In this document: one piece after another, positions 1 to 64,000 of the stretch
How positions within the stretch are numbered: the first letter of the stretch is position 1
Layout of the letters: each line of letters opens with the position of its first letter
NCBI GenBank assembly: GCA_017478205.1
Contig: JAFVDZ010000047.1
Span: 1 to 64,000 of the forward strand
Source: Spirochaetales bacterium
Lineage (GTDB): Bacteria > Spirochaetota > Spirochaetia > Sphaerochaetales > Sphaerochaetaceae
Direction: 5' to 3'
Length of the DNA stretch: 64,000 nucleotides
Notes under the pieces: generated by a model
The model's input: only the letters and a program-made list of their open reading frames with translations
The model's database searches: none
What the model was told of the DNA's origin: nothing
Translations under genes and position numbers: made by a program

Positions 1-43
1 ATCCATAGTATAAATTTGACTAGTTCATATAGGAGATATTACA

Positions 44-247
44 TTGAGCATCCCTCTAGATAAACTTATTGATAGCAATGAAAACTTTTATCAGATGACT
101 TGTCTGGCTATTAAGGAAGCTGACATCATTTCTAGAATCCCTGAAAAGAGAGACGAAATTGAGAAAGATGGCGATAAGATAGTTTCCTATGTTCTCAGCA
201 AGGCTCTGGACAATGATATCAGCTTCAAGAAGAAAGAAGACAAATAA
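44..247 (+). CDS. rpoZ: RNA polymerase omega subunit
   Basis: Encodes a 67-aa protein that resembles the small omega subunit, which helps RNA polymerase assembly and stability by chaperoning beta'. The N-terminal half (IPLDKLI, then residues around NFYQMTCLAIKEA) matches the pattern of spirochaete omega proteins; the lysine-rich tail is unremarkable. The start is TTG at 44, chosen because an AGGAG SD lies at 31-35, nine bases upstream, and no in-frame ATG fits. The 3' end overlaps the start of miaA by 35 nt, so the two are probably translated from one message. Family assignment rests on length, the core motif and the miaA neighbour; it is a short protein, so confidence is moderate. Confidence 0.75.
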   Translation: MSIPLDKLIDSNENFYQMTCLAIKEADIISRIPEKRDEIEKDGDKIVSYVLSKALDNDISFKKKEDK

Positions 248-1163
248 TCGAATAATTTTTCTTTTTGGCCCGACTGCCAGTGGCAAGACAGCACTGACAC
301 TGAGCCACTTCGCATCTGGCTTTCAAATTATCAATGCCGACTCGGTTCAAGTGTACAAACACCTTGATATCGCGTCGGCTAAACCGTCTATTGAGCTACA
401 GAAAAAAATAAAACATCATCTTGTCAATATACTTGAACCCTGGCAGCAGTTCACTGTTTCCGATTTCATATCCCTAGCTGATGATGCCTGCGAAAAGATT
501 TGGGCTGAGGGTGATATTCCTCTAGTCACAGGTGGAACAGCCTTCTATTTCAAGCATTTTCTATACGGATTATCATCTGCTCCTAAAAGTGATCCTGAAG
601 TCAGAGAAAAGGTTCAGCAAATGCTGATCCTTGAGGGGAGAGAAGCACTTCACGAAAAGCTTTTGAAGGTCGATGAAAAGAGCGGGAAAAGAATCAATGT
701 AAATGATACATATCGATTGACTCGTGCTCTTGAAGTCTATTACCAGACTGGTAAGCCATTGTCATACTTTGAGTTGCCAACTGAAGTCAGAGCTGGCTTG
801 AATCCTCTCATTATTGGACTTGAAAGAGATAAAAGTGAACTTGATGAGAGAATTGCACTCAGAGTTGAAGAGATGTTTGATATGGGTGTGATTGATGAGA
901 TGAGAAATCTTATAAAGATGGGTGCAAATCCATCCTGGCCTGGTATGACAGGAATTGGCTACAGTGAATTCCTCTATCTTATGGACACAGGAGAATTCAC
1001 ACAAAGGAAAGTGAAGGATCTTATAATCCTGAACTCCAGAAAGTATGCAAAGCGTCAAATGACATTCTTCAGGTCTTTTGATAACGTCACTTGGGTAAAT
1101 CCTGAAGACACATCGAATCTTGATAAGGTTCTTTCAGATTATCTGAATACTCCAAATACTTGA
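213..1163 (+). CDS. miaA: tRNA dimethylallyltransferase
   Basis: Transfers a dimethylallyl group to N6 of A37 in tRNAs that read UNN codons, the first step of ms2i6A formation; cytoplasmic. The P-loop GPTASGKT is at residues 19-26, followed by the family's NADSVQVY motif and a central VTGGTAFY segment. Length, 316 aa, is normal. I start it at ATG 213 because AAGG at 200-203 gives a good SD; an ATG at 189 would only add eight residues before the P-loop. It overlaps rpoZ by 35 nt and its 3' end overlaps the convergent Memo-like gene by 25 nt, with no room for a terminator between them. Confidence 0.93.
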   Translation: MISASRRKKTNNRIIFLFGPTASGKTALTLSHFASGFQIINADSVQVYKHLDIASAKPSIELQKKIKHHLVNILEPWQQFTVSDFISLADDACEKIWAEGDIPLVTGGTAFYFKHFLYGLSSAPKSDPEVREKVQQMLILEGREALHEKLLKVDEKSGKRINVNDTYRLTRALEVYYQTGKPLSYFELPTEVRAGLNPLIIGLERDKSELDERIALRVEEMFDMGVIDEMRNLIKMGANPSWPGMTGIGYSEFLYLMDTGEFTQRKVKDLIILNSRKYAKRQMTFFRSFDNVTWVNPEDTSNLDKVLSDYLNTPNT

Positions 1164-1873
1164 TAGACTTTGCCTTCTGCACTCTTGAGAGAAGTTTCAA
1201 TTTCTCCTCCACTGCATCTTGCCTTAATTAGACTAAAGCCATTCGAGCGTTTTCGCAAAGCTTCCAAGATTGGAAATGCACAGCCTGAAATGTGTTTTCT
1301 GTTCCCTTCGTCTATCAAGCTTTTGTTCTCTTCAAGGAGGCTTAGAAGCAGATTTGCGTGTTTCAATGCTTCATCGTTGTTGTTACCATCTGAAAAGTTT
1401 CCGCTGACAATAATTACATCAGCATCTTGTCTGGAAAGATACTTTTCAAGTGTCGTGATATCTTTCTTTCCTTGTAAAGATGTAAATATTGGATGGACAG
1501 TTACATTACTTGAGAGAAATGAAAGGAACGTCATGAAGATTTCAAGTGTATACTCTTCTTCGAGGATATATTCTTCACACTTCAAGGTTGGAGCTTGTAT
1601 GGCTGAGTTGGAATCACAAGTGAAGGATGGAACAGTCAGAAGAGCATCTTCCTCGCATTCTGTAAATCTTTCATTGTGAAGAGGAGCAATAAAGAGAACC
1701 TTTTTATTATCAAGTCCCTTCAGGGCTTGAGAATAGAAGGGTGAAACGATGGATGCCTTTGCATGGGGAAGTAGGATTACATTGGAATCAAGAGGCTCAT
1801 GATCTTTCTCGATCAAAGATTCAAACTCCTTTTTGCTTGATGGATACATTATGTCCTGAAAGTAGCGTTTCAT
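1139..1873 (-). CDS. Memo-family (AmmeMemoRadiSam protein B-like) protein
   Basis: A 244-aa protein related to the Memo/AMMECR-associated family, which has a dioxygenase-like fold. Visible features are an N-terminal ILLPHA segment, a KVLFIAPLHNE strand-loop where the family normally carries a metal-site histidine, a central DVIIVSGNFSDG stretch and a C-terminal CSGGEIE motif. The start is ATG 1873, one base after the rqcH stop (TGA-T-ATG), which implies translational coupling. It is the last gene of the folC-rqcH-Memo operon. The usual partners, AMMECR1 and a radical SAM protein, are not seen in this window. The biochemical role of the bacterial family is not established, so I give no reaction. 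Confidence 0.7.
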   Translation of the reverse strand: MKRYFQDIMYPSSKKEFESLIEKDHEPLDSNVILLPHAKASIVSPFYSQALKGLDNKKVLFIAPLHNERFTECEEDALLTVPSFTCDSNSAIQAPTLKCEEYILEEEYTLEIFMTFLSFLSSNVTVHPIFTSLQGKKDITTLEKYLSRQDADVIIVSGNFSDGNNNDEALKHANLLLSLLEENKSLIDEGNRKHISGCAFPILEALRKRSNGFSLIKARCSGGEIETSLKSAEGKVYQVFGVFR

Positions 1874-1874
1874 A

Positions 1875-3275
1875 TCAATTAAGCAGCTCCTTGATTCTCT
1901 TTTCATCCATTGTAACAGATAGATTCTTTTCCTGTGTAGGAATTACAAGACCGGTCTTTCCATCCTTGACTCTTCTTAGATACTTTACCTGAGTGTAGTA
2001 AAGGTCAGCTTTCCCTTGTTCCTTTGCCTTTGAGTAATGGATAGCAAGATTGGCTCCATCAAGCAGAACTTCTAGAGGGATACTCTTGTCTTTCTTTGCT
2101 CTGATGAAAACATAACCACCAGGGAAATCACGAGTATGTATCCAAGTGTCTGATCCTCTGACATAGTGACGCAGTAATTCATCATTTTCCTTTGCATTTC
2201 TTCCAACAAGAATGTCAAATCCATGACTGGAAAGATGTAATCCTGTCTTTGCATCCTCTTTGGTGTTGCCAGCAGGAGAGGCTGAGACAAGTGCCTTTTC
2301 AAGAGCCTTCAGCTTTTCTATCGGATCTGAAAGATTCAATATTTTTTCATAGTAATTCTTTCTTTCAGCTATCTTCTTTGTTATCTCATCTCTCTCTTGA
2401 AGTGAGTTTTCATAAATCCTTTCGTTTCTCTTGTACTTCTGATAATAGGAATTGATGTTTTCACTTGGAGATAGTTCTCTTTCTAGCTGTATAGTGACTT
2501 CGTTTTGTTCAAAGTCATAGAGTTTTACATTTTCCATGCCCCTCTTTAAAAGGTAGGAATAGCTAGAAAGAAGGTCACCTGTAGTTTTATATGACTCATA
2601 ACCACTAGTTTCCTTGATCCTCTTTTCAACCTGTGTGAGTTGGATATTTAGACCTGTGAGCTCTTTGTCTCTCTTCTGCTTTATTCGGTCAACAAGTGTA
2701 TTGGTCTTCTCGTCCCTGCTATCAAGAGAAAGGGACTTATCGATGAAGCTGTTGAAACTATCACCCTCCCAAATTCTTATTGGAAAACGCTCTGTGTCAA
2801 AATCTTTCTCTTCAGGGGGAATGTATGATTTACCTTTTTCTTCTCCTCTTTGAGGCCTTCTCATCATGAGTTCGAGGATCATATTGTTTTCATCTGTTAT
2901 GATCATATTGGCATTTGGACCAGAGAAGAACCTGAAGTAAATATTGAATAAAGCATCATGATGAGAAAGCTTCATCACAACAACTCTTTCTCCTCTGATC
3001 TGATAGACGTCAATAATTCTCGAACCTACAATATTTGCTCTAAGGTATTGTCCTAGGCGCTGAAGCTTCTGTGCTTTCTTTCTCATTCTATCGGTTCTGC
3101 AGAAACGTGATGTGTTGCTTCCAAGCTCGACATACAAAAGCCATGCTTTTTCAGTCTTTGAAAACAGTGAAAAGGTGAGGCTCTTGAAATCGTGCTCAGT
3201 TACTGACTGGATAAATGTATCCTTGAATGAGAGCTCTGATAAAAGGAGTGCAATTTCATTTGCATTTATACTCAT
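1875..3275 (-). CDS. rqcH: NFACT family ribosome quality control protein (RqcH/Rqc2-like)
   Basis: A 466-aa NFACT protein, the family that binds obstructed 50S subunits carrying peptidyl-tRNA and directs C-terminal tailing of the stalled chain. An N-terminal NFACT-N domain (about 1-180, with GPNANMIITDE) is followed by a charged coiled-coil middle (about 200-330) and the C-terminal NFACT-R RNA-binding domain (about 350-450, with GFDILVGRNAKEND and TWIHTRDFPGGYVFIR). The position matching the Asp-Arg pair needed for Ala tailing appears to read Glu96-Arg97. The gene overlaps folC by 4 nt (ATGA) and is one base from the Memo gene, so the three form one operon. Some NFACT proteins are annotated as fibronectin-binding; the RQC role is the better-founded one. 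Confidence 0.88.
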   Translation of the reverse strand: MSINANEIALLLSELSFKDTFIQSVTEHDFKSLTFSLFSKTEKAWLLYVELGSNTSRFCRTDRMRKKAQKLQRLGQYLRANIVGSRIIDVYQIRGERVVVMKLSHHDALFNIYFRFFSGPNANMIITDENNMILELMMRRPQRGEEKGKSYIPPEEKDFDTERFPIRIWEGDSFNSFIDKSLSLDSRDEKTNTLVDRIKQKRDKELTGLNIQLTQVEKRIKETSGYESYKTTGDLLSSYSYLLKRGMENVKLYDFEQNEVTIQLERELSPSENINSYYQKYKRNERIYENSLQERDEITKKIAERKNYYEKILNLSDPIEKLKALEKALVSASPAGNTKEDAKTGLHLSSHGFDILVGRNAKENDELLRHYVRGSDTWIHTRDFPGGYVFIRAKKDKSIPLEVLLDGANLAIHYSKAKEQGKADLYYTQVKYLRRVKDGKTGLVIPTQEKNLSVTMDEKRIKELLN

Positions 3276-4588
3276 ACCATTACCTCTTTTATCGCACCAG
3301 CAAGATAGAATGAACCAGTTACGAGAATGCTTCTCTCTCCTAGGTTCGCTGTTGCTTCCTCTAGAGCACTTGAAGAGTCTTCAATTAGGAGTATGTTCTT
3401 CTCTGGAGACAATTCCTTAGCCATCTTGTATATCTTATCGGGATAACTGATCTTGAAAACTCCAGGGCGGGAGATTATCACTTTCTCAAAGTGTGGAATC
3501 AGAAGCTCTAGCATGGAGAGAGTATCCTTTCCATCTAGAGATGAGAAGATAAGCACATTGTTCTCTCCATATATACTTGTGAATGTATTGACAGTATTTT
3601 CCATACTGCGCTTTGTATGCGCAACATCAAAGACAATTCTTGATGATTTATAGTCAACCTCTTCAAAGCGCCCAGGGAGAGTAGTGTTTTCAAGTGCTTC
3701 AATTGTCTTTTCTTTGAACAATTTCAGTTTCTTCAGAACAAGAATTGCAAGAAGAGCATTCTCTGCTTGAACTTCTCCCTTCATCTTGAGTTTGAGAGAA
3801 TAGCTAGTCCCATCTTTGAATTTTGCACTGCAAGATGTGAAATCCTTTTTCTCCTGGTATGAGAAATCTTCAAGTTCGTCAAAGAGGAAGTAGATTTCAG
3901 AATTCTGTCTTTCTGCTTCAGAAATGAAAACTTTTCTTGCTTCTTCACTTTGTCTTGAAACGAATACAAGTTGATTCTTCTTGATTATCTTAGCTTTTTC
4001 GTTAGCAATTTCTTCTATCGTACTACCTAATATCTGGGTGTGCTCAAGCTCTATTGGAGTTAAGATGCTTACTCTGCTTGATAAAGTGTTTGTAGCATCC
4101 AATCTTCCACCAAGACCTGTTTCAATTACAGCTGAAGTACAACCAGTTTCCTTGAAAAGCAGATATGCATAGGAAGTGTACATTTCAAAGGTGGATGGAC
4201 TTTCAGAACCAAGGCCTTCAGGAACTGTGAAGCCTTCCATCATGCTGTATAGCTTTTCTGCACATTGAATATATTCTTCATCTGAAAAGAACTTTCCAGA
4301 TAGTGTAAATCTTTCTCTGTAATCGACAAGGTGAGGGGAAAGATATAAACCACATTTTTCCCCTGCTACTGTGAGTGCAGATGATAGGAATGCTGCAGTT
4401 GAACCCTTTCCCTTGCTTCCTGCAAGGTGATAGCTTGTAAAACTCTCTTCTGGATTTCCAATCCTTTTTAGGATGTGTCTCATCCTATCAAGCCTTTCTC
4501 CCCTCAATGCTCCAGGGGACAAGGACTTATCCTTGTATGAAAAACTATCAAGATATTCTACTACATCGCTAAAGGTTTTAAAGTGCAT
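3272..4588 (-). CDS. folC: Bifunctional folylpolyglutamate/dihydrofolate synthase
   Basis: An ATP-dependent Mur-ligase-like enzyme that adds glutamate to (dihydro)folates. The signature P-loop GSKGKGST lies near residue 58, followed by SPHL (folate site), VIETGLGGRLDATN and VFDVAHT; total 438 aa is typical. Two starts are possible: TTG 4618 (adds ten residues) or ATG 4588. I prefer the ATG because the protein then begins close to the usual FolC start, but it has no SD; a TATTAT box ends seven bases before it, so a leaderless message is possible. It is the first gene of the operon with rqcH and the Memo gene, an association whose logic is not obvious. Confidence 0.9.
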   Translation of the reverse strand: MHFKTFSDVVEYLDSFSYKDKSLSPGALRGERLDRMRHILKRIGNPEESFTSYHLAGSKGKGSTAAFLSSALTVAGEKCGLYLSPHLVDYRERFTLSGKFFSDEEYIQCAEKLYSMMEGFTVPEGLGSESPSTFEMYTSYAYLLFKETGCTSAVIETGLGGRLDATNTLSSRVSILTPIELEHTQILGSTIEEIANEKAKIIKKNQLVFVSRQSEEARKVFISEAERQNSEIYFLFDELEDFSYQEKKDFTSCSAKFKDGTSYSLKLKMKGEVQAENALLAILVLKKLKLFKEKTIEALENTTLPGRFEEVDYKSSRIVFDVAHTKRSMENTVNTFTSIYGENNVLIFSSLDGKDTLSMLELLIPHFEKVIISRPGVFKISYPDKIYKMAKELSPEKNILLIEDSSSALEEATANLGERSILVTGSFYLAGAIKEVMV

Positions 4589-4662
4589 GAAACCAATAAT
4601 ACTATTATTGTCGAACAAAGAGCAACTTTACTCCTTATTTTGACGCAATTTAAAAATGTGTA

Positions 4663-4691
4663 TTGCAAAATTTTTGTACAAAACATAAGAT
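4663..4691 (+). promoter_or_regulatory. Candidate sigma70 promoter for acyl-CoA synthetase 1
   Basis: TTGCAA at 4663-4668 and TAAGAT at 4686-4691 are separated by 17 bp. Predicted transcription start is near 4698, just before the GAGG SD at 4701-4704 and the ATG at 4710. Inferred from spacing and position only. Confidence 0.5.
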
Positions 4692-4709
4692 TTGTTATAC
4701 GAGGTAAAT

Positions 4710-6449
4710 ATGGCTTTCAAAAACATTAACCCAGATGCGTATAAATTTCTTGATGAGTTCAGAGGCAAGGATTTCACAGGTGAGTGGCCAACAATTGTTG
4801 AGATGTTCACAATTTCGGTCAAGAGATTCGCAGATAGAGAGTGTTTCAAGGCATTCAGTCCTGAACTTGTTGTTTTTACATATAAAGAGGCATATGAGAA
4901 GATCAAGGCTGTCAGCAGATATCTTCTCTCAACCGGCGTAAAGGCTGGTGACAAGATTGCAGTAAGTGGCAAGAACTCTCCTGAATGGGCTATTGCCTAT
5001 CTTGGTATTCTCTTTGCAGGTTGTGTCGTAGTTCCTCTTGATATTGCTCATAATGACCATGATATGGAAACTCTCATGGCTTTTGGTGATGTAAAGCGTC
5101 TCTTTATCGATAAGGATAGAACAGAGAATATTGATAAGGACAAGAAGGTTGGACTTGAAGCGATCTACTCCCTTGAAAAGGGTGCCAATGTTCCTTATGT
5201 CCTTGATCTCGATGCCGATTGCGATATCGAGCCATACAAGGCCAAGGAAGATGATGTTGCTGCCATTCTGTTCACAAGTGGTACAACCGGAACACCTAAG
5301 GGTGTAATGCTCACAAACAAGAACCTTGTTAGTGATACATATACAGCTCAGCTATACATGAAGCTCTATCCTACAGATGTCTTCTATGCAATACTGCCAA
5401 TTCATCATGCATATACAATGCTTGCTGTCCTCTTTGAAACTATTGGTTCGGGTGCAAGCTGTGTATTTGGAAAGCGACTTGTAGTTTCTCAGATGCTGAG
5501 AGAGTTGAGAGAAGGCAAGATTACAATGCTACTTGCTGTACCAATGCTTTTCAACAAGCTCATCAGTGCCCTGATGGATGGTGTAAAGAAGAAGAGCAAG
5601 CTGCTTTATGTTGTTGTTCGCATCATGATGTCTATTTCTGGTTTTCTCAAGAAGTATTTGCACATCAACGTAGGAAAGCACTGGTTTGGATTCCTTCTCA
5701 AGAAGATTTCTCTTGAGAATTGTAGAATCTGTATCTGTGGTGGCGGTCCTCTTCCAGCATCTACATTCAGGATGTTCAATCAGCTGGGTATTAATTTTGT
5801 ACAAGGTTATGGTCTTACTGAAACAAGCCCAATTACACACCTCAATCCTGTAGAGGCATATAAGGAAGAATCTGTTGGTCGCTTCATTCCTTCTGTCCAG
5901 ACCAAGATTGTCGACCCAGATAGTGATGGTAACGGTATTCTCTATGTAAAGGGTCCAATGGTCATGAAGGGCTATTACAAGAACGAAGAAGATACCAAGG
6001 CTGTTCTTTCTGATGACGGTTGGCTAAATACTGGTGATGTAGGACATGAAGATAGCGATGGTTATCTGATCCTTACAGGTAGAGCTAAGTCCATCATCGT
6101 AACAGAAGGTGGCAAGAATGTTTTCCCTGAAGAGATCGAGAACCACTTCCAGCTCTATTATGATATCGAAGATCTCTGTGTAATTGGCTATGTCATGGAT
6201 GCCAAGACAAAGAGTGAAGGAATTGGTATCGTTATAAAGCCAACTGATGAGTGCAAGTCCAATCATCCAAATGATATTCAGCAGTATATGGAGCTTATCG
6301 TCCAGGAAGTCAACAAGCAGCTTCACAGCTACAACAAGATTTCAAAGGTCCTTGTTGTTGATGAACCACTTGAAAAGACAAGTACAAAGAAGGTTAAGAG
6401 ATTTGCTGTCCAGGCGAAGTATGCTTCACTATTGCAAGAGCAGAAATAA
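4710..6449 (+). CDS. AMP-forming long-chain acyl-CoA synthetase (FadD-like) 1
   Basis: A 579-aa adenylate-forming ligase of the fatty acyl-CoA synthetase type: it activates a carboxylic acid as acyl-AMP and transfers it to CoA (or another thiol). The ATP-binding motif TSGTTGTPKG is near residue 189, GYGLTETSP near 365, the LNTGDVG hinge region near 450, and the C-terminal lysine motif STKKVKRF near 555. The start is ATG 4710 with a GAGG SD; a TTG at 4692 lacks one. It is followed after 17 nt by yhbY. Two more paralogues lie at 12.3-16 kb and resemble each other more than this one. Acyl chain length cannot be read from the sequence. Confidence 0.9.
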   Translation: MAFKNINPDAYKFLDEFRGKDFTGEWPTIVEMFTISVKRFADRECFKAFSPELVVFTYKEAYEKIKAVSRYLLSTGVKAGDKIAVSGKNSPEWAIAYLGILFAGCVVVPLDIAHNDHDMETLMAFGDVKRLFIDKDRTENIDKDKKVGLEAIYSLEKGANVPYVLDLDADCDIEPYKAKEDDVAAILFTSGTTGTPKGVMLTNKNLVSDTYTAQLYMKLYPTDVFYAILPIHHAYTMLAVLFETIGSGASCVFGKRLVVSQMLRELREGKITMLLAVPMLFNKLISALMDGVKKKSKLLYVVVRIMMSISGFLKKYLHINVGKHWFGFLLKKISLENCRICICGGGPLPASTFRMFNQLGINFVQGYGLTETSPITHLNPVEAYKEESVGRFIPSVQTKIVDPDSDGNGILYVKGPMVMKGYYKNEEDTKAVLSDDGWLNTGDVGHEDSDGYLILTGRAKSIIVTEGGKNVFPEEIENHFQLYYDIEDLCVIGYVMDAKTKSEGIGIVIKPTDECKSNHPNDIQQYMELIVQEVNKQLHSYNKISKVLVVDEPLEKTSTKKVKRFAVQAKYASLLQEQK

Positions 6450-6466
6450 TCGTCTAGGATACAGCC

Positions 6467-6760
6467 ATGAATTTAACTAGTCAGCAGAGAGCTTTCCTCA
6501 GAGGTGAAGCTCAGACAATTAATCCTATAGTAATGGTCGGTAAGGAAGGTCTTACCGACGCTGTTGCAAAAGCGTTAGATGAAGCAGTCAAAGCTCACGA
6601 GCTTGTAAAGGTACGCTTCCAGTCCCATAAAGATGAAGTGAAGAGTATTGCTTTAGAGCTTGCAGATAAGTCTAATTCAACTCTTGTTGCAACAACAGGT
6701 TTTACTGCAGTCTTTTTTAGACAGGCAGAAAAGGTTGAAGATAGAGCATATATCTTCTAA
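6467..6760 (+). CDS. yhbY: YhbY/CRM-domain RNA-binding protein
   Basis: A 97-aa single CRM-domain protein, the family that associates with pre-50S ribosomal subunits. The sequence shows the expected layout: an N-terminal helix (TSQQRAFLRGEAQ), the INPIVMVGKEGLT loop containing the conserved GxxG-like element, ELVKVRF, and a C-terminal VFFRQ segment. Length is normal for the family. It follows acyl-CoA synthetase 1 by 17 nt and is closed by a strong terminator, so it probably shares that transcript; a functional link between them is not implied. Confidence 0.9.
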   Translation: MNLTSQQRAFLRGEAQTINPIVMVGKEGLTDAVAKALDEAVKAHELVKVRFQSHKDEVKSIALELADKSNSTLVATTGFTAVFFRQAEKVEDRAYIF

Positions 6761-6772
6761 TTCTTTATCGAT

Positions 6773-6801
6773 GACGCATCTTTGTTATGCGTCTTTTTTT
6801 T
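6773..6801 (+). terminator. Rho-independent terminator after yhbY
   Basis: GACGCAT (6773-6779) pairs with ATGCGTC (6787-6793), followed by eight T residues. Confidence 0.88.
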
Positions 6802-6803
6802 GC

Positions 6804-6841
6804 TTATAAAAAACAAGGAACTGAATTGACAGTTCCTTGTT
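6804..6841 (-). terminator. Rho-independent terminator of PPi-PFK gene
   Basis: A perfect 12-bp stem (6812-6823 with 6830-6841) reads AACAAGGAACTG / CAGTTCCTTGTT. On the minus strand it runs into a T-rich tail (A residues at 6808-6813 on the plus strand). It sits 25 nt beyond the PPi-PFK stop. Confidence 0.85.
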
Positions 6842-6866
6842 CTGTAATGAAACAAACTTTTTGATA

Positions 6867-8534
6867 TTAGTCTTTCCAGAGGTTATGCTCAAGAGCAAGT
6901 GTGATTGTTGTGATATCACAAACTTCTGGTTCGCCATAGTACTGGATAGCACCTGGATAGCGGAAAGCGGTTTCCTTGGCCCATTCAGCTCTGTGCTTCT
7001 CGAAATACTTGAATACTGGTCCATCGAGATCTACGAGAGCCTTTCTGATTACAGGCTTATATTCACCATGTCTCTTTTCAAGGTTCATCATCTTTGTGAT
7101 TGGAATACCACCAGCATTCCAGTTGCTTGGACCAGCTGCAAGGTTGGAAACAACAGACATATAGCCAGTTACTCCGTTAGCGATCAAGAGATATGCATTG
7201 TAACCAAGTGAATAGCAGTAGTCTGCATCGAAGTTGGATGGGAATGCACATCTTCCTTCATAACCAAAGAAGTGATTGAGTGAATTGAACTTGCCCTTAT
7301 ATGTTCCATTAGCTGCTCTCTTCTTGAGCTCTGCAGAAACTAGAGTGATAAGAAGTTTTTCAGTTTCGATTCTTGAAACCTGTACGTTGCCATGTGGGTC
7401 TCTATCCATGAGGAGCTGCTTCTGAATATCAACAGGAAGAGTCTCGAACAACTTTCTGGAGTTGTCGTCGAGATGGTCACATGCATACTTGTACTGGGAA
7501 TCCCAGCTTGTAAGCTTTGAGTACTCTGCTTCGTTCTTGGAGAGGAGATCGTTAAGGGTTGAGATAAGGATCTTAACTTCTGGGATGAATTCGATAAGGC
7601 CTTCTGGAATGATTGCAACACCGAAATTCTTGCCAGCGTTTCCTCTTTCTTCTACAACATCAGCAATGTAGTTTACGATATCAGACATTGACTGGTTCTT
7701 AGCTTCTACTTCTTCGCCAATGATACATACATTTGGCTGAGTCTCAAGAGCACATTCAAGAGCAACATGAGATGCACTTCTGCCCATTACTTTGACAAAG
7801 TGCCAATATTTCTTAGCTGAGTTAGAGTCTCTACAAATGTTGCCAATTACTTCAGAGAAGGTCTTACATGCTGTATCAAAACCGAAAGAGGTTTCGATGT
7901 TCTCATTCTTGAGGTCTCCATCGATTGTCTTTGGACAACCAATTACCTGAACTCCATTCTTCTTCTGAGCAAAGTATTCAGCAAGTACACAAGCGTTTGT
8001 GTTGGAGTCATCACCACCGATGATAACGGTTGCGGTAAGGCCATGCTTCTTTGCAACCAGAGCAACCTTCTCGAACTGCTCAACAGTCTCAAGCTTTGTT
8101 CTGCCAGAACCGATGATATCGAAACCACCTGTGTTTCTGTATGCATTGATGAAGTCATCTGTGAATTCAACATAATCATCATCGATAAGGCCAGATGGGC
8201 CACCCTTGAATCCAAGAAGGACATTATCCTTGTTTGATTTCTTCAGAGCATCATAGAGGCCTGAAATAACATTGTGTCCACCAGGAGCCTGACCGCCTGA
8301 AAGAATAACACCTACAACCTGCTTCTTGTCAGAAGCCTTTGAAGGAGCCTTTTCGAAAGAAATCTTTGGAAGACCATAAGTATTTGGGAACATTTCCTTG
8401 ATCTTTTCCTGGTCGGAAACAGATTCAGTTGGTTCGCCGAATTTGATGGCTACGTTATGAATGTCATTCTGAAGAATGAGAGGAAGCTTAGGCTGATAAT
8501 TTAACCTAACCTTCTGAAGTGGGGATAGAGACAT
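6867..8534 (-). CDS. pfp: Diphosphate--fructose-6-phosphate 1-phosphotransferase
   Basis: Reversible phosphofructokinase that uses pyrophosphate instead of ATP, the glycolytic entry enzyme in many spirochaetes. The 555-aa length fits the long PPi-PFK group. GGQAPGGHN (about 80-88) forms the phosphate-binding start; GGDDSNT (about 173-179) has the second Asp that marks PPi use, where ATP enzymes have Gly; PKTIDGDL (about 201-208) carries the catalytic Asp and the Lys typical of PPi enzymes. Start ATG 8534 is preceded by GAGGAG nine bases upstream; TTG 8540 is too close to it. It is a single-gene unit with its own promoter and terminator. Confidence 0.95.
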
Positions 8535-8570
8535 AAGCAAAACTCCTCTTTAGATTATTACTTTTAATCT

Positions 8571-8599
8571 AGTATAAACTCTTGATTGCAATAATACAA
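8571..8599 (-). promoter_or_regulatory. Candidate sigma70 promoter of pfp
   Basis: On the minus strand TTGTAT (8594-8599) and TATACT (8571-8576) are 17 bp apart, 36 nt upstream of the ATG. Good match by spacing; untested. Confidence 0.6.
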
Positions 8600-8624
8600 A
8601 CATTCAACTTTGAAATATCGGCTA

Positions 8625-8654
8625 TGGACAGCAATTTTTTACTCATGTTATAAA
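8625..8654 (+). promoter_or_regulatory. Candidate promoter giving a leaderless DUF188 message
   Basis: TGGACA (8625-8630) and TATAAA (8649-8654), 18 bp apart. The predicted transcription start, seven bases after the -10 box, is the A of the ATG at 8661, and no SD precedes that ATG. Confidence 0.55.
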
Positions 8655-8660
8655 GAGCAC

Positions 8661-9194
8661 ATGAGTTTCATTCTTTGGGTTGATAGTGATTCTGTTCCAT
8701 TAAAGCATAGAGAAATTATTCTTCGTAGAGCTATGAAGAAGAATATCAAAACCAATTTTGTAGCAGATAGAACCCTTAAGGATGTAACTGAAGCAATGAG
8801 TGAACACTCAAAATTACTTCGTGATCCATATAGAGAAACACTTTCAAAGGAAGAGCTTAGAAACATTAAAAGTTCTATCAATATGATCGTAGTTGAAAGT
8901 GGATCCAATGCTGCAGATGATTATATTGTAGAGCATGCCAAGGCTGGGCAACTTTGTATCACACACGACATTCCTCTTGCTGCGAGGCTTGTAGATAAAG
9001 ATGTCAATGTAATAGATGATAGGGGAAATAGCTTCAGTAAGGATAATATCAAAGAAAGACTTTCAATCAGAAATTCTATGTATATTATCCGTGAAATGGG
9101 TGCATGTCCTGAAAAACAGAAACATTTTGATCTGAAAACACTAGAGAAATTCTCAAATTCCTTTGATAGAGCCCTCCAATTTTTCAATCTTTAA
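8661..9194 (+). CDS. YaiI/YqxD family (DUF188/UPF0178) protein
   Basis: A 177-aa protein of the DUF188 family, which has a PIN-like fold and no firmly established function. Recognisable family features are the N-terminal WVDSDSVP (the family has WVDADACP), a central GSNAADDYIVEHAKAGQLCITHDIPLA with the conserved acidic residues, and NVIDDRGN. The Cys of the DACP motif is replaced by Val here. I start at ATG 8661 because the family motif follows directly; an upstream in-frame start at 8610 would add 17 unrelated residues. There is no SD, and a -10-like TATAAA ends six bases before the ATG, suggesting a leaderless message. Confidence 0.82.
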   Translation: MSFILWVDSDSVPLKHREIILRRAMKKNIKTNFVADRTLKDVTEAMSEHSKLLRDPYRETLSKEELRNIKSSINMIVVESGSNAADDYIVEHAKAGQLCITHDIPLAARLVDKDVNVIDDRGNSFSKDNIKERLSIRNSMYIIREMGACPEKQKHFDLKTLEKFSNSFDRALQFFNL

Positions 9195-9354
9195 CTTTAA
9201 TTTACTACACATTGTTGGTATTTGTATAATATTGAATGAAATATCAAAATCAAACAAATGTATAACTTTGGAATTATATTTAAAATTCTCAATTAATATT
9301 GCGAAATCGGAATAATAAAATTAAATTAATACAATAAATAAAATGTAAATATAA
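9195..9354. other. Very AT-rich intergenic region
   Basis: About 160 bp composed almost wholly of A and T between the DUF188 gene and the small HTH gene. It must hold the promoter of the HTH gene, but too many TATAAT-like boxes occur (for example near 9226 and 9270) to choose one. It could bind a silencer protein of the AT-rich-binding kind. I see no gene in it. Confidence 0.5.
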
Positions 9355-9379
9355 ATTAGGTGTGGAGGAAACACCTAAT
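9355..9379 (+). promoter_or_regulatory. SD-presenting hairpin at the start of the HTH gene
   Basis: ATTAGGTGT (9355-9363) pairs perfectly with ACACCTAAT (9371-9379), a 9-bp stem closed by the 7-nt loop GGAGGAA (9364-9370). The loop is the SD and the 3' arm includes the first two bases of the ATG at 9378. This arrangement suits translational control by temperature, a GGA-binding repressor such as CsrA, or autoregulation; the mechanism is inference. Confidence 0.7.
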
Positions 9380-9575
9380 GAATCATTTGATTGATAATAC
9401 AGACTTGGAAATTTTGCAGAAGTTGTACATGAGATACTCTGCAAAAATGATTTGCTATGAAATGAAGATTGGACATTCAACTTATTCAAGAAGGATAAAG
9501 AAACTCATGGATCTGTTGAATTTCAAAAACTTGGATGAGCTGAAAAGCTGGGTTGTAGATAACTTGAGTGCTTGA
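9378..9575 (+). CDS. Small LuxR/GerE-like helix-turn-helix protein
   Basis: A 65-aa protein consisting of little more than a DNA-binding domain. The order DLEILQKLY, SAKMICYEMKIGHSTYSRRIKKLMDLLNF, then LDELKSWV follows the four-helix GerE/LuxR pattern, with the turn at MKIGHSTYSRR. No receiver or ligand-binding domain is attached, so it resembles stand-alone GerE-type regulators. ATG 9378 is used because the SD GGAGG lies nine bases upstream; GTG 9360 would start inside the 5' arm of the hairpin. It stands alone between an AT-rich region and the asnS terminator. Its target genes are unknown; resemblance is by pattern, not by a named orthologue. Confidence 0.62.
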   Translation: MNHLIDNTDLEILQKLYMRYSAKMICYEMKIGHSTYSRRIKKLMDLLNFKNLDELKSWVVDNLSA

Positions 9576-9635
9576 TCATAATCAAATCTCTAAACTCGGG
9601 AGAATAATCAATTACTGATCTCGCAAATAAATAAT

Positions 9636-9661
9636 GGCCTTGTAAACTAAAATGCAAGGCC
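9636..9661 (-). terminator. Hairpin between convergent HTH gene and asnS
   Basis: GGCCTTG (9636-9642) pairs with CAAGGCC (9655-9661). The minus-strand continuation is ATTATTTATTT, a moderate T-rich tail, so it probably ends the asnS transcript; plus-strand use is weaker. Confidence 0.6.
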
Positions 9662-9685
9662 AAAAATGAATAATCTCATTTCGGA

Positions 9686-11071
9686 TCAGAATTCTGCTGC
9701 CTTTACATATCTTGGATATGGAATGACGTCTCTGATGTTCTGAATACCAGTTACATACTGAACGGCTCTTTCAAATCCAAGACCGAAGCCAGCATGAGGA
9801 ACTGTACCATATTTTCTCAAATCAAGATACCACCAATAATCTTTTTCATTGAGGTTGAGTTCTGCCATTCTTGTTCTGAGCTTATCGAGATCTGCTTCTC
9901 TTTCACTTCCTCCGATAATCTCACCAAGTCTTGGTACAAGCACATCCATAGCTGCAACAGTCTTTCCGTCATCATTCTGCTTCATGTAGAAGGACTTAAT
10001 TTCCTTTGGATAATCAGTAACTGCTACAGGGCGCTTGCAATAGACTTCAGACAGATATTTCTCATGCTCTGTCTGGATATCAGAACCCCAGTGAACAGGG
10101 TAGTCGAACTTATCGTTGTTCTGCTCAAGTACCTTGATTGCTTCTGTATAAGTCATATGAGCAAATGGAGTGTTGATAACATGCTCAAGTGTCTTGATAT
10201 TATCCTTGAGAACAAACTTATCAAAGAAATCCATATCCTCTTCATTCTTATCAAGAACCGCCTTGAAGATATACTTGAGGAATGATTCTGCAATTTCCAT
10301 GTTTCCATCGAGCTTACAGAAGGACATCTCAGGCTCTACCATCCAGAATTCAGCAAGGTGCCTAGTTGTGTTAGAGTTCTCAGCTCTGAATGTTGGTCCA
10401 AATGTATAGATGTTCTTAAGTGCTGTTGCGTAGGTTTCACCTTCAAGCTGACCTGATACAGTAAGTGCTGTCTGTCTACCGAAGAAATCCTTCGAGAAAT
10501 CAACAGAACCATCTTCTTTCTTTGGAAGGTTGTTCATATCGAGAGTTGTTACCTGGAACATTTCACCAGCACCCTCACAGTCACTACCTGTGATGAGAGG
10601 AGTGTTTACATATACAAAGCCTTTCTCCTGGAAGAATGAGTGAATTGCATAAGCTAAAGTGTTTCTAACTCTCATGGTTGCACCGATGATGTTAGTTCTT
10701 GGTCTCAAGTGTGCAATCTCTCTGAGATACTCAATTGTATGTCTCTTCTTCTGAAGAGGGTAGTCTGTTGGACAAACACCAGTAACTGTAAGCTCCTTGA
10801 GACTCATTTCAACTGCCTGGTTTCCGCCCTGGCTTTGAACGATTGGTCCTTTACATATTACGGATGCACCAGTTGTAATGGTATCGAGAAGCGCTTGATC
10901 CGTGAAATTTTCCTTGTCCACAACGACCTGGAGTCCCTTTAGACAGGAACCATCATTGATATCGAGAAAACAGACATTCTTGCTGTCTCTCTTGGTTCTG
11001 ACCCAGCCCTCTGCAGATATAATCTCGTCTGATGGTGTATACTGCAAAATCTGCTTAATTCTAGCGTTCAT
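9686..11071 (-). CDS. asnS: Asparaginyl-tRNA synthetase
   Basis: Class IIb aminoacyl-tRNA synthetase that charges tRNA-Asn; cytoplasmic dimer. The 461-aa protein has an N-terminal OB-fold anticodon-binding domain (about 15-105, with GWVRTKRDSKNVCFLDINDGS), then the class II core: FRAENSNTTRHLAEFWMVEPEM (motif 2 region) and GLGFERAVQYVTGIQNIRDVIPYPR (motif 3) at the C terminus. The SD AGGAG is well placed before ATG 11071. Its presence with asnA (18.3 kb) means this organism can make free Asn and charge it directly. Single-gene unit. Confidence 0.96.
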   Translation of the reverse strand: MNARIKQILQYTPSDEIISAEGWVRTKRDSKNVCFLDINDGSCLKGLQVVVDKENFTDQALLDTITTGASVICKGPIVQSQGGNQAVEMSLKELTVTGVCPTDYPLQKKRHTIEYLREIAHLRPRTNIIGATMRVRNTLAYAIHSFFQEKGFVYVNTPLITGSDCEGAGEMFQVTTLDMNNLPKKEDGSVDFSKDFFGRQTALTVSGQLEGETYATALKNIYTFGPTFRAENSNTTRHLAEFWMVEPEMSFCKLDGNMEIAESFLKYIFKAVLDKNEEDMDFFDKFVLKDNIKTLEHVINTPFAHMTYTEAIKVLEQNNDKFDYPVHWGSDIQTEHEKYLSEVYCKRPVAVTDYPKEIKSFYMKQNDDGKTVAAMDVLVPRLGEIIGGSEREADLDKLRTRMAELNLNEKDYWWYLDLRKYGTVPHAGFGLGFERAVQYVTGIQNIRDVIPYPRYVKAAEF

Positions 11072-11172
11072 GAAAATCTCCTAAATACACTTGAAAAATA
11101 TTAGTCATAGTGTAACGACAAGTCAATATGACCCATATTGACAAACATTGGAGGAATGGTCAAAAAGAAATA

Positions 11173-11502
11173 ATGATTCAGATTATAGGTACACTTTCAA
11201 GCAAGGAAACACAGAAGGCTATAAGGTATATGAAGGAACGTCGAAAGGAGTTCCAATTTGTCGATTTGAAAGCAAGAAAGCTTTCTTTAAGGGAATGGGA
11301 AAGTATATTCCAATGCTGTGATGAGGATGAGATGATCGACACTGAATCACAATACTATGTAAAGAATGGATATAAATATAGGGATTTTGATCCAAAGCAA
11401 GAGGTAATGGAGCACATTGAGCTCTTGAAGCTACCTGTATTGAGAAACAAGAGCAAGGCAAGTTTGGGCTTTGACAAGGAGTTTCTGGAGGCCAATTCAT
11501 GA
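11173..11502 (+). CDS. ArsC/Spx-like thioredoxin-fold protein without the N-terminal cysteine
   Basis: A 109-aa protein whose layout follows the ArsC/Spx/YffB family: a first strand and helix (IQIIGTLSSKETQKAIRYMKERRKEF), a second strand (FVDLKARKLSLREWESIFQ) and a C-terminal KLPVLRNKSKASLGFDKE segment matching the family's PxxRN-like loop. The active-site Cys expected near residue 10 is replaced by Ser (TLSSKET), so arsenate reductase chemistry is unlikely. ATG 11173 is my start; ATG 11128 would add 15 residues without an SD. The 3' end overlaps the WalJ-like gene by 4 nt (ATGA). It could be a regulator or a non-catalytic relative; the function is not clear. Confidence 0.6.
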   Translation: MIQIIGTLSSKETQKAIRYMKERRKEFQFVDLKARKLSLREWESIFQCCDEDEMIDTESQYYVKNGYKYRDFDPKQEVMEHIELLKLPVLRNKSKASLGFDKEFLEANS

Positions 11503-12272
11503 TTAGGTACTCCGTACTTACAAGTGGCAGTTGTGGAAACTCCTATATCTTCTATGACGGAACCGACTCTATACTTGTCGATATTGGACTTTCGTTAACT
11601 GGACTAAAGAAACGCCTCTGCGTCGTAGGTGTTCCCTTTGAATCTATCAGAGGGCTGTTCATAACCCATATGCATCCAGACCACTCTAAAGGTATGGGTG
11701 TCTTCTATAGAGCAACTCATCTTCCTGTATATCTTTCCAAAATTGCAAGAGAGCATGAAGAAAACGCATTAGAGCGTCTAGGGCTGGATGATGACAAGAT
11801 CTCTCTGTTTTCTTTTGGTGATGTTTTAAGCTGTGGCTCTTTCACACTTGTTCCATTCAGAACAAGCCATGACAGTGCAGGAAGCTGTGGATATGAAATA
11901 ATCCACAAAGGTGGAGATAGGATTTTCCTGATGACTGATACTGGGATATTTTCAGAGGAAAGCAAGAGTATAGCTGCAAGAGCTCGGCTTATATTCCTTG
12001 AAAGCAACTTTGATGAAACAATGCTGAAAATTGGTCCATATCCATATCATCTCAAAAAAAGAATCATGGGAGATAGAGGACATCTAAGTAATGATCAAGC
12101 GATGGAGTTCTTGTCGGATATTCCACTTTTGAAGAAGAAAATCTACTTCGTTCACCTGTCAAATAATAACAATTCGCCAGAATTGGTAAACAATCTTGCA
12201 TTTATGTCACATCCAGATATGGACTATACTGTATGCGAGCGTGGAAAGCTCTATGAGGGCTGTTTGGAATGA
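11499..12272 (+). CDS. WalJ/YycJ-type MBL-fold metallohydrolase
   Basis: A 257-aa metallo-beta-lactamase-fold protein close to YycJ/WalJ, a family of putative exonucleases linked to cell-wall regulation or DNA repair in Firmicutes. The opening SVLTSGSCGNSYIF is characteristic, the metal site HxHxDH is H57-M-H-P-D-H62, a further His lies in TSHDSAGSCGY, an Asp in MTDTG, and the C-terminal His in FVHLSNNNNSPE. It overlaps the preceding gene and the next one (acyl-CoA synthetase 2) by 4 nt each, forming a tightly coupled operon. No WalK/WalR is nearby, so its role here is unknown. Confidence 0.85.
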   Translation: MIRYSVLTSGSCGNSYIFYDGTDSILVDIGLSLTGLKKRLCVVGVPFESIRGLFITHMHPDHSKGMGVFYRATHLPVYLSKIAREHEENALERLGLDDDKISLFSFGDVLSCGSFTLVPFRTSHDSAGSCGYEIIHKGGDRIFLMTDTGIFSEESKSIAARARLIFLESNFDETMLKIGPYPYHLKKRIMGDRGHLSNDQAMEFLSDIPLLKKKIYFVHLSNNNNSPELVNNLAFMSHPDMDYTVCERGKLYEGCLE

Positions 12273-14038
12273 GTGAGAAGTGTAAGATAGATTACAGCAA
12301 TGAAGCATGTCAGAAGATCAAGAGAGATGATGGTCTTGTGATGACAACCATCAGAAGATATACATTCAGAGATTTCGTTGATGCAATTGAAGCTAAGTAC
12401 AGTAACATGCGTGCCTATACTGTTTTAGGTCATGAAGATGAACTTTCTTTTACATATTCACTTCTTGCAAAGAAGGTAAGATCGAGTAGCCAATACCTTC
12501 TTGATCTTGGAATAAAGAAGGGTGATAGGGTCTGTATATTTGCTGAATCTAGTCCAATGTGGATGATATTCTACCTTGCATTGACTTGTATTGGAGCTAT
12601 TGCAGTCCCAATCCTTCCTGGCTTTTCTGGAAAGGATGCAGCTGTTGCAATGCAAGATAGTAATTGCAAAGCAATCTGCGCGCAAAGAAAGACATATGAA
12701 TCTGTTCAGGATTATGTAAAAGAAAACAAGCTTCTAGTTTTCAGGATGGAAGATCTTTTTCACATCCCAAGTGAGATAGCAGAAAAGATTGGCTCTGAAT
12801 ACACTTTTGAAAATGCTCCTGGTAGAGATATCACAAGGACTACGGCAAATATCAAAGAGCTTCAGGAAATTGAACTTGACGAAAGTGATATCGCATCGAT
12901 CATCTATACATCTGGAACCACTGGAGCCTCAAAGGGTGTAGTTCTTACTCATATGAATCTCTTGAGAAATGCAGATAGAGCAGTATTTGCTTATGCAATT
13001 TCATCTCCAGGTTGGAGAGTTCTATCTATCCTCCCTATGAGCCATGTCTATGAATTCTCTCTTGGCCATCTTCTGACACTTATGAGTGGTTTTGAAATCT
13101 ATTTCCTAGGTAGACCTGTTGCTGTCTCTATTCTTCTTCCTGCACTAAAGAGTGTAAGGCCAAATGTAATGATGACTGTCCCTTTGATAATCGAGAAGGT
13201 ATATAAGGCAGCAGTTGCTCCACTAATTACAAATGGTGGGAAATATGAGAAACTCTAGACCAACAAACTCACTCGTAAGCTAATTGCTAGAATAATTGGC
13301 AAGAAGCTTTTGGAAGCATTTGGTGGAGAACTGAAGTTCTTTGGAATAGGTGGATCTGCCTTGGATCTTGAAGTAATGAAATTCCTGACTCTTGCAAATT
13401 TCCCATATGCTCTTGGTTATGGCCTTACAGAGACAAGTCCTCATATTGCTGGAAATGGTCCTTTAACTCATTGCTATCCATATGTTGGAAAACCCAATCC
13501 TGATGCTGATATGAAACTTATCAATGTGAACAGTGAAGGTGTAGGTGAGATCGTCGTAAAAGGTCCTCAGGTGATGAAGGGATACTACAACAACGATGAA
13601 CTCAATAAGGAATCATTTACAGAGGATGGATATTTCAAGACAGGAGATCTTGGGTTCTTCAGCAAGGATGGCTATCTTGCACTTAAAGGTAGAGTTAAGA
13701 CTATGATTCTTGGTCCTTCTGGTGAGAATATCTACCCTGAACAGATCGAGTCTGTAATCAACAACATGCCATATGTAGATGAGTCTCTTGTTGTTGAGCA
13801 GGATGGATGTCTTACAGGCCTTATCAAGATCAACAGAGACCTTTTCATGAAGAAGGAGAAGGTGGAAGATGTTGATGTTGCAATAGAAGAATATGTGAAG
13901 AATCTGAGGCCAAGAATCAACAAGGAGCTATCTCGTCAGAACAGACTTGATGCTGTGTTTGTACAGAAGGAAGAGTTTGAAAAGACAAGCACTCAGAAGA
14001 TCAAGCGATATCTCTATCCAAAAAAGAGGGTAAATTGA
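12269..14038 (+). pseudogene. AMP-forming acyl-CoA synthetase 2, interrupted by one in-frame amber codon
   Basis: Over 589 codons this encodes a complete acyl-CoA synthetase, closely similar to the next gene, except for TAG at 13256-13258. The frame is unchanged on both sides: YEKL before the stop and TNKLTRKLIARIIG after it align without a gap to the paralogue's LEKFYNMPIIGSFVARAIG, placing the amber at a Tyr. The ATP motif TSGTTGASKG precedes the stop, whereas GYGLTETSP and the C-terminal STQKIKRY lie after it, so the 329-aa product would lack essential parts. A TTG at 13310 could restart translation, but that would not restore function alone. It overlaps the WalJ-like gene by 4 nt. A fresh nonsense mutation, a sequencing error or readthrough are all possible. 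Confidence 0.8.
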
Positions 14039-14200
14039 TGATTTTTCAAGTTAGTTAGCTCGTAGATATGAGTAGTTAATTATAGTGATTTTCCTTCAAA
14101 TAGAACATTTAAATGCGGGTTTTTGAATTTTAGTCATTAATCACCATTTAATTTGGAAAAATCCTTTGTTACCCTTGACTAATGTCAAGAGGCGTGTCAG

Positions 14201-15964
14201 ATGTTTAGTATGTATAGTGACAGCGAAATCAGTGCAATTGTAAGAAAAGATGGAATCAAGATGGTCAGCATGAGAGAGTATACTTTCTGTGGCCTAATTG
14301 ATGTTCTCACAGCTAAATTCGGAAAGTATGACTGTTATACAGTCCTTGGTAAAAAGCCCGGCGAAGAAAGGTCGATGACCTATGATGAACTGGGAGACAA
14401 GGTCGGTATAATGCGCTCCTATCTGCTTTCCATTGGTTTCTGGAAAGGGGATAAGATTGCAATCTGGGGTGACTCCTGTCCAGAGTGGATGGTCATGTAT
14501 CTTGCCATTACCACTATGGGTGCAATTGCTGTTCCAATCCTTCCTGGTTTCACTGCAAAGGAAACTGAGTTTGCACTTAAGAATTCAGGTGCAAAAGGTA
14601 TCTGTGCTCAGAAGAAGTATCTAGACTCCTTGAAAGATCATATGGATCTTTCTGGATATGAAATCTTTGCTCTTGAGAATCTTCATCACCTGAAAGATGG
14701 CAAAGATATCGATACAACACAGACCTACTTCCAGGCCGATATCGTTCCTCCTGTGCTTGAAGAAGATATCGCTTCGATAATCTATACTTCTGGAACCACA
14801 GGCAATTCCAAGGGTGTTCAGCTATCCCACAAGAATATTCTCAGCTGTGCAGACCAGGCAAGCAAGATGTATGTAGACATAAAGCCAGGGGATAGAGCTA
14901 TCTCTATTCTCCCAATGAGCCATGTATATGAATTTACTATCGGACAGCTTGTAACAATGCTGAATGGTACTCACATATATTTCCTTGGTCGTCCTGCTGC
15001 TGTATCTGTACTACTTCCTGCACTCAAGTCAGTAAGACCACATATCATGCTCACTGTTCCATTAATCATGGAAAAGATATACAAGTCTTCTATTGCTCCT
15101 CTGATCACAAATGGTGGTAAGCTCGAGAAATTCTATAACATGCCAATTATTGGCTCCTTCGTCGCTCGAGCAATTGGTCACAAGCTTGAAGATACATTTG
15201 GTGGCAGACTGAAGTTCTTCGGAATCGGAGGTGCTCCTCTTGACCCAGAAGTCGATAGATTCCTTGATAGGACAACTTTCCCTGTTGCACATGGCTATGG
15301 ACTTACTGAAACAAGCCCATTGCTTGCAGGCTGTGCTCCTCATAAGCACAAGACTGGATTCATCGGTGAAATCTGTCCATACACTGAATACAAGCTGCTC
15401 GATGTCAACTCTGAGGGTGTTGGCGAGTTCGCTGTAAAGGGTCCTCAGGTAATGAGGGGATACTACAACAATGACGAGCTTAACAAGGAATCCTTTACAG
15501 AAGATGGATATTTCAGAACTGGTGATCTTGCCTTTGTCGACAAGAAGGGCGTTCTTGGTATCAAGGGTAGATGCAAGACCATGATTCTTGGACCTGCAGG
15601 TGAGAATATCTATCCTGAAGCAATTGAATCTGTTATCAACAATATGGAATTTGTCCAGGAATCATTGGTAATCGATGATGAAGATAATACTCTTGTTGGT
15701 CTTATCAAGATCGATATCGAACTCATGGCCAAGAAGCTCAAGATGAATCTCCATGATGCTGAGGTGGAGGCAAGAAAGTATGTTGATAGTTTGAAGAGTA
15801 AGATCAACAAAGAGCTTTCTGCTCAGAATAAGCTCTCCTCTGTACGTTTCCAGAAAGAACCATTCCAGAGGACTGCTACTCAGAAAATCAAGCGCTTTCT
15901 TTACCAGGCAAACAAAAAGAATGATGGTAACAAGAAGGGAAATAATTCAACAAAGGTGGGTTGA
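14201..15964 (+). CDS. AMP-forming long-chain acyl-CoA synthetase (FadD-like) 3
   Basis: A 587-aa intact adenylate-forming ligase, the tandem paralogue of the interrupted gene upstream. ATP motif TSGTTGNSKG (about 199-208), GYGLTETSPLL (about 366), the YFRTGDLAF hinge and the C-terminal catalytic-lysine motif ATQKIKRFLY are all present. The preceding 162 nt has no recognisable structure. The two tandem copies share long identical blocks (for example GPQVMxGYYNNDELNKESFTEDGYF), so they arose by duplication and could convert each other. It likely activates fatty acids, perhaps for lipid remodelling; substrate chain length is unknown. A hairpin at 15988-16034 would end its transcript. Confidence 0.9.
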   Translation: MFSMYSDSEISAIVRKDGIKMVSMREYTFCGLIDVLTAKFGKYDCYTVLGKKPGEERSMTYDELGDKVGIMRSYLLSIGFWKGDKIAIWGDSCPEWMVMYLAITTMGAIAVPILPGFTAKETEFALKNSGAKGICAQKKYLDSLKDHMDLSGYEIFALENLHHLKDGKDIDTTQTYFQADIVPPVLEEDIASIIYTSGTTGNSKGVQLSHKNILSCADQASKMYVDIKPGDRAISILPMSHVYEFTIGQLVTMLNGTHIYFLGRPAAVSVLLPALKSVRPHIMLTVPLIMEKIYKSSIAPLITNGGKLEKFYNMPIIGSFVARAIGHKLEDTFGGRLKFFGIGGAPLDPEVDRFLDRTTFPVAHGYGLTETSPLLAGCAPHKHKTGFIGEICPYTEYKLLDVNSEGVGEFAVKGPQVMRGYYNNDELNKESFTEDGYFRTGDLAFVDKKGVLGIKGRCKTMILGPAGENIYPEAIESVINNMEFVQESLVIDDEDNTLVGLIKIDIELMAKKLKMNLHDAEVEARKYVDSLKSKINKELSAQNKLSSVRFQKEPFQRTATQKIKRFLYQANKKNDGNKKGNNSTKVG

Positions 15965-15987
15965 TTTATTCTTTTAGGAATTTTGTG

Positions 15988-16034
15988 GCACAGTGTCATG
16001 TTCAATAAAAATTGACACTGTGCTATATTTTTTT
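15988..16034 (+). terminator. 11-bp palindrome with T-run, overlapping the aroF promoter
   Basis: GCACAGTGTCA (15988-15998) pairs perfectly with TGACACTGTGC (16013-16023), followed by TATATTTTTTT. It looks like the terminator of acyl-CoA synthetase 3, yet the T-run ends one base before the aroF ATG. The same palindrome brackets the proposed aroF -35 element, so it could also be an operator. Confidence 0.75.
16001..16029 (+). promoter_or_regulatory. Candidate leaderless promoter of DAHP synthase gene
   Basis: TTCAAT (16001-16006) and TATATT (16024-16029) with a 17-bp spacer. The -10 box ends six bases before the ATG at 16036, so the predicted first transcribed base is the A of the start codon. 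No SD exists. Confidence 0.5.
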
Positions 16035-16035
16035 C

Positions 16036-17118
16036 ATGACAAATCCTATTCCATCACAAGATATCAGAATTGTTGGAATCGATTCTTTAGAGTCTCCAGC
16101 AGAGCTTGCTAGAAAGTTTCCGATCAGTCCTGATCAGAGCAGCAAAATTTCAGATTACAGAAAAACAGTATCGAATATCCTTAAAGGCAAGGATTCAAGA
16201 TTGCTTGCAATCGTTGGACCTTGCTCTATCCATGACACTAAGGCTGCTCTTGAATATGCAACAAAGTTGAAAGAGCTCAGTGAAAAGGTTAATGACGTTT
16301 TCTTTGTTGTAATGAGAACATACTTTGAAAAGCCGAGAACAACTATTGGCTGGAAGGGCCTCATTCTCGACCCTGATCTCAATGGAAGCTATAACATCGA
16401 AAAGGGGCTTGAAGTTGCACGAAAACTCCTTCTCGATATCTCGGCAAAGGGGCTTCCTCTTGGCTGTGAGGTTCTTGATCCAATCATTCCTCAGTATATC
16501 GATAAACTCATGAGCTGGTCATCTATCGGAGCTAGAACAACTGAAAGCCAGACTCATAGAAACCTTGCATCTGGTCTCTCTGTTCCCGTTGGTTTCAAGA
16601 ACTCCACCTCTGGGGATCTTACCAATGCGATAAACGCAATCAAGAGTGCAGCAGCTCCTGCATCCTTCATTGGTATCAACAAAGAGGGTAAATCTTCTGT
16701 TTTCAGAACCAGTGGAAATGACTGTGGTCATCTTATCTTGCGTGGTGGTGTAGTTCCAAACTACTATGAAGATGATGTTGAGAGTGCTCGCAAGCTACTG
16801 AAAAAGAATGACCTTGATGAAGCAATAATTGTCGATTGCTCTCATTCTAATAGCAGAAAAGATTTCTCTAGACAGAAAAGAGTTCTGAGAAGTGTAATCG
16901 ACCAAGTTGCCTATGGAGAGAAAGCAATCAAGGGATTCATGCTTGAAAGTAATCTGTTTGAAGGCAACCAATCTATCGATTGCCCAAAGAATGAGTTGAA
17001 GTATGGTGTTTCAGTAACAGATGCCTGCATTGGCTGGGATGAAACTGAAAGAATTATGCTACATGCTGCAGAATTTCTTAGGAAAGTAAAGAAGAATGGA
17101 ATAATGGAGGTACTTTGA
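16036..17118 (+). CDS. aroF: 3-deoxy-7-phosphoheptulonate (DAHP) synthase, type I alpha
   Basis: Condenses phosphoenolpyruvate and erythrose 4-phosphate, the first committed step of aromatic amino-acid biosynthesis. The 360-aa protein matches the AroF/G/H type from its first residues (DIRIVGIDSLESPAELARKFP) through GPCSIHD, RTYFEKPRTTIGWKG, GARTTESQTHR, GFKNSTSGD and IVDCSHSNS, which supply the PEP and metal ligands. The isozyme letter cannot be decided. ATG 16036 is chosen because its N terminus aligns with the family; it has no SD and directly follows a T-run. The 3' end overlaps the DJ-1-like gene (TGATG), so both are co-transcribed. Confidence 0.93.
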   Translation: MTNPIPSQDIRIVGIDSLESPAELARKFPISPDQSSKISDYRKTVSNILKGKDSRLLAIVGPCSIHDTKAALEYATKLKELSEKVNDVFFVVMRTYFEKPRTTIGWKGLILDPDLNGSYNIEKGLEVARKLLLDISAKGLPLGCEVLDPIIPQYIDKLMSWSSIGARTTESQTHRNLASGLSVPVGFKNSTSGDLTNAINAIKSAAAPASFIGINKEGKSSVFRTSGNDCGHLILRGGVVPNYYEDDVESARKLLKKNDLDEAIIVDCSHSNSRKDFSRQKRVLRSVIDQVAYGEKAIKGFMLESNLFEGNQSIDCPKNELKYGVSVTDACIGWDETERIMLHAAEFLRKVKKNGIMEVL

Positions 17119-17666
17119 TGAAGAAGGCTTTATTCTTGCTGGCAGATGGTTTTGAAGAAGTTGAGGCTATCACACCAATGGATGCACTTTCTCGTGCAGG
17201 TGTTGAAATCATAAAGTGTGGAGTTACAGGAAAGAATGTCACTTCATCTCACAAGGTAACAGTTGTTACTGACATTACAATTTCTGATGTCTCTGGTGAT
17301 TATGATCTCATCTGTCTTCCTGGAGGACTTCCTGGTAGCTACAATCTCAAGAACAATGAGAAGGTTTGTGAACTTATCAAGAAGCAGAATGAAGAGGGAA
17401 AAATAGTTGCTGCAATCTGCGCATCTCCTGCTGTTGTTCTTGGTCCTTGTGGCCTTTTGGATGGAAAGAGTGCTACCTGTTATCCTGGCTGTGAAGATGA
17501 GTATCCAGGCTTTGAGTTTTCATCTGAAGGCGTTGTTGTCGATGGCAATATAGTCACAGGAAAATCTGCAGGCTGGGCCTGGGAGATGGGCTTTGCTCTG
17601 ATATCCTTGCTCTTTGATGAAGATAAGAGTGCAGAAGTGATGAATAGTGTCTATTTCAGAATTTAA
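17118..17666 (+). CDS. DJ-1/PfpI family protein
   Basis: A 182-aa DJ-1/ThiJ/PfpI protein. ALFLLADGFEEVEAITPMDAL at the start contains the conserved glutamate, and AAICASPAVV holds the nucleophile-elbow cysteine at residue 101. Family members act as glyoxalase-like or deglycase-like enzymes, chaperones or stress proteins, and the precise activity cannot be read from sequence; YajL/DJ-1-type is the closest pattern. The start is ATG 17118, overlapping the DAHP synthase stop, with GGAGG upstream inside that gene. Translational coupling with an aromatic pathway gene is noteworthy but may only reflect compact packing. A strong terminator follows. Confidence 0.88.
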   Translation: MKKALFLLADGFEEVEAITPMDALSRAGVEIIKCGVTGKNVTSSHKVTVVTDITISDVSGDYDLICLPGGLPGSYNLKNNEKVCELIKKQNEEGKIVAAICASPAVVLGPCGLLDGKSATCYPGCEDEYPGFEFSSEGVVVDGNIVTGKSAGWAWEMGFALISLLFDEDKSAEVMNSVYFRI

Positions 17667-17684
17667 GACAGAATGATCAGTTTG

Positions 17685-17714
17685 TGGTCTGGTATCAAAC
17701 CAGACCATTTTTTT
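17685..17714 (+). terminator. Rho-independent terminator after the DJ-1-like gene
   Basis: GGTCTGGT (17686-17693) pairs with ACCAGACC (17699-17706), followed by seven T residues. Confidence 0.88.
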
Positions 17715-17720
17715 GGCTCA

Positions 17721-17750
17721 AAAAAAAGTCTGTACACCAAGGTACAGACC
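17721..17750 (-). terminator. Rho-independent terminator of mscL
   Basis: GTCTGTAC (17728-17735) pairs with GTACAGAC (17742-17749); on the minus strand the stem is followed by seven T residues (A run at 17721-17727). Confidence 0.87.
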
Positions 17751-17771
17751 ACAAAGAAACATATGTTTCTA

Positions 17772-18215
17772 TTATTTCTTCAAAAGATCTCTGATCTCTT
17801 CGAGAAGAGCGATATCTGCTGGCTTTTCAGCAGGCTTAGCTGCTTCAGCTTTCTTCAATTCCTCTTCTTCTGCCTTCTTCTTTGCCTGAGCAATTTCCTT
17901 CATTCTATTGAAGTTGCGGATGATGATGAAAAGAACAAGAGCAACAAGCAGGAAGTTGATGATTGCATTGATAAAAAGACCATATCTGATTGCAAGCTCT
18001 GGTGTCTCTCCAATTGCAGGCTTCAAGATGATCTTGAGGTCAGCAAAGTCGGTTCCACCGGTAATGAGGCCAATGATTGGATTGATTATGTCCTTTACGA
18101 GAGTGTTGACAATTGCTGTGAAAGCACCGCCAATTACGACACCGACAGCCATGTCAAGGACATTGCCACGTGAGATGAACTTCTTGAATTCAGCAAAAAA
18201 ACCATTATTTTTCAT
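17772..18215 (-). CDS. mscL: Large-conductance mechanosensitive channel
   Basis: Homopentameric inner-membrane channel that opens under membrane tension to release solutes during hypo-osmotic shock. The 147-aa protein begins with the amphipathic FFAEFKKFISRGNVLDMAVGVVIGGAFTAIVNTLV of TM1, then a periplasmic loop, a second membrane segment (AIINFLLVALVLFIII) and a charged C-terminal helix ending in a DIALLEEIRDLL bundle. Start ATG 18215 has an AGGGGA SD; a further upstream start would add 12 residues not seen in the family. It is transcribed divergently from asnA. Confidence 0.95.
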   Translation of the reverse strand: MKNNGFFAEFKKFISRGNVLDMAVGVVIGGAFTAIVNTLVKDIINPIIGLITGGTDFADLKIILKPAIGETPELAIRYGLFINAIINFLLVALVLFIIIRNFNRMKEIAQAKKKAEEEELKKAEAAKPAEKPADIALLEEIRDLLKK

Positions 18216-18303
18216 GCTAAAATCCCCTATACGTATTAAATTAGATTGCACTTTTAGATATTATCAGATTAATAGTTATTTTGCCATATTAAGGAGATTG
18301 TAG

Positions 18304-19335
18304 ATGAAATATTTTCCAGACGGCTATAGTCCTCTTCTTTCCAACAGGGAAACTGAGAGAGCAATCAAGCTGGTTAAAGATACTTTTCAGCGAGAATTGA
18401 GTGGTTCTCTACAGTTAAGCAGAGTTACAAGCCCACTCTTTGTCAAAAGTGGAAGTGGTCTCAATGATGATCTCAATGGTATAGAGAGACCTGTTTCATT
18501 TCCACTTGGCAAGATGAATGAAGCCAAGATGGAGATCGTACAGTCTCTTGCAAAGTGGAAGCGAATGGAGCTTGCCGATCTTTACTTCAAACCAGGCTAT
18601 GGTCTCTATACTGATATGAATGCACTTCGTCCTGATGATGATATCGATCAGATCCACTCAATCTATGTCGACCAGTGGGACTGGGAGAGAGTGATGAATG
18701 AAGGGGAGAGAAATATCGAGTTCCTCAAGAAGATTGTGCGTAAGATCTACTCAGCAATTAGAAGAACCGAGTTCCTTATCCATGAAACCTATGAGAATCT
18801 TGAACCATGTCTTCCTGAAGATATTACCTTCATCCATACAGAGGAAGCTGAGAAGCTCATGCCTGAACTTACTCCTGAAGAAAGAGAGAAGGCTCTTGCC
18901 AAGAAGTATGGTGCTATCTTCCTCATCGGTATCGGAGCCGACCTTTCAAATGGCAAGCCACATGGTGGCAGAGCACCAGACTATGATGACTGGTCAACAG
19001 AGAGTGAGAATGGTTATCACGGACTCAATGGTGATATCATCGTTTGGGATCATGTTAGACAGAATTCTCTCGAGCTTTCCAGTATGGGTATAAGAGTCAG
19101 CAAGGAAGTTCTGCTTTCTCAGCTTGAGAAGAGAGGCTGCATGGAAAGAAAGGATCTTTATTGGCACAAGCGACTTTTAAATGATGAATTTCCACAGACA
19201 ATCGGTGGTGGTATTGGCCAGTCAAGACTCTGTATGTTCCTCTTGAAGAAGGCTCATATTGGTGAAGTACAGTCATCTGTCTGGCAGGAAGAAGCTTACA
19301 GAGAGGCTAAAAGCTGCAAGGCACGCCTATTTTGA
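18304..19335 (+). CDS. asnA: Aspartate--ammonia ligase
   Basis: Makes asparagine from aspartate, ammonia and ATP; a class II synthetase-like fold. The 343-aa protein has the expected features: an N-terminal ETERAIKLVKDTFQRELSGSLQLSRVTSPLFV, HSIYVDQWDWERV, a central FLIGIGADLSNGKPHGGRAPDYDDW and a C-terminal QTIGGGIGQSRLCMFLLKKAHIGEVQ. AAGGAG lies just before ATG 18304. It is a single gene between mscL and tRNA-Leu(GAG); with asnS it provides direct Asn-tRNA synthesis. Ammonia-dependent AsnA suits an environment rich in ammonium. Confidence 0.96.
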   Translation: MKYFPDGYSPLLSNRETERAIKLVKDTFQRELSGSLQLSRVTSPLFVKSGSGLNDDLNGIERPVSFPLGKMNEAKMEIVQSLAKWKRMELADLYFKPGYGLYTDMNALRPDDDIDQIHSIYVDQWDWERVMNEGERNIEFLKKIVRKIYSAIRRTEFLIHETYENLEPCLPEDITFIHTEEAEKLMPELTPEEREKALAKKYGAIFLIGIGADLSNGKPHGGRAPDYDDWSTESENGYHGLNGDIIVWDHVRQNSLELSSMGIRVSKEVLLSQLEKRGCMERKDLYWHKRLLNDEFPQTIGGGIGQSRLCMFLLKKAHIGEVQSSVWQEEAYREAKSCKARLF

Positions 19336-19342
19336 TGAATAA

Positions 19343-19425
19343 GCCATCAGCAAATGCAGTTTTTTGTTAATTTCTTATTGACGAAAAATCCTCTTTGTTC
19401 TATGTTTAGACACGTTGCTGATGGC
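19343..19425. repeat. 11-bp inverted repeat around the tRNA-Leu promoter
   Basis: GCCATCAGCAA (19343-19353) is exactly repeated in inverted form as TTGCTGATGGC (19415-19425), bracketing the tRNA promoter. The right half also forms a small hairpin, GTTGC/GCAAC, just before the tRNA. It may be incidental or a processing or protein-binding site. Confidence 0.55.
19378..19406 (+). promoter_or_regulatory. Promoter of tRNA-Leu(GAG), copy 1
   Basis: TTGACG (19378-19383), 17-bp spacer, TATGTT (19401-19406). Copy 2 has the same TTGACG and 17-bp spacing, so the promoter was duplicated with the tRNA. Confidence 0.72.
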
Positions 19426-19441
19426 AACAACTACCAAATTT

Positions 19442-19525
19442 GCGGATGTGGTGGAATTGGTAGACACGCTAGCTTGAGGTGCTAGTGGTCGAAAGGCTAT
19501 GCTGGTTCAAGTCCAGTCATCCGCA
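19442..19525 (+). tRNA. tRNA-Leu(GAG), copy 1
   Basis: 84 nt. The acceptor GCGGATG (19442-19448) pairs with CATCCGC (19518-19524) and the discriminator is A. The anticodon stem CTAGC/GCTAG encloses loop TTGAGGT with anticodon GAG at 19476-19478. A long variable arm and TTCAAGTCC T-loop are present, as in class II tRNA-Leu. CCA is not encoded. An identical copy lies inverted at 30607-30690. Confidence 0.95.
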
Positions 19526-19533
19526 CAACACTT

Positions 19534-19560
19534 AAGCAGTCTTATGGACTGCTTTTGTTG
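19534..19560 (+). terminator. Terminator of tRNA-Leu copy 1
   Basis: AAGCAGTC (19534-19541) pairs with GACTGCTT (19547-19554), followed by TTGTTG. A related hairpin follows copy 2 further downstream. Confidence 0.65.
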
Positions 19561-19703
19561 TCTATAGGGACAATATTTATCGTACCTAAGATTTGAAACT
19601 CCCGGATTTTGGTTCTAGATCATTTACTTAAATTCGAATCAAACCTTTTCTCTGTTGATTATCCTCACTGAAATTGATTAACGTTTCCATATAAGGAGAG
19701 TAT

Positions 19704-20042
19704 ATGGATATTAACAAGGTAGACAGTTTTATAATTGCCAATGCTAAGAATCTTCCTTCTGACAAGATAGCCATTATCAGAGACAAGATGCTAGCTGCAG
19801 ATGACTCTAGGTTCGTTGTAATTACTTCAGTTGAATTGAAGAGTGCAACTACTATGTTCTTCATAAGTTTCTTTCTTGGCTGTTTTGGTGTCGATCGTTT
19901 CATGCTCGGCAAGATAGGATCGGGAATTGCTAAGCTTCTATTGGGATGGATGACTCTGGGAATCTGGTATATTGTCGATCTCTTTATAATAATGAACGCG
20001 ACAAAGAAATATAATTACGAACAACTTTCTTTGGTGCTTTAA
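19704..20042 (+). CDS. TM2 domain membrane protein
   Basis: A 112-aa protein with an N-terminal soluble region of about 45 residues and a C-terminal TM2 domain: [22 protein letters not shown] forms the first membrane helix with the conserved G-x-DRF-Y/M turn, and [18 protein letters not shown] the second. Bacterial TM2 proteins are small inner-membrane proteins of unknown role. AAGGAG precedes ATG 19704. It stands between the tRNA-Leu terminator and the convergent nucleoside transporter operon. Beyond the domain I cannot assign a function. Confidence 0.85.
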
Positions 20043-20046
20043 ACAT

Positions 20047-20077
20047 TAATGCCCTTCAGGTTTTCTGAAGGGCATTA
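20047..20077. terminator. Bidirectional hairpin between TM2 gene and ABC operon
   Basis: A perfect 13-bp stem, TAATGCCCTTCAG (20047-20059) with CTGAAGGGCATTA (20065-20077). Neither side has a long T-run (the minus side reads ATGTTTAAA), so termination strength is uncertain. Confidence 0.6.
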
Positions 20078-20097
20078 CTATACTTGAATGATTATTC

Positions 20098-21051
20098 TCA
20101 GACTCTCATCTCTCTGTTAAATGGCTTACCCAAGGAAGCAGGACCAAACTTGTTTGATTCTCTATTGAAGGCAAGGACGACAATTACGAGAAGATATGGG
20201 AGCATTGTCAAGAATTCATAATACTGGAACTGTGGAACGAAGATCTGAATCTGTGTCTGGAGAGACTGGGCAAATGTGAAGATCAAAGCTCCAAGGAATA
20301 TCTTGATAGGGTGCCACTGGCCAAAGTATACAAGTGCTACTGCGATGAAGCCTCTACCGCCAATGATATCAGCTGTGAACATCTTTGCTTGGCACAGGGT
20401 GAGGAATGCACCAGCAAAGCCAGCCATTGCGCCACCTACAGCAAGAGATTGATATCTTACTTTGTTTACATTTATTCCCAAAGAATCTGCAGCTCTAGGA
20501 TGTGTTCCTACAGCTCTGACATGAAGGCCCCATGGGGTCTTGAACATAATATAGTAGCAGACAGGAATCATGAGGTATGCAAAGTAGACAACAGCATTGT
20601 GAGTAAACAGAATTTCACCAAGGACTGGAATCTTGGAAAGTACTGGAATTGCTGTTGCATTGATACCAGTGATGGACTGAGAGCCACCAATGTATGATCT
20701 GAAGAAGGTGCCTGCAAGGCCTACACCGAACATCTGCATACCGATACCTGCAATACCTTGAGGGGCTCTGAAGGTAATTACTACTATACCGAAGATAAGT
20801 CCAAGTAGGGCGCCGCAGATTGTACCTGTGATGAGACCAAGGATGTTTACATATCCTGGAACCTGTCCTGCTCCACCAATCATGAAAGGAACAAGCATTC
20901 CAAGGAAAGCTCCCATGCTCATGATGCCTTCACAGCCGAGGTTGAAGATACCAGCCTTCTGGTTGTACATCTCACCTAAGGATGCGATAAGGAGGGCAAC
21001 TGCAAATCGTACAGTGAGTGTAAGAGTGTTTATCATGATATCTACAAACAT
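20098..21051 (-). CDS. Nucleoside ABC transporter permease 2 (NupQ/BmpD-type)
   Basis: A 317-aa hydrophobic permease of the branched-chain/ribose-like ABC superfamily. Typical features are the early GEMYNQKAGIFNLGCEGIMSMGA signature, GLHVRAVGTHPRAADSLGINV (the coupling loop facing the ATPase) and several membrane helices. The order in the operon (BMP protein, ATPase, permease, permease) matches purine nucleoside importers such as Streptococcus/Bacillus Nup and spirochaete systems. It overlaps the previous permease by 1 nt and is the last gene. Substrate is inferred as nucleosides from the binding-protein family. Confidence 0.87.
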   Translation of the reverse strand: MFVDIMINTLTLTVRFAVALLIASLGEMYNQKAGIFNLGCEGIMSMGAFLGMLVPFMIGGAGQVPGYVNILGLITGTICGALLGLIFGIVVITFRAPQGIAGIGMQMFGVGLAGTFFRSYIGGSQSITGINATAIPVLSKIPVLGEILFTHNAVVYFAYLMIPVCYYIMFKTPWGLHVRAVGTHPRAADSLGINVNKVRYQSLAVGGAMAGFAGAFLTLCQAKMFTADIIGGRGFIAVALVYFGQWHPIKIFLGALIFTFAQSLQTQIQIFVPQFQYYEFLTMLPYLLVIVVLAFNRESNKFGPASLGKPFNREMRV

Positions 21052-22133
21052 TATTTTGCCTCCTTTTTAATGCTGCTGAAGAATCTTCTTCTGAAGCGGT
21101 CTTCAGTATATGGATTGTTGATGACCATCTGTACAGAGACAATTATCAGGATGATTGCACCCTGAAGTGTCTGCACAAGATTAGGTGGTACAGATGTGAG
21201 AATCTGTAGATTTACCTGGCTATAAAGGAGGATACCGAAGAAGAAGGCTGCTGGGATTACCATGATAGGGTGAAGGGCGCCAAATAGCGCAACGACGATA
21301 CCTGAGAATCCATATCCTGATGTGATACCACTCATTGCTCTGCCCTGTACGCCCATGAGCTCAACAGCACCTGCCATACCAGCACAGCCACCTGAGATGA
21401 CCATTGCGATGATAAGGTACTTTGGAACGTTGATACCACCATATCTGGCAGCTCTGCTTGATGCACCTGCAGCTCTCATCTTATAGCCCCAGCTAGTCTT
21501 GAAGAGGAGTATATAAATTAGGGCTGCAAGAACGATAGCAAGGATGATTCCTTCATGTAGTGATGTGCCTCTTACGAACTTATGAAGAACAGCACTCTCT
21601 GGAAGACGGGCACTCATTGGTGTTCCTGTCTTTTCGTTAGGGTCGAGAAGAGGAATTCTGATACAGAAAAGGTAGAATTGAGTTGCTACATAGTTGAGCA
21701 TAACTGTTGATAGCAGTTCGGATACCTCGAGCTTGGCCTTAAGGAAACCAGGGATGAAGCCATATAGTCCTCCAGCAATTGCAGCTGAAAGAATACACAG
21801 CGGAATTGCAATCATTCTTGGCATTCCTGCACACATGAATGCAACTGTACATGATGCGACTACACCCATGTACATCTGACCTTCGGCTCCGATGTTGTTG
21901 ATACCACAGCGGGAAGAAACACAGATACCGAGTGCGATTATCATGAGAGGAATCATACGGGTCAGAACCTCGCAGATACTCCTGAAGTTCTTGAACGGCA
22001 TCGAAATGATAATCCAATAGGTCGATAATACATTGCCACCTACTGCGAGGATGATGATCGAACCGACAAGAAGAGCAACAATTATAGCAGCTAGAACAAC
22101 TGCAACCTTATAACAGAGTTTGTAATTATTCAT
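21051..22133 (-). CDS. Nucleoside ABC transporter permease 1 (NupP-type)
   Basis: A 360-aa inner-membrane permease with about eight to ten hydrophobic segments. CGINNIGAEGQMYMGVVASC is the family's counterpart of the NLGCEG signature in its partner, and WGYKMRAAGASSRAARYGGINVPK is the cytoplasmic coupling segment. It pairs with permease 2 to form the heterodimeric channel. The start overlaps the ATPase gene by 8 nt and the end overlaps permease 2 by 1 nt. A hydrophilic C-terminal tail (EDRFRRRFFSSIKKEAK) is cytoplasmic. Nucleoside specificity is inferred from context. Confidence 0.87.
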   Translation of the reverse strand: MNNYKLCYKVAVVLAAIIVALLVGSIIILAVGGNVLSTYWIIISMPFKNFRSICEVLTRMIPLMIIALGICVSSRCGINNIGAEGQMYMGVVASCTVAFMCAGMPRMIAIPLCILSAAIAGGLYGFIPGFLKAKLEVSELLSTVMLNYVATQFYLFCIRIPLLDPNEKTGTPMSARLPESAVLHKFVRGTSLHEGIILAIVLAALIYILLFKTSWGYKMRAAGASSRAARYGGINVPKYLIIAMVISGGCAGMAGAVELMGVQGRAMSGITSGYGFSGIVVALFGALHPIMVIPAAFFFGILLYSQVNLQILTSVPPNLVQTLQGAIILIIVSVQMVINNPYTEDRFRRRFFSSIKKEAK

Positions 22134-23652
22134 CTTTGACTCCTGCCATCAAAATGCCAAGCTTGGCAGTACTAGCTTCATCACGCAACAATACCTTCTG
22201 ATTCTGTCCCTTGCAGATTACAGCAATGCGGTCAGAGAGGTTCATGATCTCTTCAAGTTCTTCACTTATCAAAAGGATTCCAACACCTCTCTTTCTGAGA
22301 GCCAGAAGCTGTTTGTGGATGAATTCTGCAGCACCCATATCAAGACCTCTGATAGGGTAGACACAGACTAGGAATTTAGGATTTCTATCGATCTCACGAG
22401 CAAGGATTACCTTCTGGATGTTACCACCGGAGAGAGAACCTGCTGCAATGTGCATGTGAGGTGATCTGATATCGAACTTCTCTCTCATCTCATCGGTATA
22501 CTTCTCGATTTCACTATTCTTGAGAATGTGGTTCTTTGAGAACTTCTCAGTTTCAGTGTCCTTGAGAATGATATTTTCCTTGATGGACATCGATGGAACG
22601 ATTCCTTCAATGTTTCTCTCTTCAGGAATGTAACCCATTCCTAGATCTATGATCTGGCGAGGAGTGAGGTTCGCAATTTCTGTATCATAGAATTTGATAG
22701 AACCACTTTCTACCTTTCTTAGGCCATTCATAGCCTCGGCAAGCTCTCTTTGGCCGTTTCCTGATACACCAGCAAGGCCGACAATTTCACCTTCTCTGAT
22801 TTCAAGGTTGAAATTATCGAGAGCTAAAAAGCCTCTGTCACTCTTAACACAGAGATCCTTGATAGAGATAGCAGTCTTGCCATTGCAAGGCTCTTCAGTG
22901 TTTGCACTGGTTTCAACATCGCGACCTGTCATCAAAGCAGCAATTTCTTTAGGTGTGTAATCCTTTGTGTTGCCCTGGAATACAACTGCGCCATGGCGAA
23001 GAATACATACCTTTTGAGAAAGTGCCTTTACCTCGTTGAGTTTGTGGCTGATAAAGATGATGGAAAGCTCGTTTGCCATTCTTGAAAGGAGGGCTATGAG
23101 TTCATCTGTCTCCTGTGGAGTCAGTGCACTAGTTGGCTCATCGAGGATCAGGAACTTGGCACCAAGACAAAGAGTCTTAACGAGTTCGACTCTCTGCTGC
23201 TCTCCAACTGCTAGCTGCCAGATATATGCATCTGGATCTACTTTCAATCCGTACTTTGTCGAAATTTCATTTACCTTGGCCCTAACAGCTTCAAGGTCTA
23301 CCTTGATATTCTTCTGGCAATCTTTCATTCCCAGTGCAATATTTTCAAGGACTGTCATATTTGGAACCAGCATATATTGCTGGTGTACCATACCGATACC
23401 GCAATCGAAGGCATCGTTAGGGGAGCGGAAGTTTACTTCCTCTCCATTGATGAACATTGACCCCTCATCTTGATGATAGAGGCCCATGATAACGTTCATG
23501 AGTGTAGTTTTTCCAGCACCGTTTTCACCGACAAGTGCAAGAATTTCATGTTCTCCGACTGTTAATGAAACGTGGTCGGTTGCAAGAACGCCAGGAAATC
23601 TCTTGACTATGTTTTCTAGTCTGAGTTCCTTGATTTCAGTGAATTTACCCAT
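22126..23652 (-). CDS. Nucleoside ABC transporter ATPase (NupO/RbsA-like, double domain)
   Basis: A 508-aa protein of two fused ATPase domains. Domain 1 has Walker A GENGAGKTTL, signature LAVGEQQRVEL and Walker B FLILDEPTSAL. Domain 2 has a degenerate Walker A (GVSGNGQRELAEAM), signature LSGGNIQKVILARE and a Walker B where FLVCVYPIRGLD lacks the usual catalytic acid, as is normal for this family. ATG 23652 is preferred, with an AGGA SD; an upstream in-frame start would add 17 residues. A hairpin with a T-run separates it from the binding-protein gene upstream, which would lower its expression relative to that gene. Confidence 0.9.
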   Translation of the reverse strand: MGKFTEIKELRLENIVKRFPGVLATDHVSLTVGEHEILALVGENGAGKTTLMNVIMGLYHQDEGSMFINGEEVNFRSPNDAFDCGIGMVHQQYMLVPNMTVLENIALGMKDCQKNIKVDLEAVRAKVNEISTKYGLKVDPDAYIWQLAVGEQQRVELVKTLCLGAKFLILDEPTSALTPQETDELIALLSRMANELSIIFISHKLNEVKALSQKVCILRHGAVVFQGNTKDYTPKEIAALMTGRDVETSANTEEPCNGKTAISIKDLCVKSDRGFLALDNFNLEIREGEIVGLAGVSGNGQRELAEAMNGLRKVESGSIKFYDTEIANLTPRQIIDLGMGYIPEERNIEGIVPSMSIKENIILKDTETEKFSKNHILKNSEIEKYTDEMREKFDIRSPHMHIAAGSLSGGNIQKVILAREIDRNPKFLVCVYPIRGLDMGAAEFIHKQLLALRKRGVGILLISEELEEIMNLSDRIAVICKGQNQKVLLRDEASTAKLGILMAGVKDE

Positions 23653-23668
23653 TGATAATCCTATATCA

Positions 23669-23701
23669 TAAAAAAATAGCCGGCTCCAGAATGAAACCGG
23701 C
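23669..23701 (-). terminator. Intercistronic hairpin after the BMP gene
   Basis: On the minus strand GCCGG plus following U-rich bases pairs with GAGCCGGC, then TATTTTTTTA follows. It lies within the operon, between binding protein and ATPase, so it probably acts as a leaky terminator or 3'-end stabiliser that keeps binding-protein mRNA in excess. Confidence 0.7.
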
Positions 23702-23715
23702 ATGAATCAAAAATA

Positions 23716-24741
23716 TCAGAGCTTAGTGTAGTCTACATTAGACCAAGCAGAAACAAGTTCAGGTGTCTTCTTGAACTCTTCAAGCTTTGCATTGACCTTG
23801 TTCTTGATTTCTGCAGTTGCCTTAGGATTGGAATCGTTCCAGCCCCAAGTAAAACCGCCATTGGAGAAGTTCATTGGGATAACTTCGCCACCAAGCTTAC
23901 CCTTATCGAAGTTGTCTACGAGACCGATGAGAACTGCCTTGTAGTTATATGCAGATGCTGCAATTGCCTTATAGCCTTCTGGGATGTAGAGCTGAGCAAG
24001 ATCCTGTCCAACCCACCAAATATCCTTGTCCTTGTAATCGGCAACTGCTCTGAGAGCTCCGAGAGCCTGCTGTGAGGAACCTGTAAGAACATCACAACCA
24101 CCCTGGATGAGGTTCTGAGCAAATTCGCCAGACTTTACAGTATCACCGAAGCTACCAATGTGAGTTACATCGATCTTTGCCTTTGGATTTACAGCCTGTA
24201 CACCAAGTACGAAACCTCTGTTGTATCTAGCTGAGTCACCGCCATCGATAGGACCTACGAGACCAACATGATTCTTCTTGGTTGTGTAACCTGCAATCAT
24301 ACCAGAGAGGAAACCTGTTTCTTCAGACTGTGGCATGTAGCTGAATACGTTTGGTCCGATGACATCGGTTGTTGTTCCGAAAGCAAACATGACTTCTGGG
24401 AATTCCTTGGATGCTTCTTCAACCTGAGCACGATACTGAGAGCCGTGAACGATGATGATATTGTAACCAAGGTTTACATAGGTTCTGATAGCTGTCATAG
24501 TATCAGCTGGCTGAGTATTCTCAACAGCTTTGTAATCAGCAATCTTACCCTGTGGAAGCTCCTTCATAGCTTCCTGGATACCATCATGCATTGCCTGGCA
24601 CCAGCCCTTGTCATCGATTGTTGAAGCAACGATGAGAGCAACCTTGATATCGCTCTTCTTCTGCTTTTCGGCAGAACCACCAGCGAAAACTGCACTTACA
24701 GCGATGAGTGCAATAAGTAGAATAAGGAAAATTTTTTTCAT
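23716..24741 (-). CDS. BMP-family nucleoside-binding protein
   Basis: A 341-aa periplasmic substrate-binding protein of the BMP/PnrA (TmpC-like) family, which binds purine nucleosides for ABC import. An N-terminal signal peptide (MKKIFLILLIALIAVSAVFA) is followed by GGSAEKQ, then DDKGWCQAMHDGI, YNIIIVHGSQY, TGFLSGMIAGYTTKKNHVGLVGPIDGG and DIWWVGQDLAQ. No lipobox cysteine is present, unlike classical spirochaete BMP lipoproteins, so it appears to be a cleaved soluble protein. It is the first and probably most expressed gene of the operon. Nucleoside rather than sugar or lipid binding is a family-based inference. Confidence 0.9.
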   Translation of the reverse strand: MKKIFLILLIALIAVSAVFAGGSAEKQKKSDIKVALIVASTIDDKGWCQAMHDGIQEAMKELPQGKIADYKAVENTQPADTMTAIRTYVNLGYNIIIVHGSQYRAQVEEASKEFPEVMFAFGTTTDVIGPNVFSYMPQSEETGFLSGMIAGYTTKKNHVGLVGPIDGGDSARYNRGFVLGVQAVNPKAKIDVTHIGSFGDTVKSGEFAQNLIQGGCDVLTGSSQQALGALRAVADYKDKDIWWVGQDLAQLYIPEGYKAIAASAYNYKAVLIGLVDNFDKGKLGGEVIPMNFSNGGFTWGWNDSNPKATAEIKNKVNAKLEEFKKTPELVSAWSNVDYTKL

Positions 24742-24930
24742 TTTTTCTCTCCTATCAGTTGATAGAATAACATGTGATATTAATTTCAGTTAACATTTTT
24801 TCACTTATTTGAACAATATTAATGAGATATATTCGAAAATAAAAAAATCAATTTCTACATAAATTAATTTTCATATCGTGCGTATAAAGTCTAGTAGCGA
24901 GTGAAAAGAATTTCAAATAGACTAAAGTAT
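24742..24930. other. AT-rich divergent promoter region between BMP operon and GH105 gene
   Basis: This AT-rich stretch must hold the minus-strand promoter of the BMP operon; an AGGAGAG SD lies directly before its ATG. I cannot choose between several -10-like boxes and see no riboswitch or repeat. Confidence 0.5.
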
Positions 24931-24959
24931 TTGAGGATTCGAGAATCAGGTATTATTAT
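24931..24959 (+). promoter_or_regulatory. Candidate promoter of the GH105 gene
   Basis: TTGAGG (24931-24936), 17-bp spacer, TATTAT (24954-24959). The ATG follows at 24990 after AAGGAG. Confidence 0.5.
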
Positions 24960-24989
24960 AGAAAACAAAAATGATAAAGGAGTATTTTC

Positions 24990-26117
24990 ATGACTTCGTT
25001 GGAATACGGAATAGCTGCGTGCGAGACAATGATGCGCAAGTTCAAGGCAGAAGATCTGCCACCAAAGGCCCATTTTCATTACCATCAGGGTGTTTTTCTC
25101 TCAGGTATGGAGAAGATCTATCAGATTTGCAAAGATGAACGATATTTTAATTACATCAAGGATTGGATCGATTCTCTGATAGATGAAGAAGGAAACGTTA
25201 AAGAACATGTTAACACCAAAGATGTTCTCAGAATGGGTTCTAGTGACAAGTTTGTAGATTACGGCTTTGCACAGCTCGATGATATCCAGCCAGGTATCCT
25301 GCTTTATCCTCTCATGGATAAGACTGGAGATCCTAAGTATGAGAAGGCTATTCATAAGCTAGTTCCTTTTGTTCTCAACTTCCCAAGAAATAGAGTAGGT
25401 GGACTCTGGCATAAGCTCCGCTATCCAAGCCAGATGTGGCTCGATGGCCTTTACATGGGTGGTCCAATCTGTGCTGAATATGGAAAGCGCTTTAATAAGA
25501 AGGAGTACACAGAGCTTTCAATCGATCAGGCACTTTTGATGAGAAAGCACACTGAAGACAAGAAGACAGGTCTCTGGTTCCATGCTTGGGATGCAAGTGG
25601 TCGCGCAACTTGGGCAGATCCTGAAACCGGTCTCTCACCAGAATTCTGGGGAAGGTCTATCGGTTGGGTTCCTGTTGCTGTTTTGCAGGAGCTTGAGTTC
25701 ATCGATGAAGATAATCCAAGAAGAAAGGATCTCGAGAAGCTCGTCAGAGACCTTCTCATTGCACTTGTTCCATATCAGGGCGAAGATGGCAGATGGTATC
25801 AGGTAACTGATAAGATTTCTGATCCAAACAACTGGGTCGAGAACTCCTGTACTTGTCTCTATGTTGCAGCAATGAGCATGGCAATAAGGATGGGTATCCT
25901 TGACGAAAAGTACTTGTCAGTTGCAAAGAAAGGCTACGATGGTCTCATGGCTTCTATCACATTCGAAGGTGATGATATCCAGATCGGTAATGTCTGTGTT
26001 GGAACTGGTGTTGGTAACCTCGAGCACTACTATGGTAGAGATACGTCAACTAACGACCTTCATGGTGTTGGTTCCTTCCTTATCATGTGTGCTGAATGTG
26101 CTAAGCGCGGTTGGTAA
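24990..26117 (+). CDS. Glycoside hydrolase family 105 unsaturated glycuronyl hydrolase
   Basis: A 375-aa (alpha/alpha)6-barrel enzyme resembling YteR/YesR, which removes the unsaturated uronic acid left by pectin or rhamnogalacturonan lyases. The likely catalytic Asp is D152 in PSQMWLDGLYMGGP; other family landmarks are HYHQGVFLSG, GLWFHAWD, FWGRSIGWVPVA and the C-terminal DLHGVGSFLIMCAE. There is no signal peptide, so it acts in the cytoplasm on imported oligosaccharides. No lyase or sugar transporter is adjacent. Exact substrate is unknown. A terminator follows. Confidence 0.88.
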   Translation: MTSLEYGIAACETMMRKFKAEDLPPKAHFHYHQGVFLSGMEKIYQICKDERYFNYIKDWIDSLIDEEGNVKEHVNTKDVLRMGSSDKFVDYGFAQLDDIQPGILLYPLMDKTGDPKYEKAIHKLVPFVLNFPRNRVGGLWHKLRYPSQMWLDGLYMGGPICAEYGKRFNKKEYTELSIDQALLMRKHTEDKKTGLWFHAWDASGRATWADPETGLSPEFWGRSIGWVPVAVLQELEFIDEDNPRRKDLEKLVRDLLIALVPYQGEDGRWYQVTDKISDPNNWVENSCTCLYVAAMSMAIRMGILDEKYLSVAKKGYDGLMASITFEGDDIQIGNVCVGTGVGNLEHYYGRDTSTNDLHGVGSFLIMCAECAKRGW

Positions 26118-26138
26118 TTAGATACATAATAATATATA

Positions 26139-26180
26139 AGGAGCACGATTACTAAAGCTAGCTTTCATGCTCCTTTTTTT
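26139..26180 (+). terminator. Rho-independent terminator of the GH105 gene
   Basis: AGGAGCA (26139-26145) pairs with TGCTCCT (26168-26174), with an A/T-rich 22-nt loop, then a run of T residues. Confidence 0.78.
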
Positions 26181-26184
26181 ATTC

Positions 26185-26646
26185 TCACTTGACCTTGAAC
26201 ACTGCCTTTATCTTACCATCTCCCAAAATAGATCTGAGCTCTGATGGGCTAACTGAATCAATCTTGCCAAGATGTGTGAAATTCCAGGTATTTTCATCAT
26301 AGTAGATTGTAATCTGATTACCTTGGTACAGGATTATATCCCCAGGCTCTGTTGTGATCATTTTATCATTTCTTGGAAGTGACATTCCCAAGCGACCAAC
26401 TTTCTCAAAATTACCGTAATCACTCATATCGACAGTAATTGGCCCTTGCTTTAAGGCAGAGTAGAATGCACTTGCCGATGAGTTATCAAACAGCGTAGCT
26501 GATAGCTCATATGATTTTCGATCTCTTATGATTTCGATTATGATTTGTATTCTATTGCCACTCTTTGCATCCAAGCTAACTTTGGATGCAAAAGTTGAGG
26601 CAATGATTATTAAAAAAAGAGAAGTAATCAATGACAGTCTTTTCAT
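26185..26646 (-). CDS. Secreted cyclophilin-like fold protein
   Basis: A 153-aa protein with an N-terminal signal peptide (residues 1-20, ending ASTFA) and a cyclophilin-like domain of the bacterial type: SATLFDNSSASAFYSALKQGPITVDMSDYG, FEKVGRLGMSLPRNDKMITTEPGDIILYQGNQITIYYDENTWNFTHLGKI. This domain family has a barrel like cyclophilin but lacks the isomerase active-site residues, and its function is unknown. It lies 6 nt downstream of the alpha/beta hydrolase gene on the same strand and is probably co-transcribed. It may be exported to the periplasm. Confidence 0.78.
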   Translation of the reverse strand: MKRLSLITSLFLIIIASTFASKVSLDAKSGNRIQIIIEIIRDRKSYELSATLFDNSSASAFYSALKQGPITVDMSDYGNFEKVGRLGMSLPRNDKMITTEPGDIILYQGNQITIYYDENTWNFTHLGKIDSVSPSELRSILGDGKIKAVFKVK

Positions 26647-26652
26647 CTGAAT

Positions 26653-27639
26653 TTACTTTAAGTACGTATCAAAGAAGGTTTGAAGACGGTCAAACGGAAT
26701 ATAGTTCTTATCTCCGCCGTCATACAGATCTGTATGTGAAGCACCAGGGATGATTACAAGCTCCTTGTTTGTGCCAACAAGTCTCTTGAATGCATCCTCT
26801 CCAAAGTACCTAGAATGTGCCTTTTCTCCGTGCAGGACCATTACAGCATTTTCAATTTCATCTGAGTATGCAAGGAGTTTAGTGTTCATCAAGGATGTGC
26901 CTGCAGTAACTGCCCAACCACCATTTGAATTCAAGCTTCTTTCATGATAGCCTCTTGGAGTCTTGTAGTAGTCGTAATAATCCTTGACGAAGTATGGAGC
27001 GTCTTGTGGGAGAGGATCGACAACACCACCTGATAATGCATAAGTGCCATTCTTGAAGTCCTCTATCCTTTGAGCCATCAAGGCTTTTCGAGCACTATTT
27101 CTTGCTTCCTTTGAATTTGTTTGGTCGAAGTATCCATTTGCAGCAATGCGACTCATATCATACATTGTGCTTGCGACTGTTGCTTTTACACGAGTGTCGA
27201 TTGCTGCAGTATTTAAAGCCATTCCTCCCCAGCCACATATTCCAATGATTCCAATTCTTTCTGGATCTACATTTTCCTGTGTTGAGAGATAATCAACAGC
27301 AGCCATAAAATCCTCTGTGTTGATGTCAGGGCTATTCATGAAGCGGACAGCTCCACCAGACTCTCCTGTGAATGATGGGTCGAAGGCTAAAGCGATAAAG
27401 CCTCTTTTTGCCATCTGGTTTGCATAGAATCCAGAAGACTGCTCCTTTACTGCCCCAAATGGGCCACAGATTGCAATTGCTGGATTCTTATCTTTTGCAC
27501 ACTTTGGCGTATAGAGGTCTCCTGCAAGTTCTATCCCGAAGTGATTTTTAAATGTTACTGTTCTTCGAGTTACTTCCTCTGCCAATTTGAATGTGTAATG
27601 TTCATTTGTTCTATCTATTCTTGCTGAATTTTCTGACAT
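26653..27639 (-). CDS. Alpha/beta hydrolase with cysteine nucleophile elbow
   Basis: A 328-aa dienelactone-hydrolase-like alpha/beta hydrolase. PAIAICGPFGAVKEQ forms the oxyanion region, GIIGICGWGGMALN the nucleophile elbow, with Cys135 where most relatives have Ser, and PGASHTDLYDGG carries the catalytic His. A Cys nucleophile is known for dienelactone hydrolases; the substrate here is unknown. No signal peptide. It is divergent from the LysR gene 102 bp away and followed by the cyclophilin-like gene, a classical regulator-target arrangement. Possible roles are ester hydrolysis or detoxification. Confidence 0.78.
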   Translation of the reverse strand: MSENSARIDRTNEHYTFKLAEEVTRRTVTFKNHFGIELAGDLYTPKCAKDKNPAIAICGPFGAVKEQSSGFYANQMAKRGFIALAFDPSFTGESGGAVRFMNSPDINTEDFMAAVDYLSTQENVDPERIGIIGICGWGGMALNTAAIDTRVKATVASTMYDMSRIAANGYFDQTNSKEARNSARKALMAQRIEDFKNGTYALSGGVVDPLPQDAPYFVKDYYDYYKTPRGYHERSLNSNGGWAVTAGTSLMNTKLLAYSDEIENAVMVLHGEKAHSRYFGEDAFKRLVGTNKELVIIPGASHTDLYDGGDKNYIPFDRLQTFFDTYLK

Positions 27640-27727
27640 ATTGTCCTCCTAGAAAGAAATATACTTTAAATCTTTTAATTATTACCAATACTTTGTTTTT
27701 ATCACTAGATATGCCTAATAAGCATGA

Positions 27728-27735
27728 TATAAAAT
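27728..27735 (+). promoter_or_regulatory. Candidate -10 box of a leaderless lysR message
   Basis: TATAAAAT at 27728-27735 includes TAAAAT ending six bases before the ATG at 27742. No SD precedes the ATG and no good -35 is visible, as is common for autoregulated LysR promoters. Confidence 0.35.
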
Positions 27736-27741
27736 TGACTC

Positions 27742-28620
27742 ATGGAACTACGAGTACTTAGATATTTTCTGGAATCTTGTCGTCTTGGCAGCATAACAAA
27801 GGCAGCTGAAAAGATGAATGTCACACAACCGACTATGAGTCGTCAAATTAAGGATCTGGAGTATGAACTTGGAGAAAAACTATTCGAGAGATCGAACTAT
27901 ACGATCAAATTGACAAAGGCTGGTGAATTACTGAGAGATAGGGCAGAAGACATACTCTCTATGGCAGATAAGACTGTGGAGGATTTCAAGGCGATAAAGA
28001 CGGATGTTGTTACAGGTGATATCCTGATCGCGTGTGCAGAATCTAGGAATATAAGCTTTCTTGCAAAATGTATAAACAAGGTAAAGCAAAGTTATCCTGG
28101 AATAAACTTCCATCTGTATTCGGGTGACAGTGAGCGAGTCCTTGAAAAACTTGATAAGGGTTTGTTTGACTTTGCAGTCATTGTAGATAATGTCGATTTG
28201 AAGAAATATAACTGCCTTTCTGTCCACGCAGTTGACAGATGGGGAGTCATAATGAGGAAAGACTCGATACTTGCAAAAAAAGACTATATTGAAAAGGATG
28301 ATTTGATAGGACTTCCAATCATGGTATCTAGACAGGCTCTAGAAGTTGATATCCCGCGCTATCTTGGTGATGACACAGAAAAACTCAATGTCTTTGCAAC
28401 TCTCGACCTTTCCTACAATGGAAGTGTTCTAGTAAGAGAAGGTTGTGGTTATCTTTTGACATTCGATGGACTTGTAGATACAGGAAGTGACAGTGTCCTT
28501 TGCTTCAGACCTCTCATGCCAGAGCTCACAACATCGATGTATGTTATCTGGAGAAAGCATCAACAGTTTACTAGAGCAGGGGAAGTATTCATGGATGCTC
28601 TGAATGTTGCATTGATATAA
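27742..28620 (+). CDS. LysR-family transcriptional regulator
   Basis: A 292-aa LysR-type regulator: an N-terminal winged HTH (MELRVLRYFLESCRLGSITKAAEKMNVTQPTMSRQIKDLEYELGEKLFER) and a C-terminal periplasmic-binding-like effector domain (about 90-290). It is transcribed away from the alpha/beta hydrolase and cyclophilin-like genes, so it probably regulates that pair through the 102-bp shared intergenic region. The effector is unknown. There is no SD before ATG 27742. A hairpin follows the gene. Confidence 0.92.
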   Translation: MELRVLRYFLESCRLGSITKAAEKMNVTQPTMSRQIKDLEYELGEKLFERSNYTIKLTKAGELLRDRAEDILSMADKTVEDFKAIKTDVVTGDILIACAESRNISFLAKCINKVKQSYPGINFHLYSGDSERVLEKLDKGLFDFAVIVDNVDLKKYNCLSVHAVDRWGVIMRKDSILAKKDYIEKDDLIGLPIMVSRQALEVDIPRYLGDDTEKLNVFATLDLSYNGSVLVREGCGYLLTFDGLVDTGSDSVLCFRPLMPELTTSMYVIWRKHQQFTRAGEVFMDALNVALI

Positions 28621-28627
28621 GAAAAAA

Positions 28628-28648
28628 GGGAACCCGATCAGGATTCCC
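28628..28648 (+). terminator. Terminator-like hairpin after lysR
   Basis: GGGAA-CC (28628-28634) pairs with GG-A-TTCCC (28641-28648) with one bulge, flanked by an A-run and CTTTGTGTGTTT. Confidence 0.5.
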
Positions 28649-28713
28649 CTTTGTGTGTTTAATCTTTATCCTTAATACAATTGGGTTGAATTAATCTTTG
28701 AGCAAAACAATGC

Positions 28714-29610
28714 CTATTGGGAAAGGACACTCTTCCAGTTATCCGGGAACCCGATATACGAAAGGTTAATTATACTCGAGTAATCCTTGATAAGTGAGCA
28801 CAGACCAATGAAAAAAAAATCCCAGAGAGGTTGATTCTCTTCCAGCATTCTCTTGATTACAAGAAACACCGGGAAAACTTTATTGATTTTACTGTTTCTG
28901 TAAATCCTGTATTCAGAATACAGGAACGGTGTCTGCTTCAATGGCATATTATATAACCTGCTGTAGTGGGCACAAATATTTCTAATTTCCACCAAGGAAA
29001 GAATCCAGCTTTTCAGGTATTTGGGATCAGTGTTGTAAAGAGTTGCAATGCATTTCTTATCCTCATCTTTCATGATATCCAGCAATGATGCCAGATTTCC
29101 AAAAGAAAAAAGCTCGATGGCAACCCAGATTGGGAAATGTCCTCCATATTGCTCATTATGGTGAATCACAAATGGTACCTTTGTTTGTCTGTGACATTCC
29201 TTCCTAAAACTGTCGATGATACTTGAATGAATATCGGTGCCATCTTTCTTATACTTTGAAATAAAGTTCTCTGGATTAACATAACCTTCCGGGCCATACT
29301 TCAAAGCTAGGTAATTTGCAATTTGAGTTCTCAGCTGGATTTCTATCTGCTCGACAGTATGAAGAACAAGACTTCTAAGGGCACTGTCAAACGAATACAG
29401 CTGATATATGTGATCAATGCTGATTCCTTCCTGATAAATCTCCGGGTTATCTTTTCTTTTTAAACCTATTCCATATCCGCTCAGACGATAATAATTGACG
29501 CGTTTCAAAATTCTTAAGGCAGAATCTACATTCGGAATCTGTAAACCATGCTTGTTTTTCAGTTGCTCAATCTGTTGCTCGTATGTCAGTGCACTCTTCA
29601 AAATCTTCAT
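28714..29610 (-). CDS. Abi-like (AbiD/AbiF) HEPN abortive-infection protein
   Basis: A 298-aa member of the Abi_2/AbiD-AbiF family of phage-defence proteins. Family marks are ALTYEQQIEQLKNKHGL, RVNYYRLSGYGIGLK (about 37-51), the helix HTVEQIEIQLRTQIANYLALKYGPEGY and the HEPN ribonuclease motif R210-N-I-C-A-H215 within LVEIRNICAHYSRLYN. HEPN RNases of this kind cut RNA when infection is sensed. The ATG has an AGGGA SD and is preceded by a compact structured RNA with its own promoter and T-run (29626-29690). The gene lies beside a decayed recombinase and a tRNA, so it was probably acquired horizontally. Confidence 0.88.
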   Translation of the reverse strand: MKILKSALTYEQQIEQLKNKHGLQIPNVDSALRILKRVNYYRLSGYGIGLKRKDNPEIYQEGISIDHIYQLYSFDSALRSLVLHTVEQIEIQLRTQIANYLALKYGPEGYVNPENFISKYKKDGTDIHSSIIDSFRKECHRQTKVPFVIHHNEQYGGHFPIWVAIELFSFGNLASLLDIMKDEDKKCIATLYNTDPKYLKSWILSLVEIRNICAHYSRLYNMPLKQTPFLYSEYRIYRNSKINKVFPVFLVIKRMLEENQPLWDFFFIGLCSLIKDYSSIINLSYIGFPDNWKSVLSQ

Positions 29611-29625
29611 GGAAATGTCCCTGAT

Positions 29626-29684
29626 AAAAAAAGTCCTACCGTGGTCCGCAGTGCATTTCTGCCTTATGCGTGGTAGGCTCTGTC
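29626..29684 (-). ncRNA. Small structured RNA upstream of the Abi gene
   Basis: Predicted to run from about 29684 to the T-run at 29632-29626, roughly 59 nt. Three nested stems can be drawn: CCTACC/GGTAGG (29677-29672 with 29640-29635), CGCA/TGCG inside, and GCA-GAAA-TGC with a GAAA tetraloop at the tip. AC plus seven T residues follow, an intrinsic terminator only 15 nt before the Abi ATG. AbiF-type genes have been reported with an associated structured RNA; whether this one belongs to that motif cannot be tested here. Confidence 0.6.
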
Positions 29685-29690
29685 AAGCTT

Positions 29691-29718
29691 AGTGTAATTG
29701 GTTATCCGAAAAAGTCAA
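29691..29718 (-). promoter_or_regulatory. Promoter of the Abi-associated RNA
   Basis: On the minus strand TTGACT (29718-29713), 16-bp spacer, TACACT (29696-29691). Predicted start near 29684, just before the RNA's outer stem. Confidence 0.55.
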
Positions 29719-29719
29719 G

Positions 29720-29752
29720 AATAACCGACATCCTTTTTCCGTATCGGTTATT
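29720..29752 (-). terminator. Hairpin after the recombinase remnant
   Basis: AATAACCGA (29720-29728) pairs with TCGGTTATT (29744-29752), directly after the recombinase stop; the minus strand continues CTTGACTTTTTC. It insulates the Abi RNA promoter from upstream transcription. Confidence 0.6.
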
Positions 29753-29755
29753 GTT

Positions 29756-30375
29756 TCAGACCTCTCTCTCATCCCGGAACGTGAACACTATGCCCTTCTC
29801 AGGGTAGACCGTGGCATGGTCTATAAGGATGCTGAACATCATCGGATCGAACTCCGTGATCAGATTGGGCTGGCAGGTCAGAGCCTTGAAGTATTCCCGA
29901 AGCATTCCCTGTCTGCGTTTTCTCTCGTTGATCTCGGTTTCCAGCTCGCTGTGGCGCTTCTTCAATTATTCATATCTTTCAGCAAGACTATCAAAGTCCG
30001 AGGAACCTTCTCCGCAGGAGGAAAGCACAGGCTTGTTCAGAATCTTTTGCATAAGACCGACAACAACTCAATTTCCTGATTCACTGAAGATAACTTATTT
30101 TCACACTTTGAGGTGCTGAATTCTACCATTGTTGCCTTTTCTATGGCCTCCATGACAACGGCTCTGCGGGCGGCCATAAGGCTGTTCTGAGCTTTGATAA
30201 ATGCTGTTTTGATTTCATTCTCCGTGAGATGCAGTGTCTTGCATCCACAACTCTTCAGGTACTTTCCATTGCATTGCCATACAATACGGCGGTATTGGTC
30301 ATTTGAATGCCAGGTCTTGCTTCCGAATTTGTTGCCACACTCAGAGCAAATGAACTTTCCAGAGAATACCGACAT
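29756..30375 (-). pseudogene. Large serine recombinase, C-terminal remnant
   Basis: Two reading frames together spell the C-terminal part of a large serine recombinase. The upstream part (30375-30037) has the zinc-ribbon FSGKFICSECGNKFGSKTWHSNDQYRRIVWQC...CGC; the downstream part (to 29756) has the coiled-coil and the typical ITEFDPMMFSILIDHATVYPEKGIVFTFRD ending. They are separated by a frameshift near 30040 and a TAA where a Glu codon is expected (AERYE*LKKRH, near 29970). The catalytic Ser domain is absent. Its base composition looks richer in G+C than its neighbours. It marks a degenerate mobile element next to tRNA-Leu copy 2. Confidence 0.8.
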
Positions 30376-30380
30376 GTTTA

Positions 30381-30426
30381 TTTTAGTATTTTCGGCTATT
30401 TCGTTTTAGTATTTTCGGCTATTTCA
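30381..30426. repeat. 23-bp tandem direct repeat
   Basis: Two copies of a 23-bp unit, 30381-30403 and 30404-30426, beginning TTTTAGTATTTTCGGC and differing only at the last base. It lies at the upstream edge of the recombinase remnant, where the gene loses similarity, so it may be a junction scar. Confidence 0.75.
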
Positions 30427-30606
30427 TTTTGATAAAGGATTCATCCCCGAATGGGAATGGATAGAACGCTATATGAAATCACATTATTACAGTGACAGGC
30501 TATAGGAAATTCTCCGGAATCTGGCATTCAGCCCAAATAACACTAAAAGCAGCCTCTATGGACTGCTTTCAGGATTGAACTTTGTATTAAAGTTTTTGTT
30601 CAAGGT
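30427..30606. other. Accessory intergenic debris between recombinase remnant and tRNA-Leu copy 2
   Basis: No intact gene. A plus-strand reading at about 30430-30486 gives a short protein-like piece (FIPEWEWIERYM...) that ends at a TAG and that I do not recognise. A hairpin AAAGCAG/CTGCTTT (near 30550-30575) resembles the terminator of tRNA-Leu copy 1, and another inverted repeat GTTCAA/TTGAAC lies nearer the tRNA, suggesting sequence was inserted between tRNA and its terminator. Confidence 0.5.
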
Positions 30607-30690
30607 TGCGGATGACTGGACTTGAACCAGCATAGCCTTTCGACCACTAGCACCTCAAGCTAGCGTGTCTACCAATTCCACCACATCCGC
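30607..30690 (-). tRNA. tRNA-Leu(GAG), copy 2
   Basis: Sequence identical over all 84 nt to copy 1 at 19442-19525; anticodon at 30654-30656 on the minus strand. The 15 nt upstream (ACAACTACCAAATTT) are also identical. CCA is not encoded. Downstream lies foreign-looking sequence, which suggests the 3' end served as an integration site. Confidence 0.95.
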
Positions 30691-30721
30691 AAATTTGGTA
30701 GTTGTTTTAACAACGAGTAAC

Positions 30722-30750
30722 AAAATAGACCAAACAGAATATTTCGTCAA
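30722..30750 (-). promoter_or_regulatory. Promoter of tRNA-Leu(GAG), copy 2
   Basis: TTGACG (30750-30745), 17-bp spacer, TATTTT (30727-30722) on the minus strand, the same arrangement as copy 1. Confidence 0.7.
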
Positions 30751-30833
30751 TACTATTTTAGACAGTTAATATCCATAACGTCATTTTTGTATATAGAACT
30801 TTCATGCTATCCTAAAAGAAGTTGGAGTTTGGC

Positions 30834-31847
30834 ATGAAAATACTTGTTATCGGTGGAAGTGGAAATATCAGCAGAGCGATAGTCAAAGAGGCTCTGAAGA
30901 ACAATTTTGAAGTTACCATTTTCAATAGAGGAAACAGAAAGGTAGGCTTTGAGGACCAGGTAGAGGTCCTGCTTGGTAATATCAATGATAAAAATGGTTT
31001 CAGAAGAATAATGAAAGGTAAATTCTTCGATGTTGTCATAGATATGATCTGCTTTGATGAAGATGATGCTTCATTTATCGTTGATGTTTTCAAGACAAGT
31101 GCAAAACAGTTGATCTTCACATCCTCATCAGCTTGCTATGAGCAACCTCTCGATTGTATACCAGCAAGAGAGGATATGCTGACTTTGAGAACTGATAACT
31201 CTTTCCCATATGGTTTGAAGAAGGCAAACATGGAAAGATACCTTTACAAAGTCATGGAGGAAGGCATTGTTCCAATAACTATAATCAGGCCATCTTTGAC
31301 CTTTGGAGAAGGGTGCAGCAATATAGGTGTTCTGAGACAGAATAGGAATATTGCTGATAGAATCTTGAAAGGTAAACCTCTTTTGCTCCCTGGGGACGGA
31401 ACCGCACTGTGGTCATTTACATTCACACCGGATCTAGCTCGGGCCTACATCCTTTGTTGCCTTAACCCAAATACATATAATAAGTACTATCATGTCTGTT
31501 CTTCTGAACTTTTGCTTTGGAAAGATTTATATCTCACGTTTAGCAAGATTCTAGATAGGGAAGTTAAGCTTTGCTATCTTCCAACAGACTTACTTTATGC
31601 AGCAGATGCTCAGCTCTTTGGTCATTTCTACTTTGAAAAGCAATTTTCCAATCTCTATTCGACTGAAAAGTTCAGAAAGGATGTTCCATCCTGGAAGGCT
31701 GAGATATCACTGTTTGAAGGCTTGGCTCATCAGCTTGAGTGGTGGGAAAGATCAAATTTTCCACTCTCTGAAGAAAAGGATATTCTTGAAGACAGATATT
31801 GTGCCTTCTATGAGAAAATTAAGAGTGAAATTGTCTCTTTTGGGTAG
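30834..31847 (+). CDS. NAD-dependent epimerase/dehydratase family protein
   Basis: A 337-aa short-chain dehydrogenase/reductase of the extended (epimerase) type. The N-terminal Rossmann motif is VIGGSGNISRAIVKEAL; the catalytic SSSACYE and downstream YGLKK supply Ser/Tyr/Lys; RPSLTFGEG and a VPGDGTALWSFTFTPDLA-like segment follow, as in chloroplast CSP41-type and sugar-nucleotide epimerase relatives. The start is ATG 30834 with a GGAG SD; a TTG at 30822 is inside that SD region. It is a single gene between tRNA-Leu and tRNA-Met. The substrate, probably a nucleotide sugar, is not known. Confidence 0.8.
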   Translation: MKILVIGGSGNISRAIVKEALKNNFEVTIFNRGNRKVGFEDQVEVLLGNINDKNGFRRIMKGKFFDVVIDMICFDEDDASFIVDVFKTSAKQLIFTSSSACYEQPLDCIPAREDMLTLRTDNSFPYGLKKANMERYLYKVMEEGIVPITIIRPSLTFGEGCSNIGVLRQNRNIADRILKGKPLLLPGDGTALWSFTFTPDLARAYILCCLNPNTYNKYYHVCSSELLLWKDLYLTFSKILDREVKLCYLPTDLLYAADAQLFGHFYFEKQFSNLYSTEKFRKDVPSWKAEISLFEGLAHQLEWWERSNFPLSEEKDILEDRYCAFYEKIKSEIVSFG

Positions 31848-31907
31848 TTTGTTGAAAATCTCTATTGACAGTTTTTTATCTTTTGGGCAAGATAAACATC
31901 GTTGTAT

Positions 31908-31980
31908 GGCGAGATAGCTCAGTTGGTAGAGCAACCGGCTCATATCCGGTCGGTCGAGGGTCCGAGTCCCCCTCTCGCTA
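31908..31980 (+). tRNA. tRNA-Met(CAT), elongator-like
   Basis: 73 nt. Acceptor GGCGAGA (31908-31914) pairs with TCTCGCT (31973-31979, first pair G-U), discriminator A; D-arm GCTC...GAGC; anticodon stem ACCGG/CCGGT with loop CTCATAT, anticodon CAT at 31941-31943; T-arm GAGGG-TCCGAGT-CCCTC. A CAT anticodon can also belong to the lysidine-modified tRNA-Ile; the acceptor stem favours elongator Met. CCA is not encoded. A TTGACA at 31865-31870 is a likely -35. Confidence 0.88.
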
Positions 31981-31983
31981 TAG

Positions 31984-32013
31984 AAGCCCGGAGCAGAAAT
32001 GTTTCGGGTTTTT
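31984..32013 (+). terminator. Terminator of tRNA-Met
   Basis: CCCGGAGC pairs with GTTTCGGG (including G-U pairs) around the loop AGAAAT, followed by TTTTTT. Confidence 0.72.
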
Positions 32014-32088
32014 TGTTGCCCTTACTTCATCTATCTCTTCCATTTCAGCTATAATTTCAAACGTCTATAGATTTACGGGAGTAATAAT

Positions 32089-33195
32089 ATGCCTACAAGA
32101 AAGCTTCTGGTCATCAATCCAGGTTCGACAAGTACTAAGGTCTCTCTTTTTTGCGAGAAAGAGTGTCTATTCACAGAGAGTGTATTTCATGATGCACCAG
32201 AGCTCTTGAGCTATCCCACTGCCAATGATCAACTGGAGATGAGGAAGAAGGTTGTTACAACTATACTTGAAAAGCATGGTTATTCACTTTCTGATGTCGA
32301 TGTCTTTATCGGCCGTGGTGGCTGCGCATATTCACAGGTTTCCGGTGTCATGGAGATAGATGAACTGTTAAGAAATGATACTATGAATGATAAAGGTGGA
32401 AGTGACCATCCTTCTAAGCTTGGTGTCATGATGGCCTATGACTTTGGATGCAAATATAATAAGCCGATGTATACTATTGATCCAATCAATGTGGATGAAT
32501 TCATTCCTGAAGCAAGAGTTACAGGAATAAAGGGGCTTTACAGAAGAGCACAGACCCATGCACTCAATCAGAAGGCAACTGCAAGATTGCACGCAGAAAG
32601 ATTTGGTAAACGATATGAAGACATGAACCTCATTGTCTGCCATATTGATGGTGGAATTACGATAACAGCACATGAAAAGGGAAGAATGATCGACTCAACT
32701 GAAGGCGCTGGTGGAGATGGTCCTTTCTCACCAACTAGACTTGGTTCGATCCCTATAATAGAAATTCTCATCTTCCTTAAGAACCATACATTAGATGAAA
32801 TGCATGATATGTGTTCAAGAGCTGGTGGCTTTGTAAGTCACTTTGGAACCAGTAACTCAGACACTATTCACAAGAGAGTTGAAGAAGGCGATAAGCATGC
32901 CACTTTAGTCTGGAACACAGTTATCTATCAAATTGCGAAGTCGATTGGTGAGATGTCCTGTGTCTTGAAGGGAAAGGTAGATGGGATTATTTTGACAGGA
33001 GGTCTTGTTCGCTTTAAGGATATTGTCGAAGGCATTGAGGATAGATGTAGTTGGATAGCTCCTATCTTTGTTTACCCTGGAGAAGTTGAACAGGAAGCGA
33101 TGTGTTACCCAGTTCTTGATGTGCTTGATAAGAAGATAAAGGCAGCAAAATACACAGGTAAACCAATCTTCTCAGGCTTTGATTTCATCGATTGA
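32089..33195 (+). CDS. buk: Butyrate kinase
   Basis: Interconverts butyryl phosphate and butyrate with ATP synthesis; an ASKHA-fold acetokinase-family enzyme. The 368-aa protein has NPGSTSTKVSLF (phosphate 1, residues 10-21), IGRGG, CHIDGGITITAHEKGRMIDSTEGAGGDGPFSPTRLGS and ILTGGLV near the C terminus, closely matching Buk rather than acetate kinase. No phosphotransbutyrylase is adjacent, so it may act on branched-chain acyl phosphates or sit apart from its partner. GGGAG precedes ATG 32089. The 3' end overlaps the convergent GNAT gene by 11 nt. Confidence 0.93.
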   Translation: MPTRKLLVINPGSTSTKVSLFCEKECLFTESVFHDAPELLSYPTANDQLEMRKKVVTTILEKHGYSLSDVDVFIGRGGCAYSQVSGVMEIDELLRNDTMNDKGGSDHPSKLGVMMAYDFGCKYNKPMYTIDPINVDEFIPEARVTGIKGLYRRAQTHALNQKATARLHAERFGKRYEDMNLIVCHIDGGITITAHEKGRMIDSTEGAGGDGPFSPTRLGSIPIIEILIFLKNHTLDEMHDMCSRAGGFVSHFGTSNSDTIHKRVEEGDKHATLVWNTVIYQIAKSIGEMSCVLKGKVDGIILTGGLVRFKDIVEGIEDRCSWIAPIFVYPGEVEQEAMCYPVLDVLDKKIKAAKYTGKPIFSGFDFID

Positions 33196-33802
33196 TCGTA
33201 TTGTAGATTCTAACAACTTTATAGCCTCTCTTTTCATAGAAGCATCTGAGCCATTCTTCTGTGCAAAATAGATATGGGACATTTATTTTGTCTAGTAGGT
33301 CAGAAGCAAAGTTCTGGTTTCTGAAATCCTTGTCAGTTGCCAAAGAGACAAGCTGTCTATTACCCTTTGTGGAATAGCTAGCTGAGACAATCTTGTTATC
33401 TTTTCTTGAAATGAAGAATTCTTCACCCTTGTCACGCCTATTTTCTAGTAATTCCTTATCTGCATGAAATTGGGTTTTGTTTTCGTAGAACTCAGACAAT
33501 TCATCTGAGAGGTTGGGGGAAAGGAAGTTGAGTACTTCTCCTTCTCTTTCTCTTTTCATCAGATATCGTCTGTTTATGTTGCCTGAAGATGGGTATGTGA
33601 TGTGTTTTATATTTCTATCGTTTTCAAAGCAGGAAATGTCGACTTCTCTTTCATCGCTTACTACGTAAAGATAGGACTCATAGATAATGAAATATGAATC
33701 ATTCTCCCTGAGGACTTTTGCGCCCTCAGGAAGATTGAAGAAGGGGAGGATAAGGTGGCTTTCGCACGAGAAATCCACCTTGAAGAAATTAACATGTTTC
33801 AT
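33185..33802 (-). CDS. GNAT-family N-acetyltransferase
   Basis: A 205-aa protein whose C-terminal half (about 110-205) is a GNAT domain: EEFFISRKDNKIVSASYSTKGNRQLVSLATDKDFRNQNFASDLLDKI contains beta-4 and the acetyl-CoA-binding R/Q-x-x-x-x-A loop, and RCFYEKRGYKVVR the final strand pair. The N-terminal half resembles nothing I recognise. It starts 2 nt after hflC and is probably the last gene of the hflK-hflC operon. Substrate unknown. Confidence 0.75.
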   Translation of the reverse strand: MKHVNFFKVDFSCESHLILPFFNLPEGAKVLRENDSYFIIYESYLYVVSDEREVDISCFENDRNIKHITYPSSGNINRRYLMKREREGEVLNFLSPNLSDELSEFYENKTQFHADKELLENRRDKGEEFFISRKDNKIVSASYSTKGNRQLVSLATDKDFRNQNFASDLLDKINVPYLFCTEEWLRCFYEKRGYKVVRIYNTINR

Positions 33803-33804
33803 TC

Positions 33805-34770
33805 TTAGAGGTGATCGAAGTATTTGATATCTGTACTCATGACCCAGTCGATCTTATTAAGTTTTTCTTTATAGGATTCTAGCGATCTCCAATAAGCGAA
33901 GAATTCTGGGTCCTTTCTGTAAGCTTCAGCATAGATTCTAGATGCTTCTGCATCGGCTTCACCCTTGATCTTCTCACTCTCGCGGTATGCTTGGGAAATG
34001 ATATTCTTTCTATCATTTTCTGTCTTACCTTGCCACTGCGCAAGCTGACCGCGACCATAGGAGCGGTATGCTTCTGCAATCTGATTTCTTTCCTTTATCA
34101 TCCTCGTATAGACTGATTCAGTGAGGTCATCAGAATATCTGATCTGGCGGATGATGATATCCTCTAGTGTAATTCCATAGGCTTTTGTGAAGCCAGATGC
34201 AATTTCAAGAATTCTGTTAGAAAGTCCATTTCTTCCAATAGTAATCTTTTCCTGAGTGGTATTGGTCTTGGTAAGGCTTCTAAGTGTCTCAGCATCTTCG
34301 ACAGAATCGACAGAGGAAACATCTTCCTCAAATTTTATGTCGTTGATCCTATTGGAACTTCTTACAGCTTCAGAGAGGTAATTTTCTGAAATAACGGTTC
34401 TGATGGTCGAGTCTATGACGTCGTTGAGTCTTCCTTTTCCTGTCTCGATAGTTGAAACTGTTTCATAGAACTTCTTGACATCGGAAATATACCATCTAGC
34501 TGTTGCATCTACCCAGATGAACTGGTTTTCCTTTGTTGGGATTCTCTGCGCATCCCCATCCCAGGAAAGCAGTTTCTTCGGATACTTTACAACATTGTCT
34601 GTGACAGGCATCTTGAATTTCAACCCTGCTTCTGTCTGTGTATCTACAATTTTTCCAAAGCGTGTAACGATGCACTGCTCACCTTCAGTAAGGATATAGA
34701 AAGGGCCAAGGATTACGAAGATAATAATAAGGGCTATAAGTACTACACCGAGTGTTATTAACTTTTTCAT
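33805..34770 (-). CDS. hflC: HflC, SPFH/band 7 membrane protein
   Basis: A 321-aa membrane protein anchored by an N-terminal helix (ITLGVVLIALIIIFVILGPFYIL) with a periplasmic band-7 domain (TEGEQCIVTRFGKIVDTQTEAGLKFKMP) and a long coiled-coil (about 210-290). With HflK it forms a cage around the FtsH protease and limits its access to membrane substrates. It is longer than E. coli HflC in the middle (a charged insert near 135-160). The start overlaps the hflK stop by 4 nt. Confidence 0.93.
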   Translation of the reverse strand: MKKLITLGVVLIALIIIFVILGPFYILTEGEQCIVTRFGKIVDTQTEAGLKFKMPVTDNVVKYPKKLLSWDGDAQRIPTKENQFIWVDATARWYISDVKKFYETVSTIETGKGRLNDVIDSTIRTVISENYLSEAVRSSNRINDIKFEEDVSSVDSVEDAETLRSLTKTNTTQEKITIGRNGLSNRILEIASGFTKAYGITLEDIIIRQIRYSDDLTESVYTRMIKERNQIAEAYRSYGRGQLAQWQGKTENDRKNIISQAYRESEKIKGEADAEASRIYAEAYRKDPEFFAYWRSLESYKEKLNKIDWVMSTDIKYFDHL

Positions 34771-35750
34771 CGTGCACTGCCTCCCATATTCTTTACAGGA
34801 AGGAAATTCTCGAGACTTGAATCTACGATAGTGAGCTTTCCTCCATCTTCTGTGAGAATTTCATTCATAGCTTCAAGGTAGAGTCTTGTCCTTGTGATAT
34901 CAGGACTTTCCTCATATGCTTCTCTCACGGAATCGAATCTATCTGCATCACCACGTGCCTGATTGACACGCTCTGCTGCATAACCTCTTGCCTGGAGTAT
35001 CATCTTGCTGGATTCACCCTGTGCGGATGGAATTTCCTTGTTGTAGAACTCCTTGCCTTCGTTTATGAGTCTATTCATGTCCTGGATTGCCTTGTTTACA
35101 TCTTCAAATGCATCCTGGACAGAGCCTTTTGGAGGGACGATGTTCTGAAGTTTGACTGTTACGATCTGGATACCAAATTCATAACGATCAAAGATAACTT
35201 GCATCTTCTCCTGTGCCTCGATCTCTATCTGTGTTCTGAGATTGGTCATTACAGAGAGAATTGGAAGGTCGCCAACAAGCTCATTCATTACGCTCTGTGA
35301 AATATCCCTTATTGTCGTCTCTCTGTTCTGGACCTTGAAGAGCCAATTCTTTGGATCGTTGATCTTATATTGGACGATCCACTCGACATCTACGATATTG
35401 AGGTCTCCTGTTAGCATCAAGGATTCATTTTTTAAGCTGGTTGCTCCCTTTAGCGAGGTTCCAGTCATATCATTTGCTCTATAGCCGAATGTCAATGTCT
35501 GGACGACCTGAGTTGGAATGTTGAAGGAGCGTTCAATTCCAAATGGAAGCTTGGTCTGAAGTCCTGGTCCTACTGTTCTCTGATACCTTCCCATCCTGAG
35601 AATTACAGCTTGCTCAGTCTGGTCTACCACGAAGAAGCAGGAAAGCGCTGAAAGTGCAATCAGAATTACAGCTATCAGAGCTATTACAATCTTCGGGGAG
35701 ATGGAGAAGGGATTTATAGGTCTAAATACTTTTTCATCTCTTTCATCCAT
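34767..35750 (-). CDS. hflK: HflK, SPFH/band 7 membrane protein
   Basis: A 327-aa partner of HflC. A short cytoplasmic leader (MDERDEKVFRPINPFSISPK) precedes one membrane helix (IVIALIAVILIALSALSCFF) and the band-7 domain with VDQTEQAVILRMGRYQRTVGPGLQTKLPFGIERSFNIP, then a coiled-coil rich in Glu, Ala and Arg. ATG 35750 is supported by AGGAG; an upstream in-frame start would add 37 hydrophobic, unlikely residues. FtsH is not in this window. The operon is divergent from metG. Confidence 0.93.
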   Translation of the reverse strand: MDERDEKVFRPINPFSISPKIVIALIAVILIALSALSCFFVVDQTEQAVILRMGRYQRTVGPGLQTKLPFGIERSFNIPTQVVQTLTFGYRANDMTGTSLKGATSLKNESLMLTGDLNIVDVEWIVQYKINDPKNWLFKVQNRETTIRDISQSVMNELVGDLPILSVMTNLRTQIEIEAQEKMQVIFDRYEFGIQIVTVKLQNIVPPKGSVQDAFEDVNKAIQDMNRLINEGKEFYNKEIPSAQGESSKMILQARGYAAERVNQARGDADRFDSVREAYEESPDITRTRLYLEAMNEILTEDGGKLTIVDSSLENFLPVKNMGGSAR

Positions 35751-35896
35751 AATTTTTCTCCTGTATTTACTGAAAATAATAATAAAGTAAGACAAAAGAA
35801 AGAGGAAATAGTAATTCTTGTTTAGATGTGGTATTTTTTCACTCGATGAACTAATATTCATCTATTAAAGGACTAACAATAGGGGAGAATACTTCC

Positions 35897-38122
35897 GTGA
35901 AGAAAAGACTAATCACTTCTGCTCTTCCATATGTAAACAATATTCCGCACCTCGGGAATCTGACACAGGTTCTCAGTGCCGATGTATTTGCGCGCTACTG
36001 CCGCTCGGCAGGTTATGAGACAATGTACGTTTGCGGTACCGATGAATATGGTACAGCAAGTGAAACAAGAGCCTTGAAAGAGGGGGTCACACCTCGTGAG
36101 CTCTGCGACCACTACCATGCTATCCACAGAGATATCTATAAATGGTTCAATATTGCTTTCGATTACTTTGGAAGAACCTCGACTCCTAATCAGACTGAAA
36201 TTGTTCAGAGTATCTTCAAGAATGTAGATAAGAATGGTTATATCAGAGAGCAGGAGATCGAACAGCTCTACTGTCCAAAGTGTCAGCGCTTCCTTGCAGA
36301 TAGATTTGTTGAAGGAACATGTCCACACTGCAATAGTGAGGGTGCACGTGGTGATCAGTGCGATGCCTGTGGAACTCTGCTAGACCCAACAGAGCTTATC
36401 AATCCACGCTGTTCTGTCTGTGGAACAAGACCTGTTTCCAAGAAGACAAAGCACCTCTATATCGACCTTCCAAAGGCCCTTCCTATTTTCAAGCCCTGGA
36501 TGGAAAAGGCAAGCCAGGAAGGATTCTGGGCAAAGAATGCAATCCAGCTCACAAATAGCTGGATCCGCGATGGCCTTAAGGAAAGATGTATCACCAGAGA
36601 CCTCAAGTGGGGTATTCCTGTTCCTAAGGAAGGATACGAAGATAAGGTATTCTATGTCTGGTTCGATGCTCCAATTGGATATATTTCAATTACAAGCTGT
36701 GCTACAGAGAATTGGAAGTATTGGTGGCAGGATCCTGAAAACACTGAGCTCTTCCAGTTCATCGGAAAGGATAATATTCCATTCCATACTGTAATATTCC
36801 CAATCTCTCTTCTCGCAACAGGTGAAAAGTGGACAATGCTCCACCATATGTCATCTACTGAGTACCTCAACTATGAAGGTGGCAAGTTCTCCAAGTCCAG
36901 AGGGGTAGGTGTATTCGGTAACGATGTTCAGGAAACTGGAATCCCTGCAGATTGCTGGAGATTCTATATGTTCTACAACCGTCCAGAGAATGGAGATGTA
37001 AACTTCTCCTGGAAGGAATTCCAGCAGCTTATCAACGGTGAACTCATTGGAAATCTTTCAAATCTTGTCAACAGAACTCTCACCTTTGTCTCTCGTTTCT
37101 ACGACGGAAAGGTCCCAGAAGGAAACCTTGACGAAGAACTTGTAAAGAACATCAAGGAAGCAGAAGAGAAGATTACAGCACTTCTTGAAAGAGCTGATGA
37201 GAGAGATGCACTTAGAGCAATCTTTGCTCTTTCTGATGTCGGTAATAGAGCATTCCAGTCAGGCGAGCCATGGAAGGCAAGAAAAGAGGATCCTGAAAAG
37301 GCAGCATCCCTTCTCAAGACACTCTGTTATTTAATAAAGGATCTTGCCATCATGATTGAGCCATATACACCTCAGACTTCAGAGAAGATTCTTTCATTCT
37401 TTGGCTGTGGAAAGAAGACCTGGAAGGATCTCTGTGTTTTCACTGATCTTGAGAGTGTTGGCAATGTATCACTTCTCTTTGAGAAGCTTGAGGATGCAAG
37501 AATAGAGGAACTTAGAAACCGCTATGCAGGCACCCAGGAAGAGAGAGAAGAAAACAAGGAAGCTAAAGTAAATAATAAGGAAAAGAAGAATATGAATAAT
37601 GAAGTAAGTGTTGATGAAACTATCGCACAGCAGTTTGCAAGAAGGGTAACACTGAAGGTTGCAAAGATTGTTGAAGTTGAGAAGCACCCTAATGGTGATA
37701 TCCTCTACATCCTCAAGCTTGATTGTGGTGAACCAGAAGAGAGAACTATTGTTTCCTCTATCGTTCCTTACTACACAGCTGAAGAGCTAAAGGGACACAA
37801 TATTGTTCTCGTTTCAAACCTCAAGCCAGCTAACTTCAGAGGTGTAAAGAGCTATGGTATGCTCCTTGCTGCATCTGACCCAGAGGCACCTGAGCACACA
37901 ACTTGTGAGGTTCTCTTCGCTGATGAGTTCGAGCCAGGTACAATTCTTGAGCTTTATGACCAGGGCGAAGTCGAGAAGGTAACAACCTATATTAAGCCAG
38001 ACCACTTCTTTGCAATGCCAATCAATACTGTCAACGGTGTAGTTACAGTCGATGGTAAGGGTGTTGGCTTTGGTGGCAAGTACCTTACTGCAAAGAAATA
38101 TATCAACGGTCCAGTTGGTTGA
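35897..38122 (+). CDS. metG: Methionyl-tRNA synthetase with C-terminal EMAPII-type domain
   Basis: Class Ia synthetase charging tRNA-Met. The 741-aa protein starts at GTG 35897, with AGGGGAG upstream. The HIGH motif is H18-L-G-N21, a zinc-binding region with CPKC, CPHC, CDAC and CSVC lies near 130-185, and the KMSKS equivalent is KFSKS near 330. After the anticodon-binding helical domain a charged linker (about 540-570) leads to a Trbp111/EMAPII-like tRNA-binding domain (about 575-741) that forms dimers. A hairpin terminator follows. Confidence 0.96.
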   Translation: MKKRLITSALPYVNNIPHLGNLTQVLSADVFARYCRSAGYETMYVCGTDEYGTASETRALKEGVTPRELCDHYHAIHRDIYKWFNIAFDYFGRTSTPNQTEIVQSIFKNVDKNGYIREQEIEQLYCPKCQRFLADRFVEGTCPHCNSEGARGDQCDACGTLLDPTELINPRCSVCGTRPVSKKTKHLYIDLPKALPIFKPWMEKASQEGFWAKNAIQLTNSWIRDGLKERCITRDLKWGIPVPKEGYEDKVFYVWFDAPIGYISITSCATENWKYWWQDPENTELFQFIGKDNIPFHTVIFPISLLATGEKWTMLHHMSSTEYLNYEGGKFSKSRGVGVFGNDVQETGIPADCWRFYMFYNRPENGDVNFSWKEFQQLINGELIGNLSNLVNRTLTFVSRFYDGKVPEGNLDEELVKNIKEAEEKITALLERADERDALRAIFALSDVGNRAFQSGEPWKARKEDPEKAASLLKTLCYLIKDLAIMIEPYTPQTSEKILSFFGCGKKTWKDLCVFTDLESVGNVSLLFEKLEDARIEELRNRYAGTQEEREENKEAKVNNKEKKNMNNEVSVDETIAQQFARRVTLKVAKIVEVEKHPNGDILYILKLDCGEPEERTIVSSIVPYYTAEELKGHNIVLVSNLKPANFRGVKSYGMLLAASDPEAPEHTTCEVLFADEFEPGTILELYDQGEVEKVTTYIKPDHFFAMPINTVNGVVTVDGKGVGFGGKYLTAKKYINGPVG

Positions 38123-38144
38123 GTTTAGAGCATTAGAAAGAAAA

Positions 38145-38169
38145 GAGGGCAGGATATTTTCTTGCCCTC
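38145..38169. terminator. Bidirectional terminator between metG and murD
   Basis: GAGGGCA (38145-38151) pairs with TGCCCTC (38163-38169). The plus strand continues AAATTTTTT and the minus strand TTTTCTTTC, so both genes can use it. Confidence 0.82.
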
Positions 38170-38176
38170 AAATTTT

Positions 38177-39508
38177 TTAATCTTGATTCAAACTGCTTTT
38201 GACAAGCTCTTTGAATTGGTCTCCTCTGTCGAACTCATTCTTGAAGTGCTCAAAGGAGGCAGCTCCTGGTGAGAGTAGTACGACCTGCATCTTGCCACTC
38301 TCATCTCTCTTCTTTTCAGCACAGCTCTTTGCTGTATAGAATGCTTCCTCCATATTCTTGAATGGACCAAAGTAGCTGATATTGTTCTTCTTGAGAAGAG
38401 GTAAGAGTTTCTTTCTTGTAAAAGAACCATCAAGAAGTGTAACTGAAGTTGCTCTCTTGATTGCTTTCTGCATTCCAGTTGCCTTCAGCTCCTTATCAGT
38501 GCCACCACAGATCAGATGGACTGAAAGAGGGAAGAGGGTGCTGAATGAAAATGTAACAGCTTCGCTTATAGTAGCTGCACTATCATTTACATACATTATG
38601 TTATTGCTTATTGCTACATTCTCGATTCTATGAGGCATTCCCTTATAACTAGATATTGCCTTCATGATATCTTTCTTGTGAAAACCAAGCAGCTTGAGTG
38701 CTCTAAATGCACAGCAGAGTTCTCGCTGCTGCTTGATATATGGATTGTAATGACCTGGGAAGAGTTTTGTCTTCTTTGAAAGTCCATGAGTGTTTTTGCC
38801 AAAGAACTTCTTTATGTGTTCTTCGATGAGGATATACTTGCAGTGAGGACCAAACAGCTTCAGTTTGTCATTTACATAACTTGATACGGAGTTGTATGAG
38901 TTCTGGTGGTCTGCATAGATACTTGTGAAGATTGCAAGCTCAATTGATGGCATCTGACCATTTAGAGCAATCCAAGTGTCGTGAACCTGCCAGGAAGAAA
39001 GCTCACAGACAACATACTCTGGCATCTCTTCATTCTCTCTCTTTCTTCTCTCGATTTCCTCGAGAACTGTGAAAGCTGAAACACCGATATTTCCACAATA
39101 TATGCTTTTCTTTCCTAGTTTGGTAAGAGCATGGTGTATTGCTGCAACTGTAGTAGTCTTTCCTTTTGTGCCAGTAACACAAATTACCTTCATGTTTTTT
39201 ATATCTTCACTTCTGAAAAGGTATGCAAAGTCATTGGATATGACCTTTGCAAGAGAAAGGTATGGCTGGTTTTGAGGAATTGCAGGATTCTTTATGACAA
39301 CATCGGCCCAACGAATATTCTCTCTTGGGTCGACATCTTCAAAGATGCACTGGATACCTTTCTCTTCTAGTTCTCTGACACCATCGCCAAAGACATCTCT
39401 CTTGGCGATATCGGAAATTCTTACAGTGTTTAAGGGATTTTGGGCAAAATAAAGTGCTGCAGCTCGTCCACCACCATTGAGACCAAGGCCTAGCACCAGT
39501 ATGTTCAT
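38177..39508 (-). CDS. murD: UDP-N-acetylmuramoylalanine--D-glutamate ligase
   Basis: Adds D-Glu to UDP-MurNAc-L-Ala in peptidoglycan precursor synthesis. The 443-aa protein has an N-terminal nucleotide-binding domain (MNILVLGLGLNGGGRAA), the ATP P-loop GTKGKTTT at 113-120, a Mur-ligase core (ELSSWQVHD, TSIYADHQNSY), and a C-terminal domain with VNDSAATISEAVTF and LLSPGAASFEHFKNEFDRGDQFKELV, where the SF(D/E)-F-x-x-RG pattern is typical of MurD. Single-gene unit, divergent from guanine deaminase. Confidence 0.93.
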   Translation of the reverse strand: MNILVLGLGLNGGGRAAALYFAQNPLNTVRISDIAKRDVFGDGVRELEEKGIQCIFEDVDPRENIRWADVVIKNPAIPQNQPYLSLAKVISNDFAYLFRSEDIKNMKVICVTGTKGKTTTVAAIHHALTKLGKKSIYCGNIGVSAFTVLEEIERRKRENEEMPEYVVCELSSWQVHDTWIALNGQMPSIELAIFTSIYADHQNSYNSVSSYVNDKLKLFGPHCKYILIEEHIKKFFGKNTHGLSKKTKLFPGHYNPYIKQQRELCCAFRALKLLGFHKKDIMKAISSYKGMPHRIENVAISNNIMYVNDSAATISEAVTFSFSTLFPLSVHLICGGTDKELKATGMQKAIKRATSVTLLDGSFTRKKLLPLLKKNNISYFGPFKNMEEAFYTAKSCAEKKRDESGKMQVVLLSPGAASFEHFKNEFDRGDQFKELVKSSLNQD

Positions 39509-39611
39509 TTCTCTTTCTCCCTCTTTAGTATTCTAAATTCTAAACTAAAACGAGGGAGATAGGTTACATTAATTTATTGCAGTTTGGTAAAGATTGTTTA
39601 TAATTAATGTT

Positions 39612-39712
39612 GATGATATAAGCCTCGATATGGGTGGGCGTTTCTACCAGGAGCCACTGTAAATCCTGTTCCTATCATTCAAATTCCTCTATTGGAGGCC
39701 GATATGAATGAT
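39612..39712 (+). promoter_or_regulatory. Guanine-type purine riboswitch with start-codon sequestering alternative stem
   Basis: Aptamer: P1 GATGATA (39612-39618) with TATCATT (39673-39679); J1/2 TAA; P2 GCCT/GGGC with L2 GATATGG; J2/3 GTTTCTAC (39640-39647); P3 CAGGA (39648-39652) with TCCTG (39664-39668); L3 GCCACTGTAAA; J3/1 TTCC (39669-39672), C at the ligand-pairing position, so guanine or hypoxanthine rather than adenine. J3/1 looks 2 nt longer than usual. Expression platform: ATCATTCA (39674-39681), including the P1 3' strand, is exactly complementary to TGAATGAT (39705-39712), which overlaps the ATG, and CCTC can pair with the SD. Ligand binding should free the start: a translational ON switch. 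Confidence 0.85.
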
Positions 39713-40972
39713 TTTGTTGTAAAAGGTGATCTTGCATGGAGTAAGAGCAAGAGTGAGCTTCAGAGTTTGAAGGATGGATACCTGGTAATCGAAAACGGTA
39801 AGATTGTCGGTGTCTTTGATAAACTTGATGAGAAGTATCGCTCATTTGAACTTCTTGATTATTCTGGAAAGTTGATCATTCCAGGATTCTATGATCTTCA
39901 TACACATGCACCACAGAACCACTTCAAGGGTCTTTTCATGGATTATCAACTCCTTGATTGGCTCAACAACTATACATTCCCAGAAGAAAGCCATTTCAAG
40001 AGTGAAGAATTCTATTCAAAAGCGTATGATGATTTCACTTCTGAAATAGCAAAGAGTGCCACAGTCGGTGTTGTCGCTTTCGCAACTATACATAGAGAAG
40101 CGACGCTATACCTCATGAAAGCACTTGAAAAGAGTGGTGTCCTTTCCTATGTCGGAAAGGTCAACATGGATAGAAACTCTCCTGACTACTACATAGAGAC
40201 GACAGAAGAGTCGATAAAGGAGACAGAAAGGTGGCTTGAGGATTGCAAGAAGCTTGATTTAAAACTCTCGAAGCCTATAATTACACCACGCTTCATTCCA
40301 TCTGTAACAGACCATCTAGCAAGAGAGCTTGGAAGATTTGCAAAGGAAGGTGGTTATCCTGTCCAGTCCCATCTGTCTGAGAATATGAGCGAGATTGGAT
40401 GGGTTCAGGAGCTCTGCCCTGAAAGTTCAAGCTATGCTGACGCATATAAGAATAGGGGACTTTGGGGTGAGACTAAGACTATTATGGCACACTGTGTCTG
40501 GTCGAGGATAAAGGAAGATGATCTTCTTAGAAATCCAAATTTATATGTAGCTCACTGTCCTGATTCGAACACAAATCTCTATTCAGGTATAGCTCCTTCA
40601 AAATATTATCTTGACAGTGGGATAAATATAGGCCTCGGTTCAGATGTTGCAGGTGGATCTTCCCTTTCACTTTTCAGAGCGATCACTGATGCTGTCAAAG
40701 CAAGTAAGTTAAGGTATAGAATGTTCGATCAGGATGATGGAATACTTTCTTTCCCAGAAGCTTTCTATATCGCGACAGAAGGAGGTGGCTCCTTCTTTGG
40801 GAATGCAGGCAGTTTCAAAAAAGGATTTGATGCTTCCTTTGTTGTCCTGGAAGAAGAAAATGCTTTGATCGTACCAAGACTCACAATTAGTGAAAGAGTT
40901 GAAAGGTATGCATATATGTCGCCAGAGAAGTCTGTCAGACACAAAATGGTCAAGGGAAAGCTGCTCTATTGA
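39704..40972 (+). CDS. guaD: Guanine deaminase
   Basis: Hydrolyses guanine to xanthine and ammonia; an amidohydrolase-superfamily zinc enzyme. The 422-aa protein shows PGFYDLHTHAPQ with the metal HxH at residues 66 and 68, VNMDRNSPDYY, PVQSHLSEN with a further His, MAHCVW, and GLGSDVAGGSSLS with the catalytic Asp. These match GuaD more closely than cytosine or hydroxyatrazine deaminases. ATG 39704 is used because GGAGG lies five bases before it; TTG 39692 is inside the switch. The guanine riboswitch immediately upstream supports both substrate and function. Confidence 0.92.
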   Translation: MNDFVVKGDLAWSKSKSELQSLKDGYLVIENGKIVGVFDKLDEKYRSFELLDYSGKLIIPGFYDLHTHAPQNHFKGLFMDYQLLDWLNNYTFPEESHFKSEEFYSKAYDDFTSEIAKSATVGVVAFATIHREATLYLMKALEKSGVLSYVGKVNMDRNSPDYYIETTEESIKETERWLEDCKKLDLKLSKPIITPRFIPSVTDHLARELGRFAKEGGYPVQSHLSENMSEIGWVQELCPESSSYADAYKNRGLWGETKTIMAHCVWSRIKEDDLLRNPNLYVAHCPDSNTNLYSGIAPSKYYLDSGINIGLGSDVAGGSSLSLFRAITDAVKASKLRYRMFDQDDGILSFPEAFYIATEGGGSFFGNAGSFKKGFDASFVVLEEENALIVPRLTISERVERYAYMSPEKSVRHKMVKGKLLY

Positions 40973-41066
40973 TAAAACTTGTATCATCCACTTGACCATG
41001 AGGTTTGAAAAAGTGCATACTGTCACGCGTAAATTTACAAATTATAGCTATAAGGAGGGCATATAA

Positions 41067-41156
41067 ATGCCTTGTGGTCGAAAGAGAAAGAAGCATAAGA
41101 TTGCAACTCATAAGAGAAAGAAAAGACTTAGAGCTAATAGACATAAGCATAAGTAA
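41067..41156 (+). CDS. AURKAIP1/COX24-domain small basic ribosomal-type protein
   Basis: A 29-aa, strongly basic protein (MPCGRKRKKHKIATHKRKKR then LRANRHKHK) with AAGGAGGGC ideally placed before ATG 41067 and a strong terminator after it. The KHKIATHKRKKRLR core matches the AURKAIP1/COX24 (mS38/bS22-like) family found in some bacteria and in mitochondrial small subunits, where it binds rRNA near the decoding site. It is short enough to be missed by automatic gene finders. Family assignment is by pattern. Confidence 0.82.
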   Translation: MPCGRKRKKHKIATHKRKKRLRANRHKHK

Positions 41157-41190
41157 GTTTCTTGATGCATAAATTGCTTTATTTGATCTG

Positions 41191-41220
41191 CAGGAGTCTT
41201 TGGACTCCTGTTTTTTTTTT
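41191..41220 (+). terminator. Strong Rho-independent terminator after the 29-aa gene
   Basis: CAGGAGTC (41191-41198) pairs with GACTCCTG (41203-41210), loop TTTG, followed by ten T residues. Confidence 0.92.
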
Positions 41221-41840
41221 CATTGTAGGAATGGCGATATATTTTTATTGACTTTACTTTCAAGTTCTTCTCGATCAAGTCCAGTAAGAATTGAAATCTC
41301 ATTGTAGACATTCTCAAGTACATGTTGCTCTTCATTTGAAACTTCCATATCTGTTTCAAGCACGAAGGGTAGTGTTATGAGTTTGTTGATATCTCTAGTC
41401 TTGAGTGATCTCGGACCAAGAGAAATTGTTCCACCGAGCCTTGTGAAGGATAGAGCACTCTCATATGAACCAGTAAAGCCATGAAGCATGAATGGAGTAT
41501 CGATCTTATATTCTTTCAGAAGACGAAGCATCTCATCATATCTACCAACTAGATGCAAGATGAAAGGACGCTTGCTCTCTTTAAGGTAGGAAAGCATATC
41601 GCTCATGAATGGAATATCACATTCCATTCTGAATCTTCTATCAAGCCCGATCTCCCCGCATAGAGCACTCTTGTCATTTTCAAGTGCCTCGATGAGTATG
41701 TTGCTACAATTGGTTTTGGGAAAAAGAATACCATAGGCTCTATGTTTGTAATTCTTCAATAATTGATACTCATCGAGAAAAGATGATGCGACAAGGCAAT
41801 TGTCCCTTATTTCCTTTATATGTGCATGAGAGTCGAACAT
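41220..41840 (-). CDS. TatD-family metal-dependent hydrolase
   Basis: A 206-aa member of the TatD family of metal-dependent DNases and relatives, shorter than the usual 255-265 aa. The metal-binding start is MFDSHAHI (His5 and His7), ALCGEIGLDRRF carries the Glu, PFILHLVGRYDE and FMLHGFTGSYE further His residues, and ETDMEV the catalytic Asp. Several loops between these are shortened. It stands alone, converging on the 29-aa gene. Function could be DNA end processing or another hydrolysis. Confidence 0.82.
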   Translation of the reverse strand: MFDSHAHIKEIRDNCLVASSFLDEYQLLKNYKHRAYGILFPKTNCSNILIEALENDKSALCGEIGLDRRFRMECDIPFMSDMLSYLKESKRPFILHLVGRYDEMLRLLKEYKIDTPFMLHGFTGSYESALSFTRLGGTISLGPRSLKTRDINKLITLPFVLETDMEVSNEEQHVLENVYNEISILTGLDREELESKVNKNISPFLQ

Positions 41841-41908
41841 ATCAATAATTTACACCAATCCTGAAGTAATTACTGTACAAAGTTCACTAGAGTGGACAAA
41901 ATAAATCA

Positions 41909-43864
41909 ATGCTTGTATACCACCTGATTCCAGAAGCTATATCTCTTCTTCTATATCTTATAACAACTATCTATGTCCTCGGAGAGAAGGAAATGCTCAG
42001 AAAGGAAGATAGGGGAAGGTTTTTCCGTGTCGCTATCTGGGCAACTCTTACTATAGTTCAGAATTTCTTTTCAGCCCTTCTGGTCATGGGTATCCTGATC
42101 TTCCCAAAGCCCCTCAATTTTGTCATGCAGACACTCTATTATGTCTTTGTCATCTATCTTGAGGTTGCCATGTTCGATCTGATCCTTGGGACTATCAGGC
42201 TGTATACACCAAACCAGAAGAGAATGGATATATTTGTTATTGCATCAAGGGCAATTGCCCTTATGGGACTTCTTTGTATCCTTTTGAACTTCAAGTCTGC
42301 CTTGATCTTTTCAATTGAAGGTGAACATCAACTGTACGTAAGGGGACCACTCAACTTTATATCCGCAATCCCTGGTTCCTTGATGATCTTCATCATAATA
42401 ATCTGCTTCTTGCTCGAAAGAGAGTATATTCCACCTCAGTTCATGAGGATTACTGGCTATATGCCTCTCTTTGCAATACTCATCATGCTTGTTCAGATTT
42501 CATTTAGAAATATGCAGCTGACAGGTTTGATAAGTTTTGTTGTTGCCTTCTTCTGGCTGCTGAACATTGCATCCAATACTTTGCTTACTGATACATTGAC
42601 AGGCCTTGGCAACATGAAGCTGATGAACTCATCTCTAAGTTACTTCTTTGACAAGAATATTGAATTCGGTCTCTTTGTGATTAACATCAGCAATCTTCAG
42701 AAACTCAGAAATGAACTTGGGCCGAGAACATCTGATAGCCTCTTGATGAATGTTGCTACTAAGCTTTCATCCCTGGCAGAAACGAAGCAGGTTTTCAGAA
42801 TCCTAAATAAGGAGAAGTTCGTAGTAGTTGGACCATCACCATCAGAAGGTAGTTCGAATATCTTCTGTACAAGGCTTCTCAATCTGTTTTCAGAAATGTG
42901 GCATGTCGATGGCTCCGATATCGGTCTCAAGACAGAAATTACTCTGATTCCTTGTCCTGTTGTTGCAAAAGATATGAGTGAGCTTACTAGATTATTCGAA
43001 TACATAAGTTCAACAAGATTCATCACTGATAATGATACAGACAATATCATCTTCAATATCTGTGACCTCAAGATGAAAGAGAAGATATACAGACAGGAGT
43101 ATGTGCTTTCACTTTTGATAAAGACGCTAGAGAAGGGTGAGATGGAGTTCTGCTTCCAGCCGATTTTCAGCAAGCACGGTATCTACAATGGGCATGCAGA
43201 GTGTCTTGCGAGGCTCTATGACCCAAAGACAGGAACATATATCCCACCATCAGAATTCATTTCACTTGCTGAGAAGGAAGGTCTTATTGGCGCCATTGGT
43301 AGAGCTGGTCTTGAATCTTCTTGCAAGATAATTAAGGATGCACTTGATAACGGGCTAAAGGCACCGATTATCTCTGTCAATTTCTCGGCACGTCAATTCT
43401 ATAGCAAGAATATCGTCTCTTCAGTTGTCGATGTTTTAGAAAAATATTCTGTTCCAGCAAAGTATATAAAGATTGAGATCACCGAAAGTTATCTCATTGA
43501 GAACTATGATGTTGTAAAAAGAGCAATGCTTTCACTTGAAAAAAGGGGAATTGGTTTCTATCTTGATGACTTTGGTTCGAGGTACTCCTCGATATCGAGA
43601 TATATCAATTTACCATTTGAATGTATCAAGCTAGACCATACACTTCTGGTTGCAGCTTATGGTAATGAGAAATCTGATATATTCCTGAAAGCTATTATTC
43701 CATGCTTCATGGAGCTTGGTTATAATATCATATTTGAAGGTGTCGAAAAGCAAGAAACTTTCGATTATGTCAAACAGTTTGGTGACGTTTCTATCCAGGG
43801 ATTCTTCTTCTCTAGGCCTATCAGTTTTAAAGACTTCTGTATACTTTCGAGGGATAATGAATAA
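41909..43864 (+). CDS. Membrane-anchored EAL phosphodiesterase with degenerate GGDEF domain
   Basis: A 651-aa protein predicted to hydrolyse cyclic di-GMP. About seven membrane helices fill residues 1-220. A GGDEF-like domain (about 225-370) keeps the entry motif DTLTGLGNMKLMN but has NKEKF in place of GGDEF, so it is probably not a cyclase and may bind GTP or act structurally. The EAL domain (about 385-651) has ECLAR for EALxR, SVNFSARQF, KIEITES, YLDDFGSRYSS, CIKLDH, FEGVEKQE and IQGFFFSRP, so the main metal and catalytic residues are present. It overlaps the DUF1294 gene by 8 nt. Confidence 0.9.
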   Translation: MLVYHLIPEAISLLLYLITTIYVLGEKEMLRKEDRGRFFRVAIWATLTIVQNFFSALLVMGILIFPKPLNFVMQTLYYVFVIYLEVAMFDLILGTIRLYTPNQKRMDIFVIASRAIALMGLLCILLNFKSALIFSIEGEHQLYVRGPLNFISAIPGSLMIFIIIICFLLEREYIPPQFMRITGYMPLFAILIMLVQISFRNMQLTGLISFVVAFFWLLNIASNTLLTDTLTGLGNMKLMNSSLSYFFDKNIEFGLFVINISNLQKLRNELGPRTSDSLLMNVATKLSSLAETKQVFRILNKEKFVVVGPSPSEGSSNIFCTRLLNLFSEMWHVDGSDIGLKTEITLIPCPVVAKDMSELTRLFEYISSTRFITDNDTDNIIFNICDLKMKEKIYRQEYVLSLLIKTLEKGEMEFCFQPIFSKHGIYNGHAECLARLYDPKTGTYIPPSEFISLAEKEGLIGAIGRAGLESSCKIIKDALDNGLKAPIISVNFSARQFYSKNIVSSVVDVLEKYSVPAKYIKIEITESYLIENYDVVKRAMLSLEKRGIGFYLDDFGSRYSSISRYINLPFECIKLDHTLLVAAYGNEKSDIFLKAIIPCFMELGYNIIFEGVEKQETFDYVKQFGDVSIQGFFFSRPISFKDFCILSRDNE

Positions 43865-44141
43865 GTTTGTTCTATTGGTGCTGATCTATTTTCTGTGTAT
43901 GAATCTTTTTGGTTTTCTTTCTATGTTCATTGATAAAAGACTTGCGGTCAAAGAAAAGAGGAGAATCTCTGAGAGAGCTCTCTTTACCTTTGCTCTCTTG
44001 GGTGGAAGTTTGGGTAGCATTCTTGGAATGAAGAGTTTTCATCACAAGACTCAGCATTGGTATTTCAAATATGGAATGCCCTTGATTTTGCTGCTTCAGC
44101 TTGCTTTAGCTGCTTTTCTTGTGGTAAAAACACATCAATGA
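43857..44141 (+). CDS. DUF1294 membrane protein
   Basis: A 94-aa small inner-membrane protein. Helix 1 (FVLLVLIYFLCMNLFGFLSMF) is followed by the family motif IDKRLAVKEKRRISERALFTFALLGGSLGSILGMKSFHHKTQHWYFKYGMPLILLLQ and a final helix. The DK-A-x-x-x-x-RI-xE and H-KT motifs are typical of DUF1294. ATG 43857 is chosen because it begins directly after GAGGGATA and the family starts there; it overlaps the EAL gene by 8 nt. The function is unknown. Confidence 0.85.
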   Translation: MNKFVLLVLIYFLCMNLFGFLSMFIDKRLAVKEKRRISERALFTFALLGGSLGSILGMKSFHHKTQHWYFKYGMPLILLLQLALAAFLVVKTHQ

Positions 44142-44279
44142 TGTTATATTTGTCCATTTTTTGTGAATTTTTAAACAGAAATATTAAAAATGTACTGTTA
44201 AAACTACAAAAAAAGTACTAAATTACAGTCAAAATTTTTAAATCACTAGCTAGATGAAGGCTTCAGAACGTTTGAACTG
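44142..44279. other. AT-rich leader region upstream of the glycine riboswitch
   Basis: Very AT-rich; it must carry the promoter for the riboswitch-symporter transcript, but I cannot pick out a convincing pair of boxes. No gene seen. Confidence 0.5.
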
Positions 44280-44281
44280 CT

Positions 44282-44374
44282 GCTGGATAGCACTCCGGAG
44301 AATCCCATACTGGGTACCGAAGGGGCAAGGGAAGCAAGCGCTTCCTCAATCTCTCAGGTAAAAGGAAGGAGAAG
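44282..44374 (+). promoter_or_regulatory. Glycine riboswitch (single aptamer)
   Basis: The core matches the glycine aptamer: CCGGAGAATCCC, GGTACCGAAGGGGCAAGG, the P3b hairpin GGAAGC-AAGC-GCTTCC (44330-44345), then AATCTCTCAGGTAAAAGGA and GGAG. Only one complete aptamer is present; the hairpin TCCAC-GTT-GTGGA within GAAGGGAC/GTCCTTC (44371-44405) may take the place of the usual partner (ghost) aptamer. CTTCCTC (44341-44347, P3b) is exactly complementary to GAGGAAG (44435-44441) at the SD, so aptamer folding may free the ribosome site. Context (amino-acid symporter) supports glycine. Confidence 0.85.
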
Positions 44375-44444
44375 GGACTTATTTCCACGTTGTGGACATG
44401 TCCTTCTGGAGAAGATGTGATGGATCAGATTCAGGAGGAAGGGC

Positions 44445-45947
44445 ATGGAAGCTCTAATCAATGTAATTGCATTCATCAACTCGAATATCCTTTGGGGTAT
44501 TCCTCTAATTGTTGCCATTATGGGCACTGGCTTGATTCTGAGTATCAGATCAAGGTTCTTGCAGGTCAGGAAATTCAATGAATCCCTGGAAAGCACAATT
44601 GTTCCAACTGTCAAGTCGATTTTCAAATCCGACAAGGACAATGAAGATTTGGAAAAGAGTGAGATTACCCAGTTCCAGGCATTTTCAGCTGCTATCAGTG
44701 GAACAGTAGGTACAGGTAATATCGTTGGCGTTGCTGGTGCTATGCTCGCAGGTGGACCTGGTGCTGTATTCTGGATGTGGGTATCTGCATTCTTTGGTCT
44801 CGTAACCAACTACTCAGAAAATGTCCTTGGTCTCTATTTCAGGAAGAAGGACCAGGCTGGAGATATCTCTGGTGGTCCTATGTACTACATCAGCGAAGGT
44901 CTTGGAATGAAGAGCCTTGCATTCATCTTCTCATTCTGCTGTCTTCTCGCTGCAGTCGGTATGGGTATGGTTCAGGCAAATTCACTCTCTGGAACTGTAC
45001 AGGCCGCTATTTCACAAGATCCTAACCAGAGACTTGCTATTGCACTTTTCATTGGTACAATAGTTTCTGTTATCACAGGTCTTATTGTTCTTGGTGGTAT
45101 CAAGAGAATCGGTGCAGTTGCATCTTTGCTTGTTCCATTCATGGCACTTCTTTTCATGATCTGTACTGTTATCGTCCTGATTGTTAATTACAAGTATATC
45201 CCATTCGCTTTCTCTGAAATTTTCTCCGGAGCATTCTCACTAAAGTCAGTTACAGGTGGTGTCTTTGGTTATGTAATTACAATGGGTATGAGATATGGCT
45301 TTGCTCGTGGTGTATTCTCCAATGAAGCAGGTCTTGGTTCATCTGTAATTGCACACTCTGCATCAAGCACAAAGGAACCTGTTCTTCAGGGGCTTTGGGG
45401 TATATTCGAAGTCTTCTTCGATACATTTGTAATCTGTACACTCACAGCAATCACATTGATAGTTGTAGGTAAGAGCTCAGGTGTTATCGATTTTGCCAAT
45501 ATCGCAGCAAATGGCGCAATTAGCAAGAATGATATTGCATCATTGGCATTCAGCGAGACATTTGGTTCTATCGGTATGATTATCTTCTCTGTCATCATTC
45601 CTCTCTTTGCATTTACGACCATTCTTGCTTGGTCCTTCTATGGTGTTAAGGCTTGTACCTTTATCTTTTCAAAGCATGTAAAGAAAGCATCATTTGTATT
45701 CCTTCTTGTCTACGTCGTAATGCTTTTCCTTGGTGCGATTGCAAAGTCAGATCTTGTCTGGGAGCTTTCTGATATGTTCAATGCTCTCATGGCTCTTCCA
45801 AACCTCTTTGCTCTCGTTCTCCTTTCTGGAACTATTGTCAAGATTAGTGACAACTATTTCAGAAGAAAGGATGGTGAGGATATCGAACCAATGCTATCTG
45901 CATATCCAGAGAGAAATAGAGAGCTTGCAAAGAGCCTGGACAAATAA
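44445..45947 (+). CDS. AGCS-family sodium:alanine/glycine symporter
   Basis: A 500-aa inner-membrane symporter of the alanine or glycine:cation symporter family. Family motifs are ILWGIPLIVAIMGTGLILSIRSRFLQVRKF, AFSAAISGTVGTGNIVGVAGAMLAGGPGAVFWMWVSAFFGLVTNYSE, FRKKDQAGDISGGPMYYISEGL and ARGVFSNEAGLGSSVIAHSAS. About ten membrane helices. ATG 44445 has AGGAGGAAGGG upstream. Control by a glycine riboswitch suggests glycine transport. A terminator-like hairpin follows at 45983. Confidence 0.94.
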   Translation: MEALINVIAFINSNILWGIPLIVAIMGTGLILSIRSRFLQVRKFNESLESTIVPTVKSIFKSDKDNEDLEKSEITQFQAFSAAISGTVGTGNIVGVAGAMLAGGPGAVFWMWVSAFFGLVTNYSENVLGLYFRKKDQAGDISGGPMYYISEGLGMKSLAFIFSFCCLLAAVGMGMVQANSLSGTVQAAISQDPNQRLAIALFIGTIVSVITGLIVLGGIKRIGAVASLLVPFMALLFMICTVIVLIVNYKYIPFAFSEIFSGAFSLKSVTGGVFGYVITMGMRYGFARGVFSNEAGLGSSVIAHSASSTKEPVLQGLWGIFEVFFDTFVICTLTAITLIVVGKSSGVIDFANIAANGAISKNDIASLAFSETFGSIGMIIFSVIIPLFAFTTILAWSFYGVKACTFIFSKHVKKASFVFLLVYVVMLFLGAIAKSDLVWELSDMFNALMALPNLFALVLLSGTIVKISDNYFRRKDGEDIEPMLSAYPERNRELAKSLDK

Positions 45948-45982
45948 GACTTGAATGTTTGATCGATAGACTTTAATCTCAT

Positions 45983-46020
45983 AGGTGATTCGATACTCTT
46001 CGGATCACCTTAGATTTTTT
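45983..46020 (+). terminator. Terminator after the symporter gene
   Basis: AGGTGAT (45983-45989) pairs with ATCACCT (46004-46010), extended by CG/CG inside, then TAGATTTTTT. It ends only 12 nt before the next ATG (46033). Confidence 0.78.
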
Positions 46021-46032
46021 AGAGAAAGTTCT

Positions 46033-46710
46033 ATGTTGTTTTTGAAGATTTTCCTTGCAGTCTTTATCGCTGAGATGGGCGATAAGACGCAACTTATGCT
46101 TGTTGCACTTACGAATCGATATAAGGTAAGGGATATCGTTGTTGGCACATTTTTTGCAATTCTTGTTCTAAATATCATTGCTGTGCTTGCAGGTGGACTT
46201 GTTGGGAAGTTCATTCCTCTTTATATGATCAAGTTGATCGCATCCCTTGCTTTTCTTTACTTTGCACTTTCTTGTTTGAGAGTTGATTCTGATGATTCTG
46301 ATGCCAGAACTAATTCTATTGCATTTGCTCCACTTGCAGTATTCTGCACCTTCTTTATCGCAGAGCTAGGAGATAAGACTCAGCTTATTGCGATAACATT
46401 TGGTGCAAATGAGGGGCTTGAAAATGCTCTGTATATAATATTGAGCTCGTCATTGGGATTATTTGCTGCAGACATCATTGGCATGATGGTTGGCTATCTC
46501 TTGAGTTCACGCCTTCCAGAAGACTACCTGAAGCTTCTCTCTTACATTATCTTTTCAATATTTGGACTTAGAAATCTCCCAATTGCTCTTGATATGATGT
46601 TTGTTGACAATGAGAGTTTGGAGCTTGCTCTATTCATATGTTTTGCATCTATCTTTTCCTTGTTGTCTGTTCATCTATTTTTATCAAATAGAAAGGAAAA
46701 AAGTTCCTGA
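46033..46710 (+). CDS. GDT1/TMEM165 (UPF0016) family cation exporter
   Basis: A 225-aa membrane protein with two homologous halves, each carrying the family motif: FIAEMGDKTQL (residues about 12-22) and FIAELGDKTQL (about 106-116). The acidic E-x-G-D pairs form the cation path; bacterial relatives export Mn2+ or Ca2+. About six helices are visible. ATG 46033 is used as the first residue before the first helix; earlier in-frame starts fall inside the preceding terminator hairpin. I see no manganese riboswitch upstream. Confidence 0.88.
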   Translation: MLFLKIFLAVFIAEMGDKTQLMLVALTNRYKVRDIVVGTFFAILVLNIIAVLAGGLVGKFIPLYMIKLIASLAFLYFALSCLRVDSDDSDARTNSIAFAPLAVFCTFFIAELGDKTQLIAITFGANEGLENALYIILSSSLGLFAADIIGMMVGYLLSSRLPEDYLKLLSYIIFSIFGLRNLPIALDMMFVDNESLELALFICFASIFSLLSVHLFLSNRKEKSS

Positions 46711-46742
46711 CCCTGCTTGAGCTTTTGTACCATGCATGATAG

Positions 46743-46748
46743 TATAAT
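46743..46748 (+). promoter_or_regulatory. -10 box of the rpsF operon
   Basis: A perfect TATAAT. The best -35-like TTGAGC (46717-46722) would need a 20-bp spacer, so the -35 is uncertain. Confidence 0.55.
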
Positions 46749-46759
46749 TAAGCCTCTTT

Positions 46760-46780
46760 ATCCGCTCGGTCAGGGCGGAT
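46760..46780 (+). promoter_or_regulatory. Leader hairpin of the rpsF operon
   Basis: ATCCGC (46760-46765) pairs with GCGGAT (46775-46780) around the 9-nt loop TCGGTCAGG, 26 nt before the rpsF start. An S6:S18-binding leader is known upstream of rpsF in many bacteria; this hairpin is a candidate, but I cannot confirm the consensus. Confidence 0.5.
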
Positions 46781-46805
46781 CAATTTAGTCCATAAGGAGG
46801 AATTC

Positions 46806-47087
46806 ATGAGAAATTATGAGTTCACCGTCATCTTAGATCAGAATGATGATAAGATGGCTGAAGGTCTCAAGTTCGTACTTGCTACCTTCGAAAAGAATGG
46901 TGTTGAAATCACCAAGCAGGATGATATGGGAGTAAAGACTCTCGCATATCTCATCAACAAGCAGGAGAAGGGCCACTACGTCTACTTCGAGCTCTCTGCA
47001 GATCCTTCCAAGATCGCAAAGATCAGTCACGAATTCCAGCTCAGTACCCTCGTTCTCAAGTTCCTGTTCGTAAACCCAGAGAAGTAA
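46806..47087 (+). CDS. rpsF: Ribosomal protein bS6
   Basis: A 93-aa small-subunit protein that binds the central domain of 16S rRNA together with S18. MRNYEFTVILDQND, GVKTLAYLINKQEKGHYVYFELSADPSKI and LRFLFV-like LVLKFLFVNPEK are characteristic; it lacks a long acidic tail. AAGGAGGAATTC precedes ATG 46806. First gene of the rpsF-ssb-rpsR-DUF2232-rplI-dnaB operon. Confidence 0.95.
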   Translation: MRNYEFTVILDQNDDKMAEGLKFVLATFEKNGVEITKQDDMGVKTLAYLINKQEKGHYVYFELSADPSKIAKISHEFQLSTLVLKFLFVNPEK

Positions 47088-47114
47088 TTCTTACTGGGAT
47101 TTGGAGGAAGATAT

Positions 47115-47654
47115 ATGCCTGCAGATATTAACAGTGTATTTCTAATTGGAAGACTCACCAGAGAGAGCGAATATCGTGTATCTCAGAATGGTGGGGCTGT
47201 TGTGCGTTTTTCAATTGCTGTCAACCGCAGAAAGAGGACGGGTGAGAACAATTGGGAAGATGAAGCCAACTTCTTCAACTGTGTCTACATGGGTAGGGCA
47301 GCTGAATCTGTTAATCAGTATCTTGAAAAGGGCCGCCAGGTTGCAATCCAGGGTGAGCTCAGACAGAGCAGATGGACAGACCAGCAGGGTCAGGCTCGTT
47401 CGACTGTAGAAATCTTTGTTAACAATCTTGAGTTGCTTTCTTCCCCTCAGGGTGGTGGACAGAGAAGTGCCAGTGCACCTTCAAATGGCAATTGGAACTC
47501 GGATAATTCTTCCCAGTATTCCAGGCCATCGACCACTCAGAACAGTAATAGAGGACAGGCAGGTAGCTACACTATGAGACAATCCTCAAGTGAAGATTTG
47601 CCTGACTTCAATGTCGGACCAGAGCAATACTCTGACGACGAAGTACCATTTTAA
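47115..47654 (+). CDS. ssb: Single-stranded DNA-binding protein
   Basis: A 179-aa SSB: an N-terminal OB fold (about 1-110, with [32 protein letters not shown] and [17 protein letters not shown]), then a disordered Gln/Ser/Asn/Gly-rich linker, and a C-terminal acidic tip DDEVPF that recruits partner proteins. Length and tail are standard. It lies between rpsF and rpsR as in many bacteria, so replication and translation genes share a transcript. Confidence 0.96.
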
Positions 47655-47674
47655 CAGTTAGGAGATTAAAAAAA

Positions 47675-47962
47675 ATGCGTGACGATAACGAATCATTCGT
47701 AAATGACAAGGATGCAGCTGGAAGAGATAGAAAGCTAGGTGCTCGCAAGATGGGTTTCAAGAAGAAGGTCTGTAAGTTCTGTCAGGCTGGCGTACCAGCA
47801 GCTGACTACAAGAACCCAGACGCACTGCGCAGATATATTACCGAGAGAGGAAAGATTCTTCCTGCTCACATCACCGGTACCTGTGCAAAGCATCAGAGAG
47901 CCCTCAACAACGAAATCAAGAAGGCAAGAGTTCTCGCTTACCTTCCATTTGAGAAGCAGTGA
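47675..47962 (+). CDS. rpsR: Ribosomal protein bS18
   Basis: A 95-aa protein with an N-terminal acidic extension ([20 protein letters not shown]) before the conserved core [60 protein letters not shown]. The CKFC pair and a third Cys (TGTCAKH) could bind zinc as in C+ type S18. GGAG precedes ATG 47675. Its stop overlaps the next gene's GTG start. Confidence 0.95.
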
Positions 47963-48933
47963 GAAATAGGGGACAGTTGTTAGATCTACTCTTGGCCGTA
48001 CTTGCATCCTTTGCGATGTATAATCTCGGCCTTGGGTATCTTATTTTTACTTTTCCCCTGCTTGTTCTTTCAAAGCGCACCTCCAGGGAAAAGACGGACA
48101 CCGCCTGCGTTGCTGTGCTGGTGCTGGTGCTCCTTAAGCAGCTCTATACATATAGAGAGAGTCTTTCGGATGCCCTAACGTCTGCTCTGATAGGTATCAA
48201 TCTGTTCGTACCGCTCTCACTCATACTGGGCGCGCTGGTATGGGTGAACACTGCAAAGGTAAAGCTATTTAATAGAATTCTATTGATGTGTGCTCCTTCC
48301 TTTCTGGTGTTCTTCGGCCTCGAGCTCTGGTTTACTATAAAACCTGAGCTTGCATTAAGGGTTATGGAGGAATATAGAGGTCAGTATCTTGATATGGTCA
48401 AAGCTTTGACAGGTGAGACCAATGAAACAAGTGATGCTGTATTCCAGATATTCATGTATGGCATTCTAGGAGCCATTGTCTCCCTGACAAGCCTTGTGAA
48501 TATTTCCAATGCCTTCCTTTCATCCATGGCAGGAAAATCCTACTTAGATGAAGAGAAGGATAAAGTGATAATGAATTTCCAGGTTCCTGGATATTTCATT
48601 TATCCTTTCCTGATCCTTTGGGCATGTATGCTTTTCTTCAATTTCTTTGAAGTTAAAGCATCTATACTCTTGCTGGTCATGAATCTTGCATTCTTTACCT
48701 TGGTAATCTATGGGATGCAGGGCTTTGCAATAGTATATTTCAATTTGAAGAAGCGATTTGAGAAGCTTCGAGTCATGAGACTTTTCTTCCTTGTGACTCT
48801 TCTAATGCTTCTCTTTGTAGGTGCGAACCTGATCCTATGGATAGGACTTCCTCTCTTGGGTGTCCTTGAGAATTGGATCACATTAAGAAAACGTAAACAA
48901 GGAGTTTACACAAATGAAGATCATTCTCTGTAA
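47959..48933 (+). CDS. DUF2232 (YybS-like) membrane protein
   Basis: A 324-aa integral membrane protein with about eight hydrophobic segments and a central soluble loop (about 130-165). Its position between rpsR and rplI is the classical location of YybS/DUF2232 proteins, whose function is unknown. The start is GTG 47959, overlapping the rpsR stop (GTGA). The 3' end overlaps rplI by 20 nt, implying coupled translation. No catalytic motif is apparent. Confidence 0.75.
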
Positions 48934-49498
48934 TGATGTAGTCAACCTCGGCGAAGAGGGAGACGTAGTAGTAGTAAAGGACGGTTACGCTCGTAACTAT
49001 CTTCTTCCAACCGGTCAGGCTGTTCTCTGCAACAAGGCTAACCTTGCTATCGTAGCATCCAGAGCTGCTAAGATCGAGAAGAGAAAGGCTGAAAAGAGAG
49101 CTGCATCTGCTTCCCTCAAGGAGAAGCTCGATGCAACAACAGTTACACTTGTTGTCAATGCAGGTGAGTCTGGTAAGCTTTTTGGTTCTGTTACAAGCCA
49201 GATGGTTCAGGAAAATCTTGCTAAGCAGGGTATCGAGGTCGAGAGAAAGAAGATCGAGGTTCCAACTCATGCTATCAAGATGACTGGTACCTATACAATT
49301 ACAGTACACCTTTATGAATCAGAGCTTTCTCATGTCAAGCTTGTTATCGAGTCTGTCGAGCAGGTAAAGGAAAGAGAAAGAGCAGCTCAGAAGGCTGCTG
49401 CTGAAGCTGCAAAGGCTGCTGAAAAGGCTGCAGAAGAAGCTCAGAAGGCTAGTGAAGCAGCTGCAGAGGCTGCTACTCCAGCTACTGAAGAGAACTAA
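48914..49498 (+). CDS. rplI: Ribosomal protein bL9 with long Ala/Glu-rich tail
   Basis: Binds 23S rRNA near the L1 stalk base and restrains frameshifting. Residues 1-150 are a complete L9: [37 protein letters not shown], a connecting helix, then KLFGSVTSQMVQENLAKQGIEVERKKI and the YTITVHLYE strand. About 45 extra residues (150-194) form an Ala/Lys/Glu-rich, probably helical tail (KAAAEAAKAAEKAAEEAQKA...) absent from most L9 proteins. The start lies inside the DUF2232 gene. Confidence 0.94.
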   Translation: MKIILCNDVVNLGEEGDVVVVKDGYARNYLLPTGQAVLCNKANLAIVASRAAKIEKRKAEKRAASASLKEKLDATTVTLVVNAGESGKLFGSVTSQMVQENLAKQGIEVERKKIEVPTHAIKMTGTYTITVHLYESELSHVKLVIESVEQVKERERAAQKAAAEAAKAAEKAAEEAQKASEAAAEAATPATEEN

Positions 49499-49516
49499 GA
49501 TATAAGGAACGCTCAA

Positions 49517-50947
49517 ATGGCAGATGGCTCCCTTTACAAGTCCAATACTTTACCTCACGATGATGAGGCTGAGAAGGCTGTACTCGGAGCCATTCTTCTT
49601 AATTCATCTGTTCTCGAAACCGCTATGGAGATTGTCCAGGCTTCAGATTTCTATCACCATGGAAACCAGATAATCTTCCAATCTTTTGTTGATTATGCAG
49701 AAAAGAACCAGGCCCAGACACTGGATCTTGTCTCCATCATCAACTTTTTAAAGAGCAATAATTCACCTGAAAAGAATGGTGGAACACTACTTGAAAGATG
49801 TGGTGGTGTTGCCTATGTTTCAACACTTACAGATAGTGTTTCAAACACGGCATCTCTCCAGGTTCATGCTCAGATCGTCCATGATCTTGCAAAGAGAAGA
49901 AACTTAATCACATTATCACAGAATTTCATCTCATCTTCTTATGATCAGAGCCGTGAAATAACTGATATCCTTCTTGAAGCATCGGGAAAACTTTCCGATC
50001 TTGAACAGGATGAAGGTGAAAGTAGTGGAGATAGGACCATAAAGCCATTTTTGAAGCAAGCTGTTTCTTTGCTTCAATCAAGGATGAAAGGTGCTAAATC
50101 CGATAACCTTGAAACTGGTTTCGACCGCCTTGATACTATGACTGATGGTGGTTTCCATCCTACAGATTTCATTATCATTGCCGCTCGTCCATCAATCGGT
50201 AAGACTGCATTCTGTACTTCGATCATCCAGAATATGATCCAAAGAGATTACAAAGTTGTCTTCTATTCATTGGAAATGAGTGGAGTACAAGTAGTTCAGA
50301 GACTTTTGACTGGAATTTCCAAGGTTCCTTTGAAATCTATCAGAAATGCAACCTTTACAGGAAATAGAGATCCTAACTTCATGAATGTCATGAATGCAGC
50401 TTCCAAGCTCTTCGATTCCAAGCTCTTCATCTATGATATTCCTAACATGAAGCTTTCTGATATCAGAGCATCGGCAAGAAGATTGAAAAGAGAGCAGGAT
50501 ATTCAAGCTATCTTCATCGACTACATTGGTCTTGTAGATGCAGGTCTTCCTTCTACAGTTGCACGATTCGAGCAGGTTGCTCATGTTTCTAGAAGTCTCA
50601 AGGCACTTGCTAGAGACCTCAAGATTCCTGTAGTCGTTCTCTGTCAGGTATCAAGAGATGCTGAAGGTGATAAGAATGAACCACAGCTCAATAATCTTAG
50701 AGATTCTGGTGCTATCGAACAGGATGCCGATATGGTCATGTTCCTTCACAGAGCTAGAAAGATCGATGATGAGAAGCTTGTAAATGGAATGCAGCCAACT
50801 AAGATCATCGTTGCCAAGCAGAGAAATGGTGAAACAGGTGAATTCAAGGTAGGATTCAAGAAAGATACTGCTTCCTTTGAGAATATCCTTTTCGATATCC
50901 CAGATGATCCAAGTTCTTCAGGTGGTGGAAATTATAGAAAGAATTGA
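49517..50947 (+). CDS. dnaB: Replicative DNA helicase DnaB
   Basis: A 476-aa hexameric 5'-3' helicase. An N-terminal domain (about 1-150, with PHDDEAEKAVLGAILLNSSVLETAMEIV) and a RecA-like motor: Walker A ARPSIGKTAF (about 222-231), Walker B-like IFIDYIGLV, H4 region QVSRDAEGDKNEPQLNNLRDSGAIEQDADMVMFLHR. No intein interrupts it. Last gene of the rpsF operon; a hairpin terminator follows. Confidence 0.96.
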   Translation: MADGSLYKSNTLPHDDEAEKAVLGAILLNSSVLETAMEIVQASDFYHHGNQIIFQSFVDYAEKNQAQTLDLVSIINFLKSNNSPEKNGGTLLERCGGVAYVSTLTDSVSNTASLQVHAQIVHDLAKRRNLITLSQNFISSSYDQSREITDILLEASGKLSDLEQDEGESSGDRTIKPFLKQAVSLLQSRMKGAKSDNLETGFDRLDTMTDGGFHPTDFIIIAARPSIGKTAFCTSIIQNMIQRDYKVVFYSLEMSGVQVVQRLLTGISKVPLKSIRNATFTGNRDPNFMNVMNAASKLFDSKLFIYDIPNMKLSDIRASARRLKREQDIQAIFIDYIGLVDAGLPSTVARFEQVAHVSRSLKALARDLKIPVVVLCQVSRDAEGDKNEPQLNNLRDSGAIEQDADMVMFLHRARKIDDEKLVNGMQPTKIIVAKQRNGETGEFKVGFKKDTASFENILFDIPDDPSSSGGGNYRKN

Positions 50948-50953
50948 TAGATG

Positions 50954-50976
50954 ACGGACCAAATGGTCCGTTTTCT
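50954..50976 (+). terminator. Terminator after dnaB
   Basis: ACGGACC (50954-50960) pairs with GGTCCGT (50965-50971), loop AAAT, followed by TTTCT. It may also end the convergent rseP transcript, but that side lacks a T-run. Confidence 0.75.
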
Positions 50977-50978
50977 AT

Positions 50979-52298
50979 TTAGAGATGCAAAAGGCTTCTT
51001 ATAGTATACATATACATCGAGAGCATGATGAGGGCTGTGCAGATAAGGCCAAGGATATGGAAAATGATGTATGCTCTTGGAGTCATTTCCTTTCTTGTGA
51101 TTATCTGTATCAGATTTATCAACATCTGTCCTCCATCAAAAGATGGGATTGGTAGCAGGTTTGCAACACAGATTGAAATTGAAACGATAGATAGAAGATA
51201 TAAGAATGCTCTGAAGCCTGATGAGAAGCTTGTCTTCATACCAAGCATTGTGATTGAGCCGATTGAGGAGGCAGCTTTAGCTGTTCCTGTTATCTCATTT
51301 TCTGCCTTGCTGTTTCTTCTTACGATATTCAAAAGTGCATCTACAGTATTTACAAAGCTCTTCTTTGTTTTTGAAAAACCAGTGAAAATACCTTCAAAAA
51401 ATCCACTCTCTCTTTTCTTTACAAGTTCAGTCTGCCAGGCAAAAGGATAAAGATTCGTTGTATCATATGTGATAGTGATAAGAGCATCATCACGCAGGAT
51501 TGTAAAATCATTTATACCTTTTGAATTTTCATATATATCAAGTGAGCAATTGACATCATATCCGTTGATCTTGACAATTTTATCACCAACTTTGAAAGGG
51601 GTTCCTTCAAGAACTCGTCCCAAGACACACTCTTCATAAAGAGCTATTCCATATCGATTATCTTTCGATTGAACTCTTGTATTTATTATTTCTCCATCTC
51701 GTAAGATGACAAGATCGATAGGTTTGCCTTCAGATGATAAAAATAGGGCCTCTGCTTCTTCCCAGGATGAAATTTGAGTTCCATTCAGGGATAATATGAT
51801 ATCGCCCATTTTGAGCTCTTTTTGCTCAATTACATCACTATATTGTTTTTGATATAGGTATGCTGGAACAATTTTTGCATCATGTACGATAGTTTCGACT
51901 GGAATTATTGCAGTAAAGCCAAAAAGGATAATGGAAAGGATCAGATTGGAAAGCGGACCTGCAAGGAAGATAAAGAATCTTGCTAGGGGAGTTGTTCCAA
52001 AGAATGAGCCTTGTTCTGTCATTGAAAATCTCTTTGCATCATCCTTGAGAGCCTTAGTGAGATCTGTAGAACCCTTCATTGAACAATAACCACCAAAGGG
52101 TATTAGGGAAATACGGAGTTCAGTTCTTCTTCCCTTGAATGAAATAAGTTTTGGTCCCATACCTAAAGAAAAGACATCGACCTCGACCTTCATCAATCTT
52201 GCTGCTAGAAAATGGCCAGTTTCATGGATCAAAAGTACAAGAGAGATACCTAGAAAGCCTATTATCAGATAGGAAAGTTTAGTTAAGTAGTAGCTCAT
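50979..52298 (-). CDS. rseP: Site-2 intramembrane zinc protease RseP
   Basis: Cuts transmembrane helices of anti-sigma factors or signal-peptide remnants. The 439-aa protein has the metal motif HETGH at residues 25-29 in the first helix, a second helix group near 105-130, one or two PDZ domains (about 150-290) and the third active-site element NLLPIPSFDGGQ near 390. ATG 52298 and TTG 52304 are both possible; I choose the ATG. It overlaps dxr by 20 nt and is the final gene of the rpsB operon. Confidence 0.93.
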   Translation of the reverse strand: MSYYLTKLSYLIIGFLGISLVLLIHETGHFLAARLMKVEVDVFSLGMGPKLISFKGRRTELRISLIPFGGYCSMKGSTDLTKALKDDAKRFSMTEQGSFFGTTPLARFFIFLAGPLSNLILSIILFGFTAIIPVETIVHDAKIVPAYLYQKQYSDVIEQKELKMGDIILSLNGTQISSWEEAEALFLSSEGKPIDLVILRDGEIINTRVQSKDNRYGIALYEECVLGRVLEGTPFKVGDKIVKINGYDVNCSLDIYENSKGINDFTILRDDALITITYDTTNLYPFAWQTELVKKRESGFFEGIFTGFSKTKKSFVNTVDALLNIVRRNSKAENEITGTAKAASSIGSITMLGMKTSFSSGFRAFLYLLSIVSISICVANLLPIPSFDGGQMLINLIQIITRKEMTPRAYIIFHILGLICTALIMLSMYMYTIRSLLHL

Positions 52299-53370
52299 AA
52301 GCAATCTTTCTTGAGATGCTTCTAGCTCTCGAATCTAGATTCAGTACATCTTCGAGGCTCTTAGCACTCTCTTTCCAATCATACTCTTCAACAGTTCTTC
52401 TTACTATAGTTGCAATATCTGTAAAGCGTATCTTATCTTCAAGAAATAGAGAGACAGCAACTTCATCAGATGCATTGAAAGCGATAGGGTAGGAGCCCTT
52501 TCTTTCAAGGCAGGTGTATGCAAGTGATAAAAGAGGGAACTCCTCTCTGTCCCACGACTGGAATGTAAGAGTAAGATTTTCAAAGGAGAGTGGACGGACA
52601 CTATCAAGTAAACTCTCAGCGTCCTCATTTACAGCAGAGAGAATAGGGAGTGTCATATCAGGAGGAGAAAGCTGTGCATATACAGAGCCATTACTCATCC
52701 TGATCATAGAATGGATTACAGATTGTCTGTGTATAGTGACTTCGATATCCTTTGCATCGAAACCAAATAGAAAGCCTGCTTCAATTACTTCAAGTCCCTT
52801 GTTTGCAAGCGTTGCTGAGTCAATGGAAATCTTCCTTCCCATCTTCCATGTAGGATGCTTTACAGCCTCCTGCCATTTAATGTTCTCAAGATTCTTTCGT
52901 CCAAGAAAAGGTCCACCAGATGCTGTAATTACAAGTGATGAAACATTTGTGTGTCCTTTAAGAAGATGATAGATTGCAGAGTGTTCGCTATCAACAGGGA
53001 TAACTTTGACACTCTTTTCTTTTGCATAGGATAAAAACCAGGAGCCACCCATGACGATGGTTTCCTTGTTTGCAAGAGAAAGATTTACTCCTGCATTTAT
53101 CGAAGCAACAGATGCTTTCAATCCATCTGCACCAGCAATGCCATTAAGGACCATGTCAGCATTCTGATTCTTGATGAATGATTCGAGATCGAAGCCATCT
53201 GTATTGAGTGCATATGGACAATGGAATTCATTTGAAAGTGCTTTGAGTCTATCAAGGGATGAGTGTGCAACAAGAGCACAAACCTTAACATCAATCTTGT
53301 TTTCTCTTACAGCATTCAGGAAGGTTGTTCCTATAGAACCGGTTGCGCCAAGAACTATAACTCTTTTCAT
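52279..53370 (-). CDS. dxr: 1-deoxy-D-xylulose-5-phosphate reductoisomerase
   Basis: Second step of the non-mevalonate isoprenoid pathway, NADPH-dependent. The 363-aa protein has the N-terminal NADPH motif GATGSIG, LANKETIVMGG, the metal site VIPVDSEHSAIYH, SASGGPF-like ITASGGPF, and HPTWKMGRKISIDSATLANKGLEVIEA. It overlaps cdsA by 4 nt. Its product feeds UppS, encoded two genes upstream. Confidence 0.95.
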   Translation of the reverse strand: MKRVIVLGATGSIGTTFLNAVRENKIDVKVCALVAHSSLDRLKALSNEFHCPYALNTDGFDLESFIKNQNADMVLNGIAGADGLKASVASINAGVNLSLANKETIVMGGSWFLSYAKEKSVKVIPVDSEHSAIYHLLKGHTNVSSLVITASGGPFLGRKNLENIKWQEAVKHPTWKMGRKISIDSATLANKGLEVIEAGFLFGFDAKDIEVTIHRQSVIHSMIRMSNGSVYAQLSPPDMTLPILSAVNEDAESLLDSVRPLSFENLTLTFQSWDREEFPLLSLAYTCLERKGSYPIAFNASDEVAVSLFLEDKIRFTDIATIVRRTVEEYDWKESAKSLEDVLNLDSRARSISRKIAYELLLN

Positions 53371-54209
53371 ACCATTAAGAAGATGAGGAAGTAGAAGATT
53401 GGGGCTGCTACGATGAGGGAATCAACTGAATCCATCATACCACCACGACCTGGAATGATGTGTCCTGAATCCTTAACACCAGCACTTCTCTTGAAGCAGG
53501 ATTCAATAAGATCGCCAAAGGCTGCACCACAAGCTGTAAGTGAACCAAGAACAAAACCCTGGACAGGATTCATCTTATAGATTGAAAAGAGCGATGTAAG
53601 CAGGATACCTTCAAGGCCAGGGATGAGAATACCTGCTACATATCCTGCTATACTCTTGTTTGGACTTACCTTGATAAATCCTCTGTTGTTCTTGCCAAGT
53701 AGCATGCCAAAGATATAGGCAAATGTATCGCTTGAAAAGCAGAGACCAAGGAAGGTGATGATCCAGACCCATGCATCATCTAGAAAGCAGAATCTGATGA
53801 AATAGGTTGTAAGAAGTGAAGGGTAAAGAAGCATGCAGGCTGAAATTGCCATTCTGTCTCTTGAACCTTTATATCCATCAATCTTATGTCCGAAGTAGAT
53901 TTCAAGGGACAAAGAAAAAATGATGAGAACCATCAAGACCAATGAAATCAGGTCGTAAGATGGCATGAATGCAAGTTGAATATAGGCAAATAAAGGAAGT
54001 AGTCCTCCAAGCCAAAATGGAACCTTTAAATTCAATTCCTTGTTCTTTGTGAGCATATCATGTATTTCAGCATTGCTGATTATCGATATGACTATGACAA
54101 GGAGTGTAAAGGCTAGATAGTTGTAATAGGGAAGTAGAACGATGATGAGGAGAAGGGTTGGTAAAGCTATTACAGTTGTCATAACTCTCTTGAATAATGA
54201 AGTATTCAC
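53367..54209 (-). CDS. cdsA: Phosphatidate cytidylyltransferase
   Basis: Makes CDP-diacylglycerol from phosphatidic acid and CTP in the inner membrane. The 280-aa protein has about seven helices and the C-terminal signature KVSPNKSIAGYVAGI...DLIESCFKRSAGVKDSGHIIPGRGGMMDSVDSL, which matches the CdsA active-site loop (the K-D-x-G-x-x-x-PGHGG-x-x-DR pattern, here with GRGG and DS). It overlaps uppS and dxr by 4 nt each. Confidence 0.93.
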   Translation of the reverse strand: MNTSLFKRVMTTVIALPTLLLIIVLLPYYNYLAFTLLVIVISIISNAEIHDMLTKNKELNLKVPFWLGGLLPLFAYIQLAFMPSYDLISLVLMVLIIFSLSLEIYFGHKIDGYKGSRDRMAISACMLLYPSLLTTYFIRFCFLDDAWVWIITFLGLCFSSDTFAYIFGMLLGKNNRGFIKVSPNKSIAGYVAGILIPGLEGILLTSLFSIYKMNPVQGFVLGSLTACGAAFGDLIESCFKRSAGVKDSGHIIPGRGGMMDSVDSLIVAAPIFYFLIFLMV

Positions 54210-54892
54210 TTTCCCAAACCTCCGAACTTGCGGTTTCGTTTTCCAAAATCCTCAATTATAGATACAATATCACATTCATCCCAATCAGGCCAAAGTTTTT
54301 TGTAAGAAATGAATTCAGCATATGCAGAATCCCACAAAAGGAAGTTGGAAAGTCGCATTTCTCCAGCACTTCTGGCAATTACATCGACAGGAGGAATTTC
54401 GGGATTGTCAAAATTTGCTCGGATGACATCTGGTGTGATATTTTTGATGCCTTTATTTATGGCACGGTTGACGGCACGGCATACTTCATCCTGACCGCCA
54501 TAATTAATTGCAAGCTGAATAATGAGCTTGTCGTTATTCCTGGTTTCAGAAATAACTGTATCAAGAGCAACTTTTGCGTCCTCTGGAAGAGGGGAATTAT
54601 CACCAAGCAAAAGAATCTTGATACCGTTGTTATTAAAGAAAGGAAGCTCTCCGATAACCTTTTCTGAAAAGAGACCCATGAGGTACTCGACCTCATCCTT
54701 GGGTCTCTTCCAGTTTTCGGTTGAAAAACAATAGAGAGTAAGATATCTGACATTGTTGTTTATTGCACCCAGGGCAACTCTCTTGAGCGCCTTCAAGCCT
54801 GCAAGGTGTCCAGCTGTGCGAGGAAGATGGCGGCCGCTAGCCCAGCGACCATTTCCATCCATAATAAGTCCAATGTGCAGATTGTCTTCCAT
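54206..54892 (-). CDS. uppS: Isoprenyl (undecaprenyl) diphosphate synthase
   Basis: A cis-prenyltransferase that makes the lipid carrier for peptidoglycan. The 228-aa protein has LIMDGNGRWASGRHLPRTAGHLAG at the N terminus (catalytic Asp in MDGN), LTLYCFSTENWKRP, and the C-terminal ARSAGEMRLSNFLLWDSAYAEF. It begins exactly at the end of frr (1-nt overlap) and overlaps cdsA by 4 nt. Confidence 0.95.
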   Translation of the reverse strand: MEDNLHIGLIMDGNGRWASGRHLPRTAGHLAGLKALKRVALGAINNNVRYLTLYCFSTENWKRPKDEVEYLMGLFSEKVIGELPFFNNNGIKILLLGDNSPLPEDAKVALDTVISETRNNDKLIIQLAINYGGQDEVCRAVNRAINKGIKNITPDVIRANFDNPEIPPVDVIARSAGEMRLSNFLLWDSAYAEFISYKKLWPDWDECDIVSIIEDFGKRNRKFGGLGK

Positions 54893-55446
54893 TAGATCTC
54901 CATGATTTCCTTTTCTTTAGCTTCAGCAACCTTGCCGACCTCAGCGATGGCATTATCTGTCATCTTCTGGATCTTTGTCTCGCCTTCCTTCTGCTCGTCT
55001 TCGCTGATTTCAGCTGCTTTCTGCATCTTCTTCAGCTCTTCCATAGCATCACGGCGAACATTTCTGATTGCGACCTTGGTACCTTCAGCAGTCTGCTTTG
55101 CAGCTTTTGCAAGTTCCTTTCTTCTCTGCTCTGTAAGGGCTGGGAAATTGACTCTGATGAGCTTTCCGTCATTGTTTGGATTAAGTCCAAGCTCAGACTT
55201 CTGGATAGCCTTTTCAATAGCAGGAAGAACTGTCTTGTCCCAAGGCTGGATAACAACAAGGCGAGCTTCTGGAACACTGATGGAAGCAACCTGGTTCAGA
55301 GGAGTCTCTGCACCATAGTACTCAACAGTGAGTTTATCGAAGAGGGCAGGGTTAGCTCTGCCAGTTCTCATTGTCTGATACTCATTCTCGAGAGATGAGA
55401 TACATTTCTTCATCTTTGCTTCGCAGTTTGAAAGAACAGTCTGCAT
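54892..55446 (-). CDS. frr: Ribosome recycling factor
   Basis: With EF-G, splits post-termination ribosomes. The 184-aa protein shows the three-helix bundle signature: ENEYQTMRTGRANPALFDKLTVEYYG, TPLNQVASISVPEARLVVIQPWDKTVLPAIEKAIQKSELGLNPNNDGKLIRVNFPALTEQRRKELAKAAKQ. Length is standard. Lies between tsf and uppS, the common bacterial order (pyrH is absent here). Confidence 0.96.
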   Translation of the reverse strand: MQTVLSNCEAKMKKCISSLENEYQTMRTGRANPALFDKLTVEYYGAETPLNQVASISVPEARLVVIQPWDKTVLPAIEKAIQKSELGLNPNNDGKLIRVNFPALTEQRRKELAKAAKQTAEGTKVAIRNVRRDAMEELKKMQKAAEISEDEQKEGETKIQKMTDNAIAEVGKVAEAKEKEIMEI

Positions 55447-55459
55447 TTTTTAGTCCCTC

Positions 55460-56296
55460 TTATACACCAGCAACGAAATAGTCGCAGGATGCGATCTCGA
55501 GCTTGCCGCCAGCTGACTTAGCAACTTCAGCCATCTTGCTGGAAACAGACATTGAGTCGTCCTTTACGAATGCCTGATCAACAAAACAGATTTCCTTGTA
55601 GAGCTTGCTGAGCTTGCCTCTTACGATGCCTTCCTTGACCTTCTCTGGCTTGTCGAGCTGCTCGACCTGAGCCTTGAAGATCTCAAGCTGTGCATCCTCG
55701 AATTCCTTGGAAACAACAGAGGAGTTGAGGAACTGTGGCTTGTAAGCTGCTACGTGGAGAGCACAGTCGTGGCAGAATGTTGCAACATTCTCGTTCTCGA
55801 AGAGAGAAGCGTTGTCTGCCTTGAATACGACTACAACTGCTACAGAACCTTCACCGTGTACATAGGTAGCTGCATGTCCATTAGCTGGGATGTCAATAAG
55901 CTGTACCTTCTTGCAGGACATGTTCTCCTTGATTGTTGCGATAAGACCATTGACCATATCAACAAGTTCTGGAGCAACGTCTGTATATTCCTTAGCAAGG
56001 ACAACCTTGGCAATGTCTTCACCAAGAGCCTTGAACTGCTCGTTCTTTGCAACAAAGTCAGTCTCACATGTGAGCTCAACAAGACAAGCCTTCTTGCCGT
56101 TGGTTGCTGCAAATACTCTACCGTTCTCAGTAGCTCTATCCTGTCTCTTTGCTACAGCTGCAAGACCCATTTCCTTGAGGATCTTTTCAGCTTCAGCCAT
56201 GTCGCCATTAGCTTCAGTAAGTGCCTTCTTGCACTCCATCATGCCGGCGCCAGTGATATCTCTAAGCTTCTTTACTTCTGCTGCACTGATTGCCAT
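55460..56296 (-). CDS. tsf: Elongation factor Ts
   Basis: Nucleotide exchange factor for EF-Tu. The 278-aa protein has the N-terminal UBA-like domain with VKKLRDITGAGMMECKKALTEANGD, and the core LVELTCETDFVAKNEQFKALGEDIA. Located 10 nt after rpsB, as usual, and 13 nt before frr. Confidence 0.96.
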   Translation of the reverse strand: MAISAAEVKKLRDITGAGMMECKKALTEANGDMAEAEKILKEMGLAAVAKRQDRATENGRVFAATNGKKACLVELTCETDFVAKNEQFKALGEDIAKVVLAKEYTDVAPELVDMVNGLIATIKENMSCKKVQLIDIPANGHAATYVHGEGSVAVVVVFKADNASLFENENVATFCHDCALHVAAYKPQFLNSSVVSKEFEDAQLEIFKAQVEQLDKPEKVKEGIVRGKLSKLYKEICFVDQAFVKDDSMSVSSKMAEVAKSAGGKLEIASCDYFVAGV

Positions 56297-56306
56297 AAAT
56301 ATCTCC

Positions 56307-57140
56307 TTACTTTGTGTAGATTTCTTCCTCAGCGTCTGCTTCGGCCTTTTCTTCTGTATACTTGCTGTAGTCAGCCTCGTCGATCTCTTCAGTCTTTGGA
56401 CCTGGAGCTACTTCAGTCTCTTCCTCATCTCCGAGAGTCTCGATGATCTGGATACCAGCCTCGTTGTCAGCGTCAACTACTGCGTTAGCGATGATTTCAA
56501 CAAAGAGGGAGATAGCTCTGATAGCATCGTCGTTACCTGGGATAGGGTAGGTGATGTCAGTTGGGTCACAGTTTGTATCGACAACTGCAATAACTGGGAT
56601 ACCAAGTCTCTTGGCTTCTGCAACTGCGAGAGCTTCCTTCTTAGTGTCGATGATAAAGAGAGCGCCTGGGAGCTCAGTCATGTCCTTGATACCACCAAGG
56701 TTCTTCTCGAGCTTTGCCTTCTCCTTTGTATAGAGAGCAACTTCCTTCTTTGTGAGGGAATCGAAAGTGCCATCTGCTTCCATCTTCTCAATTCTCTTGA
56801 GCTTGGAAATAGACTTCTTGATTGTTGTGAAATTGGTGAGCATACCACCGAGCCAGCGGTTGTTGATATAAGGCATTCCGCATCTCTTTGCTTCCTGCTC
56901 AATTGTCTGCTGTGCCTGCTTCTTTGTACCAACAAACAAAATCTGCTTGTTGTTCTTGACCTGTGCTCTGACTGCTTCATATGCCTCTACGATGCATGCG
57001 CTAGTCTTCTGAAGGTCGATAATGTGAATTCCGTTTCTCTCTGTGAAGATGAAACGAGCCATCTTTGGATTCCATCTCTTGGTCTGATGGCCGAAATGTA
57101 CGCCTGACTCAAGCAGGCTCTTCATTGTTACTACTGCCAT
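56307..57140 (-). CDS. rpsB: Ribosomal protein uS2
   Basis: A 277-aa small-subunit protein: [68 protein letters not shown] and [25 protein letters not shown] are typical. The C-terminal 40 residues are acidic ([35 protein letters not shown]), a common S2 extension. AAGGAG precedes ATG 57140. First gene of the rpsB-tsf-frr-uppS-cdsA-dxr-rseP operon. Confidence 0.95.
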
Positions 57141-57335
57141 AGTAATCTCCTTACGTATTGCTCCTTAAAGGAGCCCCTTCTCTAGATCTCAGTACCTTTT
57201 GGTACCGGAAATTCTGCTTCCTACGAAAACAGTAATCTAAATATGCCATATTGTGATATTTGTATTCAAGTAGAGAGAAATAAAAAAGTGGAGCGATTTG
57301 TTCACACCACTTTGATATCTTTATGTTTGAATTAA
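57141..57335 (-). promoter_or_regulatory. rpsB leader with two hairpins
   Basis: Minus-strand leader between argG and rpsB. GCTCCTT-T-AAGGAGC (57158-57172) and GGTACC-AAAA-GGTACT (about 57189-57204) form two stems close to the rpsB start. E. coli S2 represses its own operon through its 5' UTR; a similar role here is inference. A -35-like TTGAAT near 57267 is a weak promoter candidate. Confidence 0.5.
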
Positions 57336-58562
57336 TCAGATCTGACCTTCTCTGTGAGCAAATGCCATCAAGCGGATTGCATTTATGTTGATGAAGCCCT
57401 TGCAATCGAGTGGGTGATAGCCACCAGCCTTGTCCATGGAGCCAAGCTCCTGGTTGTAAAGGCTCTTGTCAGAGAAGAGACCTGCATTGATTACATTGCC
57501 CTTGTAGAGTGCAACCTTTGCCTTTCCTGTTACATTCTTCTGGCTTGTCTCGAAGAGGGATGTAAGCATATTGAATTCTGCAGATCCCCAAAGACCATTG
57601 TAGATGAGCTCAGCATATTTTGGAGAAAGCATGTCTCTCAAGTGCATTGCTTCCTTGTCCATGCAAAGTCCTTCTAGGTTGTGATGTGCCTTCCAGAGAA
57701 TATCGCAGCCTGGAGTCTCATAGACACCTCTAGATTTGATGCCTACAAATCTGTTTTCTACCATGTCGACTCTTCCAATTCCATTGTCATGGCCAACCTG
57801 ATTTAGATAGGTGAGCATTTCAAGTGGATCAGAGACACTTTCACCAGTAGTCTCATTTGTTACCTTGACAGGAGCACCATCTACAAAGTCAATTGCAAGA
57901 AGTGTCTCCTTATCTGGAGCTTCCATTGGAGAAACTGTATATGAGAATACATCCTCTGGACATCTTGAGCCTGCATCTTCAAGGATACCTGCTTCATGTG
58001 AGATATGGATAAGGTTAGCATCTTCGCTGTATGGCTTTTTAAGGGAAGCCTTTACGGGGATATTGTACTTCTCAGCATATGCGAGCATATCTGATCTACC
58101 TTCGAATTCAGAGAGGAACTCAGCATCCTTCCAAGGTGAGATGATCTTGACGTCAGGCATGTTCATATAGTAGCCGAACTCGAATCTTACCTGGTCGTTA
58201 CCCTTGCCAGTTGCGCCATGAGCAACATACTTTGTGCCTTCCTTCTTTGCAATCTCTACATGCCTCTTTGCGATGATAGGTCTTGCAAGGGAAGTACCGA
58301 GAAGATATGTTCCCTCGTAGATTGTATTTGCCTTGAGTGCAGGAATTACATAATCCTTGACAAGCTCATTCTTGAGATCCTCGATATAGACCTTGCTTGC
58401 ACCTGTTGCATAAGCCTTCTTCTCTATATAATCGAAATCCTCCTGCTGACCTACATCTGCTACATATGCAATTACTTCAAAGCCCTTGTTTGCAAGCCAC
58501 TTGAGAATTACAGAGGTATCAAGTCCACCAGAATATGCCAGAATTACTTTTTCCTTGCTCAT
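57336..58562 (-). CDS. argG: Argininosuccinate synthase
   Basis: Joins citrulline and aspartate with ATP in arginine biosynthesis. The 408-aa protein starts with [18 protein letters not shown] (the PP-loop) and contains [25 protein letters not shown]-like [12 protein letters not shown] and [23 protein letters not shown]. Length is standard. An AAGGAG SD precedes ATG 58562; a small hairpin GTAGGA/TCCTAC lies just upstream of it and a palindromic TTATGCATAA near 58607-58616 may be an ArgR-type site. argH is not adjacent. Confidence 0.96.
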
Positions 58563-58696
58563 TTTGTTATCAAATCTCCTTGTAGGAGTAGTCCTACCAG
58601 AAGAGAATTATGCATAAATAACACATAACTTCAAGTATATTTTGTATATTTATTTAAGAAATTTGACAATTTGATGAATATTTTTTGTATATCGAC

Positions 58697-58702
58697 TATA
58701 AT
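58697..58702 (+). promoter_or_regulatory. -10 box of the membrane protein-CYTH-parvulin-rnhA operon
   Basis: Perfect TATAAT. It predicts a transcription start near 58709, which excludes the ATG at 58706 and supports ATG 58757 as the first start codon. The -35 is unclear. Confidence 0.5.
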
Positions 58703-58756
58703 TATATGCAAAATAATAGATTGTATTTTTACAATCAAGAAGTTATCTTTAGATTC

Positions 58757-59497
58757 ATGGTTGGCTATCTGTTAAAAAAGGTTTTTGCAAACGTTTGGAA
58801 CAATATCGTTCCTTTCTTCATTTTCAATATATTCAGTATCTTGTTTGGAATAATCTTCCTGTATAACTTCTATCTATTTGGACAGAATGCAGCTGTATTC
58901 CTTTTCCTTCTATTTGTATTGATGTTCATCTACACTGTCTATGATTCTGGACAGTTCAATGCAATCTATGAATGGACACAGGGGAGAAGAGGATCCATCA
59001 ATGAACTTGCTATTGGATGCAAGAGAAATTTCAGACACGCAGCATTCTTATATTTATTGAGAGTCCTGATGCTGATTCTCGTCTCTTATATAATCCCATC
59101 TGCAAAATCATTAGGCGGATTCATGTTGATCCCTGCTTTCATTCTCTCTTGGGTTGTCATCTTCGTTTCTATGGCACTCAATTATTATATGCCACTATAT
59201 CAGGAAGTGTCTTCAGACAGTTCCTTTGTAACAACAAAGAAATCGTTCATCGTCCTATTTGACAACTTTGGTTTTTCATTCATTCTTGCTTTACTCAATA
59301 CTGTATTCTCAATTCTGTCTCTAGTTACACTTGGTCTCATTCCGGGAGCAAGCTTCTTGCAGCTAATGAATATGGAAGCAACTGAAATTCTGATGCTCAA
59401 ATATGATTATCTCAAGAATCATCCAGAAGCAGCAGGCAGGAAGATTTCAATGTCAGAGCTTATCGCTTATGAAATTGACAAGGAAAACTACCTATGA
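58757..59497 (+). CDS. Uncharacterised integral membrane protein (YesL/DUF624-like)
   Basis: A 246-aa membrane protein with about five hydrophobic segments. MVGYLLKKVFANVWNNIVPFFIFNIFSILFGI at the start and an internal FVTTKKSFIVLFDNFGFSFILALLNTVFSILSLVTLGLIPG repeat the pattern seen in DUF624/YesL-like small membrane proteins, but I am not certain of the family. The start is uncertain (TTG 58685, ATG 58706 or ATG 58757). The stop overlaps the CYTH gene by 4 nt. Function unknown. Confidence 0.6.
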   Translation: MVGYLLKKVFANVWNNIVPFFIFNIFSILFGIIFLYNFYLFGQNAAVFLFLLFVLMFIYTVYDSGQFNAIYEWTQGRRGSINELAIGCKRNFRHAAFLYLLRVLMLILVSYIIPSAKSLGGFMLIPAFILSWVVIFVSMALNYYMPLYQEVSSDSSFVTTKKSFIVLFDNFGFSFILALLNTVFSILSLVTLGLIPGASFLQLMNMEATEILMLKYDYLKNHPEAAGRKISMSELIAYEIDKENYL

Positions 59498-60060
59498 GCT
59501 ACGAAGTTGAAATCAAGGTACGTGTTGCAAACGAAGATGTGAAAGAACCAGAACTCAAGAAGAGGATAGATTCTCTTGTTGGTTCTTTTGGTCTTTATAT
59601 AGATAAGGAAGATATATACTTTCATCTCCCAAATGATGCAGAACCTTCATTTAGGATCAGGGATGAAAGAAATCGTATCCTTGTCACTGCCAAGGAAAAG
59701 CACAAGGCCAAGGGCGTTGAGTGCAACAAGGAACTTGAATTTATCCATGAAAATGTCAGTGACAAAGATATCATGCTCGAAATGGCTTCTCATCTTGGAT
59801 ATGAAATTCTCAGAAAGAAAAGGAAAACAGGATGGGAATGGCACTTCAAGGATGTCCATATCGAACTCTTGTGCGTAACGAGGCTTGGTTGGTTTCTTGA
59901 GATGGAGACGATCAGTGAGGACAATTCACCTTCCTCAACAGGGTCTCTAAAACGTGAACTCTTTGATATTCTCTCCTCTCTCGGATATAGTGAAAAAGAT
60001 ATCGAGGCTCGAGGTTATAATAGGATGCTAAGCGAACTCGAAGCAAAGGATGGAAAGTGA
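59494..60060 (+). CDS. CYTH-domain protein (triphosphate tunnel enzyme)
   Basis: A 188-aa protein with the CYTH hallmark ExExK: YEVEIKVRV at residues 3-11. It also has FRIRDERNRILVTAKEKHKAKGVECNKELEF and WEWHFKDVHIELLCVTRLGWFLEMET, the basic and acidic strands of the triphosphate tunnel. Class IV adenylate cyclase-like or thiamine-triphosphatase/tripolyphosphatase activities are all possible; CyaB-type is the closest general pattern. Coupled to the genes on both sides by short overlaps. Confidence 0.85.
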   Translation: MSYEVEIKVRVANEDVKEPELKKRIDSLVGSFGLYIDKEDIYFHLPNDAEPSFRIRDERNRILVTAKEKHKAKGVECNKELEFIHENVSDKDIMLEMASHLGYEILRKKRKTGWEWHFKDVHIELLCVTRLGWFLEMETISEDNSPSSTGSLKRELFDILSSLGYSEKDIEARGYNRMLSELEAKDGK

Positions 60061-60338
60061 TGCAAATGAGAGCAAGCCATATCCTAGTCAAGGATAAAGC
60101 ATTGGCAGATAGAATATATAGTGAAGTGAAGGCAGGAAAGAACTTTGCTGAAGAAGCAAGAAGATATTCAACTTGTCCAAGCAAGGCAAAGGGTGGGGAT
60201 CTTGGCTGGTTTGGCCCAGGCCAGATGGTAAAAGAATTCGAAATTGCCACTATGCGTCTTGGTTATGGTCAGATCAGCACTCCTGTAAGGACTCAATTCG
60301 GATATCATATAATAAAGAAGACTGGAGTTAAGGATTGA
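60060..60338 (+). CDS. Parvulin-type peptidyl-prolyl isomerase
   Basis: A 92-aa single-domain cytoplasmic parvulin (PpiC-like). [62 protein letters not shown] and [14 protein letters not shown] match the family closely, including the two active-site His residues (ASHIL, GYHII). No signal peptide, so it acts in the cytoplasm. ATG 60060 overlaps the CYTH stop (TGATG); its own stop overlaps rnhA. Confidence 0.93.
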
Positions 60339-60790
60339 AAAGCGTAACTATTTACACTGATGGTGCTTGTTCTGGTAACCCAGGCCCTGGCGGTTGGGGT
60401 GCTATTCTTTGCTACAATGATAAGAAGAAGGAAATCAGCGGAGGAGAGGAGAAGACCACAAATAATCGCATGGAGCTTATGGGTGCAATTGTTGCTCTTG
60501 AGACACTTAAGGAAAGTTGTCATGTCGAGCTATATTCAGACAGTAAATATCTTGTCGATGCCTTTCTTCAGAAGTGGATATTCGGATGGGAAAAGGCCAA
60601 TTGGAAGAGAAAGGGAAACAAGGAAGTTCCCAACAAAGAACTTTGGAAGAGGCTATTGGTGCAATATCGCCGCCATGAAATTGTCTTCAATTGGGTAAAG
60701 GGCCACGCTGACAATGAATTCAATAACCGCTGTGATGAACTTGCAGTAGCTGAGTGGAAAAAGATTAAGAATCAGAGCGCAGAGGCTTGA
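60335..60790 (+). CDS. rnhA: Ribonuclease HI
   Basis: Cuts the RNA strand of RNA-DNA hybrids. The 151-aa protein has all four catalytic acids: [41 protein letters not shown] and [15 protein letters not shown]. The start is TTG 60335, overlapping the parvulin stop (TTGA). The 3' end overlaps the convergent TPR lipoprotein gene by 19 nt. Confidence 0.95.
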
Positions 60791-61674
60791 GTGTCATTTG
60801 TTTTTTCTTCACTGGCTGCTGTAGTAGTTTCATTCGAAGTTGTTTCTACGGTAGTCGAAGTATCAGTTGTTTTCTCTTGAGAAACCTCATCCTGTGCAGA
60901 ATCTGTTGAGCTGTTTGACTTTTCTTCACTAGCTGTCGTCTGAGCAATTTCATCGGATCCTGTTTTTACAGTCTCATTTGTTTCCTTATTGGATACATCA
61001 TTCTGTACAGAATCTGTTGCGTTATCTTTCTTTTCTTCACTAGCTGCCCTCTGAGCAGTTTCGTCAGAAGTTGTTTCTGTAGTCGAAGTGTCAGTTGTTA
61101 ACACTTGAGATGTATCACTCTGTGCAGGATCTACTGTGTTGTCAGCCTGTGTTGCTGGTTGAACAATTTCAATTGCCTTATAAAATGGGTCTATCTTTGC
61201 AAGTAGGCTAAGTGCCTTACTGTTGTTTATATCTCTATATATTATATCCATCAGATAGTTTTTTGCTTTTTTCTCATTGCCCTTATCGAGATGATACTCT
61301 GCAAGCATCAGAAGAACATCGATATTTCCTTTATCAAAGGAGAGTATATCCTCGAGTGTCTTTTTGATATCATATCCACCCTGGCGAAGAGCATATAACT
61401 TCAGATATTGAAGTCTGAGTGAATCGACATGTTTTAGTGACAGACTATCTATAACACTTATCGCTTCTTCATAGTTTCCTTCAGCTGCGAGTGCATAGGC
61501 ATAATCATAACCAATAACAAGAGAAGACTTGTTTGCATTGTAGCTCTTTTCAAGTGCTGACAATGTTTCTTCCTTTGTTGAATATACAGGTATTTCAATC
61601 GTTTCTTCCTTTGAACTTGTACAGGAAGAAAAAATGAGTATAGAGAAAATAAGAAGTAATAAAAGTCTTTTCAT
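60772..61674 (-). CDS. TPR lipoprotein with repetitive Thr/Glu/Asp-rich tail
   Basis: A 300-aa predicted lipoprotein. The signal peptide [18 protein letters not shown] has a lipobox ending at Cys18. Residues about 35-165 contain TPR-like pairs ([47 protein letters not shown]). Residues about 175-300 are a low-complexity tail built from three to four degenerate repeats of about 36-40 aa around the core TSxETAQxxASEEK then DxVQ/DEVSxxxTxxT. The tail could span the periplasm or be a surface-exposed, length-variable region. No function can be named. Confidence 0.75.
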
Positions 61675-61706
61675 TGCTATTGAATCTTAAGATTATTGCC
61701 AAGGCT

Positions 61707-61735
61707 TTGCAACTTGTCGTTGATTGAGTTATATT
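61707..61735 (+). promoter_or_regulatory. Candidate sigma70 promoter of adk
   Basis: TTGCAA (61707-61712), 17-bp spacer, TATATT (61730-61735), 34 nt before the ATG. Confidence 0.65.
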
Positions 61736-61768
61736 TTAAACACTTAATTTAACTAAGGGGTATTAGAA

Positions 61769-62398
61769 ATGAATCTAGTTTTCCTAGGCCCTCCTGGTGC
61801 AGGAAAGGGCACAATTGCTGCAAAGGCAAAGGATGTATACAAGGTACCACATATCTCAACTGGTGATCTTTTCAGAGCTAACATCAAGAACGAAACAGAG
61901 CTTGGCAAGAAGGTCAAGGCTATATTGGCTTCTGGGGATCTGGTTCCTGATTCAGTTACCATCGAAATGGTAAGAGAGAGACTCAAGGAAGCTGATGCAA
62001 AGAATGGCTTCATCCTTGATGGCTTTCCACGCACAATAGCTCAGGCTGATGCTCTTTCTGAAATGACAGGTCTTGATGCAGTTGTAAACTTTGTCCTCGA
62101 TAAGGATGAGATCATCAAGAGACTTTCTGGAAGAAGAGTCTGTAAGAGCACTGGTAGAACCTACCACATCCTCTTCAATCCACCTAAGGTTGAGGGTATA
62201 GATGATGAGACAAGAGAACCACTTATTCAGAGAGATGACGACAAGGAAGATGCTATCAGAAATCGCCTTGAAGTCTATGAAGCTTCTACTGCTCCTCTGA
62301 TCGAGTACTACAGAGCAAAGGGTCTTCTTGTCGATGTCGATGCATCAAAGAGCCCAGATGAAGTACTTTCTCTCATGGTAAAGGCACTTGAGAAATAA
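61769..62398 (+). CDS. adk: Adenylate kinase
   Basis: Interconverts AMP, ADP and ATP. The 209-aa protein has the P-loop GPPGAGKGT (residues 7-15), the AMP site HISTGDLFRANI, DGFPRT, and a LID region RRVCKSTGRTYHILFNPPKVEGIDDETREPLIQRDDD. The LID keeps only one Cys (CKSTG), so it is the zinc-free type. AAGGGG lies before ATG 61769. Single gene with its own promoter and terminator. Confidence 0.97.
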   Translation: MNLVFLGPPGAGKGTIAAKAKDVYKVPHISTGDLFRANIKNETELGKKVKAILASGDLVPDSVTIEMVRERLKEADAKNGFILDGFPRTIAQADALSEMTGLDAVVNFVLDKDEIIKRLSGRRVCKSTGRTYHILFNPPKVEGIDDETREPLIQRDDDKEDAIRNRLEVYEASTAPLIEYYRAKGLLVDVDASKSPDEVLSLMVKALEK

Positions 62399-62412
62399 GA
62401 GTTAGTTATATA

Positions 62413-62445
62413 AGTCCATCGGTCAAACTGGTGGACTTTGTATTT
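62413..62445 (+). terminator. Terminator after adk
   Basis: AGTCCATC (62413-62420) pairs with GGTGGACT (62430-62437, one G-U), followed by TTGTATTTTG. Confidence 0.7.
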
Positions 62446-62478
62446 TGTCTCATAATTTATATCTTTTTCCTTTTTGTA

Positions 62479-62507
62479 TTGAAAAATTATTTCTTTCTTG
62501 CTAATAA
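62479..62507 (+). promoter_or_regulatory. Candidate promoter of the IMP dehydrogenase gene
   Basis: TTGAAA (62479-62484), 17-bp spacer, TAATAA (62502-62507), followed by AAGGAG and the ATG. Confidence 0.5.
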
Positions 62508-62535
62508 GTTATTGCCAAGGAGATTATAGTATCTA

Positions 62536-64000
62536 ATGGCATATTTTTATCCTGAAGTCTCAAGAACTTTTTCAGAATACTTATTAGTTCCTGGCTACTC
62601 ATCAAGTAGCTGTATTCCAAACAATGTTTCACTCACAACACCTTTGGTAAAGTATAGAAAGGGTGAAGAGGAGTGTCCAATTCAAATCAACATACCTATG
62701 GTATCTGCAATCATGCAATCTGTTTCGGGTGTGAAGCTTGCAACTGCACTTGCTCGTGAAGGTGGCCTTTCATTCATCTATGGAAGCCAGAGCATCGAAA
62801 GTGAAGCAGATATGGTTCGAAGTGTCAAAAGAAGCAAGGCAGGCTTTGTTGTTTCTGATTCAAACATTAGACCAGACAACACTCTTTTTGACGTACTTGA
62901 GCTTTCAAGACAAACTGGGCACTCAACTATTGCTGTCACTGATAATGGTAAAGCAGATGGAAAACTTCTAGGTGTAGTTACATCTAGAGATTACCGTCTT
63001 TCCAGAATGAGTGGAGAAGAGAAGGTTTCATCTTTCATGACTCCATTTGACAAACTTATCTATGGAAAGGAAGGCATGACCCTTTCTCAGTGCAATGATA
63101 TCATCTGGGAGCACAAGCTGAATCAACTTCCTATAATCGATGATGATATGCATCTTGTCAGCTTTGTTTTCAGAAAGGATTATGAGAGTCACAAGAAGAA
63201 TCCCCTTGAGGTGCTCGATAGTAAAAAGAGATATCTAGTTGGTGCTGGTATTAATACTCGTGATTACAAAGAAAGAGTTCCTGCACTTGTTCAAGCTGGT
63301 GCAGATGTTCTCTGTATCGACTCATCTGAAGGCTTTACTGAATGGCAGAAGCAGACACTTGAGTTCATAAGAAAAGAGTATGGAGATAGTGTAAAGGTTG
63401 GAGCCGGAAACGTTGTCGATGCCGAAGGCTTTAACTTCCTTGCATCCTGTGGAGCTGATTTTGTCAAGGTCGGTATCGGTGGTGGTTCTATCTGCATAAC
63501 TCGTGAGACAAAGGGAATTGGTCGAGGCCAGGCAAGTGCTCTTATCGATGTTGTCAATGCCAGAGATGAGTACTATAGAAAGACAGGCATCTATATCCCT
63601 GTCTGTTCTGATGGCGGTATCGTCTATGATTACCATATGACTCTTGCTCTTGCCATGGGGGCAGATTTCATAATGCTCGGTCGCTACTTTGCTCGTTTTG
63701 ATGAATCTCCATCTAATAGAGTCACGATCAACGGGACATATATGAAGGAGTACTGGGGCGAGGGAAGTGCCAGGGCAAGGAACTGGCAGCGCTATGATCT
63801 TGGAGGAGACAAGAAGCTTTCCTTTGTTGAAGGAGTTGACTCCTATGTTCCATATGCAGGAGCATTGAAGGACAATGTTCAATTGACCTGTGCAAAGATC
63901 AGATCGACAATGGCAAATTGTGGTTCCCTCGATCTTGATGAATTCAAGAGCAAGGCAAAGCTTACATTGGTTTCCAGTGTTTCCATTGTAGAAGGTGGTG
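62536..64000 (+). CDS. guaB: IMP dehydrogenase (partial, runs off the window)
   Basis: NAD-dependent oxidation of IMP to XMP, the entry to guanine nucleotides. At least 488 residues are open from ATG 62536 to the window end, with no stop. Present are [11 protein letters not shown] and [12 protein letters not shown] (barrel start), two CBS motifs (about 105-215), [32 protein letters not shown], the catalytic loop [20 protein letters not shown] with the nucleophilic Cys, [28 protein letters not shown], and the flap RARNWQRYD with the Arg-Tyr pair. AAGGAG is 13 nt before the ATG, a rather long spacing. GMP reductase is excluded by the CBS domain. Confidence 0.92.

Follow-up and report, generated by a model that had tools for sequence, protein, structure and literature searches.

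The window analysed here, a stretch of 64,000 nucleotides from a Spirochaetales bacterium, carries an abortive-infection (Abi) gene that appears to be preceded by a small transcription unit of its own. This raises the question of whether the unit encodes a genuine RNA and, if so, what this RNA does to the gene behind it. A sequence-only reading had described a TTGACT-16-TACACT promoter, an RNA of about 59 nt with three nested stems and a GAAA tetraloop, seven T residues 15 nt before the ATG and a protein with an intact HEPN motif. All four were present as described (Table 1).

Table 1. Features of the abiF locus; positions are those of the window.
Feature	Position	Strand	Details
abiF-type gene (Abi_2 HEPN ribonuclease toxin, predicted)	28714..29610	(-)	298 aa; catalytic RNICAH, R210/H215; ATG at 29610, 15 nt beyond the seven T
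T7 tract	29626..29632	(-)	2 nt 3' of P1; T5-T7 kept in orthologues
AbiF-type antitoxin RNA element (predicted)	29629..29681	(-)	Conserved 5' of orthologues with covariation; models R2 and R1
Outer stem (P1)	29677-29672 / 29640-29635	(-)	CCTACC pairs with GGTAGG
Second stem (P2)	29670-29667 / 29650-29647	(-)	CGCA pairs with TGCG
Tip (P3)	29662-29660 / 29655-29653	(-)	GCA / GAAA / TGC
Sigma-70-like promoter (predicted)	29691..29718	(-)	TTGACT 29718-29713, TACACT 29696-29691, spacer 16 nt; promoter scan; similar -35/-10 likewise placed in L032, L033, L035 and L036
Degenerate serine-recombinase 3' part	29756..30375	(-)	5' of promoter; PF13408 Zn_ribbon_recom 6.7e-10 on 30037-30375

The encoded protein is AbiF. 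Abi_2 (PF07751) was the sole Pfam family that it matched, with an E-value of 2.4e-52 and 178.4 bits against a curated cut-off of 25.6. PADLOC assigned the protein to AbiD (9.3e-94), and phmmer aligned it to PDB chain 8vz6_A (1.2e-23). The AlphaFold model (pLDDT 83.5) had the same chain, entitled “PbAbiF dimer bound to ncRNA,” as its single significant PDB match in Foldseek (TM 0.82, E 8.9e-11). R210 and H215 were unchanged in every aligned homologue (alignments A3 and A4). The gene is the only Abi_2 gene in its genome. A scan of genome contigs gave five orthologues with 58-62% amino acid identity (labels: Lachnospiraceae, Eubacteriales, Sharpea and Fretibacterium), whereas relatives within the window's own order were at most 40% identical, short fragments excepted. 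The nearest orthologues thus lie in other phyla, which suggests horizontal transfer of abiF. A scan of viral contigs with the single protein did not retrieve a close relative.

The leader RNA is composed of a 6-bp P1, a bulged A, a P2 of 3-4 bp, a GAAA-capped P3 mini-hairpin, an unpaired 6-nt GACCAC segment and the start of the U-tract. The promoter is predicted to drive this RNA and, through read-through, abiF. With AC and then the U-tract 3' of P1, the fold probably serves as a leaky intrinsic terminator of the RNA as well. When the window was considered as a single sequence, the evidence for promoter and fold was weak: the fold had a z of -2.1, with 6 of 200 shuffles folding equally well, and the promoter scan returned 8 sites where 3.7 were expected. 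It was the comparison with orthologues that settled the reality of the RNA.

The same RNA was found at the same distance from the ATG in four of the five close orthologues, all from other phyla (Lachnospiraceae, Eubacteriales and a Fretibacterium MAG). It was missing from the fifth (Sharpea, L034) within the 163 nt of upstream sequence of this locus. The P1 stem, CCTACC/GGTAGG in the window, reads CCCACC/GGTGGG in L032 and L033 and CCCTCC/GGAGGG in L035; P3 is larger in L035, with pairing retained, and reads GCCC/GGGU in L058. Immediately 5' of the RNA, each RNA-bearing close orthologue shows a TTGA-like and a TATACT element with a spacing of 16-18 nt. Across 13 AbiF-linked RNAs, 98.3% of the cells were paired and three P1 pairs were altered on both sides, with a covariation score that none of 500 shuffles reached. 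Within the order of the window, many AbiF homologues likewise have an abiF-like hairpin on their 5' side, as judged by eye. Judged by this comparison, the window RNA is real.

We have then investigated how the window RNA relates to the abiF class of Rfam. The sequence-only reading had proposed the Rfam abiF covariance model as the check, and this check failed: RF03085, whose gathering threshold is 37 bits, gave no match to the window RNA at E <= 10 in a 191-base search. The sole weak Rfam match was STnc240 on the opposite strand, far under its threshold, and it was discarded. Elsewhere in the window, a purine-riboswitch-like match (39594-39694, + strand) scored 34.4 bits, slightly below its Rfam threshold of 37.

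The layouts of the two RNAs can nevertheless be superimposed. RF03085 reads CCCGCC-A-AGC-CUCUCAACGAU-GCU-CAAAUC-GGCGGG and the window RNA CCUACC-A-CGC-AUAAGGCAGAAAUGCACU-GCG-GACCAC-GGUAGG. They share a P1 of ~6-7 bp, a bulged A, a 3-bp P2, an apical loop and 5-6 unpaired nt before the 3' half of P1. The window RNA differs in having an extra hairpin, in P2 (CGC/GCG vs. AGC/GCU), in the apical loop (AUAAG-hairpin-ACU instead of the RF03085 loop given above) and in the 3' strand (GACCAC vs. CAAAUC). The RNA of AbiF loci on Bacillales plasmids, CCCACC-A-CGC-CUCUUAACAAU-GCG-GACCAA-GGUGGG, is intermediate between the two.

Two RNA models were used to bridge the classes. Model R1 was built from window-type and plasmid RNAs; it scored 72.8 bits on the window RNA, whose sequence it contains, and picked up RF03085-type RNAs (L038, 5.8e-8). 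Model R2 was built from the short-loop types with the window-type sequences left out; its sole match on the window was the window RNA (E 0.003), and it also matched the abiF motif of the Clostridioides difficile phage phiC2 (1.2e-7). In a cross-class alignment of 18 sequences, 7 of the 10 pairs were changed on both sides, the first pair of P2 being C-G, A-U or U-A, and none of 500 shuffles equalled the covariation of P1 and P2. According to R1 and R2, the window RNA is a divergent, homologous member of the abiF RNAs. A pattern search of 392 genomes from one order returned the known locus only, and a pattern match in L068 that does not form P1 was set aside as chance.

Some loci collected along the way carried additional small RNAs. 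In L048 and L040, a tandem pair of abiF-like RNAs either precedes a single Abi gene or lies between Abi genes. A DUF3800-XI RNA (RF02975) lies near an AbiF-type locus (L008, 743-791, - strand), and a similar-looking hairpin precedes a DUF3800-like gene in L160/L166, near an orphan RNA of genome G126; such pairs of small RNA and effector seem to cluster. Upstream of a lactococcal Abi gene on the Lactococcus plasmid pB26B (L156) there is a small hairpin followed by T7, without the abiF architecture, which may be a further RNA class.

A close described counterpart is AbiFCd-RCd22 of the C. difficile phages phi027/phiC2, which has the same succession of promoter, ncRNA, terminator and abiF, a protein 37% identical to that of the window, and an RNA core matched by the same R2 model. 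RCd22 contains two abiF motifs and a separate terminator, whereas the window RNA has one motif, the extra P3 hairpin and its own P1 before the U-tract. RCd22 neutralises its toxin in cis and in trans through direct binding and is inactivated by stem-breaking mutations (PMC12373285). Another counterpart is PbAbiF-AbiFr of Prevotellaceae (8VZ6; Zilberzwige-Tal et al., Cell 2025, as described in PMC12373285, PMC12737573 and the PDB title), in which one RNA is bound per monomer (PMC12737573). PbAbiF shares family, fold (TM 0.82) and the catalytic R210/H215 with the window AbiF at 24% identity, and both have an adjacent small structured RNA; the comparison covered the protein chains.

A conserved structured ncRNA directly upstream of abiF places the window locus with the AbiF-ncRNA toxin-antitoxin systems. 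It does not conform to the classical type III systems (ToxIN), its toxin being Abi_2 and not ToxN, with a single RNA unit from promoter to ATG instead of tandem ~36-nt repeats. Nor does it conform to Cas13 and type VI CRISPR, with one HEPN motif in 298 aa and a single upstream RNA unit without repeat/spacer array. The description of the locus as an under-described defence system was fair until 2025, but an AbiF with its RNA has since been solved structurally and its toxicity neutralised (8VZ6; PMC12373285). AbiF with an RNA antitoxin is thus already published, and the window RNA is a new sequence variant that Rfam misses. The 2025 Cell paper is described as containing diverse AbiF ncRNA models (PMC12804078), which may cover it.

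Based on the gene, its motif and fold match, and the covarying RNA with its topology, the locus is very probably an AbiF module, that is, a type III-like toxin-antitoxin of abortive-infection defence in which the RNA binds and blocks the toxin. Binding, neutralisation, RNase activity, trigger and defence are ascribed to it by analogy with its relatives. A constitutive promoter would produce the ~59-nt structured RNA, most transcripts would end at the U-tract after the RNA's own P1, and abiF mRNA would arise from occasional read-through. AbiF, a predicted HEPN ribonuclease expected to be a homodimer, would be bound by the abundant RNA and have its active site blocked. Infection by a phage or a shut-off of host transcription would make the short-lived RNA fall and free the toxin. 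Among the roles that the sequence-only reading had listed, the antitoxin-like inhibitor is favoured through homology to AbiF-ncRNA systems tested elsewhere, and a leaky terminator is compatible with it.

The RNA could instead be a cis-acting leader only, a terminator/attenuator or riboswitch-like element that sets the dosage of abiF without binding the protein. A U-tract 15 nt before the ATG makes control by read-through likely, and an effect in cis that reduces abiF transcription has been described for RCd22 as well (PMC12373285). However, the unpaired AUAAG, ACU and GACCAC are as strongly conserved across phyla as the stems, and a plain terminator needs none of them. Moreover, both phages and the genome of the window contain RNAs of this class that no abiF gene accompanies, and the tested relatives work in trans. 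We therefore regard a purely cis-acting role as improbable.

Three copies of the RNA were found with R1 in the genome of the window, on contigs C73 (the window), C23 and C27. The latter two (G000:C23:21995-22047, - strand, and G000:C27:554-607, + strand; loci L162 and L163) are antitoxin RNAs without an abiF gene. The C23 copy leads into a YhcG/DUF1016 nuclease gene and the C27 copy into TetR and ABC-transporter genes. This indicates that some antitoxin-toxin pairs have decayed or separated. Genome G126 has a near-identical orphan RNA, and in G136 the RNA stands before a 46-aa abiF stub. Toxin-less copies of this kind in bacteria may be leftovers or back-up antitoxins; they, including the two in the window's genome, could also act in a decoy-like manner.

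The serine-recombinase part upstream of the promoter is a mobile-element relic; the C23 copy has both this relic and the RNA in common with the window (87% identity over 701 nt, locus L164). The broken relic (29756-30690) has the RNA promoter on one side and a tRNA-Leu gene on the other. Similar arrangements of relic or RNA are found near tRNA genes in L164 and L166, which suggests an insertion hotspot. In principle, the whole module could have come on this element and be eroding with it, the toxin being inactive, and the broken relic, the two genome copies that lost or never had a toxin and the G136 stub speak for such decay. In the window, however, abiF is full length with all invariant residues kept, and its promoter, its RNA and the ribosome-binding region show no damage, which leaves a decaying remnant a slim chance, slightly below that of the cis-acting leader. 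A Cas13-like ribonuclease guided by the leader RNA can practically be dismissed: AbiF is the proposed ancestor of the Cas13 HEPN domains (PMC12165695), but it is described as non-guided (PMC12948488), the RNA is near-invariant between phyla, and neither a spacer nor a repeat array nor a variable guide region is present.

The neutralising antitoxin remains the preferred reading. RNAs of this class also occur in phages. Pattern searches of IMG/VR yielded 82 contigs with window-like or RF03085-like RNAs. An Abi_2 gene was directly downstream in 5 of them and absent from the fetched flank of the other 77, a few of which end soon after the RNA. Of the 50 distinct RF-type orphans, 44 keep the third pair of P1, compared with 24.5 in shuffles (maximum 32), which indicates selection on the helix in the absence of the toxin. 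The RF-type viral matches with a short or broken P1 (L092, L098, L102, L120, L121 and L137 among them) may be degenerate or due to chance; they were retained both when counting and when testing covariation, a test that they can only weaken.

A distant blastn search with the RF consensus matched 79 named phage records. Ten of the 12 phage regions fetched passed the Rfam abiF threshold, and Abi_2 was absent from nine of these ten cultured phages, whose genomes were searched whole (the tenth being Thibault). Orphan RNAs lie inside the tRNA clusters of S-CREM1, S-SZBM1, Bromden and Mimi, the last one under the Rfam threshold; in LittleE and Thibault they have tRNA genes nearby. L151, L152, L154 and L155 (around 1500) hold orphan abiF or abiF-like RNAs in phage tRNA clusters; in three of these phages, the distance between the RNA and tRNA genes is a few nt. 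In T7-Ah and PZL-Ah8 the orphan RNA sits between the connector and scaffold genes; in T7-Ah, 15 nt separate its start from an exact copy of a 15-mer that recurs 16-17 times per genome, always on the same strand, and is likely a promoter of the phage RNA polymerase.

One phage contig suggests how such orphans may have arisen. L042, a phi29-like contig with DNA polymerase, terminase and endolysin genes, has an orphan RNA (around 193-233, - strand) behind a sigma-70-like promoter, TTGACT-17-TACAAT. When compared with the AbiF locus L036, its RNA and 5' leader agree at 65 of 71 positions, an extra T in P1 being common to both, and the likeness stops where the toxin gene would begin. It looks as if the phage had captured the antitoxin alone.

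We lean towards the view that orphan AbiF antitoxin RNAs are decoys that keep the host AbiF off during infection, a putative counter-defence of T7-like, T4-like, phi29-like and mycobacterial phages, cyanophages and uncultivated tailed phages. By analogy, RNA anti-CRISPRs (Racrs) are likewise solitary, phage-borne copies of a defence-system RNA that lack the effector gene; Racrs mimic the CRISPR repeat and block Cas assembly (PMC10651486), whereas the abiF orphans would mimic an antitoxin. The orphan abiF sRNA of the lytic cyanophage S-CREM1 was noted in 2023 through an Rfam search, and the discussion by its authors concerned host regulation rather than an antitoxin decoy or counter-defence (PMC9964418). 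A search of the open-access literature found no proposal of phage abiF decoys.

Rince et al. reportedly observed in 2000 that DNA of the lactococcal phage sk1 protects phage 712 from AbiF. The idea that the protective sk1 DNA encodes an abiF RNA was not supported, with no match to R1 or R2 and no match to the architecture. An Abi gene on an Acinetobacter johnsonii plasmid, compared with the orphan RNA of phage Acj61, had no recognisable upstream RNA, so that a host-phage match was impossible.

With these results, the AbiF RNA antitoxins come to include a sequence class missed by Rfam, and the covariation-backed consensus spanning both RNA classes makes antitoxins recognisable 5' of many genes annotated as “Abi family protein.” Should the orphan RNAs of phages be decoys, a widespread RNA-based counter-defence would exist against AbiF, the proposed Cas13 ancestor. 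They would then form a class parallel to the RNA anti-CRISPRs and account for puzzling small RNAs in phage tRNA clusters and leaders, and their role would be open to testing with existing phages.

Follow-up and report, generated by a model that had tools for sequence, protein, structure and literature searches.

The guanine deaminase gene guaD of a Sphaerochaetaceae genome (G000; 1.9 Mb, 98 contigs) is directly preceded by a purine-riboswitch aptamer, and we consider it probable (roughly 0.7) that this is a guanine aptamer acting as a translational ON switch of guaD. The whole 64 000-nucleotide stretch that was analysed is referred to as the window, and the features concerned are listed in Table 1. 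In the proposed mechanism, the extreme 5' end of the guaD mRNA would be an aptamer that senses guanine and belongs to the purine family of three-way junctions. Without guanine, the 3' strand of helix P1 would be held in an OFF-state hairpin that hides the Shine-Dalgarno sequence (SD) and the start codon. Guanine would stabilize the aptamer, so that P1 regains its 3' strand; with P1 formed, the outer helix of the hairpin would be impossible and the ribosome-binding site (RBS) would open. Sequence and comparison provide the aptamer, its retained contact bases, the predicted exclusive pairings, the adjacent guaD and the lack of a terminator; the ON direction and the size of the effect at the window gene we infer.

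Table 1. Positions of the guaD leader features in the window.
Feature	Position	Strand	Details
Putative promoter	39577-39604	+	-35 TTGCAG 39577-39582 (weak), 16-nt spacer, -10 TATAAT 39599-39604
P1 5' strand	39612-39618	+	Rfam alignment; P1/P2 covariation
Aptamer core (J1/2 to P3)	39619-39668	+	Alignment; contact bases invariant
J1/2	U22 = 39619	+	
P2	39622-39626/39634-39639	+	
J2/3	39640-39647	+	Sequence GUUUCUAC; U47 = 39641, U51 = 39645
P3	39648-39652/39664-39668	+	
L3	39653-39663	+	
J3/1	39669-39672	+	UUCC; the canonical AC is 2 nt shorter; specificity base C74 = C39672
P1 3' strand	39673-39679	+	39674-39679 = switch region shared with OFF hairpin
OFF-state hairpin	39674-39712	+	16 pairs in three helices; predicted folding
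OFF hairpin, outer helix	39674-39681/39705-39712		8 bp
OFF hairpin, middle helix	39683-39685/39701-39703		3 bp
OFF hairpin, inner helix	39686-39690/39694-39698		5 bp
Shine-Dalgarno GGAGG	39694-39698	+	Read from sequence
guaD, guanine deaminase	39704-40972	+	ATG start, 422 amino acids

The aptamer and its probable ligand

The Rfam family Purine (RF00167) matches positions 39594-39694 with a score of 34.4 bits and a local-search E of 5e-4. This lies below the gathering score of 37, which relatives with the same gene position exceed. The base just 5' of the P1 3' strand is C39672, corresponding to the guanine-type C74. An aptamer with a guanine-type C upstream of guaD had been claimed in the original prediction, and both observations uphold it; the aptamer is real, but its divergence below the Rfam cut-off had gone unnoticed. 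In the Rfam alignment P3 is shortened and J3/1 carries a 2-nt insertion (UUCC replaces AC). P3 and L3 together are 2 nt above the usual length, and the CC through which L3 would contact the GG of the L2 loop is retained. The guanine-contact bases U22, U47, U51 and C74 are all present in the window; together with U49, C50, A52 and C53 they are invariant in 40 aligned aptamers (window included), over which P1 and P2 covary with 94.6% paired cells and a covariation score of 0.81, against 0.24 when shuffled.

Across the leaders J3/1 reads AC, AGC, UGC, CAGC, CUGC, CCGC or UUCC, the last being confined to the window and G005 among the leaders examined. Because it is UUCC and not of the canonical A73, C74 length, the window aptamer is called a variant of guanine-I. 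Under the class definitions of PMC9295807, the one-nucleotide J2/3 insertion that marks guanine-II is absent from the window, where J2/3 is canonical in length, and so is the xanthine-II marker U51G (U39645 = U51). The aptamer is a divergent member of the guanine-riboswitch scaffold, with guanine as its presumed ligand.

The J3/1 insertion could change or abolish guanine binding. Taken furthest, the window and G005 would form a new sub-class on the guanine scaffold, in which UUCC rebuilds the pocket and alters ligand preference and the ON platform is unlike the P3/L3 platform of the relatives; we regard this as rather unlikely. Also unlikely is a simple change of ligand, with the UUCC junction sensing xanthine, hypoxanthine, 8-oxoguanine or a guanine nucleoside in what would still be an ON switch of guaD. 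The insertion does lie in the binding pocket and is conserved in G005, and family variants with junction changes sense xanthine or 2'-deoxyguanosine (PMC9295807); however, the four contact bases are retained without U51G, and guanine-II aptamers with junction insertions are still tight guanine binders (PMC9295807). Guanine as ligand also agrees with the enzyme, whose substrate is guanine. The top NCBIfam model for the guaD product is TIGR02967 (316.6 bits, below the cut-off of 375.4), its nearest solved structure is PDB entry 2i9u (E 2.8e-107) and its nearest curated family is guanine deaminase rather than 8-oxoguanine deaminase.

Loss of function in the aptamer, leaving the RBS hairpin as a constitutive translational brake, is distinctly unlikely. 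The score below the Rfam cut-off would fit such decay, as would several guaD orthologues in the genus of the window that have no recognizable aptamer, but the contact bases and the P1, P2 and P3 pairing are intact, the aptamer is conserved in G005, where P2 changes preserve pairing, and the variant J3/1 is identical in the two genomes.

The window transcript probably starts near 39611-39612, i.e. at P1. The putative promoter went unscored in a stricter promoter scan because its -35 element matches at only three of six positions. In most guaD leaders a TATAAT-like -10 hexamer (5 or 6 matches out of 6) lies 4-11 nt 5' of P1, so the transcripts probably begin with P1.

Two further features of the window were recorded. 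A single-aptamer glycine riboswitch (44285-44379, + strand, 48.8 bits) lies directly 5' of a sodium:alanine symporter gene (44445-45947). A 100-nt perfect inverted repeat (19426-19525 and 30607-30706, 11 081 nt apart) contains two tRNA genes of equal score and sequence on opposite strands.

Predicted sequestration of the ribosome-binding site

The segments ATCATTCA (39674-39681) and TGAATGAT (39705-39712) are perfectly complementary over their whole length, as the original prediction had stated with the same coordinates. In the predicted hairpin these segments form the outer helix, and A39704 of the ATG falls in an A-A mismatch. The inner helix buries the SD as well as the start codon being covered; the sequestering stem first proposed was correct in its outer helix and had overlooked this inner one. 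Since P1 and the stem have the switch region in common, they are mutually exclusive, which had also been claimed.

The hairpin has a minimum energy of -13.3 kcal/mol, and the segment 39672-39721 folds with a z of -3.03 (1 of 200 shuffles was equally good). Without ligand, the predicted probability was 0.92-0.97 for the 8-bp helix and about 0 for P1 at all transcript ends tried, robustness being claimed for transcript ends only. The sequestered, P1-less state was favoured by about 4.8 kcal/mol in ligand-free folding. An energy of this order should be payable by a nanomolar ligand at micromolar concentration, and loop-loop contacts would help. Opening the window RBS was calculated to cost 12.8 kcal/mol in the free RNA and 6.3 kcal/mol with P1 formed, the latter being like control starts (6.2 kcal/mol); all of these energies describe secondary structure only, with ligand, loop-loop contacts and kinetics outside them.

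Control gene starts were chosen as the null because the SD, spacer and ATG are part of the pairing. Compared with 126 such starts, the duplex between the P1 3' strand and the window start had p = 0.016. For the P1 3' strand and the RBS downstream of it, the pairing energy was -6.6 kcal/mol against -1.4 kcal/mol in controls (p = 0.010). The difference in opening cost (free minus P1-formed) was 6.5 kcal/mol against 1.0 ± 1.9 kcal/mol in control starts (p = 0.010, the lowest value attainable with 98 controls). A null using synonymous recoding only gave weaker results for the window, with p = 0.19 for burial of the AUG and p = 0.04 for the free-minus-bound difference. Recoding only the codons after the start gave mostly non-significant results over the family, since the pairing itself involves the SD, spacer and ATG.

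The claim that ligand should activate translation is thus supported computationally, by the easier RBS opening with P1 and by the recurring ON layout described below. An OFF switch, in which the bound aptamer beside the ribosome site blocks translation, is very improbable: repression is the usual mode of canonical guanine switches, and in some g10 relatives a gap of 0-2 nt separates P1 and the SD, near enough for steric effects, but the gap in the window is 14 nt, P1 formation makes RBS opening easier and not harder, clostridial guaD leaders are predicted to be ON, and it would make little metabolic sense for a substrate to repress its degradative enzyme. Transcription termination in the window leader was rejected, as the scan gave no terminator-like site.

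guaD leaders in Sphaerochaetaceae and Clostridia

Aptamers were surveyed in 139 genomes of the same family, mostly metagenome-assembled, whose leaders are mutually related and so not independent. RF00167 matched above its cut-off in 33 of the 139. By this model 30 leaders of the family, that of the window among them, have an aptamer directly 5' of guaD. A possible 31st, in G055, ends at a contig edge but reads into the same guaD N-terminus, and five more guaD leaders (G002, G007, G011, G014 and G069) have divergent aptamers not listed by the RF00167 search; in total the family has about 35 guaD leaders of this kind. The SD mostly lies 0-15 nt 3' of P1, too close for a terminator to fit between them, and regulation is therefore expected at translation. 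The opening-cost difference over 36 leaders averaged 5.0 kcal/mol against 1.7 kcal/mol in controls, with 14 leaders at p <= 0.05. No ON tendency was obtained for G002, G007, G014, G038, G042, G044, G065, G066 and G069, the result being slightly reversed in G014 and G038.

The closest orthologue, in G005 (78% protein identity), keeps the sequestering pairing of the window; taken alone, it gave p = 0.20 in the opening test. Two leaders of the same genus have the window layout with other sequences, namely G004 (CUAUUAUC with GAUGAUGG, p = 0.02) and G011 (CUACCCAUCUU with GAGAUGAGUAG, p = 0.03), and in G033 UACGGCCU pairs with AGGCUGUA (p = 0.02). In a large group of g10 genomes the start region, which reads UAUGGCGGC or UAUGGCAGC, is paired by the P3 5' strand and L3 (GGCUGCCGUA), with p = 0.008-0.024 in ten leaders, which are related and hence not ten independent events. 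The original prediction had named two comparisons of guaD leaders as checks. Of these, covariation was found for P1 and P2, while the window and G005, being identical in the sequestering pairing, provide none for that pairing. The complementary segment is kept in G005, replaced by other sequences within the same layout in G004 and G011, and dispensed with in many other leaders that use the P3 5' strand and L3. A duplex between the P1 3' strand and the start, present in some leaders only, was rejected as a universal rule. Across the leaders compared, the exact complement is lineage-specific, whereas the predicted ON layout recurs.

Several other aptamers were noted. Strong changes in L3 and J3/1 mark five aptamers linked to guaD (L123, L134, L135, L146 and L155), which the RF00167 search did not list and which are possibly further guanine-class variants. 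G006 has a second guanine aptamer (L082, contig C202), canonical at 73.5 bits, with a long open reading frame starting about 540 nt 3' of it. Three aptamers of the family precede guaB and are followed, by eye and unscored, by a T-rich stem as in ordinary repressing switches. In another genus of spirochaetes, g92, a guanine aptamer of canonical appearance (L188, 797-905; also L180, L186 and L189-L192) lies about 40 nt 5' of a gene passing NF006055, the model for 8-oxoguanine deaminase, at 588.7 bits; the ligand of this aptamer may be either guanine or 8-oxoguanine.

Using a model built from the Sphaerochaetaceae aptamers, aptamers were found 5' of guaD at eight clostridial loci, seven of them with a terminator (L018, L023, L059, L060, L061, L074 and L080). 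The terminator engages the P3 5' strand and L3 with its 3' arm in a duplex of about 9-13 bp, so ligand binding would block the terminator and the predicted outcome is transcriptional ON. These clostridial guaD switches are predicted to compete through P3, not P1. As an independent case, they make ON the likely direction at guaD. The comparison suggests that the ON logic has been kept while the wiring gets replaced, with three wirings represented: P1 3' strand against start codon, P3 5' strand/L3 against start codon and, in Clostridia, P3 5' strand/L3 against terminator. The guaD leaders would therefore form a natural series for studying the evolution of expression platforms.

Comparison with known riboswitches

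A literature search, with most subscription papers outside its reach, found no report of a guanine or purine riboswitch controlling guaD. The 8-oxoguanine riboswitch is a variant of the guanine riboswitch that acts as an ON switch of a deaminase. It differs from the window system in organism, in enzyme family and probably in its pocket. That riboswitch is mentioned in PMC9295807. Guanine-II and 2'-dG-III are also predicted to be ON, so the ON direction as such is no novelty among guanine-type switches.

With guanine-I (Bacillus subtilis xpt type, RF00167) the window aptamer shares P1, P2 and P3, the bases U22, U47, U51 and C74, the L2 sequence GAUAUGG and its GG facing the CC of L3; it differs by two extra nucleotides in J3/1 and two in P3/L3. 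Guanine-I is usually a transcriptional OFF switch at synthesis or transport genes, whereas translational ON at a degradative gene is predicted here. The J3/1 insertion, the retained U51 and C74 and the predicted ON direction resemble guanine-II, which, unlike the window, adds a one-nucleotide insertion in J2/3 and mostly precedes phosphoribosyltransferase genes in Paenibacillus (PMC9295807).

The Vibrio vulnificus add adenine riboswitch resembles the window in aptamer scaffold, in translational ON control (predicted here) and in its purine deaminase target. In ligand-free add, part of the P1 3' strand is taken up into a P4 domain, where the SD and AUG are hidden (PMC5847336); by predicted folding, the window P1 3' strand has the same kind of alternative pairing with its SD/AUG region. 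The systems differ in that add senses adenine through U74 in a gammaproteobacterium, whereas the window has C74, a spirochaete host and another sequestering sequence, its outer helix being a direct pairing of the P1 strand with the start and first codons. If the proposed mechanism is correct, the guaD leader would be the guanine counterpart of add, a translational ON switch for the breakdown of guanine, with spirochaetes and not Firmicutes as its hosts.
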